DNA of 64,000 nt. It comes from Deltaproteobacteria bacterium (GTDB lineage: Bacteria; Myxococcota_A; UBA796; GCA-2862545). Position numbers and translations under genes: made by a program. Every line of letters begins with the position of its first letter. Positions within the stretch are counted from its first letter, which is position 1. Shown piece after piece: positions 1 to 64,000 of the stretch. The notes under the pieces were generated by a model. The model was not told where the DNA came from and made no database searches. It worked only from the letters and a program-made list of their open reading frames with translations. The stretch lies in NCBI GenBank assembly GCA_006226595.1, contig SBGP01000095.1:62001-126000 (forward strand), written 5' to 3'.

Positions 1-618
1 GCACTCGGCCTGGCGCCCGGCGCGCTGGGACTCCTCAGCCTGGCCATTCCCCAGGCCGGGCGCTGGTTGCGCGTCGCGAGATGGCTCGCCATCGGCCTCG
101 TGTGCCTGCTCGTCGGCTTGCAGATTGCGCCGGAGAGCTACCGCGAGATCGGCGTGCTCGCGGCGCTCCCGTTCTTCCTCGGGCTGCTCGGACCCACCGC
201 CGCGGAGCGCCTGTCGGGTCTCGACCACGAACACGAGCACGGCGAGGCCCACCACGTGCACCACGACCACGCGCACGAGCACGGCCACGGCTCGCTGACC
301 CTGGGCTTCGTCGGTCTCGGGCTGCACCAGGTGTTCGACGGACTGCAGATCGGCTTCGTGCACGACTCGCTCGGTCCGCAGGCCACCGTCGCCATCGGAC
401 TGCACGGCGCGCCGCTGGTCGCCGCGTTCGCGCTCTCGTGTCGCAAGGCCGCCGGCACCCGGTACGCCCTGTTCCGCGGTGTGCTGCTCGTCCTGCTCAC
501 CGGAGTCGGGATCGGCCTGGCCGGGCTGTTTCCGGCCGAGGCCGTGGAGCCCTTCGAGCCGTGGCTCGCGGCCTTCGTCGGCGGCGTGCTCCTCCACGTG
601 GTCGTCCACGACGCCTGA
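1..618 (+). CDS. ZIP-family-like metal transporter, N-terminus missing
   Basis: The reading frame is open from base 1, so the N-terminus lies outside the window; an internal TTG at 67 could start a shorter form but sits inside a hydrophobic stretch and is unlikely. The visible part has about five to six hydrophobic segments. Between the second and third there is a hydrophilic loop very rich in His, Glu and Asp (nt about 223-291), as in the metal-sensing loop of ZIP transporters. The next helix carries H-x3-D-G-x2-I-G (nt 325-357), which matches the ZIP TM4 metal-site signature, and the following helix carries GLHGAPLVAAF, comparable to ZIP TM5. By family knowledge it would move Zn2+ or another divalent cation into the cytoplasm; the direction and metal are inference. 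No linked metal gene is visible downstream. Confidence 0.7.
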   Translation, partial: ALGLAPGALGLLSLAIPQAGRWLRVARWLAIGLVCLLVGLQIAPESYREIGVLAALPFFLGLLGPTAAERLSGLDHEHEHGEAHHVHHDHAHEHGHGSLTLGFVGLGLHQVFDGLQIGFVHDSLGPQATVAIGLHGAPLVAAFALSCRKAAGTRYALFRGVLLVLLTGVGIGLAGLFPAEAVEPFEPWLAAFVGGVLLHVVVHDA

Positions 619-657
619 CGAGTGTCAGTGAGCGAAGAACAGGGTAGACTGCCGCGC

Positions 658-1479
658 ATGCGACGCCTCCTCCCCCTCGTTCTGCTCTGCGCCTGCAGCT
701 CCTCCAGCGACACCCGCTGGGGCGTGTTGTCGTTCATCGAGCTCGGTCGCCAGACCGATGGCGTGACCCATGGCTTCGACCTCGACGGCATCACCTCCGA
801 AGAGGACGGTGACAGCGGCTGCGGCATCGGGGACTACACGAGCCCGGACGGCGTCGAGGGCATCGACAACGCCATGGCCCGGATCATGCCGGTGCTCGAC
901 GCGACCGAGGCCTCGGCGCTCGAGCCCCTGATCAACCAGAACATCAACCTCGGCGAGGTGCTGATGATCTTCGGGGTCAACGGCATCGACGATCCGCTCG
1001 ACGACGAAGAGGTCGAGGTCACCTTCGTGCGCGGCTACGGTGCCCCGATCGTCGGCGCTGACGGCCGCATCGTGAGCGGCCAGACCTTCGAGCGCGACGA
1101 GTCCCTCGAGCCGGTGACCGTCGAGGGGTCCCTCGAGAACGGCGTCCTCGAGGCCTCGGGTCTCGACGTGACCTTCCCCATCGAGATCTTCGACGCGAAT
1201 CCCGTCCTCGACGTCCAGAACGTGACCGTGCACTTCGAGTACGACGACAAGGGCGACTTCGTCGGGTACCTCGGCGGCGCGCTGAACTACGACCGCATCA
1301 TCGAGGGCGTCGAAGACGCGGCCGTCGACGCGGCCCTGCTCGACACGCTTCCCCTGTTGTTCGAGAACAACGCGGACCTGCCGAGCGAAGAAGACGGTGA
1401 GTGCTCGCGGCTCAGCGTGACCATCGAGTTCGACGGGCTGAACGCCCACCTCTTCGAGCCGCCGGAAGGCTTCGAGTAG
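658..1479 (+). CDS. Uncharacterised lipoprotein
   Basis: The 273-residue product begins with a lipoprotein signal (MRRLLPLVLLCAC, Cys13 as the predicted lipidated residue) followed by a Ser/Asp linker. I chose the ATG at 658 over the GTG/ATG frame starting at 622, because it puts the charged n-region directly before the hydrophobic stretch. The mature part is acidic and looks beta-rich, with many alternating hydrophobic/polar strands and repeated Glu/Asp-Gly turns; two Cys (near residues 59 and 247) could form a disulfide. I do not recognise the family. It starts 39 bases after the transporter stop and could be co-transcribed, but no functional link is evident. Confidence 0.7.
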   Translation: MRRLLPLVLLCACSSSSDTRWGVLSFIELGRQTDGVTHGFDLDGITSEEDGDSGCGIGDYTSPDGVEGIDNAMARIMPVLDATEASALEPLINQNINLGEVLMIFGVNGIDDPLDDEEVEVTFVRGYGAPIVGADGRIVSGQTFERDESLEPVTVEGSLENGVLEASGLDVTFPIEIFDANPVLDVQNVTVHFEYDDKGDFVGYLGGALNYDRIIEGVEDAAVDAALLDTLPLLFENNADLPSEEDGECSRLSVTIEFDGLNAHLFEPPEGFE

Positions 1480-1493
1480 GACCGCGGAGAACG

Positions 1494-1511
1494 GGCCGTT
1501 ACATAACGGCC
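1494..1511 (+). terminator. Candidate hairpin after the lipoprotein gene
   Basis: GGCCGTT and AACGGCC form a perfect 7-bp stem around the loop ACAT, 14 bases after the stop codon. There is no uninterrupted T-run behind it, so intrinsic termination is only possible, not shown. Confidence 0.35.
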
Positions 1512-1562
1512 GTCATTAAACGGTGATCACCGCACCCCCGCACCCCTTTGTTTAGCCGATCC

Positions 1563-1586
1563 ATTTCGTAACGCGCGTTGCGAAAT
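1563..1586. other. 24-bp near-perfect dyad between convergent genes
   Basis: The segment starts ATTTCG and ends CGAAAT; read as RNA it forms a continuous hairpin whose only non-Watson-Crick pair is a G-U wobble (bases 1569 and 1580). It lies 12 bases from the end of the minus-strand hemerythrin gene. It may be a bidirectional terminator or a protein-binding site. A third, perfect palindrome CGGTGATCACCG lies at 1521-1532, so this 119-base gap holds three dyads. Confidence 0.5.
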
Positions 1587-1598
1587 GACGACGGAACC

Positions 1599-2219
1599 TC
1601 AGCGGGTGCGCGTCAGGTTCTTGGTCAGCGACGACAGCCAGGTACGCGGCTTCTCGTCGGTGACCTCGTGACGCTGCGGCGCGGGGCGCGGGGTGCGGAG
1701 CGCCCGGTCGAGATCGTGGATGCTGCGCTGACGGTGCGGCACCGGCGTATCCGAGAGCTGAAACGCCTGGTTCACGACGCGGAGGGCCTCGGGGTACAGC
1801 CGCGTGTCCTCGAGGTGCGCATGCGTGTGGAACCGGTCGATGACGCGCTCGATCGGCCCGGCGACCGGCGGGCAGTAGGGCAGGACCCGACGCAGTTGCC
1901 GCGACAGCTCGTCGAGCTCCTCGTGCGCCTGCATCATCTGCGCGACCGACGTCGACACGGCGCTGCCCATGCTCTCGCGGCCGCCCATCACGTGGCGAAT
2001 CGCGGGGTGGACCATGCGCTCCTCGGCGTCGAGGTGATCCGCGAGGCGCTCGGCGAACACGTCCCAGGCCAGCCGGATCGGCCGGAGGTGACGCGGCGTG
2101 TACCGAGACGCGCGGTCACTGGCGTGCACGCCCGCTTCCATGGCCACGAGCGCACCCTCCGCGCGCGCCAGGGCGTCGCGCAGAGAGGAATGGTCCGAAC
2201 CGAGATCGAATGGCTTCAT
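1599..2219 (-). CDS. Hemerythrin-like (HHE domain) protein
   Basis: A 206-residue, mostly helical protein starting MKPFDLGSDHSSLRDAL; upstream frame extension exists but has no plausible start context, and this ATG gives the family-typical beginning. The first 145 residues contain the His/Glu pattern of hemerythrin/HHE cation-binding bundles: H near residue 10, DHLDAEERMVHP (H..E..H), a further AHEELDEL, and FHTHAHLEDTRLYPE. This is the set expected to bind a di-iron centre for O2 or NO sensing or binding. The C-terminal 50 residues are basic and probably disordered. It is transcribed divergently from the FAD oxidoreductase; no operon partner is visible. Confidence 0.8.
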   Translation of the reverse strand: MKPFDLGSDHSSLRDALARAEGALVAMEAGVHASDRASRYTPRHLRPIRLAWDVFAERLADHLDAEERMVHPAIRHVMGGRESMGSAVSTSVAQMMQAHEELDELSRQLRRVLPYCPPVAGPIERVIDRFHTHAHLEDTRLYPEALRVVNQAFQLSDTPVPHRQRSIHDLDRALRTPRPAPQRHEVTDEKPRTWLSSLTKNLTRTR

Positions 2220-2423
2220 GGCCGTGCACCATAACCGAGCGGAGAAATTTTTTGGGCGCGTTGCGAAGACTTGACTACCGCTGTCACACAATCGTGCGAT
2301 CGGCCGCCTGGAACGCGGAGGATCGCGCAATCGCGCCTCGTCGAAAACTGACCGTGGGCGGTTCGTCAATCCCCCGGTCGAGCGGTTCGGCACCTCGAAT
2401 GCACCCGCCCCGCGCTATGACAC

Positions 2424-2437
2424 GACCTCCCGAGGTC
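2424..2437 (+). promoter_or_regulatory. Small hairpin covering the ribosome-binding site
   Basis: GACCTC-CC-GAGGTC is a perfect 6-bp stem with a two-base loop ending two bases before the ATG at 2440. The 3' arm contains the only SD-like sequence (GAGG, 2432-2435), so folding would hide it. A two-base loop is tight, and pairing may open by one base pair. Confidence 0.35.
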
Positions 2438-2439
2438 AC

Positions 2440-3600
2440 ATGGACATCCTGGTGATCGGCGCCGGTCTCGCCGGCCTCTCCGTGGCCTGGCACCTGCGCG
2501 ACCAGGCCCGCGTGCGCGTGCTCGAGCGGCGCGAACAGCCGGGGACCGAGGCGAGCTCGCAGAACGCGGGCATGATCCGGCGCATGGGAGAGGACCCGTA
2601 CGAGCGGGCGCTGGCCGTGCGAACCCATGAGCGTCTCGAGGCGTTGCCCGAGGAACTGGCGCGTTTCACGCCGAGCCGCGTCACCGGGGCCCTGCTCGGG
2701 CTCGTCGACGATCCCTGGCACCTGCACGATGCCGCGGCGCACCTGCGCGCTCGCGGCGTGCGCGTCGAGTCCGTCGATCGCCCCGCGGAGATCGCCCCCA
2801 TCCTCGCGGGATCGCCGGTACGCCACGCCTGGTACCTGCCGGACGAGCGGGTCGCCGACGCCCATGCCCTCGTCTCCGGCTTCGTCGCGGGCGTGCGCGA
2901 GCGCGGGGGCGAGGTGCGCTGCCGCGAGGTGGTGGAGTCCGTGATCCTCGAGGGTGGACGCGCGGTGGGCGTGCGCACCGCCGACGGCGAGCTCCGCGCG
3001 GATGCCGTCGTGCTCGCCGCCGGGGCGTGGAGCCGCCACCTCGCGGCCGAGGCCGGCTTGTCGCGCCCGCTGGTCCCGCTCCGCCGTACCCTGCTCCAGA
3101 CCGCTGCGGACTCGCGCGCCGCGGGCCATCCGTGGACCTGGCTCGACGATGTGGGCGTGTACCTTCGCCCCGAGGGCACGGGCTGGCTGCTCTCGGGCTG
3201 CGACGAGGCCATCGACTTCCCGGACGACGGGCCCTCCACCGGCCCCGTCGAGATCGAGCCCCGCGCGCTCGCCCTCGACAAGATCGAGCGCTTCCTGCCG
3301 GCCCTGGGCGAGCCACGGCTCACCGGCGGTTGGACCGGACTGCGCACCTTCGCGCCCGATCGACGGCCCATGCTCGGCGAGGATCCCGAGCTGCCCGGCC
3401 TGTGGTGGGCGGCGGGCCTCGGAGGCTTCGGCGTCACCTGCAGTCTCGCCGTGGGCGAAGCGGTCGCCGGGTGGCTGTGCGGCGAGCAGGTCCCGTGGCT
3501 CGACCGCGAGGCCGTGTCTCCGGGCCGGCGCACGCTGCGGCGGTGGGCGATTCGTCCGACGGGCGACCTCGCGGGCAGCAAGCTGGTCCGCGTGAAGTAG
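2440..3600 (+). CDS. FAD-dependent oxidoreductase, D-amino-acid oxidase (DAO) superfamily
   Basis: The 386-residue protein starts with the dinucleotide-binding fold: G7-A-G9-L-A-G12, with acidic E29 at the end of the second strand as expected for the FAD ribose. The C-terminal part (about residues 300-348) has the second FAD-contacting segment of the DAO family, including GLRTFAPDRRPMLGE and GLGGFGVTCSLAVGEAVA. Members oxidise the C-N bond of amino acids or N-methyl amines (glycine oxidase, D-amino-acid dehydrogenase, sarcosine oxidase-like); the substrate cannot be read from sequence. It is followed after 22 bases by an aminotransferase gene and then an overlapping sulfotransferase-like gene, suggesting an operon for amine or amino-acid conversion. 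No membrane segment or signal peptide is visible, so it is probably cytoplasmic. Confidence 0.85.
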   Translation: MDILVIGAGLAGLSVAWHLRDQARVRVLERREQPGTEASSQNAGMIRRMGEDPYERALAVRTHERLEALPEELARFTPSRVTGALLGLVDDPWHLHDAAAHLRARGVRVESVDRPAEIAPILAGSPVRHAWYLPDERVADAHALVSGFVAGVRERGGEVRCREVVESVILEGGRAVGVRTADGELRADAVVLAAGAWSRHLAAEAGLSRPLVPLRRTLLQTAADSRAAGHPWTWLDDVGVYLRPEGTGWLLSGCDEAIDFPDDGPSTGPVEIEPRALALDKIERFLPALGEPRLTGGWTGLRTFAPDRRPMLGEDPELPGLWWAAGLGGFGVTCSLAVGEAVAGWLCGEQVPWLDREAVSPGRRTLRRWAIRPTGDLAGSKLVRVK

Positions 3601-3622
3601 GCTCCGTCTCCCTGGAGGCCGC

Positions 3623-4528
3623 ATGGGCACGCACGACACCCTCGAAGATCCGCGCAACGCCGAGGTCCTGGTGTGGATGAACGGCGCCCTCGTCCCGCGA
3701 GCGCAGGCCACCGTGAGCGTGCTGGACGCGGGCTTTCTGCTCGGTGACGGCGTGTGGGAGGCCATGCGCCTGCACCACGGCAAGGTCGCCTTCCTCGACG
3801 AGCACCTCGACCGGCTGTTCGAGGGCCTGGCCGCGATCGACATCGACCCGGGCCTCACCCGCGGGGACTTCGCCCGCGCCATCGACGAGACCATCGCCGC
3901 GAACGGCATGCACGACGGCGTACACATGCGACTCATGGTCACCCGCGGCCTGAAGAAGACGCCGTTCCAAGGAACCTCGGCACGCGCGAGCGGGCCCACG
4001 GTCGTGTTGCTCGCCGAGTACAAGCAGGCCAACCCCGAGCTTGCCACCCACGGCCTGAAGCTGATGACCGTGCACGTGCGTCGCGGACGACCCGACGTGC
4101 AGGACCCCGGGTGGAACAGCCACTCGAAGCTCAACTGCATCACAGCCTGCATCCAGGCCGAGAAGATGGGAGCGGACGAGGGGCTGATGCTCGATCCGCA
4201 CGGCTTCGTGGCCACCTGCAACTCGACCCACTTCTTCATCGTCCGCAAGGGCGAGGTGTGGACCTCGTCGGGTCGCTACTGCATCGAGGGCATCACTCGC
4301 GGCAAGGTGCTCGAGGTGGCCCGCACCCACGGCATGGTCACCCGCGAGACCGACTTCGCGCTGCGCAAGGTGTACAGCGCGGACGAGGCGTTCTGTACCG
4401 GCACCTTCGGCGGCATCATGCCGGTCGCCTCCGTCGACGGACGCACCATCGGAGACGGCACCCGCGGCCCGGTCACCGAGCGCCTCCAGCAGCTGTACGC
4501 CGCCCACATCGAGGAGAACACCCGATGA
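3623..4528 (+). CDS. Class-IV PLP aminotransferase (BCAT/D-amino-acid aminotransferase fold)
   Basis: A 301-residue fold-type IV aminotransferase. The N-terminal domain has the signature VSVLDAGFLLGDGVWE, and Lys169 in NSHSKLNC is the expected Schiff-base lysine. ADEGLMLD follows as in branched-chain and D-amino-acid aminotransferases. At the usual PLP-ring segment (canonical V-x-E-G-x-x-x-N-x-F) this protein reads FVATCNSTHFF: by my manual alignment the canonical Glu is Thr and the Asn is His, so the cofactor pocket is non-standard. An SD (GGAGG) precedes the ATG. The stop overlaps the next start (ATGA, 4525-4528), so translation is probably coupled to the sulfotransferase-like partner. The substrate is unknown; annotating it as ilvE would overstate the evidence. 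Confidence 0.85.
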   Translation: MGTHDTLEDPRNAEVLVWMNGALVPRAQATVSVLDAGFLLGDGVWEAMRLHHGKVAFLDEHLDRLFEGLAAIDIDPGLTRGDFARAIDETIAANGMHDGVHMRLMVTRGLKKTPFQGTSARASGPTVVLLAEYKQANPELATHGLKLMTVHVRRGRPDVQDPGWNSHSKLNCITACIQAEKMGADEGLMLDPHGFVATCNSTHFFIVRKGEVWTSSGRYCIEGITRGKVLEVARTHGMVTRETDFALRKVYSADEAFCTGTFGGIMPVASVDGRTIGDGTRGPVTERLQQLYAAHIEENTR

Positions 4529-5235
4529 AGCGCATCGCGATGATCTCGGGGCCCCGCAACCTCTCGACCGCGCTGATGCGCAGCTTCGAGGCCCGCGGAG
4601 ACTGCGCGGTGGTCGACGAGCCGCTGTACGCCGCCTACCTCGCGCGCACCGGCCTCGATCACCCGGGTCGGGAGGCCATCCTCGCGAGCCAGCCGACCGA
4701 CTACGACGACGCCCTCGCAGCCCTCGCGGAGCGCGGTGCCTCGCGCTTCCAGTACGAGAAGCACATGGCTCACCACCTGCACCCCGACGACAACCTCGAC
4801 TGGCTCGACGACTGCGCCGTGGGCCTGCTCATTCGCCATCCCGCAGCGGTGATCGCCAGCTATGCGCGCGTTCGGGAAGCGCCCACTGCCGAAGACGTCG
4901 GCTTCCCCCAGCAGCTCGCGGTGCTCGAGCACATGCGTGCCCGCGGGCGCGAGCCGGTCGTCGTTCATGCGGCCCGCATCCTCGAGGATCCGGTGACGAC
5001 GCTGTCTCGCGTCTGCGAGGGCCTTGGCATGCCATGGACCGAGGCGATGCTCTCGTGGCCGCCGGGGCCGCGCGACAGCGACGGCGTGTGGGCGCCGCAC
5101 TGGTACGCCAGCGTCGAGGAGTCCACGGGCTTCGGGCCGCCACGCTCGGAGCACGCGGAGGTACCGCCTGAGCTCGAAGACGTGGTCGACGCGTGCATGC
5201 CCGCATGGCGAGCACTGGCGCCACTCGCGGTGTAG
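4525..5235 (+). CDS. Sulfotransferase-like P-loop protein paired with aminotransferase
   Basis: A 236-residue protein beginning MKRIAMISGPRNLSTALM. The GPRNLSTALM loop (residues 9-18) follows the first beta strand like the 5'-phosphosulfate-binding loop of PAPS sulfotransferases, and LLIRHPAAVIASYARVRE (residues 101-118) looks like the 3'-phosphate-binding R...S motif. It is shorter than typical sulfotransferases. The start overlaps the aminotransferase stop by four bases. I recall that plant BCAT-like proteins fuse a comparable P-loop domain to a class-IV aminotransferase, which would fit a shared function, but I could not check this. Whether it really transfers sulfate, or is a kinase-like or scaffold relative, is open. 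It is probably cytoplasmic. Confidence 0.75.
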   Translation: MKRIAMISGPRNLSTALMRSFEARGDCAVVDEPLYAAYLARTGLDHPGREAILASQPTDYDDALAALAERGASRFQYEKHMAHHLHPDDNLDWLDDCAVGLLIRHPAAVIASYARVREAPTAEDVGFPQQLAVLEHMRARGREPVVVHAARILEDPVTTLSRVCEGLGMPWTEAMLSWPPGPRDSDGVWAPHWYASVEESTGFGPPRSEHAEVPPELEDVVDACMPAWRALAPLAV

Positions 5236-5325
5236 CCCCGCTAAACGTTGCACCCATGGGCACTCAGCCCGCCGCGATGATAGTCCTGCGCGCCGGCCCC
5301 CTCCTCGTGGTCGGCCGGGGACCCC

Positions 5326-6315
5326 ATGAATGCGTCGACGCTGATCCTGCCGAGCAACTACGTCGATCGGCGCCCCCCCATCGCGCGCGGCTGGTACATG
5401 GTCCTGCCGTCCACCGAGCTGCGTCCGGGCGCGGTGACGCACGCGCGGGTGTGCGGCCGCGAGCTCGCGGTGTGGCGCACCCGCAGCGGCAAGGTCCGCG
5501 CCGCGGACGACGTGTGCCCCCACCTCGGAGGTCGGCTCGCCACCCAGGGCCGGGTGCGGGACGAGCGACTGGAGTGCGCGCATCACGGCCGCCGCTTCGA
5601 CGCGCAGGGCCTGCCCGAAGACACCGCGCTCAGCTGCCTGTCCATGGTCCCGACCTGCGAGGTCAACGGCCTGGTCCTCGTGTGGCACGACCCTGATGGC
5701 GGCGCGCCCCAGTGGGAGATCCCCGAGGTCGACACCCGCGAGTGGACGCGTCCGGTGTTCACGTACTTCGACGTCGACGCACACCCGCTGCACGTCATGC
5801 AGGACCTCGCCGACATCGAGCACTTCGAGACCGTGCACCGCTACGGCGACATCCGCCCCACCCGTACCCTGGAGGCGGACGGCCCGAAGCTGTCGATCAG
5901 CGTCGCCTTCGGCTGGGACACGGCCATTCCCGGCGCGCCGAAGCTCCCCGCACACTTCACCAGCGAGGCGTGGGGTCTCGGCTACCAGGTGACCGAGGTC
6001 ATGCTTCCGCTGGAGCAGGTCGAGAGCCGGCACTTCGTGATGCCGACGCCCATCGACGCCCACCGCACCCGCGTGCACCTCGGCGTCGCCGTGCGCACCC
6101 ACGCGGCGCTGCACCGCCTCGAGAAGCTCGGCCGTGCGCCGCTCCGCTGGCCGCTCAAGCGCGCCATCCGCCGGTTCATGCTCGCCATGTTCCGCCGCGA
6201 TGTCGGGCGAGACGCCAAGCTGTGGGTCGACCGCTTCCACGTGGACGACGCGATCCCCGCGCCGACCCGGGAGATCGCTGCCTACCGTGTGTGGGCGTCG
6301 CAGTTCCTGCCGTAG
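5326..6315 (+). CDS. Rieske [2Fe-2S] non-haem iron oxygenase, alpha subunit type
   Basis: A 329-residue protein with an N-terminal Rieske domain: C64-P-H66-LGG and C84-A-H-H87-G provide the two Cys and two His cluster ligands. The C-terminal catalytic domain contains D163-I-E-H166-F-E-T-V-H171, the D-x2-H-x4-H pattern that binds the mononuclear iron of ring-hydroxylating, KshA-like or cholesterol-7-desaturase-like oxygenases. The spacing and the short C-terminal domain resemble the steroid/sterol-type group more than phthalate dioxygenases, but the substrate is inference. No reductase or ferredoxin gene is adjacent, so electrons must come from elsewhere. It starts 90 bases after the sulfotransferase-like gene on the same strand and converges with the phosphoesterase gene just downstream. 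Confidence 0.85.
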   Translation: MNASTLILPSNYVDRRPPIARGWYMVLPSTELRPGAVTHARVCGRELAVWRTRSGKVRAADDVCPHLGGRLATQGRVRDERLECAHHGRRFDAQGLPEDTALSCLSMVPTCEVNGLVLVWHDPDGGAPQWEIPEVDTREWTRPVFTYFDVDAHPLHVMQDLADIEHFETVHRYGDIRPTRTLEADGPKLSISVAFGWDTAIPGAPKLPAHFTSEAWGLGYQVTEVMLPLEQVESRHFVMPTPIDAHRTRVHLGVAVRTHAALHRLEKLGRAPLRWPLKRAIRRFMLAMFRRDVGRDAKLWVDRFHVDDAIPAPTREIAAYRVWASQFLP

Positions 6316-6325
6316 CGGCTGCTAC

Positions 6326-7294
6326 TTACTTCTGCCCGCGGGCGGCACGTACGCTGGGCAGGTAGGCCACCGCACCAAGAGGCAACGCGATCTGGTCGTC
6401 TTCGGCGATCGACGCGCGCTCCCGCGCCGTGTACTTCTGCACGACAATCGCACCCGCGGCCTGGGCTCGACCCGCGAAGTCCTCCCACGGCTCGGCGCGT
6501 ACGCTCACGAGGTCCCCCTCGCGCACGTTCTCGAGGTCCTCTTCTCGGTCGACGACGACCATCGGCCGGCTCGCGAGGTCGTGGAAGGTCCACTGCCAGC
6601 GGCCATCCTCGCGGGTCCAGATCGCGTAGCCCTTGGTCTCGAAGCGCTCGGTGAACGAGGTCCGCTCGGCACTGCCGGGGAACACGACGGGCACCTCGCC
6701 GAGCCGGACGACCTGGCGCGGGTGGATGTGGCCCGAGAGCACGTGGGTCACGCCATCGGGCAGGTGCGCCGCGCCGATGGTGTCCTTCTGCTTGCCGACC
6801 GTGAAGGTGAAGCCGGGCACCTGGGCGCCGTCGAAGGCCTGGTGGGCGACGAGCAGGTCGACCCCACCCTCGCACACCTGGGCGGCGCGCTCGCTCCACG
6901 CCCGCGCCGTGCGCGCATAGGCGACGACGCCGAGGTTGAGCCCCGCGACGGTCAGCCGCTGCGCCCGATCGACGACGTGCAGGTTGTCGAGGCTCGCCGG
7001 GAGGTGGCGCTGCAGGCCCTTGCGCTCGTGGTTGCCAGTGACGACGACGACCGGCACGCGCTTGGCGAGGCGCGAGAACACCTCCCACGCCCACCACGCC
7101 TCGTCGGAGGGCGGAGAGCTGCGATCGAACAAGTCGCCGGAGTGCACGACCAGATCGACTTCGCCGCGAAACGCCGGCTCGAGCGCGGCCTCCATCGCGT
7201 CGCGGTGGTCCTGGGCGCGCTCCCATCCCGCGGGTGCGCCGTGCACGCGCAGGCTGGCGCCGAGGTGGGTGTCGGTGAGGTGGAGCAGACGCAT
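6326..7294 (-). CDS. Calcineurin-like metallophosphoesterase, SbcD/Mre11-like
   Basis: A 322-residue protein with the full metallophosphoesterase motif set: D8-T-H10 near the N-terminus, G53-D54 (SGDLFD), G-N88-H89-E, H151 and G188-H-I-H191. The order and LTDTHLG beginning resemble the DNA-repair nuclease SbcD/YhaO type, but the protein is shorter than typical SbcD and no SbcC-like ATPase gene lies next to it. The start MRLLHLTDTHLG was chosen because the frame upstream lacks conserved sequence. It would be a cytoplasmic two-metal (Mn/Fe) phosphoesterase or nuclease; the substrate is not determined. Confidence 0.82.
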   Translation of the reverse strand: MRLLHLTDTHLGASLRVHGAPAGWERAQDHRDAMEAALEPAFRGEVDLVVHSGDLFDRSSPPSDEAWWAWEVFSRLAKRVPVVVVTGNHERKGLQRHLPASLDNLHVVDRAQRLTVAGLNLGVVAYARTARAWSERAAQVCEGGVDLLVAHQAFDGAQVPGFTFTVGKQKDTIGAAHLPDGVTHVLSGHIHPRQVVRLGEVPVVFPGSAERTSFTERFETKGYAIWTREDGRWQWTFHDLASRPMVVVDREEDLENVREGDLVSVRAEPWEDFAGRAQAAGAIVVQKYTARERASIAEDDQIALPLGAVAYLPSVRAARGQK

Positions 7295-7431
7295 GGGGCC
7301 GTGCATAACCGCTTCGCCCGCGAGAAAGCGGACAGATTCTGTCCGGACGCGCATCCCGAACAAAGAAGTCGTCGTCGCTAACACTCTCCACCGCTGGGCC
7401 GTCCTCCTCATCGACCATCAAGGAGGTCTGC

Positions 7432-7644
7432 GTGAACTCTCGTCCCCTGCTCGTCGCCAGCGCCCTGTTCTGCTCTACCTCGGCCCTCGCCGAGCCCGTC
7501 ACCCCGCCCCTCGACGTGTGCATCGTCGTCACCAACACCAAGGGCGGGCCGGTCGAAGAGCAGGTCCCCTGCCCCGAGCCCGAGCCCGAAGACACGGGCG
7601 AAGACGAGCCCGTCGACACGGCAAGCGACGAGCCTCAGCCGTGA
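7432..7644 (+). CDS. Small exported acidic protein
   Basis: A 70-residue product with a GTG start placed five bases after a perfect Shine-Dalgarno sequence (AAGGAGGT, 7420-7427). Residues 1-20 form a signal peptide (hydrophobic core LLVASALFCS, cleavage after ALA expected). The mature part has two Cys and then a tail of Pro, Glu, Asp and Thr, likely a disordered stalk. The stop overlaps the next start (GTGA, 7641-7644), so it is translationally coupled to the ferritin-like gene. I do not recognise a family; the strong SD argues that it is real. Confidence 0.7.
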   Translation: MNSRPLLVASALFCSTSALAEPVTPPLDVCIVVTNTKGGPVEEQVPCPEPEPEDTGEDEPVDTASDEPQP

Positions 7645-8417
7645 GCGCCTTCGAGCTCCACTGGATGGGCGGCGTCGCGGAACGCCTGCACGCCGCACAC
7701 CGCGGAGACCTCGACGCGATGCCCTGGCACCAGCTCGATCCGCGCGCCTTCGGCCCAGAGGACCTCGATCACGCCCGCATCTGCTGGACTCAGGGCGCGC
7801 ACCAGGAGTGGTGCGCCGCCGCCGGCTTCTCGGCCCTTCTCACCGCCCTGCTCCACGCGCGAGCGCCCGTCGACGTGATTGGCATGGCGGGCTCGTTCGT
7901 CGCCGACGAGATGGTGCACACCGAGCTCAACGCGCGCATGGCCGCTGCCGTCGGCGGCGGCGTCCACCTCGAGGTCGACCCGGCGCGGCTGTGCCCGACG
8001 CCCGAGGGCGAGCCTTTGTGGCAAGCGGTCGAGCTGGCGCTTCGCGTCAGCTGTGTGGGCGAGAGCTTCTCGCTGCCCGTGCTCGGCGCCAGCGCCCGTC
8101 ACGCCCACCACCCGCTGGTCCGGGCGGTGCTCAAGCGCATCGCCGCCGACGAAGCGCCCCATGCCAGGCTCGGCTGGGTCGTGCTCGACTGGGCCCTGCC
8201 GCTGCTCTCGGACGACGACCGCGACCGTCTCGGACACGTCGCGCGCGAGGCCATCGCCGAGCTCCGCCGAGGCCTCGCCCCGGAAGCGACCCTCTCGAAG
8301 TCGCGATGTGAGGTCTCCGGCTGCCTGCCGCCGTCCCGCTACGCCGAGGTCGCCGAAGCCGCCCTGTCCCGGCGCATCGTCACGCCTCTCGCGGCACGGG
8401 GTATCCACGCGGCGTGA
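7641..8417 (+). CDS. Ferritin-like diiron protein
   Basis: A 258-residue helical protein starting at GTG 7641. It carries two E-x2-H motifs, E90-M-V-H93 and E171-A-P-H174, and an additional Glu at E141, the carboxylate/His set of a four-helix ferritin-like di-iron site. The second motif lies in ADEAPHARLGW. Members of this broad superfamily include rubrerythrin-like, oxidase and oxygenase enzymes, so the reaction is not determined. Two Cys-containing segments (CWTQGAHQEWC and a later C..GC pair) might add ligands. No signal peptide is seen although the coupled upstream protein is exported. Confidence 0.7.
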   Translation: MSAFELHWMGGVAERLHAAHRGDLDAMPWHQLDPRAFGPEDLDHARICWTQGAHQEWCAAAGFSALLTALLHARAPVDVIGMAGSFVADEMVHTELNARMAAAVGGGVHLEVDPARLCPTPEGEPLWQAVELALRVSCVGESFSLPVLGASARHAHHPLVRAVLKRIAADEAPHARLGWVVLDWALPLLSDDDRDRLGHVAREAIAELRRGLAPEATLSKSRCEVSGCLPPSRYAEVAEAALSRRIVTPLAARGIHAA

Positions 8418-8572
8418 CCGCCTGTAAGTGCGTGGAACGCGGCCATCCCGTACCTTGGGTCCAGCTGGAGGCGCCGAGCGCGAGACCTCGCGACCCTCGA
8501 TGGGAGGGACCCGGTCTCGGGGCATCGCCCATCGCTCGCGAGCGCCCCGCTTTCCTCTTGTTTGGAGTCCGC

Positions 8573-8743
8573 ATGTTGCGCCCCCTGTTCCTCGCCTTTG
8601 CCCTGCTCACCACCGGCGTCGCCCTCACCGCCTGCAACGACGAAGGTGAGATCGACCTGTGCTCCGACGACCTCGACTGCGACGACGGCTTCATCTGCGA
8701 GATCACTGGCCAGGACGACGGCATCTGCATCGAGGACCTGTAG
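8573..8743 (+). CDS. Small Cys-rich lipoprotein
   Basis: A 56-residue lipoprotein: signal MLRPLFLAFALLTTGVALTAC with lipidation at the Cys of LTAC, then a 35-residue mature part with regularly spaced Cys (C-x5-C-x5-C-like pattern) and many acidic residues. Such short Cys/Asp patterns resemble mini disulfide or calcium-binding modules seen repeatedly in myxobacterial surface proteins. An SD-like GGAG lies just before the ATG. The gene stands alone between the ferritin-like and desaturase genes, with convergent transcription from the latter. Confidence 0.65.
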   Translation: MLRPLFLAFALLTTGVALTACNDEGEIDLCSDDLDCDDGFICEITGQDDGICIEDL

Positions 8744-8761
8744 TCCTCGCGCGCCTCGCCG

Positions 8762-9946
8762 CTACTTCGCGGCGATGGCCTCGCTCTCCGCGGGCTCGAG
8801 CAGCGGGAACGGCTGGCCTTCGGGCAGGCGCTGCATGGTCTCGTTTCCGACGATGACCTGAATCAGCCGCCAGCACCGCACCCACACCGACTGCTGGATG
8901 TAGGGCACGCCGTGCTTCGCGCAGATGCGCTTGAGCTCGGGCTGCAGCCGCCGATACTGGAGCATGGTCGCTTCGGGGAACAGGTGGTGCTCGATCTGGT
9001 AGTTGAGCCACCCGTGGAAGAAGTCCACGCCGTTCGACCCGCACGGGTAGTTCACGGAGCCCGCGATCTGCCGCACATAGAACTCGGTCTTGCCGCGAGG
9101 CTTGCCGTCGAAGCGCCAGCAATCCCCACCGCTGTGGTTCGGCGCGATGACCAGGAAGCTGTGCAGGTTCGTGAGCACTTCGGCCATGAGGTTGTTCGCG
9201 AGTACCGAGAACGCGGCCCACGCCGAGAGCGGCAGGAACAGCGCCGGCAAGATCACGAAGTGCACGGCCGTGAACGGGATCCAGCTGCGCAGCCACACGA
9301 GGCGGCCGACCGGCGTGAACGGCGTCCAGTCGGCCATCGGGTTGCGACGCGACTCGTCGCGCGCTTCGCGGGTGCGCTTGCGCTCTTGCTCGCGGTACCA
9401 GGCGCCCCACGTCGTCGGCGCGTAGTACAGCGGCTTCCAGCACGCGGCGATCACGAAGGTGAGCAGGTACTTGAACGCCCTGGGCGCGCGCATGCTGCGG
9501 ATCCACTCCGCGGCATCCTCGACCAGATCCGGGTCGGCGGTCTCGCCGAGCCGGTAGTGGTGCATCTGGTTGTGCTCGTGAGCCCACGCTGCCGGCGCCA
9601 TCCAGTCGAACCAGTCGAGGTAGCGCCGCCACTCCACCGCCCACACCTTGCTCCGGTAGCGTCCGGGGTCCTCGGCGCGGTCGTAGCCCTTGTGCACGAT
9701 CGGGTGGGACAGCACCGTCCACCGCGCGAAGCGGCCCGTGGACAAGAGGAGCACGGACAACGGATTCGGCGCGATCCACGCCGTGGCGTAGCCGAGCGCC
9801 GTGCACCCGAGCGTCCACCGCTCCATCTTCCGCAGGTGCGCGAGGTCTTCCTCGCCCGGCGGCCCCACGTAGCGCTTGCGCAGCTCGAGGATGTCGGCGG
9901 TCAGTGCGGCGAGCCGCTGCTCGTATTCGGTGGTCGGTGCAGGCAT
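8762..9946 (-). CDS. Membrane fatty acid desaturase
   Basis: A 394-residue integral membrane desaturase. Histidine boxes are visible: H81-P-I-V-H85, H123-E-H-N-Q-M-H129-H130, and the C-terminal box Q-I-E-H320-H321 typical of front-end or acyl-lipid desaturases. Four hydrophobic segments flank these boxes (roughly residues 45-75, 115-122, 158-176 and 222-250). There is no fused cytochrome b5 domain, so electrons probably come from a separate ferredoxin or cytochrome. The likely role is introduction of a double bond into membrane fatty acids. It has no co-directional neighbour, so it is probably a single-gene transcript. Confidence 0.88.
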   Translation of the reverse strand: MPAPTTEYEQRLAALTADILELRKRYVGPPGEEDLAHLRKMERWTLGCTALGYATAWIAPNPLSVLLLSTGRFARWTVLSHPIVHKGYDRAEDPGRYRSKVWAVEWRRYLDWFDWMAPAAWAHEHNQMHHYRLGETADPDLVEDAAEWIRSMRAPRAFKYLLTFVIAACWKPLYYAPTTWGAWYREQERKRTREARDESRRNPMADWTPFTPVGRLVWLRSWIPFTAVHFVILPALFLPLSAWAAFSVLANNLMAEVLTNLHSFLVIAPNHSGGDCWRFDGKPRGKTEFYVRQIAGSVNYPCGSNGVDFFHGWLNYQIEHHLFPEATMLQYRRLQPELKRICAKHGVPYIQQSVWVRCWRLIQVIVGNETMQRLPEGQPFPLLEPAESEAIAAK

Positions 9947-10006
9947 GACCGGGGCAGACTACCCGAACCCGGGCGCGGGCGCCCGTGACGAACACCGGGA
10001 GTGCGC

Positions 10007-10327
10007 ATGCGGCCTCTGTCTTGCCTTCTCCTCGTCGGGTGCATCTCGACGAGCCAGACCATGGACTGCGAGTCCAGCGGGGCGTTCTCGATCGTCGAGA
10101 CCGTGTGGGCCGCCGACATCGACGATGCCGCCGCGCGGCTCGAGATCGAGCCAGCGGACGTGACCTGCGCCGAGGCCTGCGCGGTCATGCGCAGCAACAG
10201 CGGCGAGATCACCGTGGACCGGGTGACGAGCTGCACCTGGGACGTCGACCCGGCGAGCCCCGATACGGGCGAGCTCGGCCAGATCAGCTGCAGCGGCGAG
10301 GAGACCGAGCAGACCTGCCTCGGATGA
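10007..10327 (+). CDS. Small Cys-containing lipoprotein
   Basis: A 106-residue product with a short lipoprotein signal ending LLVGC. A GTG six bases upstream is an alternative start. The mature protein has seven further Cys and a helical ADIDDAAARLEI segment; it ends with CSGEETEQTCLG. The function is unknown. It is divergent from the desaturase and convergent with the next gene, so it has its own transcript. Confidence 0.6.
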   Translation: MRPLSCLLLVGCISTSQTMDCESSGAFSIVETVWAADIDDAAARLEIEPADVTCAEACAVMRSNSGEITVDRVTSCTWDVDPASPDTGELGQISCSGEETEQTCLG

Positions 10328-10345
10328 GCCGGCGGCTGGGGGGTA

Positions 10346-10833
10346 CTAGAACACGGCCTCGACGTCGAAGAGCAGCTCCAGATCGGGCTCCTCCACCGTG
10401 ACCTCGGCACGCGCCTCGACCGACACCTTGGCGTCGCCACCCTCGACGTGCACCCAGGTCAGGTCCACCTCGGTGAAGCATCCGGGCTCGCAAGTGCCCG
10501 CGGCAATCGCCTCGGCACGGAACTCGTGCGTGCCCGGCGTGACCAGCTCGGTGTTCGACACGAGGTCGGTGTCGATGGTCAGGTCGATCGAGAACAGCCC
10601 CGGCGAGTCCTGACCCGCCGGGTCGGTGGCGCGGGCCCAGAGCACGAACGCCACCCCGTCGTGGGGAAGCGCCGCGCCGCTGGCCTCGGCCAGGGTGACG
10701 CGGAAGCGCTGCTGGGCTCCCGACCCATCGAGGACGTCGATCTCCGCGGACTCGACGGCCGCGGACTCGAGCACGCCCTCGATGTTGCCGCCCCCATTGC
10801 AGGCGGCGAGAAGCAGGAAGCCCAGCGCGCGCA

Positions 10834-10834
<1 letters not shown>
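10346..10834 (-). CDS. Lipoprotein downstream of cytochrome c peroxidase
   Basis: A 162-residue lipoprotein (MRALGFLLLAAC, then NGGG). The start overlaps the last base of the peroxidase stop (TGATG), so the two are translationally coupled. The mature part looks like a single beta-sandwich domain rich in Val, Thr, Glu and Asp, with a C-x3-C pair near residue 122 that may form a disulfide. I do not recognise the fold by name. Coupling suggests it works in the same compartment as the peroxidase, perhaps as a partner or electron-protein scaffold; this is inference. Confidence 0.7.
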
Positions 10835-11892
<1,058 letters not shown>

Positions 11893-12020
11893 GGACGATC
11901 TCCGTGGGGTGGGCAGGAAGGATATCAGCTACCACCTCGTGAAGCCGATAGACACTGCCTATGGCGCTGTCGACGGGCAGATCATCCGGGCCATCACAGC
12001 CACGAAGTGCTGCTCTCGTC

Positions 12021-14180
12021 TCACTCGACGAGGAGGATCTGGCCGGCGCCGTCGGCGCGCTCGACCCCATCGACGAGCACGGTGGCGCCGCGCACGCGCG
12101 CGATGCCGGAACTTCCGAGGAACACGAGCTCGGCGTCGGTCGAGAGCTCGGCGCCATCGGGGAGCGTCGCGGTCTCGGTGCTGGTCGGATCGCGAAGGAC
12201 CACCTGGTCGTCGCCGATCACGAAGCCCGTCCACCCGGCGGGAAGTCCGGTCATCGCGGCCACCGCGAGCGGCGCGTCGTCGCCGGTCGCGCCCACGGCG
12301 TAGGGCGCGAGCACCGCGAGGAAGTCCGGTGCCTCGCCCTGGACCTCGCCGTCGACGACCACGTGGTGGTTGACCTCGCGGTCGAGGGCGAACTGGTGCA
12401 CGTGAGGCGCCTGGTTCTCGACGAAGGGCGGCTCCGTGAGGGTCGGAAGCCCCGCCGTGGAGCCGAGCCACACGTCGAGCCCCGCACGCTCCCGCTCGAC
12501 GTTGAACCGCTGCCCATCGAGCTCGTAGCTCCCGCCGACGCCGTAGCCGGCGTGTCCGCCGACGCGCCATCCGAAGGTCCGCGGTCCGCCCTGACTGTCG
12601 ATGCGGTCGGCGACCACGAAGTAGCGTCCATCCACCATGAGCACCGAGCGCTCGATGGTCGCGTCCTCATAGGCGATGTGGGCCTCGGCGTAGTGGAGGT
12701 TCGCACCGATCTCGCCATGGCGCAGGAAGCTGTCGGTGTCCCCAAAGTTGGTGAGCAGGCCCTTGTCCGGCGCGCCAACTCCGTCGATCAGCACGACGTT
12801 GTGCGCCTCGGGCGCCGACGTGACCGCGTTGTTCAGCGAGTTCGGCTTGTAGTAGCCGGGGTCGACGAGCAGGTACTCGCCGTAGGCCGCGAGCGAGAAC
12901 GAGGTGCCGTCCACGTGGTCGTGCAGGGTCTTGCGCGCGGAGCCGTTCTCGGCGACGAGCAGCAGGAAGCGCGCATCCTCGGACCAGTCGCTGCGGAACG
13001 TCGCGGTGCCCGCTTCCGGCAGGATCCGCGTGGTCCATGGCGGCTCGACCGGCGCCACGTCGGGGTCGACGAGGGTCAGGTGGTAGGGCCGCAGGTCCAG
13101 GCCGTGGGTCATCGTGTACGGCCGCGCCACGTTGTTCGCCCAGTCCCAGTGGGTGTGCCCTCCCCCACCAAAGCCGGTGAGCAGGGCCGCGCCGTTGAGC
13201 GGGTTGAAGTAGGCATCCGCGAGCGGCGGGCGGCTGCCGTCGGGTAGGCGCAGGCCGATGGACCAGTCGACCGTCGCGTGGAAGAGCGGGTCGTACAGCG
13301 GGTTCGCAAAGGTGAAGGCCTCCCCGTCCACACAGCCGTGGCCCGTCCACGGGTCGAGGTCACTGCGGTTGATGCAGTCGCGGGTGGCGGCCAGTCCATC
13401 CGGATGGAGCCGGTCCATCGCCGCGAAGTACGCGAGCGACGGGGCGAGCGCGAAGCCGTAGTAGAACGGCCCCTCGGACACGCCGCCGTCGGGCTGCACG
13501 TACTGACCGTCGGGTCCCCAAAGATAGGCGAGCTCGCTGGCCGCCCAGTCCGACCAGGCCTGGGACTCCGGGTGATCGGGGAAGCGCAGCGCCGGGTAGC
13601 CCACGGCGGTGACCGTGCGGATCGGGTGGTTGTTCTGGGCGGGAGTGAGCCACACCTGCCGATAGATGTCGTCGTCGTGGAAGCGCTCGTAGGTCCCGTC
13701 CGCGACCTCGAGGATGCGCTCTCGCGCATCGGCGCGCGTGCCCTCGCCCGGCCAGAACCCGCCGAGCTCGAGCAGGTCCCAGGCGTTGGTGTACGCAATC
13801 GTCGTGTGCGGCACGCGGATGTTCACGTCGCCGACGTCGGTGGAGAGCACGTCGCCGTCGAGCAGCGCGAAGCTGTCGAGCGCGATCTGCGCGTACACGC
13901 GATCCTCGTGGAGCCAGGCGAGGAAGGCCGCGGCCTGGGCGACGTCCGCGTTGTGGCCGTGCACGCTGTGGTCCCAGGGCGCGTCGGCCTCGGGAACGCG
14001 CAGATCCTGGGCGGCCTCCTCGACCAGCGCGTCGTACACCAGGTCGTAGGGCGCGGTGTCGATGCGGGCGAGTAGCGTGGGGCGATCGGCCTCGTCGACG
14101 AGCAGGCCGACGTAGGGCTCCTCCTCGGGCTCGGCCTGCTTGCACGCGAACAGCGCCAATACCGGGATCAGGCGCCTCAC
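12021..14180 (-). CDS. Heparinase II/III-family polysaccharide lyase, lipoprotein
   Basis: A 719-residue protein with a GTG start and a lipoprotein signal (LALFAC, then KQAEPEEE). Residues about 40-330 are an alpha/alpha toroid region, and the C-terminal half has the heparinase II/III beta-sandwich signature HDHVDGTSFSLAAYGEYLL with VDPGYY following. Family members cleave uronic-acid-containing polysaccharides (heparin/heparan sulfate, alginate) by beta-elimination; the actual polymer is not readable here. The start overlaps the stop of the upstream GH105-like gene by four bases (GTGA), so the two are translationally coupled: a lyase that makes unsaturated uronyl ends and a hydrolase that removes them. 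Confidence 0.82.
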   Translation of the reverse strand: MRRLIPVLALFACKQAEPEEEPYVGLLVDEADRPTLLARIDTAPYDLVYDALVEEAAQDLRVPEADAPWDHSVHGHNADVAQAAAFLAWLHEDRVYAQIALDSFALLDGDVLSTDVGDVNIRVPHTTIAYTNAWDLLELGGFWPGEGTRADARERILEVADGTYERFHDDDIYRQVWLTPAQNNHPIRTVTAVGYPALRFPDHPESQAWSDWAASELAYLWGPDGQYVQPDGGVSEGPFYYGFALAPSLAYFAAMDRLHPDGLAATRDCINRSDLDPWTGHGCVDGEAFTFANPLYDPLFHATVDWSIGLRLPDGSRPPLADAYFNPLNGAALLTGFGGGGHTHWDWANNVARPYTMTHGLDLRPYHLTLVDPDVAPVEPPWTTRILPEAGTATFRSDWSEDARFLLLVAENGSARKTLHDHVDGTSFSLAAYGEYLLVDPGYYKPNSLNNAVTSAPEAHNVVLIDGVGAPDKGLLTNFGDTDSFLRHGEIGANLHYAEAHIAYEDATIERSVLMVDGRYFVVADRIDSQGGPRTFGWRVGGHAGYGVGGSYELDGQRFNVERERAGLDVWLGSTAGLPTLTEPPFVENQAPHVHQFALDREVNHHVVVDGEVQGEAPDFLAVLAPYAVGATGDDAPLAVAAMTGLPAGWTGFVIGDDQVVLRDPTSTETATLPDGAELSTDAELVFLGSSGIARVRGATVLVDGVERADGAGQILLVE

Positions 14181-15307
14181 AGCGACTTCTCCACGCCATG
14201 GACCTCGGCGAGCGCCATCAGCACTGCACCGACACCGAGCATCAGGTCGTCGTTGGTGCCCACGCCTACGTAGTTCGCGTAGTCACCGGGGTTCGTGCCG
14301 TAGCTGGTGCCGTCGACCTGACCCTCGGCGTTCACGTTGTCGAGCACGCCGACGACCGCTGCGTCGATGGCGTGGCCGACGTCGTCGAGGTCGAGCACCC
14401 CGGCCTCCACGCCGCGGACCAGCCCGTAGAGCAGCAGCGCCGCCCCGCTGGTCTCGGTGTAGTTGTCCGGGTCGTCGCCCAGCGGCTGGTTCATCACCGT
14501 GTGCCACATGCCGTCGGCTGCCTGGCTGTCGACCACCGCCGCCGCGTGAGCCTGAACCAGGCCTTCGAGCGCGGCGCGATCGGCGTGGTCGGCGGGCAGT
14601 CGCGCGAGCAGCTCGACCCCGGAGATCAGGACCCACGAGTTGCCGCGCGCCCAGTACACCGCCTCGACCGGGATGTTCGCGTCCTCGACGTCGTCGTAGG
14701 CGTGTCGGTACAGCTGATCCGCGGGGTCGCGGAGCAGCTCGGAGAACAGCAGGTACTGCTCGGCAGTGGCGTCGAGCAGGCTCGCCTCACCGGTGCGATC
14801 GAACTCGTGGAGCCAGATCATGCCGAACATGAACTGCGAGTCGACCCACACCTGGTCGACGTACGGCGCCTGGGTCGCGGTCGCGCCGGTCCAGTGCTCG
14901 ATCGCCCCCTCATCGGTGAGCGGCGGGTCCGAGAGGTACGCATCCGCCGCGTCGAGCATCGGCCCAAGTCCCGCATCGCGGTGAGCCTGCACCCACGAGG
15001 CCACACTGCACAGGGCCACCTCGTCCGACGCCGTGAAGGTACGGGGCTCGGCTTCTTCGAAGGCCGGGAGCACGTCCGCCATCCACGCCGCGTTGTAGTC
15101 GAGGCCCGCGCTGCCGCCGGTGGCCTCGTCGAGACGGATCAGTCCGTGGCCCCACACGGTCGGAATCCACCCGAGACCGAGACCGTCGGGCTGCCACATG
15201 TCGAGGCCGCGGTCGGCCACGAGCTGGGCGGTGGGCAAGGTGTCGTGGCGCTCCGGCTCTGAGCAGGCCGCCGCGAACAGCGCAATCGGGAGGAAGAAGC
15301 GGTGCAT
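14177..15307 (-). CDS. GH105/GH88-like unsaturated uronyl hydrolase, lipoprotein
   Basis: A 376-residue (alpha/alpha)6-barrel-type protein with a lipoprotein signal (ALFAAAC). Features typical of unsaturated rhamnogalacturonyl/glucuronyl hydrolases are VDSQFMFGMIW, the WARGNSW motif, DGMWHTVMNQP and YTETSGAALLLYGL. These enzymes hydrate the 4,5-double bond that polysaccharide lyases leave on the terminal uronic acid, releasing it. It is the first gene of a coupled pair with the heparinase-like lyase. Lipid anchoring of both suggests degradation at the outer membrane or in the periplasm. GH88 versus GH105 cannot be separated by eye. Confidence 0.82.
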   Translation of the reverse strand: MHRFFLPIALFAAACSEPERHDTLPTAQLVADRGLDMWQPDGLGLGWIPTVWGHGLIRLDEATGGSAGLDYNAAWMADVLPAFEEAEPRTFTASDEVALCSVASWVQAHRDAGLGPMLDAADAYLSDPPLTDEGAIEHWTGATATQAPYVDQVWVDSQFMFGMIWLHEFDRTGEASLLDATAEQYLLFSELLRDPADQLYRHAYDDVEDANIPVEAVYWARGNSWVLISGVELLARLPADHADRAALEGLVQAHAAAVVDSQAADGMWHTVMNQPLGDDPDNYTETSGAALLLYGLVRGVEAGVLDLDDVGHAIDAAVVGVLDNVNAEGQVDGTSYGTNPGDYANYVGVGTNDDLMLGVGAVLMALAEVHGVEKSL

Positions 15308-15353
15308 GGCGAGAGCTTAGCCTCTGGTACGATGTGGCCACAGCGGAGGGCCT

Positions 15354-15666
15354 GTGCGCCGTGTGCTCGCGACTGCAGCGCTCGTCTGGTCCTTGGCCAC
15401 GGATGCCCCTGCCGGCGGCATGGAGTTCACCCTCGGCGGGGGCCTGTCCGTGTGGGTCCCCTACGCTTCGGAGCTGTTCGAGGACGGCACCTCCGTTCAC
15501 CCAGTCGGGCCTCGTGCGGCCGTTCATCGCCGCGAGCATCGCGACCTCGGTGTTCCTCGAGCCCAGCGAGCGCGTGTTCGTTCGACACGAGCTCGAGGCG
15601 CACACCTTCGGCGGGCACGTGGGCATCGGGGTCGGCGCGGTCCTCGGCGAGCGCCGGCAGCGCTGA
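15354..15666 (+). pseudogene. Exported small protein gene with a +1 frameshift
   Basis: A GTG start with a purine-rich SD (GGAGGG) opens a frame with a signal peptide (VLATAALVWSLATDAPAG) and a beta-rich sequence GMEFTLGGGLSVWVPY up to about base 15491. The sensible continuation, SGLVRPFIAASIATSV and then EAHTFGGHVGIGVGAVLG, is in the next frame and ends at the TGA 15664-15666, just before the convergent obgE stop. Removing one base near 15495 joins the two into a single protein of about 103 residues that looks like a small outer-membrane or exported beta protein. It is therefore either a disrupted gene, a sequencing error, or (less likely) programmed frameshifting; no classical slippery site is visible. 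Confidence 0.6.
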
Positions 15667-15672
15667 GACCCG

Positions 15673-16809
<1,137 letters not shown>

Positions 16810-16810
16810 C

Positions 16811-16839
16811 TACAAAAAGAGCCGCCCGCAGGCGGCTCT
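16811..16839 (-). terminator. Rho-independent terminator between rpmA and obgE
   Basis: On the minus strand AGAGCCGCC and GGCGGCTCT pair in a perfect 9-bp stem with a 4-base loop, followed by a run of five T. It lies 21 bases after the rpmA stop and upstream of obgE, so it probably attenuates read-through from the ribosomal-protein genes into obgE. Confidence 0.85.
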
Positions 16840-16859
16840 CGCGTGTGTCGGAGCGACGA

Positions 16860-17123
16860 CTACGCGTTGCTCTCGACCGGGTAGACGCTGACCAGCTTGC
16901 GGCGGTTGCGGGTCTCGAACGTGACCCGACCGTCGGTGGTGGCGAACAGCGTGTAGTCGCGGCCCAGGCCCACGTTGGTGCCCGGGTGCAGCTTGGTGCC
17001 GAGCTGACGAACGAGGATGGAGCCGGCCGAAACGACCTCGCCGTCGTAGCGCTTGACGCCACGGTACTGCGGGTTGCTGTCGCGGCCGTTGCGGGAGGAA
17101 CCCTGTCCCTTCTTATGAGCCAT
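16860..17123 (-). CDS. rpmA: 50S ribosomal protein L27
   Basis: An 87-residue L27 starting [16 protein letters not shown], followed by the family core [16 protein letters not shown] and [11 protein letters not shown]. The N-terminus begins directly at the mature-like AHKKG sequence, without the cleaved extension found in Firmicutes. It begins 10 bases after the rplU stop and is followed by an intrinsic terminator. Confidence 0.98.
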
Positions 17124-17133
17124 CTCGCCCTCC

Positions 17134-17445
17134 TTAGGCCTTGATACCGGTGATGGTCAGCTCGGTGTGCGAGTGGCGGAAGCCCACCCGACGACGCGAG
17201 CGCTTGCGCTGCTTGTACTTGAAGGTGATCACCTTGTCGCCCTTGAAGTGACGAGCCACGGTCGCGGTGACAGTCGCACCGTCGAGGGTGGGGGTGCCCA
17301 CCTTCGTGCCGTTGTCGCCGCCCACGAGCAGCACCTTGTCGAGGGTGATCTCGGCACCCTCGGCGGCGTCCACGTGATCGACAGTGATCGTGGCGCCTTC
17401 TTCGACGCGGAACTGACGTCCGCTGGTCTCGACGATCGCGTACAT
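17134..17445 (-). CDS. rplU: 50S ribosomal protein L21
   Basis: A 103-residue L21, the usual length, starting [17 protein letters not shown] and ending with [16 protein letters not shown]. The frame extends 30 codons upstream, but the MYAIVE start matches the family and has an SD (GGAGGACAT) in front. It is the first gene of the rplU-rpmA unit. The roughly 75-base leader contains a CCCCAT/ATGGGG inverted repeat (17467-17491) that could be an autoregulatory leader structure; this is only suggestive. Confidence 0.98.
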
Positions 17446-17519
17446 GGCGATGTCCTCCGAATACCGCCCCATGAGGCGCCCCGGGATGGGGTCTTGAAGA
17501 GCCTTGGGCGAGCCGGGCG

Positions 17520-17548
17520 CAATTAGGCCGTTCACCCCCCGCTGTCAA
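17520..17548 (-). promoter_or_regulatory. Sigma-70-type promoter for rplU-rpmA
   Basis: On the minus strand a perfect TTGACA (-35, 17548-17543) is followed by a 17-base spacer and TAATTG (-10, 17525-17520). The -35 box contains the stop codon of the upstream gene. It is the clearest promoter in the window and sits 75 bases upstream of rplU. Confidence 0.75.
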
Positions 17549-18426
17549 GGTCTCAAGGCCCTCACCACCGCGAGCGCGTCCTCGACGAGGCCGTCGAGCT
17601 CCGAGAGCATGCGCCCCTCGACGACGACGCGAATACGCCGTGGATCGAGGTCCGACTGGGGTCGATCGCCGAGCAGGTTCAGCAGCGGCTCCTCGATGGC
17701 AAGCAGCTTGCGGCGAAGCAGGCGATCCACGCCCCGGAAGGTCAGCGCGCGATCGAGGATCGGGTGACCGATCTGCTCGTCCGGCTTGGGTTTGCCAGCA
17801 ACGACCCTGAACCCCTCGGGCAGGCCCGGCGGAAGCGCGATGCGGATACGCGTGTGCCGCCGTTCCTCACGGATGCGCACGTCGAAGGACTCGCGGTTGC
17901 CGAGCAATCCGCCGGTGTTGCCGACGATGGACAGCGCGCGATCGTCGAGTGGCAGGCCGAGCTTCTTCGCGACCGCCTGCCACGGGGCACGCCGTGCCGC
18001 GTCCACGGCGCGAGCCAACGCCTGCAGGCGCTCGATGGAGGCCTCTCCCTTGCGCATCGCGACCATCTCTTCGCGCAGCAAGACCGGGTGGCCGCCCATC
18101 GCCTCGTTCACACCGGGGTCGGCGATGAGGTCGCGCGTGGTGCTGTCCTTGGGCATCACGCCGGCCGCCGCCGCGCGAAGCACCCGCTCGTCGGCGTAGA
18201 GCCCGGGCACGTGCACCGGCAGCCGCGCCGCCTGGTAGCCGCCGCCGAGCATCGTATCGGCCATCGACGGGGTCGAGGCGATCCAGATCCCGTCGTACTG
18301 TCGCCAGGCATCGGCAGGGAACTGCGGCGCGACCTGGATCTCGAACGGATCCTCTCGGTACACCGGCTCCTCGGGGAACAGGGCCCGCGCGATGCGCATC
18401 AGGATGCCGAGCTCTTCCTCCGCCAT
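17545..18426 (-). CDS. Uncharacterised cytoplasmic protein
   Basis: A 293-residue protein without signal peptide or membrane segment; an SD (GGAGG) precedes the ATG. The N-terminal half is mixed alpha/beta. The C-terminal half (about residues 165-290) has RESFDVRIREERRHTRIRIA, LPEGFRVVAGKPKPDEQIG, and then LLRRKLLAIEEPLLNLLGD, a pattern I associate with an unnamed domain common in myxobacterial hypothetical proteins. No catalytic motif is evident. It lies 44 bases downstream of the next minus-strand gene, so the two may form an operon; rplU's promoter overlaps its stop codon. Confidence 0.65.
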   Translation of the reverse strand: MAEEELGILMRIARALFPEEPVYREDPFEIQVAPQFPADAWRQYDGIWIASTPSMADTMLGGGYQAARLPVHVPGLYADERVLRAAAAGVMPKDSTTRDLIADPGVNEAMGGHPVLLREEMVAMRKGEASIERLQALARAVDAARRAPWQAVAKKLGLPLDDRALSIVGNTGGLLGNRESFDVRIREERRHTRIRIALPPGLPEGFRVVAGKPKPDEQIGHPILDRALTFRGVDRLLRRKLLAIEEPLLNLLGDRPQSDLDPRRIRVVVEGRMLSELDGLVEDALAVVRALRP

Positions 18427-18470
18427 CGAACCTCCGGTTCTCGCATGACCCGCGATCGGAGGCCGCGCAA

Positions 18471-19277
18471 TCAGTACTCGGAGAGCGCCTCGAGCACGCG
18501 ATCGGCGCCGACCTGCTCACCGAAGTCCATCGCCCGCAGACCCTCGCGGTTGCGCTGGTCCACGTCGGTGAAGTCGGTGAACACGAGGCTCTCGCCGCGC
18601 GGGAAGTACTTGAACCGCGGCCGCACCCGCTTGAACACGCTCACCATCCACGACGGGCAGGTGGCGACCGCATCGTGGATGCCCGGGTCGACGATGTCGT
18701 GCTGCTCGTGCACAAACACCTCGAAGTACAGGTCGCGGCGCTCGGAGAGCGGCATCTTCTCACCGGCCTCCACCGCCTCGTGCACGCGGTTGTACAGCGC
18801 GAGGACCTCGGGCTTGATCACCTCGTTCGCCCGCGGATGACGCCCGTAGAACCGGGTGAAGTAGAAGGTCGAGTAGATCTCGACGAACACGCGGCGGTTG
18901 ATGTCGCGGATCGCGTCGAGCGCATCCATCCACCCCTGAACCCGCCCGTGACGCGAGAAGCGACGCAGCTGGCGGAGCGCGCGATCGATGCGTTGGGTGT
19001 GCGTGACGCCCCACATCGAGCCGTGCGAGGCGATGAGCGGGAACATGAAGTTGCCCTGCGAGTCCTCGTAGATGCTGAAGTACGTCACCGCGCGCTTCTG
19101 GGCGTCCTCCGTGCCACCGGAGAGCTCCTCGGCGGCGGCGAGGATGCGGGCGTGCGCGGCGACGAGCTCCTCGAAGGACACGTCAGTGGGGTGCGCGACC
19201 CCAGCCCAGCGCTGGGCGGCGTCGTCGACGCAGGCACGCACGTCGGCGCGAGTCGGGGCGAAGCGGGTGCGGGCCAT
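18471..19277 (-). CDS. Uncharacterised helical protein
   Basis: A 268-residue, mostly helical protein rich in aromatic residues and Arg, with segments RRVFVEIYSTFYFTRFYG and YFEVFVHEQHDIVDPGIHD. Several His/Glu/Asp clusters are present, but no recognised metal motif can be assigned. No signal peptide is seen. It is divergent from SelO with a 61-base gap and probably co-transcribed with the uncharacterised gene downstream. I do not recognise the family. Confidence 0.6.
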   Translation of the reverse strand: MARTRFAPTRADVRACVDDAAQRWAGVAHPTDVSFEELVAAHARILAAAEELSGGTEDAQKRAVTYFSIYEDSQGNFMFPLIASHGSMWGVTHTQRIDRALRQLRRFSRHGRVQGWMDALDAIRDINRRVFVEIYSTFYFTRFYGRHPRANEVIKPEVLALYNRVHEAVEAGEKMPLSERRDLYFEVFVHEQHDIVDPGIHDAVATCPSWMVSVFKRVRPRFKYFPRGESLVFTDFTDVDQRNREGLRAMDFGEQVGADRVLEALSEY

Positions 19278-19338
19278 GGAACACTCCGGACGAAGCGGGC
19301 CATGTAACGCCTATGGGGGTGGAGAGATACGGGACGGC

Positions 19339-20829
19339 ATGTCCATCGCCTTCGACAATTCCTATGCCCGCGATCTCGACGGGCTGTACGTCGCCTACGA
19401 ACCCCCGGCATTCCCGGATCCAGCGACGGTGATCTACAACCAGGCCCTCGCCGACGAGCTCGGACTCGACGCCGAGGTCGAAGCCCACGCCGCCACCTGG
19501 TTCGGCGGACAGGCCCAGCCCGAGGGCGCGTCCCCGCTGGCCATGGCCTACGCCGGGCACCAGTTCGGCGGCTTCAACCCACAGCTGGGCGACGGGCGCG
19601 CGTACCTGATGGGCGAGGTCGTCGCCCCGGACGGACGCCGCGTGGACCTGCACCTGAAGGGCAGCGGCCGCACCGTGTTCTCCCGCGGGGGCGACGGCAA
19701 GGCGACCCTCGGCCCCGTGCTCCGCGAGTACCTGATGGGCGAGGCCATGCACGCGCTGGGCGTGCCCACGACCCGCGCGCTGGCGGTCGTGCGCACCGGC
19801 GAGCGCGTGCCGCGGCCGACCTCCGTGCGCCTCGCAGCGCGCAAGGGCGAGGCCCTGCCCGACGCGATGCACGGCCACGAGGCGCTCCCCGGCGCCCTGC
19901 TCGTGCGCGTCGCCAGCAGCCACCTGCGCGTCGGCACCTTCGAGTTCTTCGCGGCCCGCCGCGACCACGACAAGCTCCAGCGGCTCGCCGACTACGCCCG
20001 CGCGCGGCACTATCCCGAGGCCGAAGACGCCGCGGAGCTGCTGCGCGCCGTGGTCCACGCCCAGGCGAAGCTCGTCGCGCACTGGATGTCGCTGGGGTTC
20101 GTGCACGGCGTGATGAACACGGACAACTGCACGATCAGCGGCGAGACCATCGACTACGGCCCTTGCGCGTTCATGGACGCCTACGACCCGCAGACCGTGT
20201 TCTCGTCCATCGATCAGCACGGACGCTACGCCTACGGCCGCCAGCCGGGCATCGCCGCGTGGAACCTCGCGCGGCTCGCCGAGGCGCTGCTCCCGCTGCT
20301 CGCCGACGACGAGAGCGCGGCCATCGCCCAGGCCGAGGCGGTGCTCGGCGACTATGGCCCCACCTACAACGCCGCCTTCCTCGGGCACATGCGCGCCAAG
20401 CTCGGTCTCGACGGCGAGGCCGAGGACGATCTCGCGCTGGTCGCCGACTTGCTCGAGCGCATGCTCGCGGAGGGTGCCGACTACACCCGCACGTTCCGCG
20501 CGCTGGCCGATGAGCGACGGGGCAAGCGCCTCGGGCTGCTCTCCCTGTTCTCCGACACCGCGGCCCTCGATGCGTGGCTCACGTGCTGGCACGCCCGCCT
20601 CGGGGACGCCGATGTCGCGGACCGCATGGACGCGGTCAACCCGCTGGTCATCCCGCGCAACCACAAGGTCGAAGAGGCCCTGGACGCCGCGATCACCGGC
20701 GACCTGGACCCCTTTCGCGCGCTGCTCGCCGCGGTCTCGGACCCGTTCACGGCCCGGCCCGGCATCGACGCGTACACGCAACCCGCGCCCGAGAGCTTCG
20801 GGCGCATGGTCACGTTCTGCGGAACCTGA
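19339..20829 (+). CDS. selO: Protein adenylyltransferase SelO (YdiU family)
   Basis: A 496-residue SelO/YdiU pseudokinase-fold enzyme, the usual bacterial length. Diagnostic segments include AMAYAGHQFGGFNPQLGDG, LKGSGRTVFSRGGDGKAT, GPVLREYLMGEAMHALGVPT, the catalytic-loop-like GFVHGVMNTDN, and YGPCAFMDAY. Family members transfer AMP from ATP to protein hydroxyls and influence the oxidative-stress response. The C-terminus ends in FCGT; it has an ordinary Cys at the position near the end where vertebrate SelO has selenocysteine. The gene stands alone on the plus strand. Confidence 0.95.
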   Translation: MSIAFDNSYARDLDGLYVAYEPPAFPDPATVIYNQALADELGLDAEVEAHAATWFGGQAQPEGASPLAMAYAGHQFGGFNPQLGDGRAYLMGEVVAPDGRRVDLHLKGSGRTVFSRGGDGKATLGPVLREYLMGEAMHALGVPTTRALAVVRTGERVPRPTSVRLAARKGEALPDAMHGHEALPGALLVRVASSHLRVGTFEFFAARRDHDKLQRLADYARARHYPEAEDAAELLRAVVHAQAKLVAHWMSLGFVHGVMNTDNCTISGETIDYGPCAFMDAYDPQTVFSSIDQHGRYAYGRQPGIAAWNLARLAEALLPLLADDESAAIAQAEAVLGDYGPTYNAAFLGHMRAKLGLDGEAEDDLALVADLLERMLAEGADYTRTFRALADERRGKRLGLLSLFSDTAALDAWLTCWHARLGDADVADRMDAVNPLVIPRNHKVEEALDAAITGDLDPFRALLAAVSDPFTARPGIDAYTQPAPESFGRMVTFCGT

Positions 20830-21543
20830 CTACTCGGGCATCGGGCGGGTGACGCCCCGCTCCCAGCTGCCGTACATCGGGTTGGGCAGCAGGAAGTAGG
20901 TCGTGCCCCACTGAGCACCGCGGTCCACGCCCTCTTCTTCGCCGGCCTCCGGGAAGTCGGTGATCGTGTCGCCGACGTAGGCGAGCACGCGAGCGGGCTT
21001 GCCCTCCCAGGAGCACGCACCCTCGCCGGTGCGCAGCTCGGTACGACGCTTGACCTTGTCGTAGGCCTCGTCGTCGGTCTTGAGGCACAGGATGTCGTCC
21101 TTGCCCCAGAGTCCGAAGGCATCGAGGTTCGCGCGAGTCGCCTCGCGAACCACCTCGTGGCGGTTGGTGACGAAGGCCACCTTGCCGCCCGCCTCGTGCA
21201 CCGCGGCGATGAACGCGTCGGCGCCCGGGACCACGGCGGCCTCGCGGCGCTCGCACCACGCGTTCCAGCTCGCGGGCTCGAAGGAGGCGTCGTAGGCGCC
21301 CATCTGCAGCTGGTAGACGCTGTTGTCGAGGATCGTCTCGTCGACGTCGACCACGACCACCCAGTGGTCCTTCTTCTTGAGCTTCTCGGCCTCGGTCGTC
21401 GCGAGCACCTCGCGGGTCGCCCCCGCGTACACCTGGTTCGTGAGCGTGTGGTACTCGATGCTGTCACGCACCCAGCGGGTCGACTTGTCGCCGGCATGAG
21501 CCGTGAGCGGGAGCAGGATCAGCAGCGCAGCTGCAGCCTTCAT
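20830..21543 (-). CDS. Exported HAD-superfamily acid phosphatase
   Basis: A 237-residue protein with a signal peptide (KAAAALLILLPLTAHAG). HAD motif I is D66-V-D68-E-T70-ILDNS, motif II VTNR, and motif IV GDTITDFPEAG. This matches the class B/C acid phosphatase or lipoprotein e(P4)-like 5'-nucleotidase group, which dephosphorylates nucleotides and other phosphomonoesters outside the cytoplasm. No lipobox is visible, so it is probably soluble periplasmic. It converges with selO (stop codons abut) and stands alone. Confidence 0.85.
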   Translation of the reverse strand: MKAAAALLILLPLTAHAGDKSTRWVRDSIEYHTLTNQVYAGATREVLATTEAEKLKKKDHWVVVVDVDETILDNSVYQLQMGAYDASFEPASWNAWCERREAAVVPGADAFIAAVHEAGGKVAFVTNRHEVVREATRANLDAFGLWGKDDILCLKTDDEAYDKVKRRTELRTGEGACSWEGKPARVLAYVGDTITDFPEAGEEEGVDRGAQWGTTYFLLPNPMYGSWERGVTRPMPE

Positions 21544-21600
21544 GCAGTCCTCCAGAGCCCGGCAACATACCGCGGTGTGGCTCGGAGGTCACACGTGAGA

Positions 21601-21653
21601 GGACCCGACCCCGCATCCTTTGGAACAGGCCTCCAAGGAGCGGGACCGGGTCC
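21601..21653. repeat. 53-base imperfect GC-rich hairpin
   Basis: GGACCCG at one end pairs with CGGGTCC at the other, and inside it CCCGC/GCGGG and CCTT/AAGG continue the stem with small bulges. It lies between two minus-strand genes, after the redoxin-fold stop. It has no T-run, so it may be a REP-like repeat or a structured intergenic RNA rather than a simple terminator. Confidence 0.5.
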
Positions 21654-21676
21654 CAACAACGAAGGTCTGGGGGACC

Positions 21677-22123
21677 TTACTCGCGCGCGGTGCGGACCTC
21701 GGTGGCCGCCGGGACGAGCCGCAGGGGCTCGAGGTCGCTGCCTCGCCAGGTGACGCGGTGCACCGCAATGTTCTCGATGAGCACGGCCTCGCCGCTGCTC
21801 GCCTTCCAGGTGCTCGCCAGCTCGCCGGTCGGGTCGACCGCGGTACGCACCGTCACGCCGTGGCGAGCCAGCCACGGGCGGATCTGCGCCTTGCGGTTCG
21901 GGCTGTCCGTGTTCACCGCGACGACGTCACGGCCGGCGGCCTCGAGCTCGGCCAGCTGGGTGAGCTGCTCGGTCGCGCCCGCATCGTCCATCGACCAGAA
22001 CAACATCACCGTGCCCTGGTCGTGCACCTCGACCTGGGCTCCGCGGGAGTCGCGAAGCGACAGCTCCTCCGCACCGGCGGTGGACGCGACGAACAGCGTG
22101 ATGGCGACGAGCATGCGAACCAA
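21677..22123 (-). CDS. Exported redoxin/TlpA-fold protein lacking the CxxC active site
   Basis: About 148 residues with a signal peptide (MLVAITLFVASTAGA). The sequence after it follows the thioredoxin/TlpA pattern: a domain with VMLFWSMDDAGATEQLTQL where WCxxC would be, DVVAVNTDSP, and TAVDPTGELASTW before the conserved end. Both active-site Cys are absent (SMDDAG), so it cannot do dithiol exchange in the usual way. I chose the TTG at 22123 because an AAGGAGG lies five bases upstream; the ATG at 22114 is the alternative and would leave a very short n-region. It might be a periplasmic binding or chaperone-like relative. Confidence 0.65.
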   Translation of the reverse strand: MVRMLVAITLFVASTAGAEELSLRDSRGAQVEVHDQGTVMLFWSMDDAGATEQLTQLAELEAAGRDVVAVNTDSPNRKAQIRPWLARHGVTVRTAVDPTGELASTWKASSGEAVLIENIAVHRVTWRGSDLEPLRLVPAATEVRTARE

Positions 22124-22211
22124 AGCAGCCTCCTTGCACCCGTACAAGAACCCACCCGGTTGGTGTGTGGCCATCACGGCGCATCACACGCCCTCACGCT
22201 ATACCGGGGCC

Positions 22212-23282
22212 GTGACTGCTCCCGACCCGCGCACCGCCCCCATCTTCGTCGTCGGCACTGGCCGCTCGGGGACCACGCTGCTGCGGATGATGATCTCGGC
22301 CCACCCGCGCGTGTACCTGACGCACGAGGCGAGCTTCTACATCTTCGAGCAGGGCTTCGCGTGGAAGCAGGGCGCCGAGCGGCTGATCGAGCACTACGTG
22401 CGCTCGTTCTCGTTCCGGTGGCTGTTCCTGGGTCCCGAGCTGCTCGACGAGGTCCCTCCCCTCACGCGCGACAACGTGGGCGAGCTGTACACCGCAGTGA
22501 TGCGCGCCAAGGCCGCTCAGTACGGCAAGCCGCGCTGGGGCGACAAGACACCGTCACACACCGCGAACCTCGACCGCATCTTCGAGGACTTCCCTGATGC
22601 CCGCGTGATTCGCATCGTGCGCGACCCGCGCGACGTGGTCGCCTCGCTGGCCCGCATGCCCTGGGCCACGGACAGCATCAACGGCGGCACCACCCTGTGT
22701 CGCATGGAGCACCGCCAGAGCCTCGACTACACCGATCGCATCCACAAGGTGCGCCTCGAGGACCTGATCGCCGATCCGCGCGCGGTGATGGAGGGCGTGC
22801 TCGCGTTCGTCGGCGAGGCGTGGAGCGAGCAGGTGCTCGACCATCCGACCCACGGGCCTCCGGCGAGTGACGTGCCGCCGGTGCCGTGGTTCGAGTCGGC
22901 GACCAGGGCACCGAAGAAGGGCCCCGTCGAGCCCCGCTGGAAGAAGGCCTACACGCCCGCCCAGATCCGCCTCATCGAGGAGCAGACCGCCGAGTGCCTC
23001 GACGCCGACGGCTACCCACGGGCCGAGCTCGCCGAGGAACCCGGTCGCGCCGCGGTGTGGATGGCATGGCTGCGCGATCTGCCCGGCTACTGGCGCTTTC
23101 TGTGGGTGTTCCTGCGCCTGGCATGGGCCAGCAAGGACACCACCCGCTCGGACGAGGCCAACCGTCCCCTGCTCCGGCAGCTCAATCCCCAGGCGTGGGC
23201 GAACTACCCGGGCTTCGAGATGCCGGACAACCCGCCGCTCGGCGAGGGCTGGGACGAGGCGCTGGAAGCGCGGCGTCGCTGA
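22212..23282 (+). CDS. PAPS-dependent sulfotransferase family protein
   Basis: A 356-residue sulfotransferase. The 5'-phosphosulfate loop is FVVGTGRSGTTLLRMM near residue 15, and the 3'-phosphate motif is RIVRDPRDVVASLAR near residue 140. WGDKTPSHTANL and HKVRLEDLIADPRAVM are also typical of the Sulfotransfer_1/3 group. The C-terminal third is longer than usual and contains an aromatic amphipathic region (WMAWLRDLPGYWRFLWVFLR) that might contact a membrane. It probably sulfates a carbohydrate or lipid acceptor. A GTG start is used. The neighbourhood includes a sulfatase, and the ATP sulfurylase genes lie elsewhere in the window. Confidence 0.85.
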   Translation: MTAPDPRTAPIFVVGTGRSGTTLLRMMISAHPRVYLTHEASFYIFEQGFAWKQGAERLIEHYVRSFSFRWLFLGPELLDEVPPLTRDNVGELYTAVMRAKAAQYGKPRWGDKTPSHTANLDRIFEDFPDARVIRIVRDPRDVVASLARMPWATDSINGGTTLCRMEHRQSLDYTDRIHKVRLEDLIADPRAVMEGVLAFVGEAWSEQVLDHPTHGPPASDVPPVPWFESATRAPKKGPVEPRWKKAYTPAQIRLIEEQTAECLDADGYPRAELAEEPGRAAVWMAWLRDLPGYWRFLWVFLRLAWASKDTTRSDEANRPLLRQLNPQAWANYPGFEMPDNPPLGEGWDEALEARRR

Positions 23283-23327
23283 GCTCAGCGGGCGTCGAGG
23301 AAGGCCGCATCGCGTCGCAGACGCTCT

Positions 23328-23341
23328 GGTCCGCGCGGACC
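23328..23341. other. 14-bp palindrome between convergent genes
   Basis: GGTCCGCGCGGACC is a perfect palindrome midway between the sulfotransferase stop and the stop of the next minus-strand gene. It may help termination in both directions; no T-run is present. Confidence 0.3.
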
Positions 23342-23352
23342 CGAGCGAGTCG

Positions 23353-23721
23353 CTACTCGACGCCGATGGCGCGGAAGGCCTCGACTGCCCACTCGCGGTC
23401 GTCCTCGCTCTCCCAGTAGAAGCCGACGGCGAGCAGCGAGCCGGCCACCGCGACGAAGCCCTGCAGCGCGAAGCGGCTCTCGTCGCCGCCGTCGCGCTCG
23501 ACGATCACCGCCTCACGGCGAATCGCGCCACCGCTGCGGGGCAGGTGCTCGAGCACGCCTTCGGTCTCGAGGCCCATCTTGTCGATCGCCTCGTCCGCGG
23601 GCAGCTGCGTCTCGAACGGCGCGAGGATCACGGCCTGATCGTCGCGAACAAACCCGGTCTGTCCGTCGAGCTCGGTCTCGGTGAAGGTGTCGTCCAGGGA
23701 GAGGGTCCAGTGCGCGCCCAT
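23353..23721 (-). CDS. Small uncharacterised protein, DcrB/PsbP-like
   Basis: A 122-residue protein without signal peptide, with an alternating strand pattern: ...DETFTETELDGQTGF-like start, DQAVILAPFETQLP, and ending in FYWESEDDREWAVEAFRAIGVE. The last part resembles the C-terminal helix of DcrB/DUF1795 or PsbP-type domains, but the similarity is by eye only. Its 5' end lies 35 bases from the sulfatase stop, so the two may share a transcript. Function unknown. Confidence 0.6.
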   Translation of the reverse strand: MGAHWTLSLDDTFTETELDGQTGFVRDDQAVILAPFETQLPADEAIDKMGLETEGVLEHLPRSGGAIRREAVIVERDGGDESRFALQGFVAVAGSLLAVGFYWESEDDREWAVEAFRAIGVE

Positions 23722-23756
23722 GCGGCCTCCAGTCGCGACGACTATCCGCCAGACCC

Positions 23757-25157
23757 CTACCAGTCGAAGGAGAGGTCGGCCGCGAGGCGATCCATCTCGG
23801 CGAGCAGCGCGTCGAAGGCCGCGCGATCCTCCGCGCTCGCCGTGTCCAGCGAGATCGGGTTGCCCTCGTCGATCGCGCCGTCCTCGAGCCGGTAGTAGTA
23901 CTCGTTGAACACCTTGCCGCCGTTGGCCTCCTCGCGACGCAGCTTGTGGGTCGCGGTGCGCACCGTGCGGCGCCGGTACTCATAGGGTCCGGGACCGTTC
24001 GGGTAGAAGGCCTCGGTGAACAGGAACTCGCGCTCGCTCGGCGTCGCCGGGTCCTCGAGGTACGGCAGCAGGCTGAAGCCATCGAGCTCGACGGCCTCGC
24101 CGCGACGCGCACCGTCGGTATAGGTCAGGGTCTCGACATCGACGTTCGCGATGTCGGCGAGGGTCGGGAACAGGTCGGTGAAGTTCACCAGGGCCGAGGA
24201 CACGCTGCCCGGCTCGGTCACGTGCGGACCGGTGACGATCATCGGCACCCGCACGCCCCCTTCGTAGGTCGTCGCCTTGTGCCGCGCCGAGTCGTAGGGC
24301 GCGCGAATCGCGTGGTCCGGCGTGCCGTTGTCCGCGAGGTACACGATGGTCAGCTCCTCGCGCATCTCGGGGTCGATGCCATCGAGCAACCGGCCGAGCT
24401 CCATGTCCCACGCGAGGGTGTCGGCGTCGTAGAGGTCGTACTCGGACGAGTCCTCGGTGACCCCCATCGGGTTGAGGTCGTCGGGCGGCACGTGCAGCGG
24501 CGTGTGGGCGGCGTTGTAGGCGACCCACAGGAACCACGGCTCGGGCAGCTCTTCGATCATCGTCAGCGCTTCGTTCGTCGTGTCCGTCGTCATGTAGGTC
24601 TCGGACCACGACAGGTTGCCGTCGACGTTCTTCTGCCAGTTCGTGTAGCTGCGCGGGCGGTTCTCGTCGTTGGTGGCGTCGAGCGGGTTCGCGAGTCCAC
24701 CCCGGTGGTGGGCGAAGCCCTGCTGCAGCGGATGGCGCTGGGGATTGGCACGGGAGAAGCGCACCATGTGCCACTTGCCAACGGCCGCGGAGGTGTAGGA
24801 GCCCTCGGCGTGCTGGTCGAGCATCTCGGGAATGGTGAGCTCGTCGAGGTTGAGGTCGTACTCCTCGGTCCGGGGGAAGATCCACCGGCCGACCCCGTGC
24901 CGCGTGGCGTAGCGCCCGGTCATCAGCGTCGAGCGCGAGGGCGAACAGGTCGGGTTCGAGTACACGTTGGTGAAGCGAACACCCTCGGCGGCCAGAGCGT
25001 CGAGGTTCGGGGTGAAGGTGTCGGCGCCTTCCACGGCGTACACACCCGTCCGGTCCTCCCCGATGTCATCGCTGATGATGACCAACACATTCTCACCAGG
25101 CACGTGGGGCTTGGTGCACCCCAGCGCCACCAGCGCGATCACGGCGAGCCCTCGCAT
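23757..25157 (-). CDS. Arylsulfatase-family lipoprotein
   Basis: A 466-residue sulfatase with a lipoprotein signal (MRGLAVIALVALGC). The catalytic formylglycine signature is C71-S-P-S-R75 within NPTCSPSRSTLMTGR, and D30-D31 at the N-terminus are expected calcium ligands. GKWHMV and YLADNGTPDHAI match later sulfatase motifs. It needs conversion of Cys71 by a formylglycine-generating enzyme. Lipid anchoring places it facing the periplasm or outside. With the heparinase-like/GH105-like lipoproteins about 9 kb away it could act on sulfated polysaccharides; this is inference. The start MRGLAV was preferred over an upstream ATG because it begins at the signal peptide. Confidence 0.9.
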   Translation of the reverse strand: MRGLAVIALVALGCTKPHVPGENVLVIISDDIGEDRTGVYAVEGADTFTPNLDALAAEGVRFTNVYSNPTCSPSRSTLMTGRYATRHGVGRWIFPRTEEYDLNLDELTIPEMLDQHAEGSYTSAAVGKWHMVRFSRANPQRHPLQQGFAHHRGGLANPLDATNDENRPRSYTNWQKNVDGNLSWSETYMTTDTTNEALTMIEELPEPWFLWVAYNAAHTPLHVPPDDLNPMGVTEDSSEYDLYDADTLAWDMELGRLLDGIDPEMREELTIVYLADNGTPDHAIRAPYDSARHKATTYEGGVRVPMIVTGPHVTEPGSVSSALVNFTDLFPTLADIANVDVETLTYTDGARRGEAVELDGFSLLPYLEDPATPSEREFLFTEAFYPNGPGPYEYRRRTVRTATHKLRREEANGGKVFNEYYYRLEDGAIDEGNPISLDTASAEDRAAFDALLAEMDRLAADLSFDW

Positions 25158-25385
25158 GTCACCCCCAGCGTGCGCGAGCATAGCCGCTGTTCGAGCTCCT
25201 TGCCCCTCGGTTCGGGTCGGTTACACCGGGCGCCTCTCGGTCGAGAAGCTGCGCTCGGTCGGAGTCATTCGTCGGGACCCCCATCCCGACGACAGCGCTC
25301 GGCCGAGCGTTGGCCACCCGTCCGTCCCGTGGTTTCGCTGTCAATCGCCGACAGAGAGCCCAAAGCTCCGGTATCCTCCTCACAC

Positions 25386-27119
25386 ATGCTCTCCAACGGC
25401 GCCCTGATCGACCGCTATACCGTCGACTCCGTGATCGGAACCGGCGGAACCGCGGTGGTGTACCGGGTGAAGCACTCGAAGCTGGGTACCGCCCACGCGC
25501 TCAAGGTGCTCTCGGTCACCAGCCGCTCCATCCGCGAGCGCATGCTCCGCGAGGGGCGGGTCCAGGCGACCCTGGACCACCTGAACATCGTCACCGTCAC
25601 CGACGTGCTCGAGGTGGATGGCCAGCCGGGCCTGCTCATGGAGTACATCGAGGGTCCCTCACTCGAGAAGGCCCTCGAGGACTACCGCCTCGACCTTCCG
25701 ACCGCCGAGATCCTGTTTCTCGGCATCCTCGCGGGCGTGCGGGTCGCGCACGAGCACGGGCTGGTCCACCGCGACCTCAAGCCCGCGAACGTACTGCTCG
25801 CCGAGAGCCCGCAAGGCTTCGTACCGAAGGTGACCGACTTCGGCCTCGCCAAGGTCATCGCCGACGAGGCAGCCGCTGGCGCCGGGCAGACCCGCCAGGG
25901 TGTGGCGATGGGCACGCCGGCGTACATGGCGCCGGAACAGATCCGCGACGCTCGCAGCGTCGACGTGCGCGCCGACATCTGGTCGCTCGGCTGCATCCTC
26001 TACGAACTGTGCACCGGGGTGCGCACCTTCCCCGGCGACGACACGCTGGCCATCTACAATGCGGTGGTCGGCGGCGACATCGTGCCGCCGCGCGAGTACA
26101 ACCGCAGCCTCGACGACCGCTACGAGATGGCGATCCGCGGCTGCCTGGCCATCGACCGCAACGAGCGCATCCCCGACTGCGACACGCTGTTCGCCGTGCT
26201 CAAGGGAGAGCAGACCTGGGACGCCCCGGAGCTCCAGGGCACGGTGAGCGAGCCCACCGTCGAGATGACCGGGGTGCACGACGCCCCCAACCTGCCCATC
26301 GCCGCACGCGGGCCCCAGGGTGAGACGCCCGTCGCCCCGCCGCCCCGGGCACGCGGTCCTCGCGGAAGCCGCCCGACCTCGGGAGGCGCCATCGCCGCCG
26401 CCCAGACCGTGGTCAACGACGGCGGTGACCCGCTGTTCGGGCCCCTCCCTGGCGAGAGTCGCTCCGGCGAGGCCCCGCGGGTCCACAACCCCGCCCTCGG
26501 CACCCTCACCGACGACGAAAGCGAAGAGATCATCACCCGCCCGCGACGCGGCCCCGTGTTCTACGCGGCGTGGGGCGCGGCCCTGCTCTTCCTGCTGTTC
26601 TGGGTGGGCGTGGGCGGCGTGTTCTACTTCGTCATCGGACCCGCCGCGCGCCAGACCGCCGAGTACGAGTCCGCCGCCGACCTCACCGCCGATGTCGTTC
26701 GCCCGGTCCCTTCGCCGGCCGAGGCCCCCGAGCCCGAGCCCGTCGAAGAGCCCGAGCCCATCGCCGAGATGGACGAGCCGGAGCCCGAGCCGGTCGCCGT
26801 GCAGCCGCGTCCGCGACCGACGCCTCGCCCGCGCGCCGTGCCGAGCCCCGTGTCGCCGGCACCCGCACCCGCGCCGGCGGGCCCGACGCCCGTGACCTAC
26901 AAGCTGTTCAGCGTGCCGACCACGGCGTTCATCACCCTCGACGGCAAGCCGAACCGGCGCACGCCGCTGAAGGGCGAGGTGATGCCGGGTCTGCACCAGG
27001 TGCGGCTCGAGGTGGACGGCAAGGTCGAGGACTTCTCGATCAACGTCACCGACGGCGGCGAGAACAAGTGGTGCTTCGTCTTCGAGACCGGTCAGCTGCA
27101 CACCGGCAACTGTCCCTGA
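25386..27119 (+). CDS. Membrane-anchored Ser/Thr protein kinase with PEGA-like tail
   Basis: A 577-residue Hanks-type kinase. Residues 11-275 form the kinase domain: glycine loop IGTGGTAVVY, K40 (HALK), catalytic HRD with D130 (HRDLKPAN), D151-FG, and MAPE after GTPAY. An Ala/Pro-rich, charged linker follows, then one transmembrane helix (about residues 388-412). Outside the membrane there is a Pro/Glu-rich stalk and a C-terminal PEGA-like beta domain (LDGKPNRRTPLKGEVMPG, about 505-577). Such kinases pass external or periplasmic signals to cytoplasmic targets and are abundant in Myxococcota. The stop overlaps the GFA-like gene by one base. Confidence 0.92.
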   Translation: MLSNGALIDRYTVDSVIGTGGTAVVYRVKHSKLGTAHALKVLSVTSRSIRERMLREGRVQATLDHLNIVTVTDVLEVDGQPGLLMEYIEGPSLEKALEDYRLDLPTAEILFLGILAGVRVAHEHGLVHRDLKPANVLLAESPQGFVPKVTDFGLAKVIADEAAAGAGQTRQGVAMGTPAYMAPEQIRDARSVDVRADIWSLGCILYELCTGVRTFPGDDTLAIYNAVVGGDIVPPREYNRSLDDRYEMAIRGCLAIDRNERIPDCDTLFAVLKGEQTWDAPELQGTVSEPTVEMTGVHDAPNLPIAARGPQGETPVAPPPRARGPRGSRPTSGGAIAAAQTVVNDGGDPLFGPLPGESRSGEAPRVHNPALGTLTDDESEEIITRPRRGPVFYAAWGAALLFLLFWVGVGGVFYFVIGPAARQTAEYESAADLTADVVRPVPSPAEAPEPEPVEEPEPIAEMDEPEPEPVAVQPRPRPTPRPRAVPSPVSPAPAPAPAGPTPVTYKLFSVPTTAFITLDGKPNRRTPLKGEVMPGLHQVRLEVDGKVEDFSINVTDGGENKWCFVFETGQLHTGNCP

Positions 27120-27535
27120 TGCGCGCCTCGTGTGGGTGCGGCCAGCTGCACGTCGACTTCGCGGTGCCCCCTGCGCTCCAGTTCGTGTGCCACTGCGCCG
27201 ACTGCCGGGCGGTGACCGGCGAGCCGATGACCGGCGCGGTGTTCTTCCCGCGCGCCGCGTCGACCGTGCACGGCGAGGGCCGCGACACCACCATGGTCGC
27301 CGCCTCCGGGCAGCCCAAGCGCTACGTCGCGTGCACCGCGTGCGGAGACATGGTGTTCGGCGAGGTCAACGTGCTCGGCGGCATGTGCGCGGTGCGTCCC
27401 GAGACCCTCGGCGAGGCGTTCACCTTCGCGCCGATGTGCCACGTGTGGACCAGCGAGAAGGCCGACGGCGTCGAGCTGTCCTCGGACCTACCCCAGTTTC
27501 CGCGGGCCCCGACCCGGCTGCCGTCGCGTCGCTGA
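27119..27535 (+). CDS. GFA/CENP-V-fold zinc protein
   Basis: A 138-residue protein with the zinc-ligand pattern of the GFA (glutathione-dependent formaldehyde-activating-like) family: C5-G-C7 near the start, C24-H-C26-A-D-C29 and C72-T-A-C75. The conserved FFP follows the first Cys cluster. Most members have unknown substrates; some act on small aldehyde or thiol adducts. The ATG shares a base with the kinase stop (TGATG), so it is translated with the kinase, although a functional link is not obvious. Confidence 0.82.
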   Translation: MRASCGCGQLHVDFAVPPALQFVCHCADCRAVTGEPMTGAVFFPRAASTVHGEGRDTTMVAASGQPKRYVACTACGDMVFGEVNVLGGMCAVRPETLGEAFTFAPMCHVWTSEKADGVELSSDLPQFPRAPTRLPSRR

Positions 27536-27606
27536 GCCGAGCCCGGCCCCCGCCCCCATGCACCGCGCGCCCAGCGCGATATGCCGAGTGCCTGGAGGTC
27601 GTCTCT

Positions 27607-28281
27607 ATGAGCGCCGAGTACTCCCCTCTCGAGGCCGTCGTCCGCGCGCGCCGCTCCGTGCGTGGCTTCAAGCCCGACCCCGTGCCGCAGGAGGTCCTCC
27701 GCGAGGCCCTCGAGATGGCGCAGTGGGCACCGTCGAACTGCAACGTGCAGCCCTGGCGCGTGACCATCGCGAGCGGTGAGGCCCGCGATCGGCTGTCCAA
27801 GGCCATGGTCGACAAGTTCTACAGCGGGGCCTTCGACCCGCCGGACCACCCGGTCGAGATCTTCCACGACGAGTACCGCACCTGGCAGGTCGACTGCGCC
27901 AAGCGGCTGTATGGCGAGATGGGCGTCGAGCGCCACGACAAGGAGGGCCGGATCTGCGCGATGGCCCGGAACTACGAGCTGTTCGACGCCCCGCACGTCG
28001 CCATCGTGTGCATGGACAAGAAGTTCGGCGTCGGCACCGCGCTGACCGTCGGCATGTGGATGCAGACCTTCATGCTCGCGCTGACCGAGCGCGGCGTGGA
28101 CACCTGCGCGATGGCCGCCATGCGCAGCTACGCCGACACCATCCGCACGACCCTCGACATCCCCGAGAACCACGCCGTGCTGTGCGGCATCGCCATCGGC
28201 TACGAGGACGTCGAGGTCCCGGCCAACCGCACGCGCCAGCCCCGCGGTCCCCTCGAGGACAACGTCGCGTGGCGGAGCTGA
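27607..28281 (+). CDS. Nitroreductase-family FMN protein
   Basis: A 224-residue flavoprotein of the nitroreductase fold. RARRSVRGFKPD at the N-terminus is the FMN-phosphate-binding segment, WAPSNCNVQPWR follows as in the family, and the C-terminus has CGIAIGYEDVEVPANRTRQPR. The usual activity is NAD(P)H-dependent reduction of nitro- or quinone compounds; physiological substrate unknown. It lies 71 bases after the GFA-like gene and may belong to the same operon. It is of normal length with no oddity. Confidence 0.9.
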   Translation: MSAEYSPLEAVVRARRSVRGFKPDPVPQEVLREALEMAQWAPSNCNVQPWRVTIASGEARDRLSKAMVDKFYSGAFDPPDHPVEIFHDEYRTWQVDCAKRLYGEMGVERHDKEGRICAMARNYELFDAPHVAIVCMDKKFGVGTALTVGMWMQTFMLALTERGVDTCAMAAMRSYADTIRTTLDIPENHAVLCGIAIGYEDVEVPANRTRQPRGPLEDNVAWRS

Positions 28282-28336
28282 GCCCGGTGCACGCGCCGCT
28301 CCGGCGGCGACGGGCCGCGTCCTCCGAGGAGGCGCG

Positions 28337-29815
28337 GTGATCGCGCTGCTGCTCGGCCTGGCCTTCGGGGCGCCGGTCGACGAGCTCGACGCGGTGCTTC
28401 CGGATGCCCGCGCCGAGATCCCGCTCGACCGCACCCTTCGCTACGCCACGCCGGTCCCCGCGGTGCACAGCGACGGCAGCGAGTGGGTACTGCTGGTCAC
28501 CGCCCAGCTCGAGACGCTCGAGGTCTCCTGGTACGACGCCTCGCTCCAGCCCGTCGACGCGACGCTCGTCGACCTGCCGCGCGGCGCGGTGCTCCGCGAC
28601 TGGTACCAGGACGGTGACGCCGTGTTCGTCGCGTTCACCGGAGGCGGCCGCCGCGACGTGTGGATGGTCGAGCTGCCCGTGAAGCCGGGCCCCATCGGCG
28701 TGCAGGCGTTCACGGCCCCCAAGGCCTTCGCGCCGACCGAGCTCGTCGTCGATGGCGACGACATCTATCTCTACGGAAGCTTCGCCGTGCGCACCGCGGT
28801 CCTCCACGGACGCGCCGGCAGCCCCGGCTGGCTCGATCCCCTGCTCCTCGACGGCCTGCCCCGACGGGTCGAGCTGTCGCGCATGGCCACCAGCCCCCTC
28901 GGCGGCGTGGACCTGGTCGTCACCGAGCAGAAGCGCAGCCGCACGAGCTGGGTCGCAAACGCCAAGGACGGCGAGCTGTCCCTCGTCCAGGAGGTCCGCC
29001 GCGACAAGCACGAGCCCGTGCTCCGCGATGCCCAACGCCTCGAGGAGGACGACGGAAGGCTGGTGATCGGCACCTACGCCCAGCCCGGAGCCCGCGGGAC
29101 CGACGGCCTGTACGTCGGCCGCTACACCGCCGACGGCCGGCAGTGGCTGCGCACGCACCCGTTCATCGAGATGGAGGGCTTCTTCGACTTCCTCCCCGGG
29201 CGACGGGCCGAGCGCGCGAGCCGACGGGCCGAGCGACGAGCCGCCCGTGGCCGCACCGAGCTCGACTACCTGTTCCTGCTCCACGACCTGCGCGAGGTCG
29301 GGGACGACGTGCTCGTGGTCGCCGAGGCCTACAGCCCGGTGTACCGCACCGAGACGCGTACCGAGACGACCATGGTCAACGGGCGCGCCGTGACCCGCAC
29401 CGTCACCACGCAGGTCTTCGTCGGCTGGCAGCTGGCCCTGGGCCTGGCCGCCGCGGTCGACCGGGGCGGGGAGCTCGTGTGGACGCACTCACTCGAGGCC
29501 GGAGGCCTGTACACCACCCTCGACGAGCGCATCGCCGTCACCGTCGACGGCGAGGACGTGGGCCTCACCTACACCCGGGGTCCCCGGCTCGCGAGCCTGC
29601 GCATCGTCGACGGGGAGCGGGTCGCCGAGGCCGACGAGAAGCGCATGACCGGCGGCGAGATCCTCGCGGCGTGGCAGACCAGCGCCGAGCCGTGGGGACG
29701 CGGATTCCTGCTGTGGGGCATCCAGCGAGTGGCCGATGAGGGCGGGCGACGGCGTGTTTTCTTCTTGAGTCGCCTGGACCCCGAGCGACGCGATGCCGGT
29801 GAACCCGCACCGTAG
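28337..29815 (+). CDS. Exported uncharacterised protein, beta-propeller-like
   Basis: A 492-residue protein with GTG start preceded by GAGGAGG (28326-28332). A short signal peptide (MIALLLGLAFGAPVD) is followed by many repeated strand-rich units such as WVLLVTAQLETLEVSWYD and DVWMVELPV, giving the impression of a beta-propeller with about six blades. Around residues 293-310 there is a basic patch (RRAERASRRAERRAARGR). No enzyme motif is recognised. It follows the nitroreductase gene by 55 bases on the same strand. Confidence 0.65.
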   Translation: MIALLLGLAFGAPVDELDAVLPDARAEIPLDRTLRYATPVPAVHSDGSEWVLLVTAQLETLEVSWYDASLQPVDATLVDLPRGAVLRDWYQDGDAVFVAFTGGGRRDVWMVELPVKPGPIGVQAFTAPKAFAPTELVVDGDDIYLYGSFAVRTAVLHGRAGSPGWLDPLLLDGLPRRVELSRMATSPLGGVDLVVTEQKRSRTSWVANAKDGELSLVQEVRRDKHEPVLRDAQRLEEDDGRLVIGTYAQPGARGTDGLYVGRYTADGRQWLRTHPFIEMEGFFDFLPGRRAERASRRAERRAARGRTELDYLFLLHDLREVGDDVLVVAEAYSPVYRTETRTETTMVNGRAVTRTVTTQVFVGWQLALGLAAAVDRGGELVWTHSLEAGGLYTTLDERIAVTVDGEDVGLTYTRGPRLASLRIVDGERVAEADEKRMTGGEILAAWQTSAEPWGRGFLLWGIQRVADEGGRRRVFFLSRLDPERRDAGEPAP

Positions 29816-29910
29816 GCTGGCTCAGCACGACCGCCGATGATTCGACACAGAAAAACCCCGCTTTCTTGTTGCCGTGTGACTGGGGTTCGCTTACCCTCTG
29901 GATGTTCCCT

Positions 29911-29924
29911 GGGCGTGCGCGCCC
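29911..29924 (+). promoter_or_regulatory. Leader hairpin of the 33-aa ORF
   Basis: GGGCG-TGCG-CGCCC forms a perfect 5-bp stem with a 4-base loop, 14 bases before the SD of the small ORF at 29950. A weak promoter-like pair, TTGCCG (29869) and TACCCT (29892) with 17-base spacing, lies upstream. Confidence 0.35.
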
Positions 29925-29949
29925 GACCTGTCCACCGCGGAGGTCTCCC

Positions 29950-30051
29950 ATGACCTGCAACATCTGCGAAAAGCACCCCAGAAGCTCTGTGAAGCAGCCG
30001 GCCGTGTACGCGGTGCGCTTTGGCGGTCTGGACGACGAGGTCCCTCGGTAG
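29950..30051 (+). CDS. Very small protein, 33 residues, C-x2-C-x2-H
   Basis: A 33-residue ORF starting MTCNICEKHPRSSVKQ and ending VRFGGLDDEVPR. GGAGG lies six bases before the ATG, a textbook position, and a strong intrinsic terminator follows 26 bases after the stop, so this is a compact transcription unit. Cys3, Cys6 and His9 could form half of a small zinc site. The part AVRFGGLDD is reminiscent of TVRYGRMER in the next small ORF. Function unknown. Confidence 0.55.
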   Translation: MTCNICEKHPRSSVKQPAVYAVRFGGLDDEVPR

Positions 30052-30076
30052 GTTCGACGAAAGGTTCGACCCGCCG

Positions 30077-30105
30077 AGGCCTCCGCGATTCGCGGGGGCC
30101 TTTTT
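30077..30105 (+). terminator. Strong rho-independent terminator
   Basis: AGGCCTCCGCG pairs with CGCGGGGGCCT (11 base pairs including one G-T wobble) around the loop ATT, and the 3' arm runs into five T. It ends the 33-aa ORF transcript. Confidence 0.88.
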
Positions 30106-30151
30106 CGTTGTCGCACCTGGCGCTGAAAGCACGCTGACAACCGATTGAACG

Positions 30152-30191
30152 CCTGTCGAGACGAACCACACATCGCTGTGGCGTGGACAGG
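30152..30191 (+). ncRNA. Nested stem-loop, candidate structured RNA
   Basis: CCTGTC (30152-30157) pairs with GACAGG (30186-30191), enclosing CCACA/TGTGG (30166-30170 and 30177-30181). The interior loops are AC/GA rich. It sits in the 349-base gap between the terminator and the 72-aa ORF, which otherwise holds only GCCCGTACGGGC (30324-30335) and the leader hairpin. Strand and function are not established. Confidence 0.35.
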
Positions 30192-30356
30192 TCTGTGTTG
30201 AATTTGGTGCGACATATGGGGATTCACCGAGAAGAACGCCAGTGGTGCAAGAAGCCATTCTCTCCTCTCCCGCTGGCCTCGGATCGGGACGCCCCGCGTC
30301 GCTGTTGTTGATTGTTGAAGATGGCCCGTACGGGCTTGTTGTTGAGTCGTCGAGGT

Positions 30357-30380
30357 CCCCCCGGCAGCCATGCCGGGGGG
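30357..30380 (+). promoter_or_regulatory. Perfect 10-bp hairpin before the 72-aa ORF
   Basis: CCCCCCGGCA and TGCCGGGGGG form a perfect stem around GCCA, nine bases before the SD (GGAGG, 30390-30394). It is too stable to be chance-level in a leader and could be an attenuator, a stability element, or a terminator without T-run. Confidence 0.5.
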
Positions 30381-30400
30381 CCACTTCCCGGAGGTGCGCG

Positions 30401-30619
30401 ATGCGCATCCTGCACGTTCCCCGCCACGAGCGGGTGGCTACGGTTCGCTACGGCCGCATGGAGCGCTTCGTCGAGGCGCCGGTTCGCGGAGGTCTCGACC
30501 CGTGGCGCCTCGCGGTCCCCGTGACCGCGGAGCCGCGCGCCGAGGGCGACGAGGAGAAGGACTCCAGCTCCGACCAGGTGACAGCGGATCGGGGGGAGCA
30601 ACCGATCCGCGCTGCCTGA
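30401..30619 (+). CDS. Small acidic/basic protein, 72 residues
   Basis: A 72-residue ORF starting MRILHVPRHERVATVRYGRM; GGAGG is six bases before the ATG, exactly as in the 33-aa ORF upstream. The first 45 residues look folded (alternating strands, FVEAPVRGGLDPWRLAVPV), and the rest is a charged tail (EGDEEKDSSSDQ). No signal peptide or membrane segment. It might be a paralogue or functional partner of the 33-aa ORF. Function unknown. Confidence 0.5.
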   Translation: MRILHVPRHERVATVRYGRMERFVEAPVRGGLDPWRLAVPVTAEPRAEGDEEKDSSSDQVTADRGEQPIRAA

Positions 30620-30660
30620 GGCGCGCGCCTGCTCAGCGCACCCGTGCCGGACTCGCGCCT

Positions 30661-31191
30661 TCAGCGCGGCGGGGGCGGGGGTCCTGGCAGTGCCTCCTTC
30701 GGCGGCGGCGGGCCCTTGGGCGGCGGTGCAAAGGGCTTGCCGTGCACCGCGCGGTCCGCGAGGGCCATCACCTGCTCGGGGTTCTCCCCCGCGCCGAGAA
30801 CTACCCAGCGTCCGCCGTGCGACACGAGCACCGCGTGTACCGCGTCGACCTGGCGACCATCGCCGGCCACGACCCCAGCCCGCACGATCCACGCGGGCCC
30901 CTCGGTGTGCTTGGCCAGCGTGTCCGGATCGGGCACGAGGCGCCAACCCTCGCTCTTCGCCTGGCCGGCCACGGCCTCACCCGACAGGCCGCTGCCACCG
31001 ACGAGGTTGTGGTCCCAGCCCTCCGGGTGCCACGCGGCCTTGAACCGCGGGATGTCGCGGCTCGCGATGGCCTCGGCCATCTCGTGGAACGGGGCCAGCT
31101 GCGGCGCGGGGGCAGGCGCTGCCGGCGGCGGCCCGGGCGGTGCCGGCGGCGGGGCCGCGACGGCCTGGAGTGCGAGCCACAGGGCGATCAT
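30661..31191 (-). CDS. Exported Pro-rich protein
   Basis: A 176-residue protein with a short signal peptide (MIALWLALQAVAA) and Pro/Ala-rich segments at both ends (PPPAPPGPPPAAPAPAP; the C-terminus ends in PPPPPR). The central 110 residues look like a small alpha+beta fold (AEAIASRDIPRFKAAWHPEGW, AVLVSHGGRWVVLGAG) in the style of SnoaL/NTF2-like domains. Its start overlaps the stop of the stand-alone LysR HTH by four bases, so it is translated from the same mRNA. Function unknown. Confidence 0.6.
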   Translation of the reverse strand: MIALWLALQAVAAPPPAPPGPPPAAPAPAPQLAPFHEMAEAIASRDIPRFKAAWHPEGWDHNLVGGSGLSGEAVAGQAKSEGWRLVPDPDTLAKHTEGPAWIVRAGVVAGDGRQVDAVHAVLVSHGGRWVVLGAGENPEQVMALADRAVHGKPFAPPPKGPPPPKEALPGPPPPPR

Positions 31192-31445
31192 GGGTCCTCC
31201 ACATGGGTGCGCAGCCGGTCGACGGCGGCGAGGATCTGGCGGGCCTCGGCGACGACGCGCTCCCCCGCGGGAGTCGGACGCATGCCGCGGGGCAGACGCT
31301 CGAAGAGCACGGTGCCGAGCTCGTGCTCGAGGGCCTGGAGGCGCCGGGTCAGCGGCGGCTGGGAGATGTGCAGCCGACGCGCCGCGCGCACGAGTGCGCC
31401 CTCTTCGGCAATGGCGACCACGGTCTCGAGCTGTTCCAGGGACAT
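31188..31445 (-). CDS. Stand-alone LysR-type HTH protein
   Basis: An 85-residue protein consisting only of the LysR winged-HTH: MSLEQLETVVAIAEEGAL, then AARRLHISQPPLTRRLQALE and LFERLPRGMRPTPAGE, ending shortly after the linker helix. The effector-binding domain (about 200 residues in normal LysR proteins) is absent in every frame downstream, where instead the exported Pro-rich gene begins with a 4-base overlap. It could still bind DNA as a dimer through the linker helix, or be a remnant. The intact HTH sequence argues that it is still under selection. Confidence 0.75.
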   Translation of the reverse strand: MSLEQLETVVAIAEEGALVRAARRLHISQPPLTRRLQALEHELGTVLFERLPRGMRPTPAGERVVAEARQILAAVDRLRTHVEDP

Positions 31446-31464
31446 GCGGCCATCATGCCATGCG

Positions 31465-31899
31465 CTACTCGAAGGTGTAGCTGTCCGCGAAGGTCGCCTT
31501 CACCTTGCGACCGCCCTCGCGAACCGGCTCCCAGCGCGCTTCCTGGATGGCCTCGAGCATGCACGCGTGAAACAGCGTCGGGCAGTTGAGGAAGCGCAGG
31601 TCGTAGGCGTAGCCCTTCTCGTCGAGGAACACGCGGTACGCGCACCGGGTCGGCTCGGGGTAGCGCACGGAGGCCTCGATGGGCGGGTGCGGCTTGAGGA
31701 GCCGGCGCGGGACCACGTCGTTGCGGTGCACACGCTCGACGCCCTCGAAGACCTCGCGCTCGATCTTGCCTTCGAGCTGCTCGCCGAGCTCGAGCGCCTT
31801 GCGAAGGCGCGCACAGAACTCCTCGGAGCCGTCGCACTCGAAGGAGGGCTCGGCAGCGGGTTCCTGGGCCAGGGCAGCGACGAGGAGCAGAGACAGCAT
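31465..31899 (-). CDS. Exported protein with TonB-C-like domain
   Basis: About 144 residues with a signal peptide (MLSLLLVAALAQEP). After a Cys-containing helical part, residues 75-144 follow the TonB C-terminal pattern: ASVRYPEPTRCAYRVFLDEKG, then HACMLEAIQEARWEPV and KVKATFADSYTFE. Cys pairs may form disulfides. TonB-C-like modules without the TM anchor occur in many exported myxobacterial proteins; whether this one binds an outer-membrane partner is inference. I chose ATG 31899 because GGAG lies five bases upstream; a GTG two codons earlier is possible. It is 19 bases upstream of the LysR-HTH gene on the same strand. Confidence 0.65.
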   Translation of the reverse strand: MLSLLLVAALAQEPAAEPSFECDGSEEFCARLRKALELGEQLEGKIEREVFEGVERVHRNDVVPRRLLKPHPPIEASVRYPEPTRCAYRVFLDEKGYAYDLRFLNCPTLFHACMLEAIQEARWEPVREGGRKVKATFADSYTFE

Positions 31900-32005
31900 G
31901 GGCACTCCAGTGGGCGCTCACCATACCCGCGAAGCAGGCGGTGTCATCCCTCCGGAGTGTGCGAATCGTGCAATGACCCGGCCGACTTCGCCGGGTCGGG
32001 ACCGC

Positions 32006-32941
32006 CTAGTCCGGCAGATCGAAGGCGAAGTCGATCTCGTCGCCGAGCTCGCTCTCGAGGTAGGCCTTGAGCCGCTTCTTGATGCGCGCTTCGAGCTGAC
32101 GCACCCGCTCCTTGCTCACCTCGAACTCTTCGCCGAGCTGCGACAGACTCACCGGGTCCTGAGCCACCATGCGCCGCGACCAGATGATCTTCTCGCGGTC
32201 GTCGGTGATGCTCTCGGCGAAGGCCGCCAGCTTCTGCTGGAGGATGGCTCCGAGCTCGTGACGCGCGGCCTGCTCGTCGACCGGGGTCGCGCCCACCTCG
32301 GGCACCACCTCGGCCAGCGTGCGTCCCTCGTCCTCGCCGCTCGCGGGGGCGTGGAAGGACAGAGCCGGCGCCCGCATGTGCTGGTCCACGGCGTGGACTT
32401 CCTTCTCGGACACGCCCAGGCGGTCGGCGAGCACCTTGGTGGTCGGGTCGATGCCTTCCTGGATCAGGCGGTCGCGCTCCTTCTGCAGCTGGAAGAACAG
32501 CTTGCGGCCAGCCCGCGTCGATCCCAGCCGCACGAGGCGGAAGTTGTCGAGCAGGAAGCGGAGGATCATCGCGCGAATCCAGTACTGGGCGTAGCTGGAG
32601 AAGCGGATCTCCCGGTAGGGATCGTAGCGGGACAGCGCCTCGACCAGGCCGACGTTGCCCTCCTGGATGAGGTCCAGCACGTTGGCCCACTGGCGGTGGT
32701 ACTGGAACGCGATCTTGATCACGAGCCGCAGGTTCGCGGTGACGAGCTTCTCGGCGGCCTCGGCATCGCCATGCTCGACGAAGGCCACGGCGGCTTCGCG
32801 CTCTTCTTCCGCCGAGAGCAGCGGATAGCGGCGCACCTCGGCCAGGTAGTGCGAGAGCAGGTCCCGGCTCTTGGTGACGCCCTTGGGCGGCGGCTTGAGA
32901 CCCGTGAGGTTGCTCGGCACGGGGCGGGTTTCGTCGGCCAT
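32006..32941 (-). CDS. rpoH: RNA polymerase sigma factor, RpoH (sigma-32) type
   Basis: A 311-residue sigma-70-family factor. Region 2 is NLRLVIKIAFQYHRQWANVLDLIQEGNVGL-like (here cited only in part: DLIQEGNVGLVEALSRYDP), followed by RFSSYAQYWIRAMI and the RpoH-type STRAGRKLFFQLQKE. Region 4 has LSQLGEEFEVSKERVRQLEA as the HTH. Region 1.1 is absent, as in heat-shock-type sigmas. Myxobacteria have several such RpoH-like factors (SigB-D type) used in development and stress, so the exact regulon is unknown. The start overlaps the stop of the phosphatase gene upstream by one base. Confidence 0.88.
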   Translation of the reverse strand: MADETRPVPSNLTGLKPPPKGVTKSRDLLSHYLAEVRRYPLLSAEEEREAAVAFVEHGDAEAAEKLVTANLRLVIKIAFQYHRQWANVLDLIQEGNVGLVEALSRYDPYREIRFSSYAQYWIRAMILRFLLDNFRLVRLGSTRAGRKLFFQLQKERDRLIQEGIDPTTKVLADRLGVSEKEVHAVDQHMRAPALSFHAPASGEDEGRTLAEVVPEVGATPVDEQAARHELGAILQQKLAAFAESITDDREKIIWSRRMVAQDPVSLSQLGEEFEVSKERVRQLEARIKKRLKAYLESELGDEIDFAFDLPD

Positions 32942-33705
32942 CAGAGCTCCGAAAGACTGGCGAGAAGCGGCGTGAGGTGGTCGAGAGCGTGCGCGGAGCC
33001 GGCCATCAGCGGCTTCGGCGCGGCCACGGGATCGAGGGCATGTCCAGCGAGGTCCTGCACCCTTCCGCCGACCTCTTCGATGAGGAGTATGCCCGCTCCC
33101 ACGTCCCACAGCTCCCAGAATGGAATGACTGTAGCCACCGATCCGCCGGCGGCTACCTGTGCGAGGTGAATCGCCGAGGATCCGAGGCAGCGCACCTTGC
33201 CCTTCCAGCCGAAGGGCGGGAGGTTGTGAAAGCGCGACGGCACGCAGATCGAGTGGCGCTTCGTCAGCTGTGCATCGGCGAGAGCGGCCATGCGACGCTC
33301 GTCGCGCCAGGCTCCCCGACCCTTGCCGGCGAACCAGTGCTCACGCACGCGCGGCAGGTGCAGCGCGCCCATCGCGAGCGCACCGTTGTCGACGAGGCAC
33401 ACGGTCGGGCCCCAGGTCGGCAGGCGCTCGAGGAACGCGGCGGTGCCATCGATGGGGTCGACATACCAGCGTCCCCCGGACCCGGCGATCGCCTCACCCT
33501 CCTCGCTGATCACCGCCACCCCAGGAAACAGCTTGGCGAGTCCCTCGACGAGGATCTCGGAGGCGGCCTTGTCGGCTTCGGTGACCTCGCTGCCGTCGCC
33601 CTTGAGCTCGGCAGTGACGCGACCGAAGCGCTCCAGGGCCGCGTTTCCGGCTCGTTCGAGCAGCTGGGCGAGGGCGCGGGCTTCGGCGGGGGGTGCGGAG
33701 AGCAT
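32941..33705 (-). CDS. Inositol-monophosphatase-family phosphatase
   Basis: A 254-residue protein with the Li+-sensitive phosphatase motifs: E68-E69 (ISEEGE), D83-P-I-D86-G-T88 (YVDPIDGTAAF) and W200-D201-V-G-A-G. The family includes inositol monophosphatase, CysQ/PAP phosphatase and histidinol-phosphatase HisN, which eye-reading cannot separate. A CysQ-like role would fit the sulfate-assimilation genes in this window, but these lie 26 kb away. Translation is coupled to rpoH (TGATG overlap). Confidence 0.85.
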   Translation of the reverse strand: MLSAPPAEARALAQLLERAGNAALERFGRVTAELKGDGSEVTEADKAASEILVEGLAKLFPGVAVISEEGEAIAGSGGRWYVDPIDGTAAFLERLPTWGPTVCLVDNGALAMGALHLPRVREHWFAGKGRGAWRDERRMAALADAQLTKRHSICVPSRFHNLPPFGWKGKVRCLGSSAIHLAQVAAGGSVATVIPFWELWDVGAGILLIEEVGGRVQDLAGHALDPVAAPKPLMAGSAHALDHLTPLLASLSEL

Positions 33706-33766
33706 GGGACAGTGGCTTAACGCGGTGCCCGCCACGGGGACGCGCTACCCTCCACCGGGAGGTCGA

Positions 33767-34213
33767 ATGCTCGACGAGTTCCGCGAGTTCGCGGTCAAGG
33801 GCAATGTGGTCGACATGGCCGTCGGTGTGATGATTGGTGCGGCGTTCTCGGGCGTGGTGAAGTCGCTCGTCGACGACCTGGTGATGCCGCTGTTCGGGCT
33901 GGTGCTGGGCAACCTCGACTACTCCGAGCGCTTCCTCATCCTCCGCGAGGGCGATCCCGAAGGGCCCTACGCGACCCTCGCCGCGGCACGCGAGTCCGGC
34001 GCGCTGCTCCTCACCTACGGCAACTTCGCGAACGCGGTGGTCCAGTTCTTCCTGATCTCGCTCGCGCTGTTCCTGGTCGTGCGGTGGATCAACCGCCTGC
34101 GTCGCCCAGAGACGCCGGACGCGCCGGCCACCAAGGCCTGCCCGTTCTGCAAGACGCCGATCCACCGCGAGGCCCAGCGCTGCCCGCAGTGCACCTCGGA
34201 GCTCGCTGCGTGA
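33767..34213 (+). CDS. mscL: Large-conductance mechanosensitive channel with zinc-ribbon tail
   Basis: A 148-residue MscL: FREFAVKGNVVDMAVGVMIG and GAAFSGVVKSLVDDLVMP form TM1, and FANAVVQFFLISLALFLVV forms TM2 after the periplasmic loop. The protein opens under hypo-osmotic membrane tension. The C-terminus, usually a short helical bundle, is extended by C125-P-F-C128 ... C139-P-Q-C142, a four-Cys zinc ribbon. SD GGGAGG lies upstream. The stop overlaps the next start (GTGA), so the channel is co-translated with a small membrane protein. Confidence 0.92.
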   Translation: MLDEFREFAVKGNVVDMAVGVMIGAAFSGVVKSLVDDLVMPLFGLVLGNLDYSERFLILREGDPEGPYATLAAARESGALLLTYGNFANAVVQFFLISLALFLVVRWINRLRRPETPDAPATKACPFCKTPIHREAQRCPQCTSELAA

Positions 34214-34608
34214 GCGACCCGTTCGCGCCCCCTGCCCCGTCGAACATCGCCCTGCCCGTGTGCGGAGCGGGTGCCGGCCACTTGTCCCGCGGACGCTTCA
34301 AGGCCCTTCTCATCGCCCTCAGCGGCGGTCTCGGCGGCGTGTTGTGCCTGGTCGGGCTGCTGGCGATGGCCAACGATGCCGGTCCCTACGCACTGATCGT
34401 CGGGGTATGCGGCGTGGCGACCGCGGTGTTCAGCCACCAGTTCGGGACCTGGCGTCACGTGCATCGGGCGCGCAGCGGCCACCACACGATGTTCGCGATG
34501 TGGGTCGGACCCGGGTTCACGAGCGTGCGCACGACGAACCGACTGCTCGCCGAGCACCTGCGCAAGCCGCACGCGAGCATCGCCACGGTGACCGAGCAGC
34601 GCCGCTAG
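34210..34608 (+). CDS. Small membrane protein coupled to mscL
   Basis: A 132-residue protein with two predicted membrane helices (about residues 35-58 and 63-80) and a basic C-terminal half (HHTMFAMWVGPGFTSVRT). A GTG start overlaps the mscL stop by four bases. I do not recognise the family; co-translation suggests that it acts with MscL or in the same osmotic response, which is inference. It converges with the TPR gene, whose stop overlaps its end. Confidence 0.65.
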   Translation: MSDPFAPPAPSNIALPVCGAGAGHLSRGRFKALLIALSGGLGGVLCLVGLLAMANDAGPYALIVGVCGVATAVFSHQFGTWRHVHRARSGHHTMFAMWVGPGFTSVRTTNRLLAEHLRKPHASIATVTEQRR

Positions 34609-35489
34609 CCCTCGCCGGTCCGCAGCTTCTCGAACAGCTCGGCCCCACCGGGAATCGCCGCATCGAGCCGCGCCCTCCCCCGTTGGCGGGTCGCGGCGAC
34701 GAAGCTCGCGCCGAGGATGGCGACGGCGAGCACGCCACACCACGCGGGGGGCCAGTTCATGGCCACGCACACGGTAGCGGCGATGACGACCAGCGCGAGC
34801 AGCGCCGCGAGGTCGGCGGGCCACGCGGAGACCACGTTGCCGAGCTCGATGACCTTGACCCGAAAGTCGGCGCGGGTCGGGTCCTGGCGGAAGCCGCGCG
34901 CGTAGGCGCCGAAGCTGGCGGGCGGATCGCGGGACTCGAGCACGTACCCCAGCGAGTACAGGGCCCCGAGGTGAAGTGGGTCACAGGCCACGCCGCGGCG
35001 GGCCAGGCGCTCGGCCTCGTCGAAGCGGCCGAGCGAGAACGCCACGCGAGCCCACTGCGCGTAGATCGCAGGCTCCTCGGGGGCGAGCTCGGCGGCGCGG
35101 GTCAGCGCCTCGTCGGCATCCTCCTCGCGGTACAGGTTGCGGAAGCAGCGCGCGAGACGCGCATAGCTTCGCCACTCCTGGGGTTGGAGCGCCGCAGCCT
35201 TCTCGGCGGCCTGGAGCGCGTCTACGTGCCGCCCGAGCCCGCTCAGGGCGACGCTGCGCAGGCGATGGCCCCAGCCGCTGTCGCGAAAGCCCAGGCCCTT
35301 CTCGGCGTGCACCAGGGCTTCCTCGTACTGCTCGTCGTCGACGAGCGCGCGGGCCGCCGAGAACCAGCCGTCGGCATGGGTCGGATCCGCGGCGATGGCG
35401 GCGCGCGCCTCTTCGAGCGCACGATCGCGCTTGCCGAGGTCCGAGAGGATCTCGGCTCGGCGATGGTGGCGCTCGGCCTCGTCCCTCAC
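34605..35489 (-). CDS. TPR protein with C-terminal membrane anchor
   Basis: A 294-residue protein with about five TPR-like repeats (residues 1-205; for example DRALEEARAAIAADPTHADG and DADEALTRAAELAPEEPAIY) and two hydrophobic segments near residues 226-246 and 248-266 (ADLAALLALVVIAATVCVA and CGVLAVAILGASFVAA). It starts with GTG and overlaps the AAA+ stop by four bases, so it is co-translated with that ATPase. A membrane-tethered TPR scaffold paired with a TPR-AAA+ ATPase suggests a complex at the inner membrane; the substrate is unknown. Confidence 0.75.
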   Translation of the reverse strand: MRDEAERHHRRAEILSDLGKRDRALEEARAAIAADPTHADGWFSAARALVDDEQYEEALVHAEKGLGFRDSGWGHRLRSVALSGLGRHVDALQAAEKAAALQPQEWRSYARLARCFRNLYREEDADEALTRAAELAPEEPAIYAQWARVAFSLGRFDEAERLARRGVACDPLHLGALYSLGYVLESRDPPASFGAYARGFRQDPTRADFRVKVIELGNVVSAWPADLAALLALVVIAATVCVAMNWPPAWCGVLAVAILGASFVAATRQRGRARLDAAIPGGAELFEKLRTGEG

Positions 35490-36697
35490 CGCTTCTTGAG
35501 CCAGGCAGCGAGGTCGTCGTAGGCGCCGCCCTCGTTGGCGTAGAGGGCGTAGTTACGCGCCATCTCGATCCATGGACCCGTGGAGGACACGACCTCCTTG
35601 AGCGCCGCCCCAAAGTCCGCCATGGACACGCTGCGCTGCGCCTTTCCGGCGAGGACCTCCTCGATCACCCGCTCGGTGGCGGTGTCGGCGAGGTGCACGA
35701 GGTCCGCCCCCGAGTAGCCCTGCGTCTTTGCGGCGAGCACGGCGAAGTCGAGCCCCTGGTGCGGGCGACCTTCCATGTGCCGAGCGAGGATGTGTGCACG
35801 CGCCGCGGCGTCGGGCGGCGTGACGAGCACGGTGCGATCGAAGCGACCGGGCCGCTTGAGCGCCGGGTCCACGTCCCAGGGATGGTTCGTCGCGGCGATG
35901 ACGTAGACGCCGGCCGATGAGTCGAGGCCGTCGAGCTCCACCAGCAGCTGGTTCACGACGTTGCGACCCGCGCTGTGGCGGAGCTGCGAGCGCTTCTGTC
36001 CGATGGCATCGAGCTCGTCGAGGAAGAGCACGGTCGGACCCGTTCGCCGGGCCTGCTCGAACATCTCGTGCAGACGCTTCTCGGACTCGCCGAGGTACAT
36101 GTCGATGATGTCGATGAGGCCGATGGACTCGAAGCGCGCGCCGACCTCTCCGGCGGTGGCGCGGGCGATGTGGGTCTTGCCGCAGCCTGGCGGTCCGTAG
36201 AGCAGCATGCCGCCCTTGATCGCTTTGCCGTAGGCCTTGAACAGGCTGGGGTTGCGGATCGGCGCGAGGAAGCTCATCTCGATACGCTTCTTCACGGCCT
36301 CGAGGCCGCCCACGTCGTCGAAGCGGATGCCCGCCGGTGGCGGGGGCTCCTCGGCCCCCACCAGGCGCAGGCCGGGTCCGCCCGCGGGTGACTCCCCTTC
36401 CGGTGTGAGCGGCACCGCGGTCGGCGCGTGCTGGGCGTCCGCGGCGCCCAGCGCGGTGAGCAGCGTGCGGTAGCCAATGGCCTTGGCCGCGTCGCCTGCG
36501 GACTCGGCGGCCTGGGCAGCACGCGTCAACGCCTCGGTGTCGGTCGGGTTCGCCGCGAGCACCTGCTGAAACGCCTGTAGCGCTTCGCTGTGGCGCCCGA
36601 GCACGGTGAGGCGATCGCCGAGGGCGAGGTGGAGCGATGGATCGGGCGCGGCGGACAGCGCGGTACGCAGCGCGGTGACCACCGGATCTTCGGACAT
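35486..36697 (-). CDS. AAA+ ATPase with N-terminal TPR region
   Basis: A 403-residue CDC48/SpoVK-like AAA+ ATPase. The N-terminal 90 residues look like two TPR units (SLHLALGDRLTVLGRHSEAL). The ATPase core has GIRFDDVGGLEAVKKRI, Walker A G168-PPGCG-K174-T, Walker B LFLDELDA (224-231), sensor segment ATNHPWDVDPALKRPGRFD, and the C-terminal helical domain GYSGADLVHLADTATERV. A strong SD (GGAGGTCG) lies before ATG. It is immediately followed by the TPR membrane-protein gene. A role as an unfoldase or disassembly motor docked to that membrane partner is inference. Confidence 0.88.
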   Translation of the reverse strand: MSEDPVVTALRTALSAAPDPSLHLALGDRLTVLGRHSEALQAFQQVLAANPTDTEALTRAAQAAESAGDAAKAIGYRTLLTALGAADAQHAPTAVPLTPEGESPAGGPGLRLVGAEEPPPPAGIRFDDVGGLEAVKKRIEMSFLAPIRNPSLFKAYGKAIKGGMLLYGPPGCGKTHIARATAGEVGARFESIGLIDIIDMYLGESEKRLHEMFEQARRTGPTVLFLDELDAIGQKRSQLRHSAGRNVVNQLLVELDGLDSSAGVYVIAATNHPWDVDPALKRPGRFDRTVLVTPPDAAARAHILARHMEGRPHQGLDFAVLAAKTQGYSGADLVHLADTATERVIEEVLAGKAQRSVSMADFGAALKEVVSSTGPWIEMARNYALYANEGGAYDDLAAWLKKR

Positions 36698-36918
36698 ACG
36701 ACCTCCATCGAGAGCCTCGCACGGTACGCGGCGGATGGCGAGGTGTGCACAGCGCCAAACCCTATGCAAGAGGTCATGCATCGGGCGTGGTCACGCGACA
36801 GCAAGATCCGGGCCACGGGATCCAAAAAGTTCCTGAGAACACGGCGATCCGGGCGAGCGAGGTGCCCGATCAGGCGTAGGAACAAAGGCCACAAACCCCC
36901 ACCAACAAGGCCATGAGA

Positions 36919-36967
36919 GGGGTCTGACCCCACCGGAGGGTCTGACCCTCCGGTGGGGTCAGACCCC
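36919..36967. repeat. REPIN-like inverted repeat
   Basis: Two perfect 22-base arms in inverted orientation enclose the 5-base loop TCTGA. Each arm contains GGGGTCTGACCCC or its complement GGGGTCAGACCCC-like sequence, the type of REP core mobilised by RAYT transposases in many bacteria. No transposase gene is adjacent. It lies in the 349-base gap between the divergent AAA+ gene and the MYXO-CTERM-like gene; the rest of that gap shows only the promoter noted next and low-complexity sequence. Confidence 0.75.
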
Positions 36968-36999
36968 CTCGTCGGACGACCCGTTTCGCCCATCGAAAC

Positions 37000-37032
37000 T
37001 TGCGACAAACCATGTGCACAGTGTATACATGG
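37000..37032 (+). promoter_or_regulatory. Promoter with overlapping dyad before the first MYXO-CTERM-like gene
   Basis: TTGCGA (37000-37005) and TATACA (37024-37029) are 18 bases apart. An inverted repeat CCATGT...ACATGG (37010-37015 and 37027-37032) overlaps the -10 and could be an operator. It supports ATG 37047 rather than the in-frame ATG 37029 as the start. Confidence 0.45.
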
Positions 37033-37046
37033 CCAAAGAGGTTCCC

Positions 37047-37772
37047 ATGCTCGTCTCGCTCCTGCTTCTCGCCACCGCCTCCGCCCACCGCCCGTCCTTC
37101 GGGGACGAGGGCATGTCGAGCGCCGAAGACGCCTACGTCATCGAAGACATCGACATCTCCATCGTCGTCTACAAGGAGCTCGTCTGCGAGGACTCCGAGC
37201 TGTGGATGACCTTTGACGGCGCGGCGGACCAGGAGCTGTACGTGCAGCTCGGCGTGCCGGAGATCGACCGACTGCGCGAGCACCGCCCCGCCGTCGCCGT
37301 GCTCGGACCCGGCATGCCCCCGCTTGACGAAGCCGTTCCCTTCGAGGTTCCCGAGGGTCTCGGCGGCTACGTGTTCCACGCCTCCGACGAGCCAGCGGCC
37401 TTCTACGAGCCGTTCACCCAGACGGACAGCTGGATCTGGGTCGAGGAGCGCCTCAACCTCCCCGCGGCCGGCACCGGCTACGTCGTCGGCTTCCACCCCG
37501 ACGGCGTCAGCGGCAAGATCTGGCTCGCGACCGGCGAGATCGAGAACTTCGAGGGCATCGCCGTCGACGAGATGGCGAGCTGGGGGCCGATCGTGCGCGA
37601 GTTCCACGAGGTCGACGAGTACGAGCGCTCTCTCGCCTACGAAGAAGAGGTCTGCGACCTGCAGCTCGATGGCGACAGCGAGGCCGAGGGCTGTGGCTGC
37701 CAGAGCAGCGGCACCGGCTGGTCCGGTCTGTTCGCGCTGCCGCTCCTCGTGATCCGCCGCCGCCGCCGCTAG
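37047..37772 (+). CDS. Exported surface protein with MYXO-CTERM-like tail
   Basis: A 241-residue protein with a signal peptide (MLVSLLLLATASA) and a C-terminal sorting-type end: C-G-C-Q followed by Ser/Gly, a hydrophobic stretch (WSGLFALPLLVI) and RRRRR. This is the tripartite layout of MYXO-CTERM signals that a myxosortase is expected to process. The body is acidic, one beta-rich domain with GYVFHASDEPAAFYEPF and EVCDLQLDGDS; no enzyme motif. It likely ends up at the cell surface. It converges with the FGE-like gene (stop codons nearly touch). Confidence 0.75.
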   Translation: MLVSLLLLATASAHRPSFGDEGMSSAEDAYVIEDIDISIVVYKELVCEDSELWMTFDGAADQELYVQLGVPEIDRLREHRPAVAVLGPGMPPLDEAVPFEVPEGLGGYVFHASDEPAAFYEPFTQTDSWIWVEERLNLPAAGTGYVVGFHPDGVSGKIWLATGEIENFEGIAVDEMASWGPIVREFHEVDEYERSLAYEEEVCDLQLDGDSEAEGCGCQSSGTGWSGLFALPLLVIRRRRR

Positions 37773-39148
37773 CGGCAGCGAAAGCCGAGGTCGCCCGACA
37801 CGGTACTCGCGTCGGCGTCGGTCACCGCGCCGTCCTTGCCGCGTACGACGCCCTGACCGTCCCGCTCGCGCCACTCGCGCACCGCCTGTTCGGCCGCCAC
37901 GTCGGCAGTCTGCACGCCCTTTGCCCAGTCCTCGCAGTAGGCCTTGGCGGCCGCGAACGGCACCCACACCACCGGCGCGTCGTCGCGTCCGGCCGGCGGG
38001 CTGCCGCCCTTCCAGTCCTTGAGATAGCCCTTGGGCGCGAGCCCAGCGTCCACCGCAGCCTTGCCCATCCACTCCGGGTGGTACGGCAACCACTCGGCGA
38101 GCTCCGCGTAGGTCACCGCGTGCACCTCGCCCTCGTCGATGGCGAAGGTGATCACGTCGGTGGTCACGGTGCGCTCGAGCCCGGTCTTCGCGTCGATGTC
38201 ACTGCGCACGGTGGTCTCGCGGGCCACGGCGCGAAGCCGCGCGTCCTCGAACGGGTCGACGTAGTCCGCATCGCGAGCGACCGCGGCGAACACGGGGACC
38301 TCGACGCTGCGGGTGGGCGTGGGCAGCGCCGGCGCTTCGTCGACCTCCGCGACCGCCGGCTCGCCGACCTCGGGCTCGTCCACGACCTCGGGCTCGTCCA
38401 CGACCTCGGGCTCGTCCACGACCTCGGGCCCAGGCTCGACCTCGGGCTCGTCCTCGACCTCGGGCTCGTCCGCATCCGCGACCGCATCCGCGAACAGCGG
38501 CGCGTCGGTGAGGCCCAGCGCCGCGCTGTCCTCCTCCGCGAACCACCTCGGCACCGCGAGCTCGGGAAGCCCGTCACCGAGCAGCTTCTCCGGGAAGGCC
38601 GCACCGTCCTGCCAGTACTGACGCACGAGGGTCCCCTTCTTGTCGGTGACCTGCACGAACAGCGGCACCTCGGCGGGTGCCTCGGGACGAGACAACGGGT
38701 GGCCGTTCGCGAACACCGCGCCCTTCTTGGGCACGACGAGCCCCACGCCTGGCGGTCCGGACGGCGCGGGAAGCTCGATCTCGGCCAGGGCCTCGCCATA
38801 GGGGTGGTCCACCAGATCACTCGCGAGCGGTAGGCCCGCCCACGCCACCTGCTGCGACATCGCCCAGCGTCGCACGCTGTCCGGGTCCTGCTCGAAGAAG
38901 AACACCAGACCGAGCAGACGCGCCAGACGAGCGAGACGCGCCGGACTGGCGATCTCGTCGAGGCACAGCGTCGAGGCGTGCGTGCCCTTGAGGATGGCCT
39001 TTGCGCCCTCGAGATCGAAGGCAGCGAACGCGTCCTCAGCGGCGTCGAGGTGCGCGTCCCACTGGTCCATCGTGTAGGTCTCGGCGCAGACTTCCTGCTG
39101 GGCCGAGGCCGTCGAGAGCCACAGGGCGAGGAACAGGCTGTGCGACAA
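37769..39148 (-). CDS. Exported protein with acidic repeats and FGE-like C-terminus
   Basis: A 459-residue protein with TTG start (GGAGG five bases upstream) and a signal peptide (SLFLALWLSTASAQ). The middle holds DEPEVV-type repeats encoded by six 18-bp units. The C-terminal 100 residues resemble the formylglycine-generating-enzyme/sulfatase-modifying fold: EWMGKAAVDAGL, VVWVPFAAAKAYCEDWAKG and the closing GDLGFRCR. A middle part of the normal FGE fold is missing, and I can see only two Cys there, so catalysis is uncertain. It may be a binding or surface module rather than an active FGE. Confidence 0.7.
   Translation of the reverse strand: MSHSLFLALWLSTASAQQEVCAETYTMDQWDAHLDAAEDAFAAFDLEGAKAILKGTHASTLCLDEIASPARLARLARLLGLVFFFEQDPDSVRRWAMSQQVAWAGLPLASDLVDHPYGEALAEIELPAPSGPPGVGLVVPKKGAVFANGHPLSRPEAPAEVPLFVQVTDKKGTLVRQYWQDGAAFPEKLLGDGLPELAVPRWFAEEDSAALGLTDAPLFADAVADADEPEVEDEPEVEPGPEVVDEPEVVDEPEVVDEPEVGEPAVAEVDEAPALPTPTRSVEVPVFAAVARDADYVDPFEDARLRAVARETTVRSDIDAKTGLERTVTTDVITFAIDEGEVHAVTYAELAEWLPYHPEWMGKAAVDAGLAPKGYLKDWKGGSPPAGRDDAPVVWVPFAAAKAYCEDWAKGVQTADVAAEQAVREWRERDGQGVVRGKDGAVTDADASTVSGDLGFRCR
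38365..38472 (-). repeat. Six tandem 18-bp units in the FGE-like gene
   Basis: Six consecutive units of the type CGACCTCGGGCTCGTCCA (the fourth varies) encode the Glu-Pro-Glu-Val-rich linker. The first three units are identical on the plus strand, so copy number can change by slippage without changing the frame. Confidence 0.9.
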
Positions 39149-39206
39149 GGGGGCCTCCGGCGAGCTCGACCGCGCATGTAGCGCGCGGCCGGGCTTCGGT
39201 CCCGCG

Positions 39207-41147
39207 CTACTGCTCGACCTCGATGGTGCGCTCGATGGTCACGCTCTCAGCGCGGCGGGCCGGGTTGCCGTCGTGACAGGGCACACCGCCCTCGGGCGCG
39301 GGCTCGAGGATGATGAACTGAACGCGTCGGTTGAGGGCGCGTCCTTCCTGCGTGCGGTTGTCCGCCAGCGGGCAGGACTCGCCGTAGCCGACCGACACGA
39401 TGCGCGCGTCGGGCACGCCGGCGGCCTTGAGGAACTCGAGCACCGCATCCACCCGTCGCTGCGACAGGTCGAGGTTGTAGGAGTTCTTGCCCTGGCTGTC
39501 GGTGTGTCCCTGGACCTCGACCCGCGTGATCTCGGGGTTCACGAGCAGGTTGTTCGCGACCTCGGTGAGCAGGCGCTCGGACTCCGGCTTGATCGTCGCC
39601 TCGTCGACGTCGAACTGCACCTGCTCGAGGATCACGACCTCCTCGGTGGTCATCTGCACGACCGCCGGGGAGAGCACGACCTCGACGACCACCAGCGACA
39701 GCTGGTTCGCCTCGATGGTCAGGGCCTTGCGCTCGGTACCGAAGGACTCGGCGCTGATGAGCAGCGTCCAGTCACCCGGAGAGAGCACGAAGATCTCCTC
39801 GCCGTCCTCGCCGAGCGGCTCGGGCTCGAGGTGCTCCGGTCCCAGGAAGGACACGGTGGCATCGACGATGTTGCCCTCGTTGCTGCGAGTGATGACCCGC
39901 ACCGCGCCGGGAAGCCACACGAGGTCGAAGGACAGCTCGTTGTCGCCCTCGACCAGCGTCATCGCCGTGTCCACGTAGCCGGCCACGCCGGTCTTCTTGG
40001 AGGGCTCGAGGCCGAACTCGACCGCCTCGCCGGGCATGCGCCCCTCGAGCACGAGCTCGCCGTTGGCATCGGTGCGGCCGACGATCTCCTCGCCGAGTCG
40101 CACGGGAACGCCGGCCATCGGTCCGCCCTCGGGGTGGGTGACCTTCACGCGCACGTTGGCGAGCATGTCCGGGCAGCCGTCGTCGTCCTTGTAGTCGTTG
40201 CGGGTCTCGGCCTCTTCGGGGCAGGCATCCTCGTGATCGGCGAAGCCGTCGCCATCGAGATCGCGCTCCTTGCCGATGGCGTAGCCCACGCCGGCGAACA
40301 GCCGAAAGCTGGCCGCGGAGGCCCCCGGGGTCACACCGAGCGAGCCACCCGCGGTCCACGACAGGCCGCCGGGGCCGGAGGGCACACCGCGCGCGGAGAC
40401 GAGCAGCTCACCGGGGCTTCCCGCGCCGGCGACCTCGTTCTTGCCCAGGCCTGGCCGGAAGCTGGCCTCGGCGCGGACCGCCAGCGTCTCGGACACCGCG
40501 AACGAGCCGCCCAGGCCGGTCAAGAGCTGGGTCGACGCCTGGAGGTTGTACAGGTCGGGCGACGGGCCGGTCTCGATGCCGAGGTTGTAGCTGACGTCGA
40601 GCGGACCGCCGCGCCAGCCGGCAGCGAGCAGCGCACCGCCGCCGAAGCCACCGTCGCCCTGGTAGCGCTCCTGCGCACCGATGGGCAGGTTCGCGAACGG
40701 CACCGCCGACAGCCCGAAGCCGCCCTCGTCGTCGCCAGCGAGCACCAGGCCCACGGGCACCGACAGGCGGAAGTCACCGGCGGACGGCCCCTGAGCGCCA
40801 TCGAGGCCCGACGAGGTGAAGTAGATCGGCCCGGTGAGCGCCACGCCGACCCGCTCGTGAAGGCCCGCGTGGAAGCCGAGGTTGAGCGCGAAGGCGTTGT
40901 CGAGCAGCGGCTCGCGCATCGGATCCCCGCCGTTCACGGACCGGTACTGCACGAACGGCGCCTTGGCATACTCGAACAGCCCGGAGAACCCGAAGGCTCC
41001 GAGGGCCTGGCGCTCGGGACGCCACGTGGTGAGCAGGTCGGCGAGGTCTCCATCGTCCGAGGCCATCGCGAAGCCGTGGGCATCGAAGCTCTGGGCCGCG
41101 GCCGAGCCGCTGATCAGGAGGGAGAGCGAGAGGAGGGCGAAGCGCAT
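39207..41147 (-). CDS. OmpA-family outer-membrane/peptidoglycan-binding protein
   Basis: A 646-residue protein with signal peptide (MRFALLSLSLLISGSAAA). The N-terminal part (about residues 20-320) is beta-rich with YNLGIETGPSPDLYN-like strands, as in an outer-membrane porin-type domain. A thrombospondin type-3-like calcium segment follows (DLDGDGFADHEDACP), then a carboxypeptidase-regulatory-like domain (DANGELVLEGRMPGEAVE). The C-terminus is OmpA-like: VQFDVDEATIKPESERLL, VEVQGHTDSQGKNSYN and LNRRVQFIIL. It would tether the outer membrane to peptidoglycan. It follows the giant repeat-protein gene on the same strand. Confidence 0.9.
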   Translation of the reverse strand: MRFALLSLSLLISGSAAAQSFDAHGFAMASDDGDLADLLTTWRPERQALGAFGFSGLFEYAKAPFVQYRSVNGGDPMREPLLDNAFALNLGFHAGLHERVGVALTGPIYFTSSGLDGAQGPSAGDFRLSVPVGLVLAGDDEGGFGLSAVPFANLPIGAQERYQGDGGFGGGALLAAGWRGGPLDVSYNLGIETGPSPDLYNLQASTQLLTGLGGSFAVSETLAVRAEASFRPGLGKNEVAGAGSPGELLVSARGVPSGPGGLSWTAGGSLGVTPGASAASFRLFAGVGYAIGKERDLDGDGFADHEDACPEEAETRNDYKDDDGCPDMLANVRVKVTHPEGGPMAGVPVRLGEEIVGRTDANGELVLEGRMPGEAVEFGLEPSKKTGVAGYVDTAMTLVEGDNELSFDLVWLPGAVRVITRSNEGNIVDATVSFLGPEHLEPEPLGEDGEEIFVLSPGDWTLLISAESFGTERKALTIEANQLSLVVVEVVLSPAVVQMTTEEVVILEQVQFDVDEATIKPESERLLTEVANNLLVNPEITRVEVQGHTDSQGKNSYNLDLSQRRVDAVLEFLKAAGVPDARIVSVGYGESCPLADNRTQEGRALNRRVQFIILEPAPEGGVPCHDGNPARRAESVTIERTIEVEQ

Positions 41148-41197
41148 CGAGGGCTCCAGGAAGCGGGTCGGGGCCCGAGAGGGCCCCAGGAGAAGGC

Positions 41198-44100
41198 TCA
41201 GGCCGACCGACGACGGCGCAGGATCGGGAGGAGGACCAGCGGGAACAGCGTCAGCGACAGGGGCGTCCGGCCCGAGGCGTTGCACTCGCAGCCACCCTGG
41301 ACCCAGATGTCCTCGCTGTCGCGGAAGCCGGTGTCTCCGCTGTCGCCGCCGTCCATGCCATCATCGAGGTTGGTCAGCGACACGTCGTCCGGGTCGATGC
41401 CGTCGTAGCGGACATCGCTGCTGGTCGCCGGCGAGAGCACGACCGTGTAGTCGATGTCGCCGTCCACCAGGTCGTCGTCCAGGCCGGTCACGGTCACCGT
41501 CTGTGCCGTGCTCCAGTTCGCGGTCGTGAACGTGAGCGTGTCCACGTCGGTCTCGCCCTCCGTGTCGTCATCCGAGGCCACCGCGATCACCACGTCCGCA
41601 CTCGGGGCCGCGGTAAGCACCACGTCGAAGGTCTCGGTGACGCCAGACTCCTCGGTGAACAGCCCGCTGGTCGGCGTGACCACCACGCCAGGGGTGTCGT
41701 TGTCGAGGTTGGTGCCGTCGAGGGTGCCGATGACGCCGGACACGGTGGTGTCGTCGCTGACCGCGGTGAGCGTGACCACGAAGGCGATGTCGCCATCGAG
41801 GTCCGTGTCGTCCACGCCGGTCACGGTCACGGTCTGGGGCGTGTCCCAGTTCGCGGCGGTGAAGGTCAGCGAGGTCGGCGCCGCCGACGCCTCCGTCGCA
41901 TCGTCGATCGCGACGCTGACGGTGACGTCCGCGGTGGGCTCGGCGGTGAGCGCGACGGTGAACGTGTCGGTGCTTCCCGACTCGCTGGTCTCCAGCGTGC
42001 CGTCGGTGCCCGCGTCCACGGTCAGGTCGCCCACGTCGTCGTCGAGGTTGTCGAGGTCCACGTCGGCCGCGGCCAGTCCGTCGTAGGCGCTGTCCGAGGA
42101 GCGCACGGTCGTGGTGAGCTGGTAGCTGATCGTGCCATCGACGAGGGCGTCGTCCACGCCGGTCACGGTCACGGTCTGCGGCGTGCTCCAGTTGCCGGTC
42201 CCGAAGGTCAGCGTCGCCACCGACACGGTGCCCTCGGTGGTGTCGGTCGACGCGAGGTCGACGAACACGTCCGCGGTGGGTGCGGAGGTGAGCACGAGGC
42301 TCACGGTCTCGGTGCCGCCCGCCTCGGTGGTGGTGCCGGTGGGCGGAGTGACGCGCACGCCGGCGGTGTCGTCGTCGAGGTTCACCGCCGGGATGTCCGC
42401 CGGGTCCAGGCCATCGAAGGACACGTCGTTGCTGACGAGCGCGCCGATCTCCACGGTGTAGGCGATGTCCCCGTCCTGCAGGGCATCGTCGACGCCGGTC
42501 ACGGTCACGGTCTGCGGCTGGTCCCAGTTCGAGGCGTCGAACGCGATGCTCGCGGGCACGGTGCCCTCGGCGGTGTTCGACGAAGTGAACGGCACGGTCA
42601 CCGTGTCGGCCGGCTCTGCGGAGAGCGCCACGGTGAAGCTGTCGGTGCCGCCGGCCTCGGTGGTGGTCAGCGTGGTCGTCGTCGGGTCGATGTCGAGCAC
42701 GACGGTCGCGGTGTCGTCATCGGCGTTGTCCCAGGGGATATCCGCCGGGTCGAGCCCGCCGTAGTCGCTGTCACTGGAGACGACGGTGCCGACGATCAGG
42801 TCGAAGGACACGGTGCCGTCGACGATCGTGTCGTCCACGCCGGTGACGGTGAGCACCTGCGGCACGTTCCAGTTCGCGGTGGTGAACACCAGCTCGGTCG
42901 CGGACACGCTGCCCTCGGTCGCGTCCGAGGACGAGAACGGGATGGTCACCGTGTCGGTGGGCTGGGTGTTGAGGACCACGCGCACCACGTCGGTGGTGCC
43001 GCTCTCGCTGGTGGCCAGTGCCGCCTCGTCCCCCACGCCCGCGTCGGTCGTCACGGTGAAGCCCGGGCTGTCGTCGTCGGCGTTGGTGACGCTGACGTCG
43101 TCGACCGCGATGCCGTCGAAGGCGCTGTCACCGGACTGCATGGCGCCGAGCACCAGCGTGTAGGTCACGGCGCCGTCGATCACCGCGTCGTCCACGCCGG
43201 TCACGGTCACGGTCTGAGCGGTGTCCCAGTTCGAGCCGTCGAAGGACAGCGAGGTCGTCGACAGGCTGCCCTCGGTCGCGTCGAGGCCGCTGATGTCGAT
43301 GGTGGTGGTCGCGGTGGGCTCGGCGTTGAGCACCACGGTGAAGTCCGCCGTGGTTCCCGACTCACTGGTCGCGATCCGCCGCGGCGTGACCGTGGCGCCG
43401 GGCTTGTCGTTGTCGAGGTTGGTCCACAACAGCTCGGTCTCGGCGAGGCCGTCGAAGTTGCGGTCGGCGCTGACGGTGGCGGTGCGGGTGAGGCCGAAGG
43501 TCACGTTGCCGTCGACCAGGCTGTCGTCCACGCCCTGCAGGGTCACGTCCGTGCCGGTGTCCCAACCGTTGCGGGTGATGGTGATCACCGCGCCGCCGAC
43601 GACCACGCCCTCGGTGACGTCGGTGCTGATCACGTTGAAGATCACGTCGGCGCCGGGCTGGCGGGACAGGCTGAAGTTGACCGTGTCGGTGGTGCCGTTC
43701 TCGGAGGTCTGGATCTCGCGGCCGTTGGAGTAGGTCACCAGGATCTGCGGCTCGCCGAGGGTCGGCACGGTGAGCAGCGGCAGGCTGTCGACCGGGCATA
43801 CCGTGGCGTTGCCCCCACCCATCGAGCAGTCGGTGGACACGACGCCGGGCACGTCGTTCGCGTCGCCGAAGGTGACGTCGTTGCCCGGGAAGGTGAGGTC
43901 GACGCTGACCCAGATCGTGTCGCCGGGCTCCATGAGCGCCGGTACGCGGCTGTTCACGCACAGATCGCCCTGCTTCACGCTGTCGGCGCTCGCCGTGCGC
44001 AGCTCCCACACGGTGTCGCGATCACCGACGGTGATCGGAGACTGGCCCGCCTGCGTCTGCCACAGCGTCTCGTTCGCGTAGGTCACACCGATCGGCAGCG

Positions 44101-46513
44101 GCAGGCAGATGTCGTAGAAGCCCGCGAGGGTCGCCGCGTCGCGGGCGTCGGGGTTGAGCATGCCGTAGACGACGGTTCGCGTGTCACCGGGGTTGAGCGC
44201 CGGCGCGGTCTGCGGCGCCGGGTTGTCGGCGCAGTTCGTCGGCGTGTCCGGGGTCGCGCTGGTCGCGTAGAAGTCGAAGCCGCAGCCCTGGAGGTTCGCC
44301 GTGTACTGCTTCACCTCGACGGTGAGCAGCGGCAGGTTGTCGGTCGGGCAGGCGTTGCCGTTGCCGCCGGGCAGCGAGCAGTCGGTGCCCACCGTGCCCT
44401 CGTTGCTGTTCTGGTCGGAGAACACGGCGTCGAACTGGCCGAAGGTGAAGTCGGCGGTGATCCACATCACGTCGCCGGGCTCGAGCAGCGTGCTGTCGCT
44501 GACCTCGGCGCACAGGTCGCCGTCCTTGGTGGCATCCGCGGTACTCGCGTCGAAGGTGAACCGCGAGGACGGGGTGATCACGCCACCGGCGTTGCTCACG
44601 AACAGCTCGGTGTTCGTGTAGGTCACGCCGTTCGGCACGGGAAGGCAGATCTCGAACACGCCGGCGAGGGTCGCGGTGTCTCGCCCCGCGGGCACGGTCG
44701 CGCCGTACACGAGGGTGTGCGAGGAGCCGGGCTCGACCGGACCGAGGGTCTGTGGTCCCGGGTTGTTGGCGCAGTCCGAGGCGGTGAGCGGCGCAGGGAC
44801 GTCCGTGGTCGCGAACATCGTAAAGCCGCAGCCGTCGATCGCCGCGTTGTACTGCTGGACCGGCATGGTCAGCAGGGGCAGCGAGTCGACGGGGCAGACG
44901 GTCGCGTTGCCGCCGCCCTGCGAGCAGTCGGTGCTCACCGTACCCGGGTTGTCGAGGGCATCGCCGAAGGTGACCTCGCTGTTGCCGAGGGTCAGGTCAA
45001 CGCTCGCCCAGAGCTTCTCGGTCGGGAGGAACTCGGTGGGCAGGCGGCTCTCGACGCACAGGTCACCCTGCTTCACGCTGTCGGCCGTGCTCGTGTCCAG
45101 CGTCCACACGGTGTCGCGGCCGGCAATCTCCGAGGTCGTGCCGCTGGTATCCGTGTAGTAGTAGGTCTCGTTCGCGTAGGTCGTGCCGATCGGCAGCGGG
45201 AGGCAGATCTTGTAGTTGCCCGCGAGCGTCGCCCCGTCCCGGGCGTCGGGGTTGAGCATGCCGTAGGTCATGCGCACGGTCTCACCCGGCTGGAAGGTCG
45301 GGCTGGTCTGCGGTGCCGGGTTGTCGGCGCAGGAGGCCGGCGGGGTCGGGGTCGTCGACGTGTCGAAGAACTCGAAGCCGCAGCCCTCGAGGTCGGCGGT
45401 GTACTGCTGAACCTGCATGGTCAGCGCCGGCAGGTTGTCGACGGGACACGCAGTGCCATTGCCCACGTTCTGGGAGCAGTCGGTGGACAGCGGACCCGAG
45501 GCGCCGCGGCTGTCGGTGAACACGGCATCGAAGCTGCCGAGGGTCACGTCGAGGCTCATCCAGACCTTGTCACCCGGCACGAGCGCGGCGGTACCACCGT
45601 CGTAGGTTCCCTGATAGTGGCCCTGAATCGCGGCATCCGCGGAGGAGGTGTCGAGCGCCAGGGTGACGCCACGGGTGCCGGTGAGCTCGGTGGTCCCGCT
45701 GCGAGTGGTGAGGAACAGGCGGGCGTCCGCGACGCTCACGCCCGTCGGCACCGGAAGGCGAATCGCGTAGGTGCCGCCGAGATCCGCGTCCTGGCCGACG
45801 CGCATGCCGTACACGAGCTGGTGGCTCGAGCCCGGCTGGTAGAGGCCCTCGGTCTGCGCTCCCGGGTTGTCGACACACGTAGCCGGCGCGGTCGGGCTCG
45901 CGCTGACATCGAGGATCTCGAAGCCGCAGCCCTCGAGATCGGCGGTGTACTGGTTGATCGGCTGGGTGATGCGATCGAGGTCCTCGACGTAGCAGAGCGA
46001 GGTGTCGCATGCCTGCGCGTAGCCAGCGGTGTTCGAGGCGCTGAAGTAGTAGGCGTTCGGCGCCGCGGTCGCGAGGTAGGTCACGTCGAGGGACGCGATG
46101 AGCTGAACCCCTGCCGGCAGCACGTCGCGGCCGGTGCCGTAGCTCGCGCAGTAATGCCCCTGGATGTTGGCGTCGGCGACGCTCTCGTAGGCCCAGGTCG
46201 GAGTGACCACCGTGCCGTCATAGCGGAGCTCCTCGCTGTCGACCTGCACGCCATTGGGCACGGGCACGCAGATCTTGAACGGGCCCTGGTTGCCGCCGCG
46301 CGACCCCTGGATGCCGACGCTCAGCTGGTGCTGGGTGCCAGGGTCGACGGCGGCGAACGCCGCCTGATCTTCCTGCGTGCCGTCGCAATCGACCACCGCA
46401 GGCGTGTCGGTCACGGCCTGCACGTTGTAGTCGCAGCCGAGCGGGGCAGCGGCCCACGCGCTGGGCGCGAAGAACAGAAAGGAGAGAGCGGACAGAGTGG
46501 ACGGGGCGCCCAT
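41198..46513 (-). CDS. Giant repeat surface protein with MYXO-CTERM-like tail
   Basis: A 1,771-residue exported protein (signal MGAPSTLSALSFLFFAPSAWAA; GGAGG before the ATG). The N-terminal half has five copies of a Cys-containing domain of about 160-200 residues, each with a GCGF or GCDY motif and the pattern ADNP(A/G)PQT, then PGDT(R/V)xxVYGM. The C-terminal half has seven Calx-beta-like units of about 100-115 residues, each containing the T/S-ESG-T start, a DATEG segment and the T-V-T-V-T-GVDD loop. The tail is QGGCECNASG, a hydrophobic stretch and RRRR-SA, matching the MYXO-CTERM layout. The body would make a long surface fibre or adhesin. No catalytic motif is seen. Confidence 0.85.
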   Translation of the reverse strand: MGAPSTLSALSFLFFAPSAWAAAPLGCDYNVQAVTDTPAVVDCDGTQEDQAAFAAVDPGTQHQLSVGIQGSRGGNQGPFKICVPVPNGVQVDSEELRYDGTVVTPTWAYESVADANIQGHYCASYGTGRDVLPAGVQLIASLDVTYLATAAPNAYYFSASNTAGYAQACDTSLCYVEDLDRITQPINQYTADLEGCGFEILDVSASPTAPATCVDNPGAQTEGLYQPGSSHQLVYGMRVGQDADLGGTYAIRLPVPTGVSVADARLFLTTRSGTTELTGTRGVTLALDTSSADAAIQGHYQGTYDGGTAALVPGDKVWMSLDVTLGSFDAVFTDSRGASGPLSTDCSQNVGNGTACPVDNLPALTMQVQQYTADLEGCGFEFFDTSTTPTPPASCADNPAPQTSPTFQPGETVRMTYGMLNPDARDGATLAGNYKICLPLPIGTTYANETYYYTDTSGTTSEIAGRDTVWTLDTSTADSVKQGDLCVESRLPTEFLPTEKLWASVDLTLGNSEVTFGDALDNPGTVSTDCSQGGGNATVCPVDSLPLLTMPVQQYNAAIDGCGFTMFATTDVPAPLTASDCANNPGPQTLGPVEPGSSHTLVYGATVPAGRDTATLAGVFEICLPVPNGVTYTNTELFVSNAGGVITPSSRFTFDASTADATKDGDLCAEVSDSTLLEPGDVMWITADFTFGQFDAVFSDQNSNEGTVGTDCSLPGGNGNACPTDNLPLLTVEVKQYTANLQGCGFDFYATSATPDTPTNCADNPAPQTAPALNPGDTRTVVYGMLNPDARDAATLAGFYDICLPLPIGVTYANETLWQTQAGQSPITVGDRDTVWELRTASADSVKQGDLCVNSRVPALMEPGDTIWVSVDLTFPGNDVTFGDANDVPGVVSTDCSMGGGNATVCPVDSLPLLTVPTLGEPQILVTYSNGREIQTSENGTTDTVNFSLSRQPGADVIFNVISTDVTEGVVVGGAVITITRNGWDTGTDVTLQGVDDSLVDGNVTFGLTRTATVSADRNFDGLAETELLWTNLDNDKPGATVTPRRIATSESGTTADFTVVLNAEPTATTTIDISGLDATEGSLSTTSLSFDGSNWDTAQTVTVTGVDDAVIDGAVTYTLVLGAMQSGDSAFDGIAVDDVSVTNADDDSPGFTVTTDAGVGDEAALATSESGTTDVVRVVLNTQPTDTVTIPFSSSDATEGSVSATELVFTTANWNVPQVLTVTGVDDTIVDGTVSFDLIVGTVVSSDSDYGGLDPADIPWDNADDDTATVVLDIDPTTTTLTTTEAGGTDSFTVALSAEPADTVTVPFTSSNTAEGTVPASIAFDASNWDQPQTVTVTGVDDALQDGDIAYTVEIGALVSNDVSFDGLDPADIPAVNLDDDTAGVRVTPPTGTTTEAGGTETVSLVLTSAPTADVFVDLASTDTTEGTVSVATLTFGTGNWSTPQTVTVTGVDDALVDGTISYQLTTTVRSSDSAYDGLAAADVDLDNLDDDVGDLTVDAGTDGTLETSESGSTDTFTVALTAEPTADVTVSVAIDDATEASAAPTSLTFTAANWDTPQTVTVTGVDDTDLDGDIAFVVTLTAVSDDTTVSGVIGTLDGTNLDNDTPGVVVTPTSGLFTEESGVTETFDVVLTAAPSADVVIAVASDDDTEGETDVDTLTFTTANWSTAQTVTVTGLDDDLVDGDIDYTVVLSPATSSDVRYDGIDPDDVSLTNLDDGMDGGDSGDTGFRDSEDIWVQGGCECNASGRTPLSLTLFPLVLLPILRRRRSA

Positions 46514-46705
46514 CAGAACCTCCGGGTGGGCCAAAATGGACCATAGGCACGGTACGACCTGGCGAGGCCGAGGTGCAACGAGAGAAAGCGAAATCCCGAA
46601 CAGCGGGCGAGAGCCCGCGCTTTCAGGGTGACCTCGAGGAGCGAGGGCCGTCTGCCTACCGCGCGGGGATGCGCAGTCCCACGCGTCGCGCAACGACGAC
46701 GCGAG

Positions 46706-46723
46706 TTGTGACCCAGGTCACAA
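46706..46723. promoter_or_regulatory. CRP/FNR-family-type binding site
   Basis: TTGTGACCCAGGTCACAA contains an exact TGTGA-N6-TCACA, the consensus of CRP-family regulators. It overlaps the stop codon of the upstream regulator gene and is about 190 bases upstream of the giant repeat-protein start, on whose strand it could act. Which CRP-family protein binds it is unknown. Confidence 0.55.
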
Positions 46724-49261
46724 GCGGTGGTTGGTGAGCAGCTCCGCCAGATCCGCGAGGGCCGGGTCGTCCCCGTGTGCGGCGAGCGCGCGCTGCGCAT
46801 CGACCTCGGGCAGGTGCGCGCGACACAAGGTCACCGCCGCGGCCACGGTCTCGCCCCACTGTTCGGCCTCGCCGATCGACGCGAACAGCTCGCGCGCGGC
46901 GTCGGCGTGACCGACGCGGACCTCGGCCACGGCGAGGTACGCGGTGCCGAGCGTGTGCACGAGGCCCTGCGGGCTGTCCGGTCCACCGCGTCGACGCGCT
47001 TCCCGCAGCCGCTGAGCCGCCTCCTCGAAGCGCCCGAGCCGAAGTGAGAGCAGTCCTGCGTTGACCCACTCCGCGCCCGTGACCACGCGACCTCCGGTGC
47101 GCTCGATCGCCTCGAACAGCGCTGCAAACGCCGCGTCCGCCTCGGCGAGGTCGCCGCGCTCGAGCGCTTGCGTCGCCCGCACACTCGCCATCGCGTGCAG
47201 GATGGCGCGGTCGCCGAAGCGCTGCGCCAGCTCCTCGGCCCTCGCCAGCGCCGCGGCACGGGCGTCCGGGTCGACGAGGACCGAGCCGAGGTTGGACCAC
47301 GCCACCGCCTCGACCCGGCCCGCTCCCAGCTCCTGCGCCAGGGCCACCGCCTCCCGGTACGCCGCCTGCGCGGCCTCGGGGCGCATCAGGTACTGCAGGG
47401 CAGCGCCCATCGCGATGCTCGCCTTCGCTCGCCGAAGCGGCTGCTTCGTGCGCTCGGCGAGGGCCGCCGCCTGCTCGCTCGCCTGCAGCGCCTCTGCCGC
47501 CCGACCCCGACCGAGCGCGATGCCCGCCGCGATCTCCAGCTGGCGAAGGCGCTCTCCCTCGGGCAGGGCCGCGAGCACCGCCTCGGCCTCGTCCAGCCGC
47601 TTGCGCGACACCAGCGCGTCCGCCTTGCACAGCTGAAGTGCGTGGACGCGCGCGCTCTCCGGCGGCGTGGTCGCGAGCACCGCATCGACCCGAGCGACGT
47701 AGTCCTCGGGCAAGCCGCGCGAAAGCACCAGCGGCCACAGCGCCTCGATCAGGTCCGCCGCCTCGGGCATGCCGGCGCGGGTCATGCGCTCGACCGCCAC
47801 CTGCAGGTTGTCGAGCTCGACGAGCAGGAACGCAGCCTGCTCCGGGTCGACGTCCCATGCCCGCGCTGCCCCCTGCGCCCGCCTCGCGAACCACGCGGCA
47901 TGGCGGACCTCGGCGACGAGGATGGGCTCGCGCTCGGCATGACGCGCCGCGAACTGACGAATGGACTCCAGGCACCCGACCCGCGGCCCCGGCCCGACGA
48001 GAACCAGCAGACCCTTGTCGATGAGGCGTCCGGCCAGCGCCTCGGCGCGCTCCCCCACCTCGCTCACCTGCGCCAGGGCCTCGAAGCTCGCACCGCCCCG
48101 GAACACCGAGAGATCGGCGAGCAGGCGCTGCTCCGCGGTCGACAGCAGGTCCCAGGACCAGGCAATCGCCGCGTCCAGGGACAGGTGCCGCGGCGGGCGC
48201 CCACGCTCGTCAGGGGCGAGCACGTCTCGGCGCTCCCGGAGTCGCTGGGCCAGATCCGCCAGCGGCACGTGGCGGGCTCGGGCCGCGGCGAGCTCGATGG
48301 CGAGTGGCACGCCCTCGAGCAGCGCAACGATGTCTGCGAGCTCGGCCTCGCCGTCGACGGCATCCGGGCGAATCGCGGCCAGACGCTCGCGGAGCAGGGT
48401 CTCCGCGGCTCCCGAGTCCAGGGGTTCCAGCTCCCAGATGGCCTCCCCCGGCACGCGCAGGCTCTCGCGCGAGGTGGCGAGCACCCTCAGGTCGGGCCGC
48501 GCGTCGAGCAGGGATGGAAGGGCCTCCGCGAGCGAATCGACTACGAGCTCGGCGTTGTCGAGCACGAGCAGGGTCTCGGCCCGCGCGGCGAGCGAGCGCA
48601 GCACCGTCGTGCGCACCGCCCCCTCCCCGACCGCGACCACGCCCAGCGCACGCGCGAGTCGTGACCACAGCCCCGCCTCGTCCCGGGCCTCGGTGAGGTC
48701 GACGAAGCACACCTCCCCTTCCCGATCGAGCCAGCGCCGGCCGAGGCGCAGCGCGAACCGCGTCTTGCCGACCCCGGGACCGCCGTGCACGGTCAGCCAG
48801 CGAGAGCGCTGAGTCAGCCGCTGCCAGGCCTCGTCGAGCTCGGGCTCGCGACCGACGAAGGCGTCTCGCTCCGAGGGCAGCGTCGCACCAGGGGCGGCCT
48901 CGGTGAGCACGCCGATCACCGCGTGTCCCTCGGAGAGCAGCGCCGCGATCTGCGCGCGCAGCCGCTCCACCTCGCTCTGGACCTCAGCGTCGCGGGGAAG
49001 CTCGAGCCGATACCCGCGCCCTCGCAGGTTCACGAGCAGCGTGGGCCGCTTGGGCTCGGTCTCGATCTTCATTCGCACCCGCTGGACCGTGGTCTCGACG
49101 GTGCGCGTGCGAGCCATCTCGCTGTAGCCCCACACCTCGCGCAGCAGCTCCGACCGCGGCACGTACCGCTCGCCCGCATCCTCGAGGTAGCGGAGCAGCG
49201 CCACCTCGATGGGGGTGAACGCCACGCCAGGAAAGCGCTCGGCGAGGTGGGGCTCGGACAT
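46718..49261 (-). CDS. Transcriptional regulator with OmpR-type HTH, NB-ARC ATPase and TPR
   Basis: An 847-residue AfsR/GutR-style regulator. Residues 1-90 are a PhoB/OmpR-type winged helix (TPIEVALLRYLEDAG, then TVETTVQRVRMKIETEP and NLRGRGYRLE). An NB-ARC-type NTPase follows: Walker A GGPGVGKT (160-167), Walker B LLVLDNAE (231-238), and GVPLAIELAAARA (GxPLA motif). The C-terminal 450 residues are TPR-like helices with Ala-rich repeats. Such proteins oligomerise on ATP and ligand binding to switch genes. It is next to the giant repeat-protein gene, on the same strand, so it may control it; this is inference from position only. Confidence 0.88.
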   Translation of the reverse strand: MSEPHLAERFPGVAFTPIEVALLRYLEDAGERYVPRSELLREVWGYSEMARTRTVETTVQRVRMKIETEPKRPTLLVNLRGRGYRLELPRDAEVQSEVERLRAQIAALLSEGHAVIGVLTEAAPGATLPSERDAFVGREPELDEAWQRLTQRSRWLTVHGGPGVGKTRFALRLGRRWLDREGEVCFVDLTEARDEAGLWSRLARALGVVAVGEGAVRTTVLRSLAARAETLLVLDNAELVVDSLAEALPSLLDARPDLRVLATSRESLRVPGEAIWELEPLDSGAAETLLRERLAAIRPDAVDGEAELADIVALLEGVPLAIELAAARARHVPLADLAQRLRERRDVLAPDERGRPPRHLSLDAAIAWSWDLLSTAEQRLLADLSVFRGGASFEALAQVSEVGERAEALAGRLIDKGLLVLVGPGPRVGCLESIRQFAARHAEREPILVAEVRHAAWFARRAQGAARAWDVDPEQAAFLLVELDNLQVAVERMTRAGMPEAADLIEALWPLVLSRGLPEDYVARVDAVLATTPPESARVHALQLCKADALVSRKRLDEAEAVLAALPEGERLRQLEIAAGIALGRGRAAEALQASEQAAALAERTKQPLRRAKASIAMGAALQYLMRPEAAQAAYREAVALAQELGAGRVEAVAWSNLGSVLVDPDARAAALARAEELAQRFGDRAILHAMASVRATQALERGDLAEADAAFAALFEAIERTGGRVVTGAEWVNAGLLSLRLGRFEEAAQRLREARRRGGPDSPQGLVHTLGTAYLAVAEVRVGHADAARELFASIGEAEQWGETVAAAVTLCRAHLPEVDAQRALAAHGDDPALADLAELLTNHRL

Positions 49262-49303
49262 CGCGCGCAGCCTACACGCCCGCGATGGCGGCGTCACCCG
49301 ACC

Positions 49304-49422
49304 TCAGCGCACACAGACCTCGCGTCCATAGGCCCCGGGCATGTACCCGTCCAAGTCGCCGCAGTGGAACCGGCCGATCCCGGTGTCGAGCGTGGGGTTC
49401 TCTTCGAAGACGAGCCGGATGA
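49304..49422 (-). pseudogene. Decayed copy of the tail of the upstream lipoprotein gene
   Basis: A frame ending at the TGA 49306-49304 encodes NPTLDTGIGRFHCGD, then YMPGAYG and a Cys-Val-Arg end, with no start or signal peptide. It matches the C-terminal 32 residues of the lipoprotein just upstream (DTGIGRFHCGD...YMPGAYRADACKR) clearly at protein and DNA level, but is in a different frame. It looks like a partial tandem duplicate or a remnant of a deleted paralogue. Confidence 0.7.
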
Positions 49423-49430
49423 TGGATCCC

Positions 49431-49754
49431 TCACCGCTTGCAGGCGTCGGCGCGGTAGGCGCCGGGCATGTACCAGACCTCGTCGCCGCAGTGGAACCGA
49501 CCGATGCCGGTGTCCAGCTGCGGGTCCTCCTGAAACGCGCACGCCGTGGGGCAGTCCTCGACGCACGCCGCGCAGGCGGCCTGTAGACCGCAGTCCGACC
49601 ACGACGTGGCGAACTCCGGCGCCGTCGCGCAGTCCGCGATCACAGCGGTCTGCGGTCCCGAGCTGCCCGTCTCGACAGGCTCGTCATCCCCGACCGGCAC
49701 CTCTTCCGAGGTCGCCGGGGTGCCGCACGCGAGGAGCAGGAACAGGAGGGACAT
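49431..49754 (-). CDS. Cys-rich small lipoprotein
   Basis: A 107-residue lipoprotein with a very short signal (MSLLFLLLAC) and an acidic Thr/Ser linker. The mature domain has nine Cys, including AACAACVEDCPTAC, and ends with DTGIGRFHCGDEVWYMPGAY, a distinctive motif duplicated just downstream. The Cys spacing suggests a small disulfide-rich surface module. I do not recognise the family. It is in the same direction as the regulator gene downstream, separated by the decayed copy. Confidence 0.7.
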   Translation of the reverse strand: MSLLFLLLACGTPATSEEVPVGDDEPVETGSSGPQTAVIADCATAPEFATSWSDCGLQAACAACVEDCPTACAFQEDPQLDTGIGRFHCGDEVWYMPGAYRADACKR

Positions 49755-49959
49755 GCCCAGATGCTACCCGAGCCAGCCCACCGCGGGCTCGACCCACGCG
49801 AAGACCAGCGCAGCCACCAGCACCGCGACCGCCCCAGAGCGCGGCGCACACGCCCTGGTGCACCCGAGGCCACGACCCCCTCGCACGCGAGCCCCACGCT
49901 TCCCCGCGGTCCCCCCGCCACCGCAAAGTCCGCGGCGGTCCATGCACCAGACGCACGAA

Positions 49960-49989
49960 GGCCCCCGCCCCCGGCAGGGAGCGAGGGCC
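49960..49989 (-). terminator. Candidate terminator after acnA
   Basis: On the minus strand, GGCCCTCGCTCCC and GGGGGCGGGGGCC form a 13-bp stem with two G-T wobbles around TGCC, 17 bases after the acnA stop. The stem is strong but only two T follow, so it may terminate with Rho help or mainly protect the 3' end. Confidence 0.5.
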
Positions 49990-50005
49990 CGGTCGCTCCG
50001 AGATC

Positions 50006-52729
<2,724 letters not shown>

Positions 52730-52790
52730 GGGAGCCTCCAGGGGGATGGGATGCCATAGACCTAGCGGGCCATCCTGAATCGCGAAAATG

Positions 52791-52807
52791 GATTGTATGA
52801 ATCAATC
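52791..52807. promoter_or_regulatory. LysR-type operator between acnA and the LysR gene
   Basis: GATTG-TATGAAT-CAATC is a perfect dyad containing ATTG-N7-CAAT, which fits the T-N11-A box of LysR regulators. A second dyad, CGATT-ACG-AATCG, follows at 52808-52820. Both lie in the 127-base gap between divergent genes, where LysR sites usually are. Confidence 0.7.
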
Positions 52808-52856
52808 CGATTACGAATCGTGATGACACGATCGACCGCACCCGGAGCCTGTCTGG

Positions 52857-53738
52857 ATGGAACTCGCACCGCTCAAGGCCTTCCTCGCCATTGCCCGGGA
52901 AGGTCACCTCACCCGGGCCGCCCGCGCGCTGCACCTGTCGCAGCCCGCCGTGAGCGCGCAGCTGGCAAGGCTCGAAGACGACCTCGGCGCGTCGCTGTTC
53001 CACCGTACCGCCAAGGGCATGGCCCTCACCGAGGCCGGCGAGCTGTTCCGCGGCTACGCCGAACAGGCACTGCTGTTCCTCGACGACGGACGCGAGGCCC
53101 TCGACGCCCTGCGCGGTCTCGAGGCCGGGCAGCTCGCCGTCGGCGGCGGCGCCACGGCGACCACGTACCTGCTGCCGCCCCTGCTCAGGCGCTTTCACGA
53201 GGCCCACCCCGCGATCCGGCTGTACGTGCGCGAACAGGGCTCGGCCGCCATCGTCGACGGCGTGCTCGCCGGCGATCTCGACCTCGGCGTGGTCACCCTG
53301 CCCGTCGACACCCGCGGCGGACGCCTCCACGTCGAGTCCTGGGTCCAGGACGACATGCGCCTCGTCGTGCCGCCAGGTCACCGCCTCTCCCGCCGGCGCC
53401 GCTTTCGCTGGGTCGAGCTCGCGGACGAGCCCCTGGTGCTGTTCGAGGGAGGCACCGCGGTGCGCCGCGTGATCGATGCAGCCCTCGCCGATGCCGGTGT
53501 CGAGGCCCAGATCGTCATGGAGCTGCGGTCCATCGAGTCCATCAAGCAGATGGTCGCCCAGGGCATCGGCAGCGCCTTCGTCAGCCGCTACGCGCTTCCT
53601 GGCCCGCGCGCGGGTCTCGTGCCCATGGACGGCGCTGATCAGCTCGTGCGCGAGCTCGCGATCATCCGCCGGGCCGACCGCCGGCCCAGCGCCGCCAGCC
53701 GCGCCTTCCTGAGCCTGATCCGCGAGCCCCGCGACTGA
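52857..53738 (+). CDS. LysR-type transcriptional regulator
   Basis: A 293-residue complete LysR regulator: HTH in residues 1-60 (MELAPLKAFLAIAREGHL, LSQPAVSAQLARLE), linker helix, and a type-2 periplasmic-binding-like effector domain (LAVGGGATATTYLLPP to the C-terminus). Its start is divergent from acnA, with a LysR-type operator in between, so it probably regulates acnA or itself. The ligand is unknown; nothing in the effector domain reveals it. Confidence 0.9.
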   Translation: MELAPLKAFLAIAREGHLTRAARALHLSQPAVSAQLARLEDDLGASLFHRTAKGMALTEAGELFRGYAEQALLFLDDGREALDALRGLEAGQLAVGGGATATTYLLPPLLRRFHEAHPAIRLYVREQGSAAIVDGVLAGDLDLGVVTLPVDTRGGRLHVESWVQDDMRLVVPPGHRLSRRRRFRWVELADEPLVLFEGGTAVRRVIDAALADAGVEAQIVMELRSIESIKQMVAQGIGSAFVSRYALPGPRAGLVPMDGADQLVRELAIIRRADRRPSAASRAFLSLIREPRD

Positions 53739-54728
53739 TCAGTCGACGCGAAGCACGACCTTGCCGCGGATGCGCCCGGTCTCGCCGTAGCGGTGGGCCT
53801 CGGCGATCTCTTCGAGCGGGTACACCCGGTCGATGCACGGCGCGAGCTTGCCCTCCTCGATCAGGCCGGCGAGCCCGTCGAGCAGGTCTCGTCGCGCCGA
53901 GCGCACGACCGTCGCCGCGTCGACGCCCCGCAGCTTTCCGCCGGCCCAGAACCGGGCGATGCCGAGCCCGGTGGCCACGGTGCCGAGTGCCGCTCCGTAG
54001 GTCTCGACGTTGTGGGGCAGGCCGGTGGTGATGTTCGCGACCCGGCCTCCGCGCTTGACCGAGCGCAGCGCGCGCCAGCGCTCCTCGCCACCGAGCGAGT
54101 CGAGGATCAGGTCGAGCTCGTCCAGCGCTTCCCACCAGTTCTCGCTGCGGTAGTCGACGGCGCGATCGGCGCCGAGCTCGCGAACCAGCGCGTGGTTGCG
54201 CTCGGAGCAGGTGGTCGCGACCCACGCCCCGTGCGCCTTGGCGATCTGGATGGCCAGCGTGCCCACGCCGCCCGAGCCCGCCTGGATGAACACGCGGTCG
54301 CCCTCGGAGACGTGCGGAACCAGACACTGCCACGCGGTCTGCCCCGCGAGCGGGATGGACGCCGCCTCTTCCATGGACAGGGACGGCGGCTTGTGCCCCA
54401 GCTCCGCCTCGTCGACGACGCAGAACTCGGCCCACGTGCCCCAGCGCTTGTGGCTCGGCGAGCTCCACACCTCGTCGCCCACGGCGAAGTGCTCGACCTC
54501 GGCGCCGATCTCGACGACCTCGCCCGCGAGGTCCATGCCCTGGACCCACGGGAGCTTCCACCCCATGACCAGGCGCTGGGTGCCGGCGCGGCACTTCCAG
54601 TCGATGGGGTTGAGAGAGCTCGCCCGCACCCGCACCTTCACGTCGCGAGGCCCGACCGGTGGACAGTCGACCTCCTCGATGCGGAGGTTCTCGGGGGGAC
54701 CGTATTCGTGGAGGACGGCAGCGCGCAT
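53739..54728 (-). CDS. Zinc-independent quinone-oxidoreductase-like MDR protein
   Basis: A 329-residue medium-chain dehydrogenase/reductase of the NADPH:quinone oxidoreductase type. MRAAVLHEYGPPENLRIEEV starts the catalytic domain, LNPIDWKCRAG and GMDLAGEVVEIG follow, and the nucleotide-binding loop is AGSGGVGTLAIQIAKAHGA. The Cys/His zinc ligands of alcohol dehydrogenases are absent, as expected for quinone oxidoreductases. The usual reaction is one- or two-electron reduction of quinones or enones by NADPH. It ends convergent with, and abutting, the LysR gene, and its start is divergent from the SelD fusion gene. Confidence 0.88.
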   Translation of the reverse strand: MRAAVLHEYGPPENLRIEEVDCPPVGPRDVKVRVRASSLNPIDWKCRAGTQRLVMGWKLPWVQGMDLAGEVVEIGAEVEHFAVGDEVWSSPSHKRWGTWAEFCVVDEAELGHKPPSLSMEEAASIPLAGQTAWQCLVPHVSEGDRVFIQAGSGGVGTLAIQIAKAHGAWVATTCSERNHALVRELGADRAVDYRSENWWEALDELDLILDSLGGEERWRALRSVKRGGRVANITTGLPHNVETYGAALGTVATGLGIARFWAGGKLRGVDAATVVRSARRDLLDGLAGLIEEGKLAPCIDRVYPLEEIAEAHRYGETGRIRGKVVLRVD

Positions 54729-54833
54729 GCCCACACCGAACCCGCGCTCGTCCGGGGCGCAAGTGGCAGGCGATGACAGGCCGCCACATCCGGGTGCACA
54801 CGGCCTACCTCGCAGAGGCGATACTCCACCCGC

Positions 54834-57014
54834 ATGGAGCGCACCGAGCCCCCTACCGAAGTCGTCCTCGTCGGCGGCGGACACAGCCACGTCCAGGTCC
54901 TGCGCATGGCGATGATGGAGCCCTTCGCGGGGGCGCGCCTCACGCTGATCGTCGACGACCCGGTCGCGGTGTACAGCGGCATGGTGCCCGGGGTGATCAG
55001 CGGCCAGTACGCCCAGCACGAGGTCGAGATCGACGTGCGTCCCCTCGCCCGCAAGGCCGGCGCGAGGCTGATCATCGGGAGAGCCATCCGGGTCGAGCAG
55101 GGCCGAGTCCACGTCGAGGGCCGTCCGCCGGTGCCCTACGACCTGTGCAGCGTCAACGTCGGCTCGACGGTCGCGGGACTCGACACCCCGGGCGTTCGCG
55201 CGCACGCCGTCGCGACCCGGCCCATCGCCCGCCTCGTCAGCCGCTGGCGCGAGGAGGTCGCGCGCCTGCGCGACCTGGGCAAGGCCCGCATCGTGGTGGT
55301 CGGCGGCGGCGCGGGCGGCGTCGAGCTCGCGTTCTGCGCGCGGGAGCGCCTGCTCGCTGAGGGCGTCGAGGTCGAGACCACGCTGATCCACGGCAGCAGC
55401 GACCTGCTCCCCGGTCGCAGTCGGGGACCCCGCCAGCGCGTGATCGACGCGATGGACGCGCGGGGCATCGCCCACCGCCAGGGTCGCGTCACTGCGGTGC
55501 ACGCGGACCACGTCGAGGTTGACGGCGAGGACCTGCCCGCGGACGTCGTGTTCTGGGCCACCGGGGCTGCACCACACGGACTGATGCGCGACAGCGGCTA
55601 CCAGACCGACGCGCGCGGCTTCGTGCTCGTCGACGACGACCTTCGCGTCGCACCGGGACTGTTCGCGGTCGGCGACTGCGCCGTGCTCCGCAGCTGGCGC
55701 GAGATCCCAAAGGCCGGGGTGTATGCGGTGCGCGAGGGCCCGGTGCTCGTCGACAACCTGCGCCGGAGCCTCGCCGGGCGCGAGCTCGCCGCCTACAAGC
55801 CGCAGTCCGACTTCCTGGCCCTGCTCAACCTCGGCGACGACACCGCCATCGGCACCAAGTGGGGACGCGCCTTCGAGGGCCACCTGGCGTGGAGGTGGAA
55901 GGACCACATCGACCGCGCGTTCATGGACAAGTTCACCGTCCTCGAGCCCGACGGCGCCCCGTACGCGGCCTTCACCAAGGGCCTGCCGCCCATGCCCGAG
56001 ATGGAGATGGTCTGCGGTGGCTGCGCCGCGAAGGTCGGCCAGTCCTCGCTCGAGCGCGCCCTCGCCGACATGCCCGCGTCCGTGCGCGGTCCCGAGGTCG
56101 TGGTCGGCCTCGAGGAAGGCGACGATGCGGCCGTCATCGCCCACGGGGACGGCCTGCTCGTGCAGTCGGTGGACGTGTTCACCGCGTTCACCGACGACCC
56201 GTGGCTGGTCGGGCGCGTGGCCGCCCTCAACGCGATCAGCGACCTCGAGGTGAAGGGCGCGGTGCCGCGCTGGGCCCTGGCCATCGTCAACATCCCCCGC
56301 GGCGAGCGCGAGGATCGGGTGCTCGCGGACGTGCTCCGCGGCGCGCGCGCGGTGCTCGACCCCGCCGGCGTGGCGCTGCTCGGCGGACACTCGACCGTCG
56401 GTGAGGTGCTCTCGGTGGGGTTCTCGGTGACGGGCACCGCGGCCGACCTGCCCCCCGAGACCGTGGAGCCCGGCCAGCACCTGGTCCTGTCGCGCCCCCT
56501 CGGCACCGGCGTGCTGTGGCGCGCCGACGGCCTGGGCCAGGCCCGCGGTCCATGGATGGACGTCGCCGTCGCCGGCATGCTCCGCGGCAACGGACCCGCG
56601 AGTCGCCTCGCCCGCGAGCACGGCGCCACCGCGCTCACCGACGTCACCGGCTTCGGACTCGCCGGACACCTCGGCTCGCTGTGCCGCCGCCACGACGTGT
56701 CCGCCGAGCTCCGCATGGACGCCGTCCCCGGGCTTCCCGGCACCGAGGTCCTGCTCGCCCGAGGCGTGCGCTCGACCTTCCACGACCAGAACCGGGAGCT
56801 CGCCAAGGCCCTGTCCATCGATAGCGAGGCCGCGCGTCACCCGCGCTTCGAGCTGCTCTTCGACCCGCAGACCGCCGGCGGACTGGTCGCGGCAGTCCCC
56901 GCCGACCGCGTCGACGCGCTGCTGTCCGCCCTGCGCGACCTCGGCGAGCAACCCGCGGACATCGGGGTCGTGCAGGCCGCCCGCGAGGACGGGGCTCCCC
57001 TGGCGGTGCGGTGA
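54834..57014 (+). CDS. selD: NADH-dehydrogenase-like/selenide, water dikinase (SelD) fusion
   Basis: A 726-residue fusion. Residues about 8-385 are a pyridine-nucleotide-disulfide oxidoreductase of the NDH-2/FSP1 type with two Rossmann motifs: VVLVGGGHSHVQ at the start and VVVGGGAGGVELAF around residue 160. From residue 390 it is selenophosphate synthetase: C394-GG-C397-AA-K400 (catalytic Cys and Lys region), EEGDDAAVI, TDVTGFGLAGHL and LLFDPQTAGGLV. SelD makes selenophosphate from selenide and ATP for selenocysteine or selenouridine. Such NDH-SelD fusions are known in other bacteria, including cyanobacteria. No selA, selB or selenoprotein gene is visible nearby. The stop overlaps the next start by four bases. 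Confidence 0.92.
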   Translation: MERTEPPTEVVLVGGGHSHVQVLRMAMMEPFAGARLTLIVDDPVAVYSGMVPGVISGQYAQHEVEIDVRPLARKAGARLIIGRAIRVEQGRVHVEGRPPVPYDLCSVNVGSTVAGLDTPGVRAHAVATRPIARLVSRWREEVARLRDLGKARIVVVGGGAGGVELAFCARERLLAEGVEVETTLIHGSSDLLPGRSRGPRQRVIDAMDARGIAHRQGRVTAVHADHVEVDGEDLPADVVFWATGAAPHGLMRDSGYQTDARGFVLVDDDLRVAPGLFAVGDCAVLRSWREIPKAGVYAVREGPVLVDNLRRSLAGRELAAYKPQSDFLALLNLGDDTAIGTKWGRAFEGHLAWRWKDHIDRAFMDKFTVLEPDGAPYAAFTKGLPPMPEMEMVCGGCAAKVGQSSLERALADMPASVRGPEVVVGLEEGDDAAVIAHGDGLLVQSVDVFTAFTDDPWLVGRVAALNAISDLEVKGAVPRWALAIVNIPRGEREDRVLADVLRGARAVLDPAGVALLGGHSTVGEVLSVGFSVTGTAADLPPETVEPGQHLVLSRPLGTGVLWRADGLGQARGPWMDVAVAGMLRGNGPASRLAREHGATALTDVTGFGLAGHLGSLCRRHDVSAELRMDAVPGLPGTEVLLARGVRSTFHDQNRELAKALSIDSEAARHPRFELLFDPQTAGGLVAAVPADRVDALLSALRDLGEQPADIGVVQAAREDGAPLAVR

Positions 57015-57643
57015 GCGTCGAGGCGGCGGCCGAGCGAGCGGTGCGGGTGTACTTCGACGAGCTGTTGCCTCGGTACGTCGACGCCCACTTTCGCGGCGCC
57101 GGCTACGGCCTGGTCCAGGCCATGCTCGCCGACCACGACGCCGACGACGTGCTCAGGCTGCTGAACAACGCAGCGCCCTCGGCACGCGCCCTCGCCATGG
57201 CGCGAGGCGCCGAGGCCCAGGTGGACATCCGCCTCGCGGTCCACGGGCCGTTCTCGGGCCCCCTCAAGTACGGCGAGTTCCGGCGCACCGATACCTGGAC
57301 CTCGGTGATGGGGGGCGTCGACGCCACCGGACACGCCTCGATCTTCGAGGTGGTGCTCTACGCCGACACCCTCGGAGCCCTGCCATCCGAGGCCGTCGAA
57401 CACGAAGTGCTGTTCACGCTCTTCCACGAGATGGTCCACTACTTCGAGAGCTTCCTGCCCGAGGAGGAGCGTCCCCTCGCCGAGCGAGAGAGCGGGCGGG
57501 AGGCCCGCATGACCGCCGAGGAGGCGAGGCGGCGGGACAGCTGGGCGCTCGCGAAGCGCTGGGGCTTCTGGGTAGGGCTCGCGGTGGCGAGCCTGGCGCT
57601 CGCCTTCGCCGTCGCCTGGAACCAGAGCGCTCCGCTTCGGTGA
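57011..57643 (+). CDS. Membrane-anchored protein with HExxH motif
   Basis: A 210-residue protein whose GTG start overlaps the selD stop. H139-E-M-V-H143 inside LFTLFHEMVHYFES is a zincin-type zinc-binding and catalytic motif, and Glu146 might be a third ligand. A single transmembrane helix near the C-terminus (about residues 184-203, LAVASLALAFAVAW) would leave a short tail outside. The N-terminal 130 residues are helical. It could be a small membrane peptidase or a metal-binding pseudo-peptidase. Co-translation with the SelD fusion suggests a selenium- or redox-linked role, but this is inference. Confidence 0.65.
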   Translation: MSVEAAAERAVRVYFDELLPRYVDAHFRGAGYGLVQAMLADHDADDVLRLLNNAAPSARALAMARGAEAQVDIRLAVHGPFSGPLKYGEFRRTDTWTSVMGGVDATGHASIFEVVLYADTLGALPSEAVEHEVLFTLFHEMVHYFESFLPEEERPLAERESGREARMTAEEARRRDSWALAKRWGFWVGLAVASLALAFAVAWNQSAPLR

Positions 57644-57658
57644 AGCCCACGCCGTGGC

Positions 57659-58420
57659 TCACGCCCGGGTGAGGATCTCCGCACCATCCGCGGTGACGAG
57701 CACGGTGTGCTCGGCCTGAGCGGTGAGCTTGCCGTCCGCGGTGATCACGGTCCATCCGTCGTCGAGCATGCGGATGCGACGGCCCCCGAGGCACACCATC
57801 GGCTCGATGGTGAAGCACATGCCGACCTCGAGCACCGGCTGCGGCAGCATCATCTTGTGGTGATGCACGTGCGGTGCCTGGTGCATGCGCCGCCCGATGC
57901 CGTGGCCCCCGAACTCGCGGACCACCGTGCAGCCCTGGCTGGTGACGAAGGCCTCGATGGCCTCGCCGATCACGTTGAAGCGCAGGCCTGGACGCACTGC
58001 GTCGATGCCTACCTGGAGTGCCCGCGACGCCACCTGGACCACGTGAGCGGCCTCGGGCGTGGGCTTGCCGACGACCACGGTCCGCGACGTGTCGCCGTGC
58101 CAGCCGTCGAGGTTGGTGGTGACGTCGATGTTCACGATGTCGCCGTCCCGGAGGATGCGCGGGCCGGGGATGCCGTGGCACACCACCTCGTTGACCGAGG
58201 TGCACACGTGCGCGGGAAACACCTGGTCGTCGACCTCGTAGAGGTACTGCGCGCAGGTCCCGCCCTCGGAGGCGGTGTGGGCGGCGACGAGGTCGTCGAT
58301 CTGCTGGGTGGTGACGCCCGGAGCGACGAGGTCACACGCTGCATGGAGGGTGCGGGCGGCACTGGCGCCAGCGCGCCGCATGCCGTCGATCTGCTTCTTG
58401 TTGAGTCGGGGGATGCGCAT
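57659..58420 (-). CDS. map: Methionine aminopeptidase type I
   Basis: A 253-residue type-1a methionine aminopeptidase. The five metal ligands are visible: the two Asp in IDVTTNLDGWHGDTSRT, the His in EFGGHGIGRRMH, the Glu in FTIEPMV and the Glu in AEHTVLV. It removes the initiator Met from nascent proteins. The size and absence of an N-terminal zinc finger match bacterial MAPs. It stands alone, convergent with the HExxH gene and divergent from the LamG lipoprotein gene. Confidence 0.96.
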   Translation of the reverse strand: MRIPRLNKKQIDGMRRAGASAARTLHAACDLVAPGVTTQQIDDLVAAHTASEGGTCAQYLYEVDDQVFPAHVCTSVNEVVCHGIPGPRILRDGDIVNIDVTTNLDGWHGDTSRTVVVGKPTPEAAHVVQVASRALQVGIDAVRPGLRFNVIGEAIEAFVTSQGCTVVREFGGHGIGRRMHQAPHVHHHKMMLPQPVLEVGMCFTIEPMVCLGGRRIRMLDDGWTVITADGKLTAQAEHTVLVTADGAEILTRA

Positions 58421-58549
58421 ACGACCTCGATAGTCACGCGGCGGGCTGCGGACCCATACCCATCGGGCATGGCAGACGCACGTCAGACCGGCAACAGATG
58501 GCGGCGGCGACCGACGGCCATACCCGGGCTCCACGACAAGGAGCTCAGC

Positions 58550-59344
58550 ATGCGCCACCTCGCCCTGTTCTTGTGCCTCGCCGCTTGTGCCGACGGCGCG
58601 GTCGAAGACGATGCCGTCACCGACGAAGAGACCGACACGGACACGGATACCGACACGGACACCGACACGGACACGGACACCGACACGGACACCGACACCG
58701 ACACCGACACGGACACCGATACCGACACCGACCCGTGGCCAGGCCTCGCGCAGGGTCTCGTGTTCCACCAGCCCTTCGACGGCAACCTGAACGACGTCGT
58801 GCAGAGTGCTCCGGCCAACGGCAGCAGCATCGCGCAGTTCACCTATGGCATCGACGGCATGGCGAACTCGGCCCTGGCGAGCAGCGGGTGCGCGACGCTC
58901 GACAGCGTGCGCTACCCCGGAGGCTCGACCCTCGCGGTGAGCGTGTGGCTCAAGCCCGACAGCACCCTCGACACGAACACCAACCGGCAGGTGTACTCGG
59001 TGTTCGGCTGGGGACCGTGGCAGTTCTTCTACGAGAACGGCGGCTGGTCCTGGGAGGTCTACGAGCACAACCCGCGCAACGTCCGCTTCGGCAGCTACAC
59101 GACGACCGAGAATGCCGGCGAGTGGGTCCACCTCGCGATCAGCGTCCAGTCGAACGACCACTTCCAGATGTGGCGGAACGCCGTGCCCGTCGGCACCTTC
59201 AGCGACATCCCGGTCAGCGTGCAGGAGTACTTCGGCTCGATGTCCGTCGGCTGTGACTTCGCTGGCGCCGTGGACGAGCACCGCGTCTACAACCGCCCGC
59301 TCACGCAGGCGGACGTGAACGTGCTCTACAGCGAGAAGCCGTAG
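58550..59344 (+). CDS. LamG-domain lipoprotein with Thr-Asp stalk
   Basis: A 264-residue lipoprotein (MRHLALFLCLAAC). After a short acidic linker comes a stalk of 17 Thr-Asp pairs, then a concanavalin A-like/LamG beta-sandwich (GLVFHQPFDGNLNDVV, NSALASSGCATLDSV, LAVSVWLKPDS, WVHLAISVQSND, VDEHRVYNRPLTQADV). LamG domains bind glycans or proteins; the stalk would extend it from the membrane. The TD repeat is common on myxobacterial lipoproteins. An SD (AAGGAG) lies before ATG. It is monocistronic by layout. Confidence 0.85.
   Translation: MRHLALFLCLAACADGAVEDDAVTDEETDTDTDTDTDTDTDTDTDTDTDTDTDTDTDTDTDPWPGLAQGLVFHQPFDGNLNDVVQSAPANGSSIAQFTYGIDGMANSALASSGCATLDSVRYPGGSTLAVSVWLKPDSTLDTNTNRQVYSVFGWGPWQFFYENGGWSWEVYEHNPRNVRFGSYTTTENAGEWVHLAISVQSNDHFQMWRNAVPVGTFSDIPVSVQEYFGSMSVGCDFAGAVDEHRVYNRPLTQADVNVLYSEKP
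58631..58732 (+). repeat. 17-copy hexamer repeat encoding (Thr-Asp)17
   Basis: Seventeen units ACCGAC/ACGGAC/ACCGAT-like follow each other without interruption. Copy-number changes keep the frame and alter only stalk length. Third-base variation in the units shows that it is not a recent pure expansion. Confidence 0.95.
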
Positions 59345-59446
59345 CGGCGAGGGGCTCGGGACAGCGGTGGTAATCCCCGCGGGTCGCCGGCGTGAATAGG
59401 GTCTGGCAGCGGCACAAGACGACCCGTGCGGCAGTTCCGTTCGGTC

Positions 59447-59473
59447 GGAGGTGGCCACCAACTCGCCACCTCC
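59447..59473 (+). promoter_or_regulatory. Leader hairpin upstream of cysD
   Basis: GGAGGTGGC and GCCACCTCC form a perfect 9-bp stem around a 9-base loop, 44 bases before the cysD start. The 5' arm contains an SD-like GGAGG. It may be a regulatory leader, but no known sulfur riboswitch pattern is recognised. Confidence 0.45.
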
Positions 59474-59517
59474 ATATCAGGCAACTCCCCCGACCTCCCC
59501 AAGCCCCCGAGATCCGC

Positions 59518-60432
59518 ATGTCCCTCTTGGACCGTCATCTGACGCACCTGGAGCAGCTCGAGACCGAGAGCATCCACATCATCCGCGAGGCTGCGGCCGA
59601 GTTCGACAACCCGGTCATGCTCTACAGCATCGGGAAGGACTCGGGCGTCATGGCCCACCTCGCGCTCAAGGCCTTCGCGCCGGGCAAGCCGCCGTTCCCG
59701 TTCCTGCACGTGGACACGCGGTGGAAGTTCCAGGACATGTACAAGTTCCGGAAGCAGTACACCGACGACAACGGCATCGACCTGCTGGTGCACATCAACC
59801 CGGAAGGCATCGAGCAGGACATCAACCCGTTCGACCACGGCTCGGCCCATCACACCAACGTGATGAAGACCCAGGGCCTGAAGCAGGCGCTCGACAAGTA
59901 CGGGTTCGACGCCGCCTTCGGTGGTGCCCGCCGCGACGAGGAGCGCTCCCGCGCGAAGGAGCGCATCTTCTCCTTCCGCGACAGCCACCACCAGTGGGAC
60001 CCGAAGAACCAGCGTCCCGAGCTGTGGAACATGTACAACACCCGCATCCGCAAGGGTGAGAGCGTGCGCGTGTTCCCGCTGTCCAACTGGACCGAGCTCG
60101 ACGTGTGGCTCTACGTGCTGCGCGAGAACATCCCGATCGTCCCGCTGTACCTGGCCGCCGAGCGACCGGTCGTCGAGCGCGACGGCACCTGGATCATGGT
60201 CGACGACGAGCGCATGCGCCTGCGTCCCGGCGAGAAGCCGGTGATGAAGAGCGTCCGCTTCCGCACGCTCGGCTGCTACCCGCTCTCCGGCGCGGTCGAG
60301 TCCACCGCGGACACGGTCGAGAAGGTCGTGCAGGAGATGCTGATGACCACCTTCTCCGAGCGTCAGGGTCGCCTGATCGACTTCGACGAAGACGGCTCGA
60401 TGGAGCGCAAGAAGCGCGAGGGGTACTTCTAA
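59518..60432 (+). CDS. cysD: Sulfate adenylyltransferase subunit 2
   Basis: A 304-residue CysD, usual length. The PP-loop ATP-pyrophosphatase signature SIGKDSGVM is at residues about 37-45, followed by [26 protein letters not shown] and the typical end [20 protein letters not shown]. Together with CysN it makes adenylylsulfate (APS) from sulfate and ATP with GTP hydrolysis. The stop overlaps the cysN start by one base (TAATG), so the two are co-translated. Confidence 0.97.
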
Positions 60433-62294
60433 TGGCGACTGTGGACGCAGCGGCGCAGGACGCGGAGCTCATCCGCACCGACATCAGCGCCTACCTCGAC
60501 AAGTACGAGCAGAAGGAGCTCCTGCGCTTCGTGGCCGTGGGCTCCGTGGACGACGGCAAGTCGACCCTCATCGGTCGCCTGCTGCACGACACCGGCATGG
60601 TCTACGAGGACCAGCTCGAGGCGGTGAAGCGCGCGAGCAACCTCGGTGGCGAGGACGAGATCGACTTCTCGCTGCTCACCGACGGCCTGCGCGCCGAGCG
60701 TGAGCAGGGCATCACCATCGATGTCGCCTACCGCTACTTCTCGACCGACAAGCGCAAGTTCATCATCGCGGACACCCCCGGGCACATCCAGTACACCCGG
60801 AACATGGTGACCGGCGCCTCGACCGCGAACGTGGGCCTGATCCTGATCGACGCGCGCCTCGGCGTGCTCCAGCAGTCGCGTCGCCACGCGACCATCGCCT
60901 CGCTCATCGGCATTCCGCACCTCGCCGTGTGCGTGAACAAGATGGACCTCACGAACTTCGACCAGGACGGCTTCAACGCCATCCGCGACGAGTTCATGGA
61001 GTTCGCGAAGGACCTGCGGTTCAAGGACGTCACGTTCTTCCCGATCTCCGCGCTCAAGGGCGACAACATCGTCACCCGCTCCGAGCGCACGCCGTGGCAC
61101 GACGGCCCGCACATCCTCGAGTACCTCGAGAGCGTGCCGGTCTCGGCCGATGCGAACCTCACCGACTTCCGCTTCCCCGTGCAGACCGTCCTGCGCCCGA
61201 ACCTGAACTACCGCGGGTTCGCCGGTCAGATCACCAGCGGCACGATCAAGGTCGGCGACAAGATCATGACCCTGCCTTCGGGCAAGACCTCCAAGGTCGC
61301 GGGCATCGACAAGGGCGACGTGAGCGTGGACGAGGCGTTCTCGCCGCAGTCCGTCGTGATTCGGCTCGAGGACGAGATCGACACCTCGCGCGGCGACATG
61401 TTCGTCAAGGTGGACAACACCCCCGACGTGCAGCGCACCGTCGAGGCCCACCTCGTGTGGATGAGCGAGACCGCCCTCGACACCGAGAAGTCCTACCTGC
61501 TCAAGCACACGACGCAGACCGTGCGGGCCGAGGTCGAGGAGATCGAGTGGAAGCTCGACATGGACACCCTCGAGCGCGTCGAGTCCGCCACGCTGGACCT
61601 CAACGACATCGGCTACGTGCGCATCACCTGCACGCACGCGCTGTACACCGATCCCTACGTCCAGAACCGGGGCACGGGCAGCTTCATCCTCATCGACTCG
61701 GCGACCAACAACACGGTAGCCGCGGGCATGGTCGGCGACCGCAAGTCGCGCCAGGACCTCGAGGACCTGCTCAAGGAAGCGCGCGCCGGCTCGGCCCTGC
61801 CGCCGAAGACCCAGGTGTCGCCGCGTGAGCGCTTCGACCGCCTCGGTCAGCGCGGTGCCACCCTGTGGCTCACCGGTCTGCCGGGCTCGGGCCGCTGGGC
61901 ACTCGCGTACGCCCTCGAGCGTCGCCTGTTCGACGAGGGTCGCACCGCGACCTGCATCTCGCCGAAGGGCCAGGACCTCGACGGCATGATCGCCGCGGCC
62001 AAGGCGGCCACCGAGGCCGGTCTCATCGCCATCTGCGCCTACCCCTCGTACCACATCGCCGATCGCGAGCTGGTCCGCGAGAAGGTCGGTGCCGAGCGCA
62101 TGTTCCACGTGTACGTGAACACCGACCCCAAGGTGTGCCGCGAGCGTCGTCCGAACGCGGACTTCTCGGGCTTCGAGCCCCCGCGCACCCCGCAGGTCGA
62201 GGTGTCGCTGGAGCACGGACGCCTGCTCAAGGCGGTGGACACCATCCTCGACGCGCTCGCCAAGGGCGGGCAGTTCGAGCGGCCCACGCACTGA
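60432..62294 (+). CDS. cysN: Sulfate adenylyltransferase subunit 1 with degenerate APS-kinase tail
   Basis: A 620-residue CysN-CysC fusion. The N-terminal 450 residues are the GTPase subunit: GSVDDGKSTLIGRLL (P-loop), GITIDVAYRYFST, DTPGHIQYTRNM and NKMDL. Residues from about 475 correspond to the CysC (APS kinase) domain of NodQ-type fusions, but its P-loop reads G482-L-P-G-S-G-R488-W: the essential Lys is Arg and the Ser/Thr is Trp. The DGDN-V-R substrate loop is also absent, and the domain is shortened. APS kinase activity is therefore unlikely; the tail may be structural or regulatory. CysD/CysN activity itself appears intact. Confidence 0.92.
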   Translation: MATVDAAAQDAELIRTDISAYLDKYEQKELLRFVAVGSVDDGKSTLIGRLLHDTGMVYEDQLEAVKRASNLGGEDEIDFSLLTDGLRAEREQGITIDVAYRYFSTDKRKFIIADTPGHIQYTRNMVTGASTANVGLILIDARLGVLQQSRRHATIASLIGIPHLAVCVNKMDLTNFDQDGFNAIRDEFMEFAKDLRFKDVTFFPISALKGDNIVTRSERTPWHDGPHILEYLESVPVSADANLTDFRFPVQTVLRPNLNYRGFAGQITSGTIKVGDKIMTLPSGKTSKVAGIDKGDVSVDEAFSPQSVVIRLEDEIDTSRGDMFVKVDNTPDVQRTVEAHLVWMSETALDTEKSYLLKHTTQTVRAEVEEIEWKLDMDTLERVESATLDLNDIGYVRITCTHALYTDPYVQNRGTGSFILIDSATNNTVAAGMVGDRKSRQDLEDLLKEARAGSALPPKTQVSPRERFDRLGQRGATLWLTGLPGSGRWALAYALERRLFDEGRTATCISPKGQDLDGMIAAAKAATEAGLIAICAYPSYHIADRELVREKVGAERMFHVYVNTDPKVCRERRPNADFSGFEPPRTPQVEVSLEHGRLLKAVDTILDALAKGGQFERPTH

Positions 62295-62342
62295 CGGGTG
62301 GCGCGGCCCGCCCGCGCCCTCCACGGCCCGAGGAGGACGGCG

Positions 62343-62726
62343 ATGACGATCCTGCCCCTCCTCGTGCTCGCCGCGATGCTCGGCTGCGCGCCGGGCATCC
62401 CGGACACCGCCGTCGCGCAGCTCGGCGAGCAGCTGTGCGCCATCGGTCACCCGAAGGCGACCTGCCAGGCGGGCCGCGTCGTCGGCGAGAGCCACGGTCC
62501 CCTCTCCTTCGGCAAGAGCAAGGAGCGGTGGATCGACGTGGGCGTCGCCTACGAGCTCGACGCCGAGCCGCACGAGATGACGATTCGCGTGCACGTGAAG
62601 AAGCTCTCGCCGTGTCGCGTGCGGACCTCGGTGGTCGCCGACGACGGCCCTGCGGCCGTGCTCCTCGACAACCCGGTGACGAGCAAGCTCGCCGGAGACG
62701 CGATCTGCAAGCGCCTGGGTGGGTGA
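62343..62726 (+). CDS. Small lipoprotein
   Basis: A 127-residue lipoprotein (MTILPLLVLAAMLGC). The mature domain contains four Cys, PLSFGKSKERWIDVGVAYELD and later EMTIRVHVKKLSPCRVRT, a beta-strand pattern, ending with AICKRLGG. I do not recognise the family. It follows cysN by 48 bases on the same strand and could be read through from it. Confidence 0.65.
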   Translation: MTILPLLVLAAMLGCAPGIPDTAVAQLGEQLCAIGHPKATCQAGRVVGESHGPLSFGKSKERWIDVGVAYELDAEPHEMTIRVHVKKLSPCRVRTSVVADDGPAAVLLDNPVTSKLAGDAICKRLGG

Positions 62727-62819
62727 GTGTCATTGCCCGTGATGGGCTGTGATTCCGGTTCTCGCGGTCATTCGCGACCATGACTCTGCAAGGCGCCGAC
62801 ACGGTGCCGCGGAGGTCCC

Positions 62820-63038
62820 ATGTCCCGAATGCTGTGGCTCGCTGCCCTCCCCCTGCTCGCCACCCCGCTGCTCGCCCCCTGCCCCGGCGCTCCGCTCGCC
62901 CTCCCGAGCGACGCCGCTCCGGTGGTCCTGTGGATGCCGTCGGGCCTGTGCGTCGAGGGCACGCTCCTGGCCGCCGCCGCCGATCCCGCGTCCACCGAGT
63001 CGGACGCGCGCGCCTGCGACCGGCTGGCCTCCCGCTGA
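62820..63038 (+). CDS. Small exported protein
   Basis: A 72-residue ORF with a long hydrophobic N-terminus (MSRMLWLAALPLLATPLLAPC), which is a signal peptide or a lipoprotein signal with Cys21. The mature part is short, with two more Cys. GGAGG lies four bases before the ATG, which supports it being real. Function unknown. Confidence 0.55.
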   Translation: MSRMLWLAALPLLATPLLAPCPGAPLALPSDAAPVVLWMPSGLCVEGTLLAAAADPASTESDARACDRLASR

Positions 63039-63105
63039 TTCCGCGGGTCCAGGGCCTGACCGAGGCTCCTCGCCGCCTGCTAGTCTCAGTGGGCACGGAG
63101 GCGCG

Positions 63106-63696
63106 ATGAGCTGGGACGACCTCGTTCACGACCTGGAAGAACTCGACACCGGCGACGCCGAGGCCGAGAGCCGGATTCGCGCGCGCTTCGAGCAGGAACA
63201 CGCCGTGCTCGTGCTCGACATGTCGGGCTTCTCGCGCATCACACAGAAGCGCGGCATCGTCGCGTTCCTCGCGCTGATCCAGCGCATGCGCACCCTCTGT
63301 GGCCCGCACATCCGTGGCGCCGGCGGGCGCCTGGTCAAGGCCGAGGCCGACAACCTGCTCGCCGTGTTCCCCGACCCGGACGCCGCGCTGACCGCCGCGC
63401 TGGGCATGCACACCGCGTGCGGCGAGGACGCCGTGGACCGCGAGCGCGACGACCAGGTGCGCGTGTGCATCGGCATCGGCTACGGCCCGCTCATCGACAT
63501 CCACCACGACATCTTCGGGGACGAGCTCAACCTCGCGTCCAAGCTCGGCGAGGACCTCGCCGACCCGGGCGAGATCCTGCTCACCCCGTCCGCCGCCAAG
63601 CCCGTGGAGTCGCGTCTGGAGCCGTTCGAGCCCGAGTCACACATCCTCGAGCTCTCGGGACTCAGGCTGTCGTACTGGCGGATCTCCGTCGACTAG
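63106..63696 (+). CDS. Class-III nucleotide-cyclase-like domain protein, degenerate
   Basis: A 196-residue protein consisting mainly of a class-III adenylate/guanylate cyclase homology domain. The first metal Asp is D38 (LDMSGFSRITQKRG) and the second D82 (KAEADNLLAVF; canonical K...GDG). The later FGDELNLASKLGED corresponds to the V-N-x-A-x-R-L motif, with Asn142 kept but the Arg of the transition-state pair replaced by Lys146. It may be weakly active or a regulatory pseudo-cyclase. It has no sensory domain and no obvious operon partner. Confidence 0.75.
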   Translation: MSWDDLVHDLEELDTGDAEAESRIRARFEQEHAVLVLDMSGFSRITQKRGIVAFLALIQRMRTLCGPHIRGAGGRLVKAEADNLLAVFPDPDAALTAALGMHTACGEDAVDRERDDQVRVCIGIGYGPLIDIHHDIFGDELNLASKLGEDLADPGEILLTPSAAKPVESRLEPFEPESHILELSGLRLSYWRISVD

Positions 63697-63773
63697 GCGC
63701 GTGGCGCGCGTTGCGGTCGACGCGCCGCGACGTCATCGTTCGCGCCGGCGATCGCTCGTGCTGAAACCGCAGG

Positions 63774-64000
63774 TCACTCGTCGAGGGTCTGCGCCCACCA
63801 CGGCCTCGCGTCCTCGCTCGCCGCACGAAAACTCGCCTCCATCTGGCCCACGGTGAGCAGAACCTGACGCATGACGCCACGCAGGCACTCGCGCTCGTAC
63901 AGCGCACCTCCCGTGGGCAACGACAGGCGATACACGAGCTTGCTCGTCTCGGGGTCGAGCACCCAGGCACCGATCGCGATCTCCGCGTTGGCATCGGCCA
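63774..64000 (-). CDS. C-terminal end of a YbjN/CesT-like protein, 5' end outside window
   Basis: The frame is open to the window edge, so the protein is truncated. The visible 75 residues include NAEIAIGAWVLDPETSKLVYR, LSLPTGGALYERECLRGVM and QVLLTVGQMEASFRAA, the pattern of the YbjN or CesT/Tir-chaperone-like fold (strand, strand, long helix). A small bacterial sensor or chaperone role would be typical. Its identity is only suggestive because the first half is missing. Confidence 0.5.
   Translation of the reverse strand, partial: ADANAEIAIGAWVLDPETSKLVYRLSLPTGGALYERECLRGVMRQVLLTVGQMEASFRAASEDARPWWAQTLDE

Follow-up and report, generated by a model that had tools for sequence, protein, structure and literature searches.

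The interval at positions 29816-30619 of the window, by which we mean the whole stretch of 64,000 nucleotides analyzed here from a 7.2 Mb Myxococcota genome assembly, is most likely a reduced copy of a slipin locus (probability roughly 0.7). Our sister comparison was made with G001, the single other genome of the same genus in our genome set (two genomes in all). Judged from the sequences, a 72-residue open reading frame (ORF2), the C-terminus of a smaller upstream frame (ORF1) and the loop of one leader hairpin have homologs at the G001 slipin locus, and their order is common to both genomes. Reduction of such a locus explains ORF2 and the order of the parts, but not the fixity of the hairpin loop. 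An earlier note on this DNA had proposed a small regulatory unit with structured leaders that was not tied to a known family. This compact unit stands to the extent that the ORF1 C-terminus, its terminator, one hairpin and the start of ORF2 recur in G001 in this order, but the lack of a family does not, since ORF2 represents the start of a slipin. The features of the interval are as follows, with fold z-scores computed against dinucleotide shuffles:

29869-29897, + strand: possible ORF1 promoter, TTGCCG-N17-TACCCT, a weak candidate predicted from sequence

29911-29924, + strand: small GC hairpin GGGCG-TGCG-CGCCC ahead of ORF1; z = +0.15, ordinary for its composition

29950-30051, + strand: ORF1, 33 residues, MTCNICEKHPRSSVKQPAVYAVRFGGLDDEVPR; its C-terminal 24 residues and stop codon are matched in G001

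30076-30105, + strand: intrinsic terminator closing ORF1, a 12-pair stem (30076-30102) plus U tract; z = -2.7

30152-30191, + strand: nested stem-loop; z = -1.6, no G001 counterpart in the alignment

30238-30277, + strand: conserved leader hairpin, stem GCCAGTGG/CCGCTGGC, loop TGCAAGAAGCCATTCTCTCCTCTC

30324-30335, + strand: palindrome GCCCGTACGGGC, not seen in the G001 alignment

30357-30380, + strand: 10-bp hairpin CCCCCCGGCA-GCCA-TGCCGGGGGG directly before the Shine-Dalgarno sequence of ORF2; z = -2.0, absent in G001

30401-30619, + strand: ORF2, 72 residues, of which 1-46 correspond to a slipin N-terminus and 47-72 are unrelated, with the remaining ~315 slipin residues absent

Over residues 1-46, ORF2 shares 57% identity with the start of a slipin of 361 residues in G001 (E = 4.9e-11; E = 1.5e-9 in the reverse search), and this G001 protein matches Band_7 (PF01145) at residues 137-300 with an E-value of 7.7e-20. 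A Pfam search of ORF2 itself gave no match, and because the Band_7 (SPFH) domain is missing we consider ORF2 to be a truncated slipin and probably a relic. No slipin similarity was found past residue 46 and no slipin remnant directly downstream. When the interval was compared to the G001 locus by blastn, only two stretches were significant, one of which comprises codons 1-22 of ORF2 (E = 3e-10). The window genome additionally encodes a full-length slipin on another contig (C25) that is 73% identical to the one of G001.

It seems rather improbable that ORF2 is instead a working mini-slipin whose N-terminal domain binds or competes with the full-length protein and whose translation is controlled by the leader hairpin. 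A full-length slipin partner is available in the same genome, and the frame of ORF2 is open and has its own Shine-Dalgarno sequence: as described in the earlier note, both ORFs show GGAGG followed by six bases and then ATG. Furthermore, the indels between ORF2 and the G001 gene are in frame, and the pairwise dN/dS of 0.28 together with a third-position share of 11/22 among ORF2's own changes suggests that some constraint at the protein level is possible. However, these 22 lineage-specific changes over 41 comparable codons compare to only 6 in the G001 slipin, so that ORF2 has evolved faster than the full gene, and two residues that are invariant in an alignment of eight family members (G27 and H29) have been lost, both as expected for a relic. 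The unrelated tail also argues against a working mini-slipin, as does the lack of any stand-alone relative of ORF2 among the 58 genomes searched. In our reading, ORF2 is a gene that has been truncated and is now under relaxed constraint, though it may retain some residual function.

The architecture of the G001 locus suggests what the window copy may once have looked like. In G001, the order is ORF1, terminator, T-arm, conserved core, a tRNA-Val(CAC)-like gene, a CTGAAAA hairpin, the fixed-loop hairpin and the slipin, while the window has only ORF1, terminator, fixed-loop hairpin and slipin N-terminus, with a spacing between terminator and hairpin that is ~265 nt shorter than in G001. Both full-length slipins of the genus are preceded by a tRNA gene 250-400 nt upstream, and a tRNA scan of the window found none. 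The intact form, as in G001, would thus run from the small ORF1 via an intrinsic terminator and a structured leader RNA to the slipin, with a leader composed of tRNA and tRNA-like parts followed by the fixed-loop hairpin and a slipin composed of its N-terminal domain and Band_7 domain. We infer that the difference between the two loci reflects a loss on the side of the window copy, whose leader would have been shortened by ~265 nt and would have lost the tRNA-like parts, and whose slipin would have lost its Band_7 part. What would be left is ORF1, presumably made from a short transcript of its own, with its terminator, the fixed-loop hairpin as a present or past cis element for slipin expression, and a 72-residue N-terminal fragment that is more likely a relic in decay than a functional mini-protein.

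The surroundings of the two loci differ. Synteny with G001 via the gene upstream of ORF1 was ruled out since its counterpart lies on another contig of G001 with other genes next to it. These differing neighbors indicate either a relocation of the unit in one of the lineages or its presence in more than one copy. Either locus might derive from the other, and this speaks against the inferred loss in the window copy. A LysR-type gene is found downstream of both loci and was not counted as synteny because this family is common. At 31191-31450 of the window (- strand), an ORF of ~85 residues comprises, by inspection, the LysR-type N-terminal DNA-binding region only (MSLEQLETVVAIAEEGALVRAARRLHISQPPLTRRLQALEHEL...), so that the truncated slipin has another truncated gene nearby. 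Comparing the loci by tblastx returned many meaningless short matches from GC-rich sequence, and the result was discarded.

Of the secondary structures listed in the earlier note, the two hairpins at 29911-29924 and 30357-30380 are indeed perfect, and the nested stem-loop and palindrome are present as described. Nevertheless, the terminator is the only one of these named stems with a G001 counterpart, and most of the listed hairpins are lineage-specific or near chance. The whole leader (30106-30400) has a fold z-score of -1.8. Rfam covariance models gave no match in the window at gathering threshold, and the matches for its leader, located on the terminator and the opposite strand, did not rise above chance level (E 0.14-2.5). 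The earlier note had named missing conservation of stems and ORFs in relatives as what would refute it. Since the order of the unit and some of its parts recur in G001, the proposal passes this comparison in part: order, ORF1 C-terminus and terminator are kept, but most of the listed stems are without counterpart.

The one leader hairpin that is shared, at 30238-30277, had been overlooked previously. Its stem arms (30238-30245 with 30270-30277) enclose a 24-base loop containing AAGAAGCCATTCTCTCCTCTC that is nearly unchanged in G001 (one base indel), where a stem GCACGG/CCGTGC encloses the loop TGAAGAAGCCATTCTCTCCTCTC, and most of the surrounding sequence has changed. In the blastn comparison, 28/29 bases match around AAGAAGCCATTCTCTCCTCTCCCG (window 30249-30272; E = 5e-7), and in either genome the block is found ~130-155 nt upstream of the start codon. 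The stems of 8 pairs (window) and 6 pairs (G001) differ in sequence yet retain their pairing, including three pairs, counted from the loop, that have changed on both sides and are still paired. When 21-base blocks were drawn at random, 1.2% (window) and 4.9% (G001) were closed by stems this long; the two figures are not independent because the inner pairs belong to the conserved block. Apart from these two genomes, the block was not found in 379 Myxococcota genomes (≤2 mismatches), and it was likewise missing in the remaining genomes of the order (≤3 mismatches), in viral contigs and in 80 slipin leaders of other species. The loop sequence CUCUCCUCU could pair with the Shine-Dalgarno sequence in both genomes, but this pairing is no evidence by itself because any Shine-Dalgarno sequence would fit. 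Tentatively, the hairpin might be an undescribed cis-acting slipin RNA element of the genus, with a conserved partner—a protein, an RNA in trans, or the Shine-Dalgarno sequence—that recognizes its fixed 24-nt loop, and it might still control the short slipin-derived protein of the window species, though we regard this as unlikely.

On the strength of its aligned codons, ORF1 is a real, conserved small ORF. Because the end of the G001 contig falls within ORF1, with 75 nt left up to and including the stop codon, only the C-terminal part is comparable; there, G001 PRPILCSPATLVDNHGSFDDEAPR and its stop align without gaps to the ORF1 end PRSSVKQPAVYAVRFGGLDDEVPR and its stop over 24 codons. The BLOSUM62 score of this alignment is 48, compared to a maximum of 24 among 22,590 stop-anchored control stretches (0/22,590 as high). 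No relatives of ORF1 were found outside the genus; a search for a wider family with a degenerate C-terminus pattern gave 3 further, chance-like matches in 63 genomes and 4 with a reversed control. The possible promoter at 29869-29897 was not reported by a stricter consensus scan, and the sequence TTCGCTTACCC at 29886-29896 recurs on contig C25, ahead of the leader of the full-length slipin. The GC-rich 12-pair stem and U tract at 30076-30105 bear out the strong intrinsic terminator that had been described after the first ORF. Three terminator-like matches were found versus 0.5 expected, with the ORF1 terminator alone having a long, 12-pair stem, and the ORF1 counterpart of G001 is likewise followed by a terminator, which has the same role but another stem.

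The common order of ORF1, terminator, leader hairpin and ORF2 start in both genomes would also fit a dedicated small regulatory unit of a leader RNA and two small proteins without known family, as envisaged originally. We consider this very unlikely given that ORF2 is the start of a slipin, that conservation does not extend to most of the named stems, and that the two peptides are unrelated: the short pattern that they were said to share is not borne out by BLASTP, which gives no alignment at E ≤ 100. Similarly doubtful is attenuation, with ORF1 as a leader peptide and ribosome behavior at it setting read-through of the terminator into the slipin leader. In its favor, both genomes have a short ORF and, 25 nt later, a strong terminator ahead of the slipin leader, but ORF1 has no run of a single amino acid that could serve as regulatory codons, no antiterminator fold appears in single minimum-energy folds, and the terminator follows the stop codon as in an ordinary small gene.

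The reduced slipin locus can be placed next to slipin loci from 80 species of many phyla that we used as a comparison set. A T-loop sequence is found ≤600 nt upstream in 72/80 of these loci, often together with tRNA gene arrays, and no T-arm or tRNA was found within the same distance upstream of ORF2 in the window. At least 20/80 loci carry a module in circularly permuted order (T arm - acceptor - short loop - acceptor - D arm). Two such modules that were tested match the Rfam family YrlA (RF02553; E ~4e-6) with a score of 35.9 versus a gathering score of 69, and because these matches fall below the gathering score, Y-RNA-like elements beside slipins are probably under-annotated. Permuted modules lie 250-600 nt upstream of the slipin at loci L065, L076, L092, L106, L120, L122, L124, L127, L129, L137, L138, L141, L143, and others.

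Some other leaders share additional small elements. The element CGGTGCG - hairpin - CGTATGCCG recurs just before the tRNA or tRNA-like part at L067, L103, L112, L105, and L130, and it has a Myxococcota form, GAGCGGCG...GCCGTCCCGCGTG, in slipin leaders L034-L041, L059, and L060. Rfam reported only tRNA in the leaders scanned (Myxococcota, L103, and L112). A small hairpin with a CTGAAA loop and varying stems (CTGC/GCAG, AGCC/GGCT, CCAG/CTGG) directly follows the tRNA-like gene in the Myxococcota loci L034, L035, L037, and L038; L037 belongs to G046, a genome of the same order as the window genome.

If the interval is a reduced slipin locus, an apparent orphan regulatory unit becomes a known gene present as a truncated copy, and slipin loci gain a small, sharply conserved leader hairpin that is open to direct testing. 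Compared to slipin/stomatin-like proteins (Band_7, PF01145), ORF2 resembles the bacterial slipin N-terminal domain over its first 46 residues (57% identity) but lacks the entire domain that defines the family. Compared to YrlA (RF02553), slipin leaders in other species carry modules of T arm, acceptor and D arm, whereas the window leader has no such module; these tRNA mimics ahead of RNA-repair slipins bear on the role of slipins in RNA repair. In Anabaena, the repressor TrcR has the slipin gene alr0740, rtcB, and a tRNA operon among its listed targets (PMC10272220), and in Salmonella, Y RNAs form part of the rtc operon, which is responsive to tRNA fragments (PMC7790460). Compared to such Rtc RNA-repair loci, neither RtcB nor RtcR adjoins the interval, and RtcB of the window genome is found on contig C8 with an apparent divergent RtcR and a sigma-54 type promoter (both assigned by inspection). 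In contrast, slipins of the same subfamily in other bacteria have RtcR, RtcA, or RtcB (translations inspected by eye, no profile search) and tRNA genes among their neighbors.
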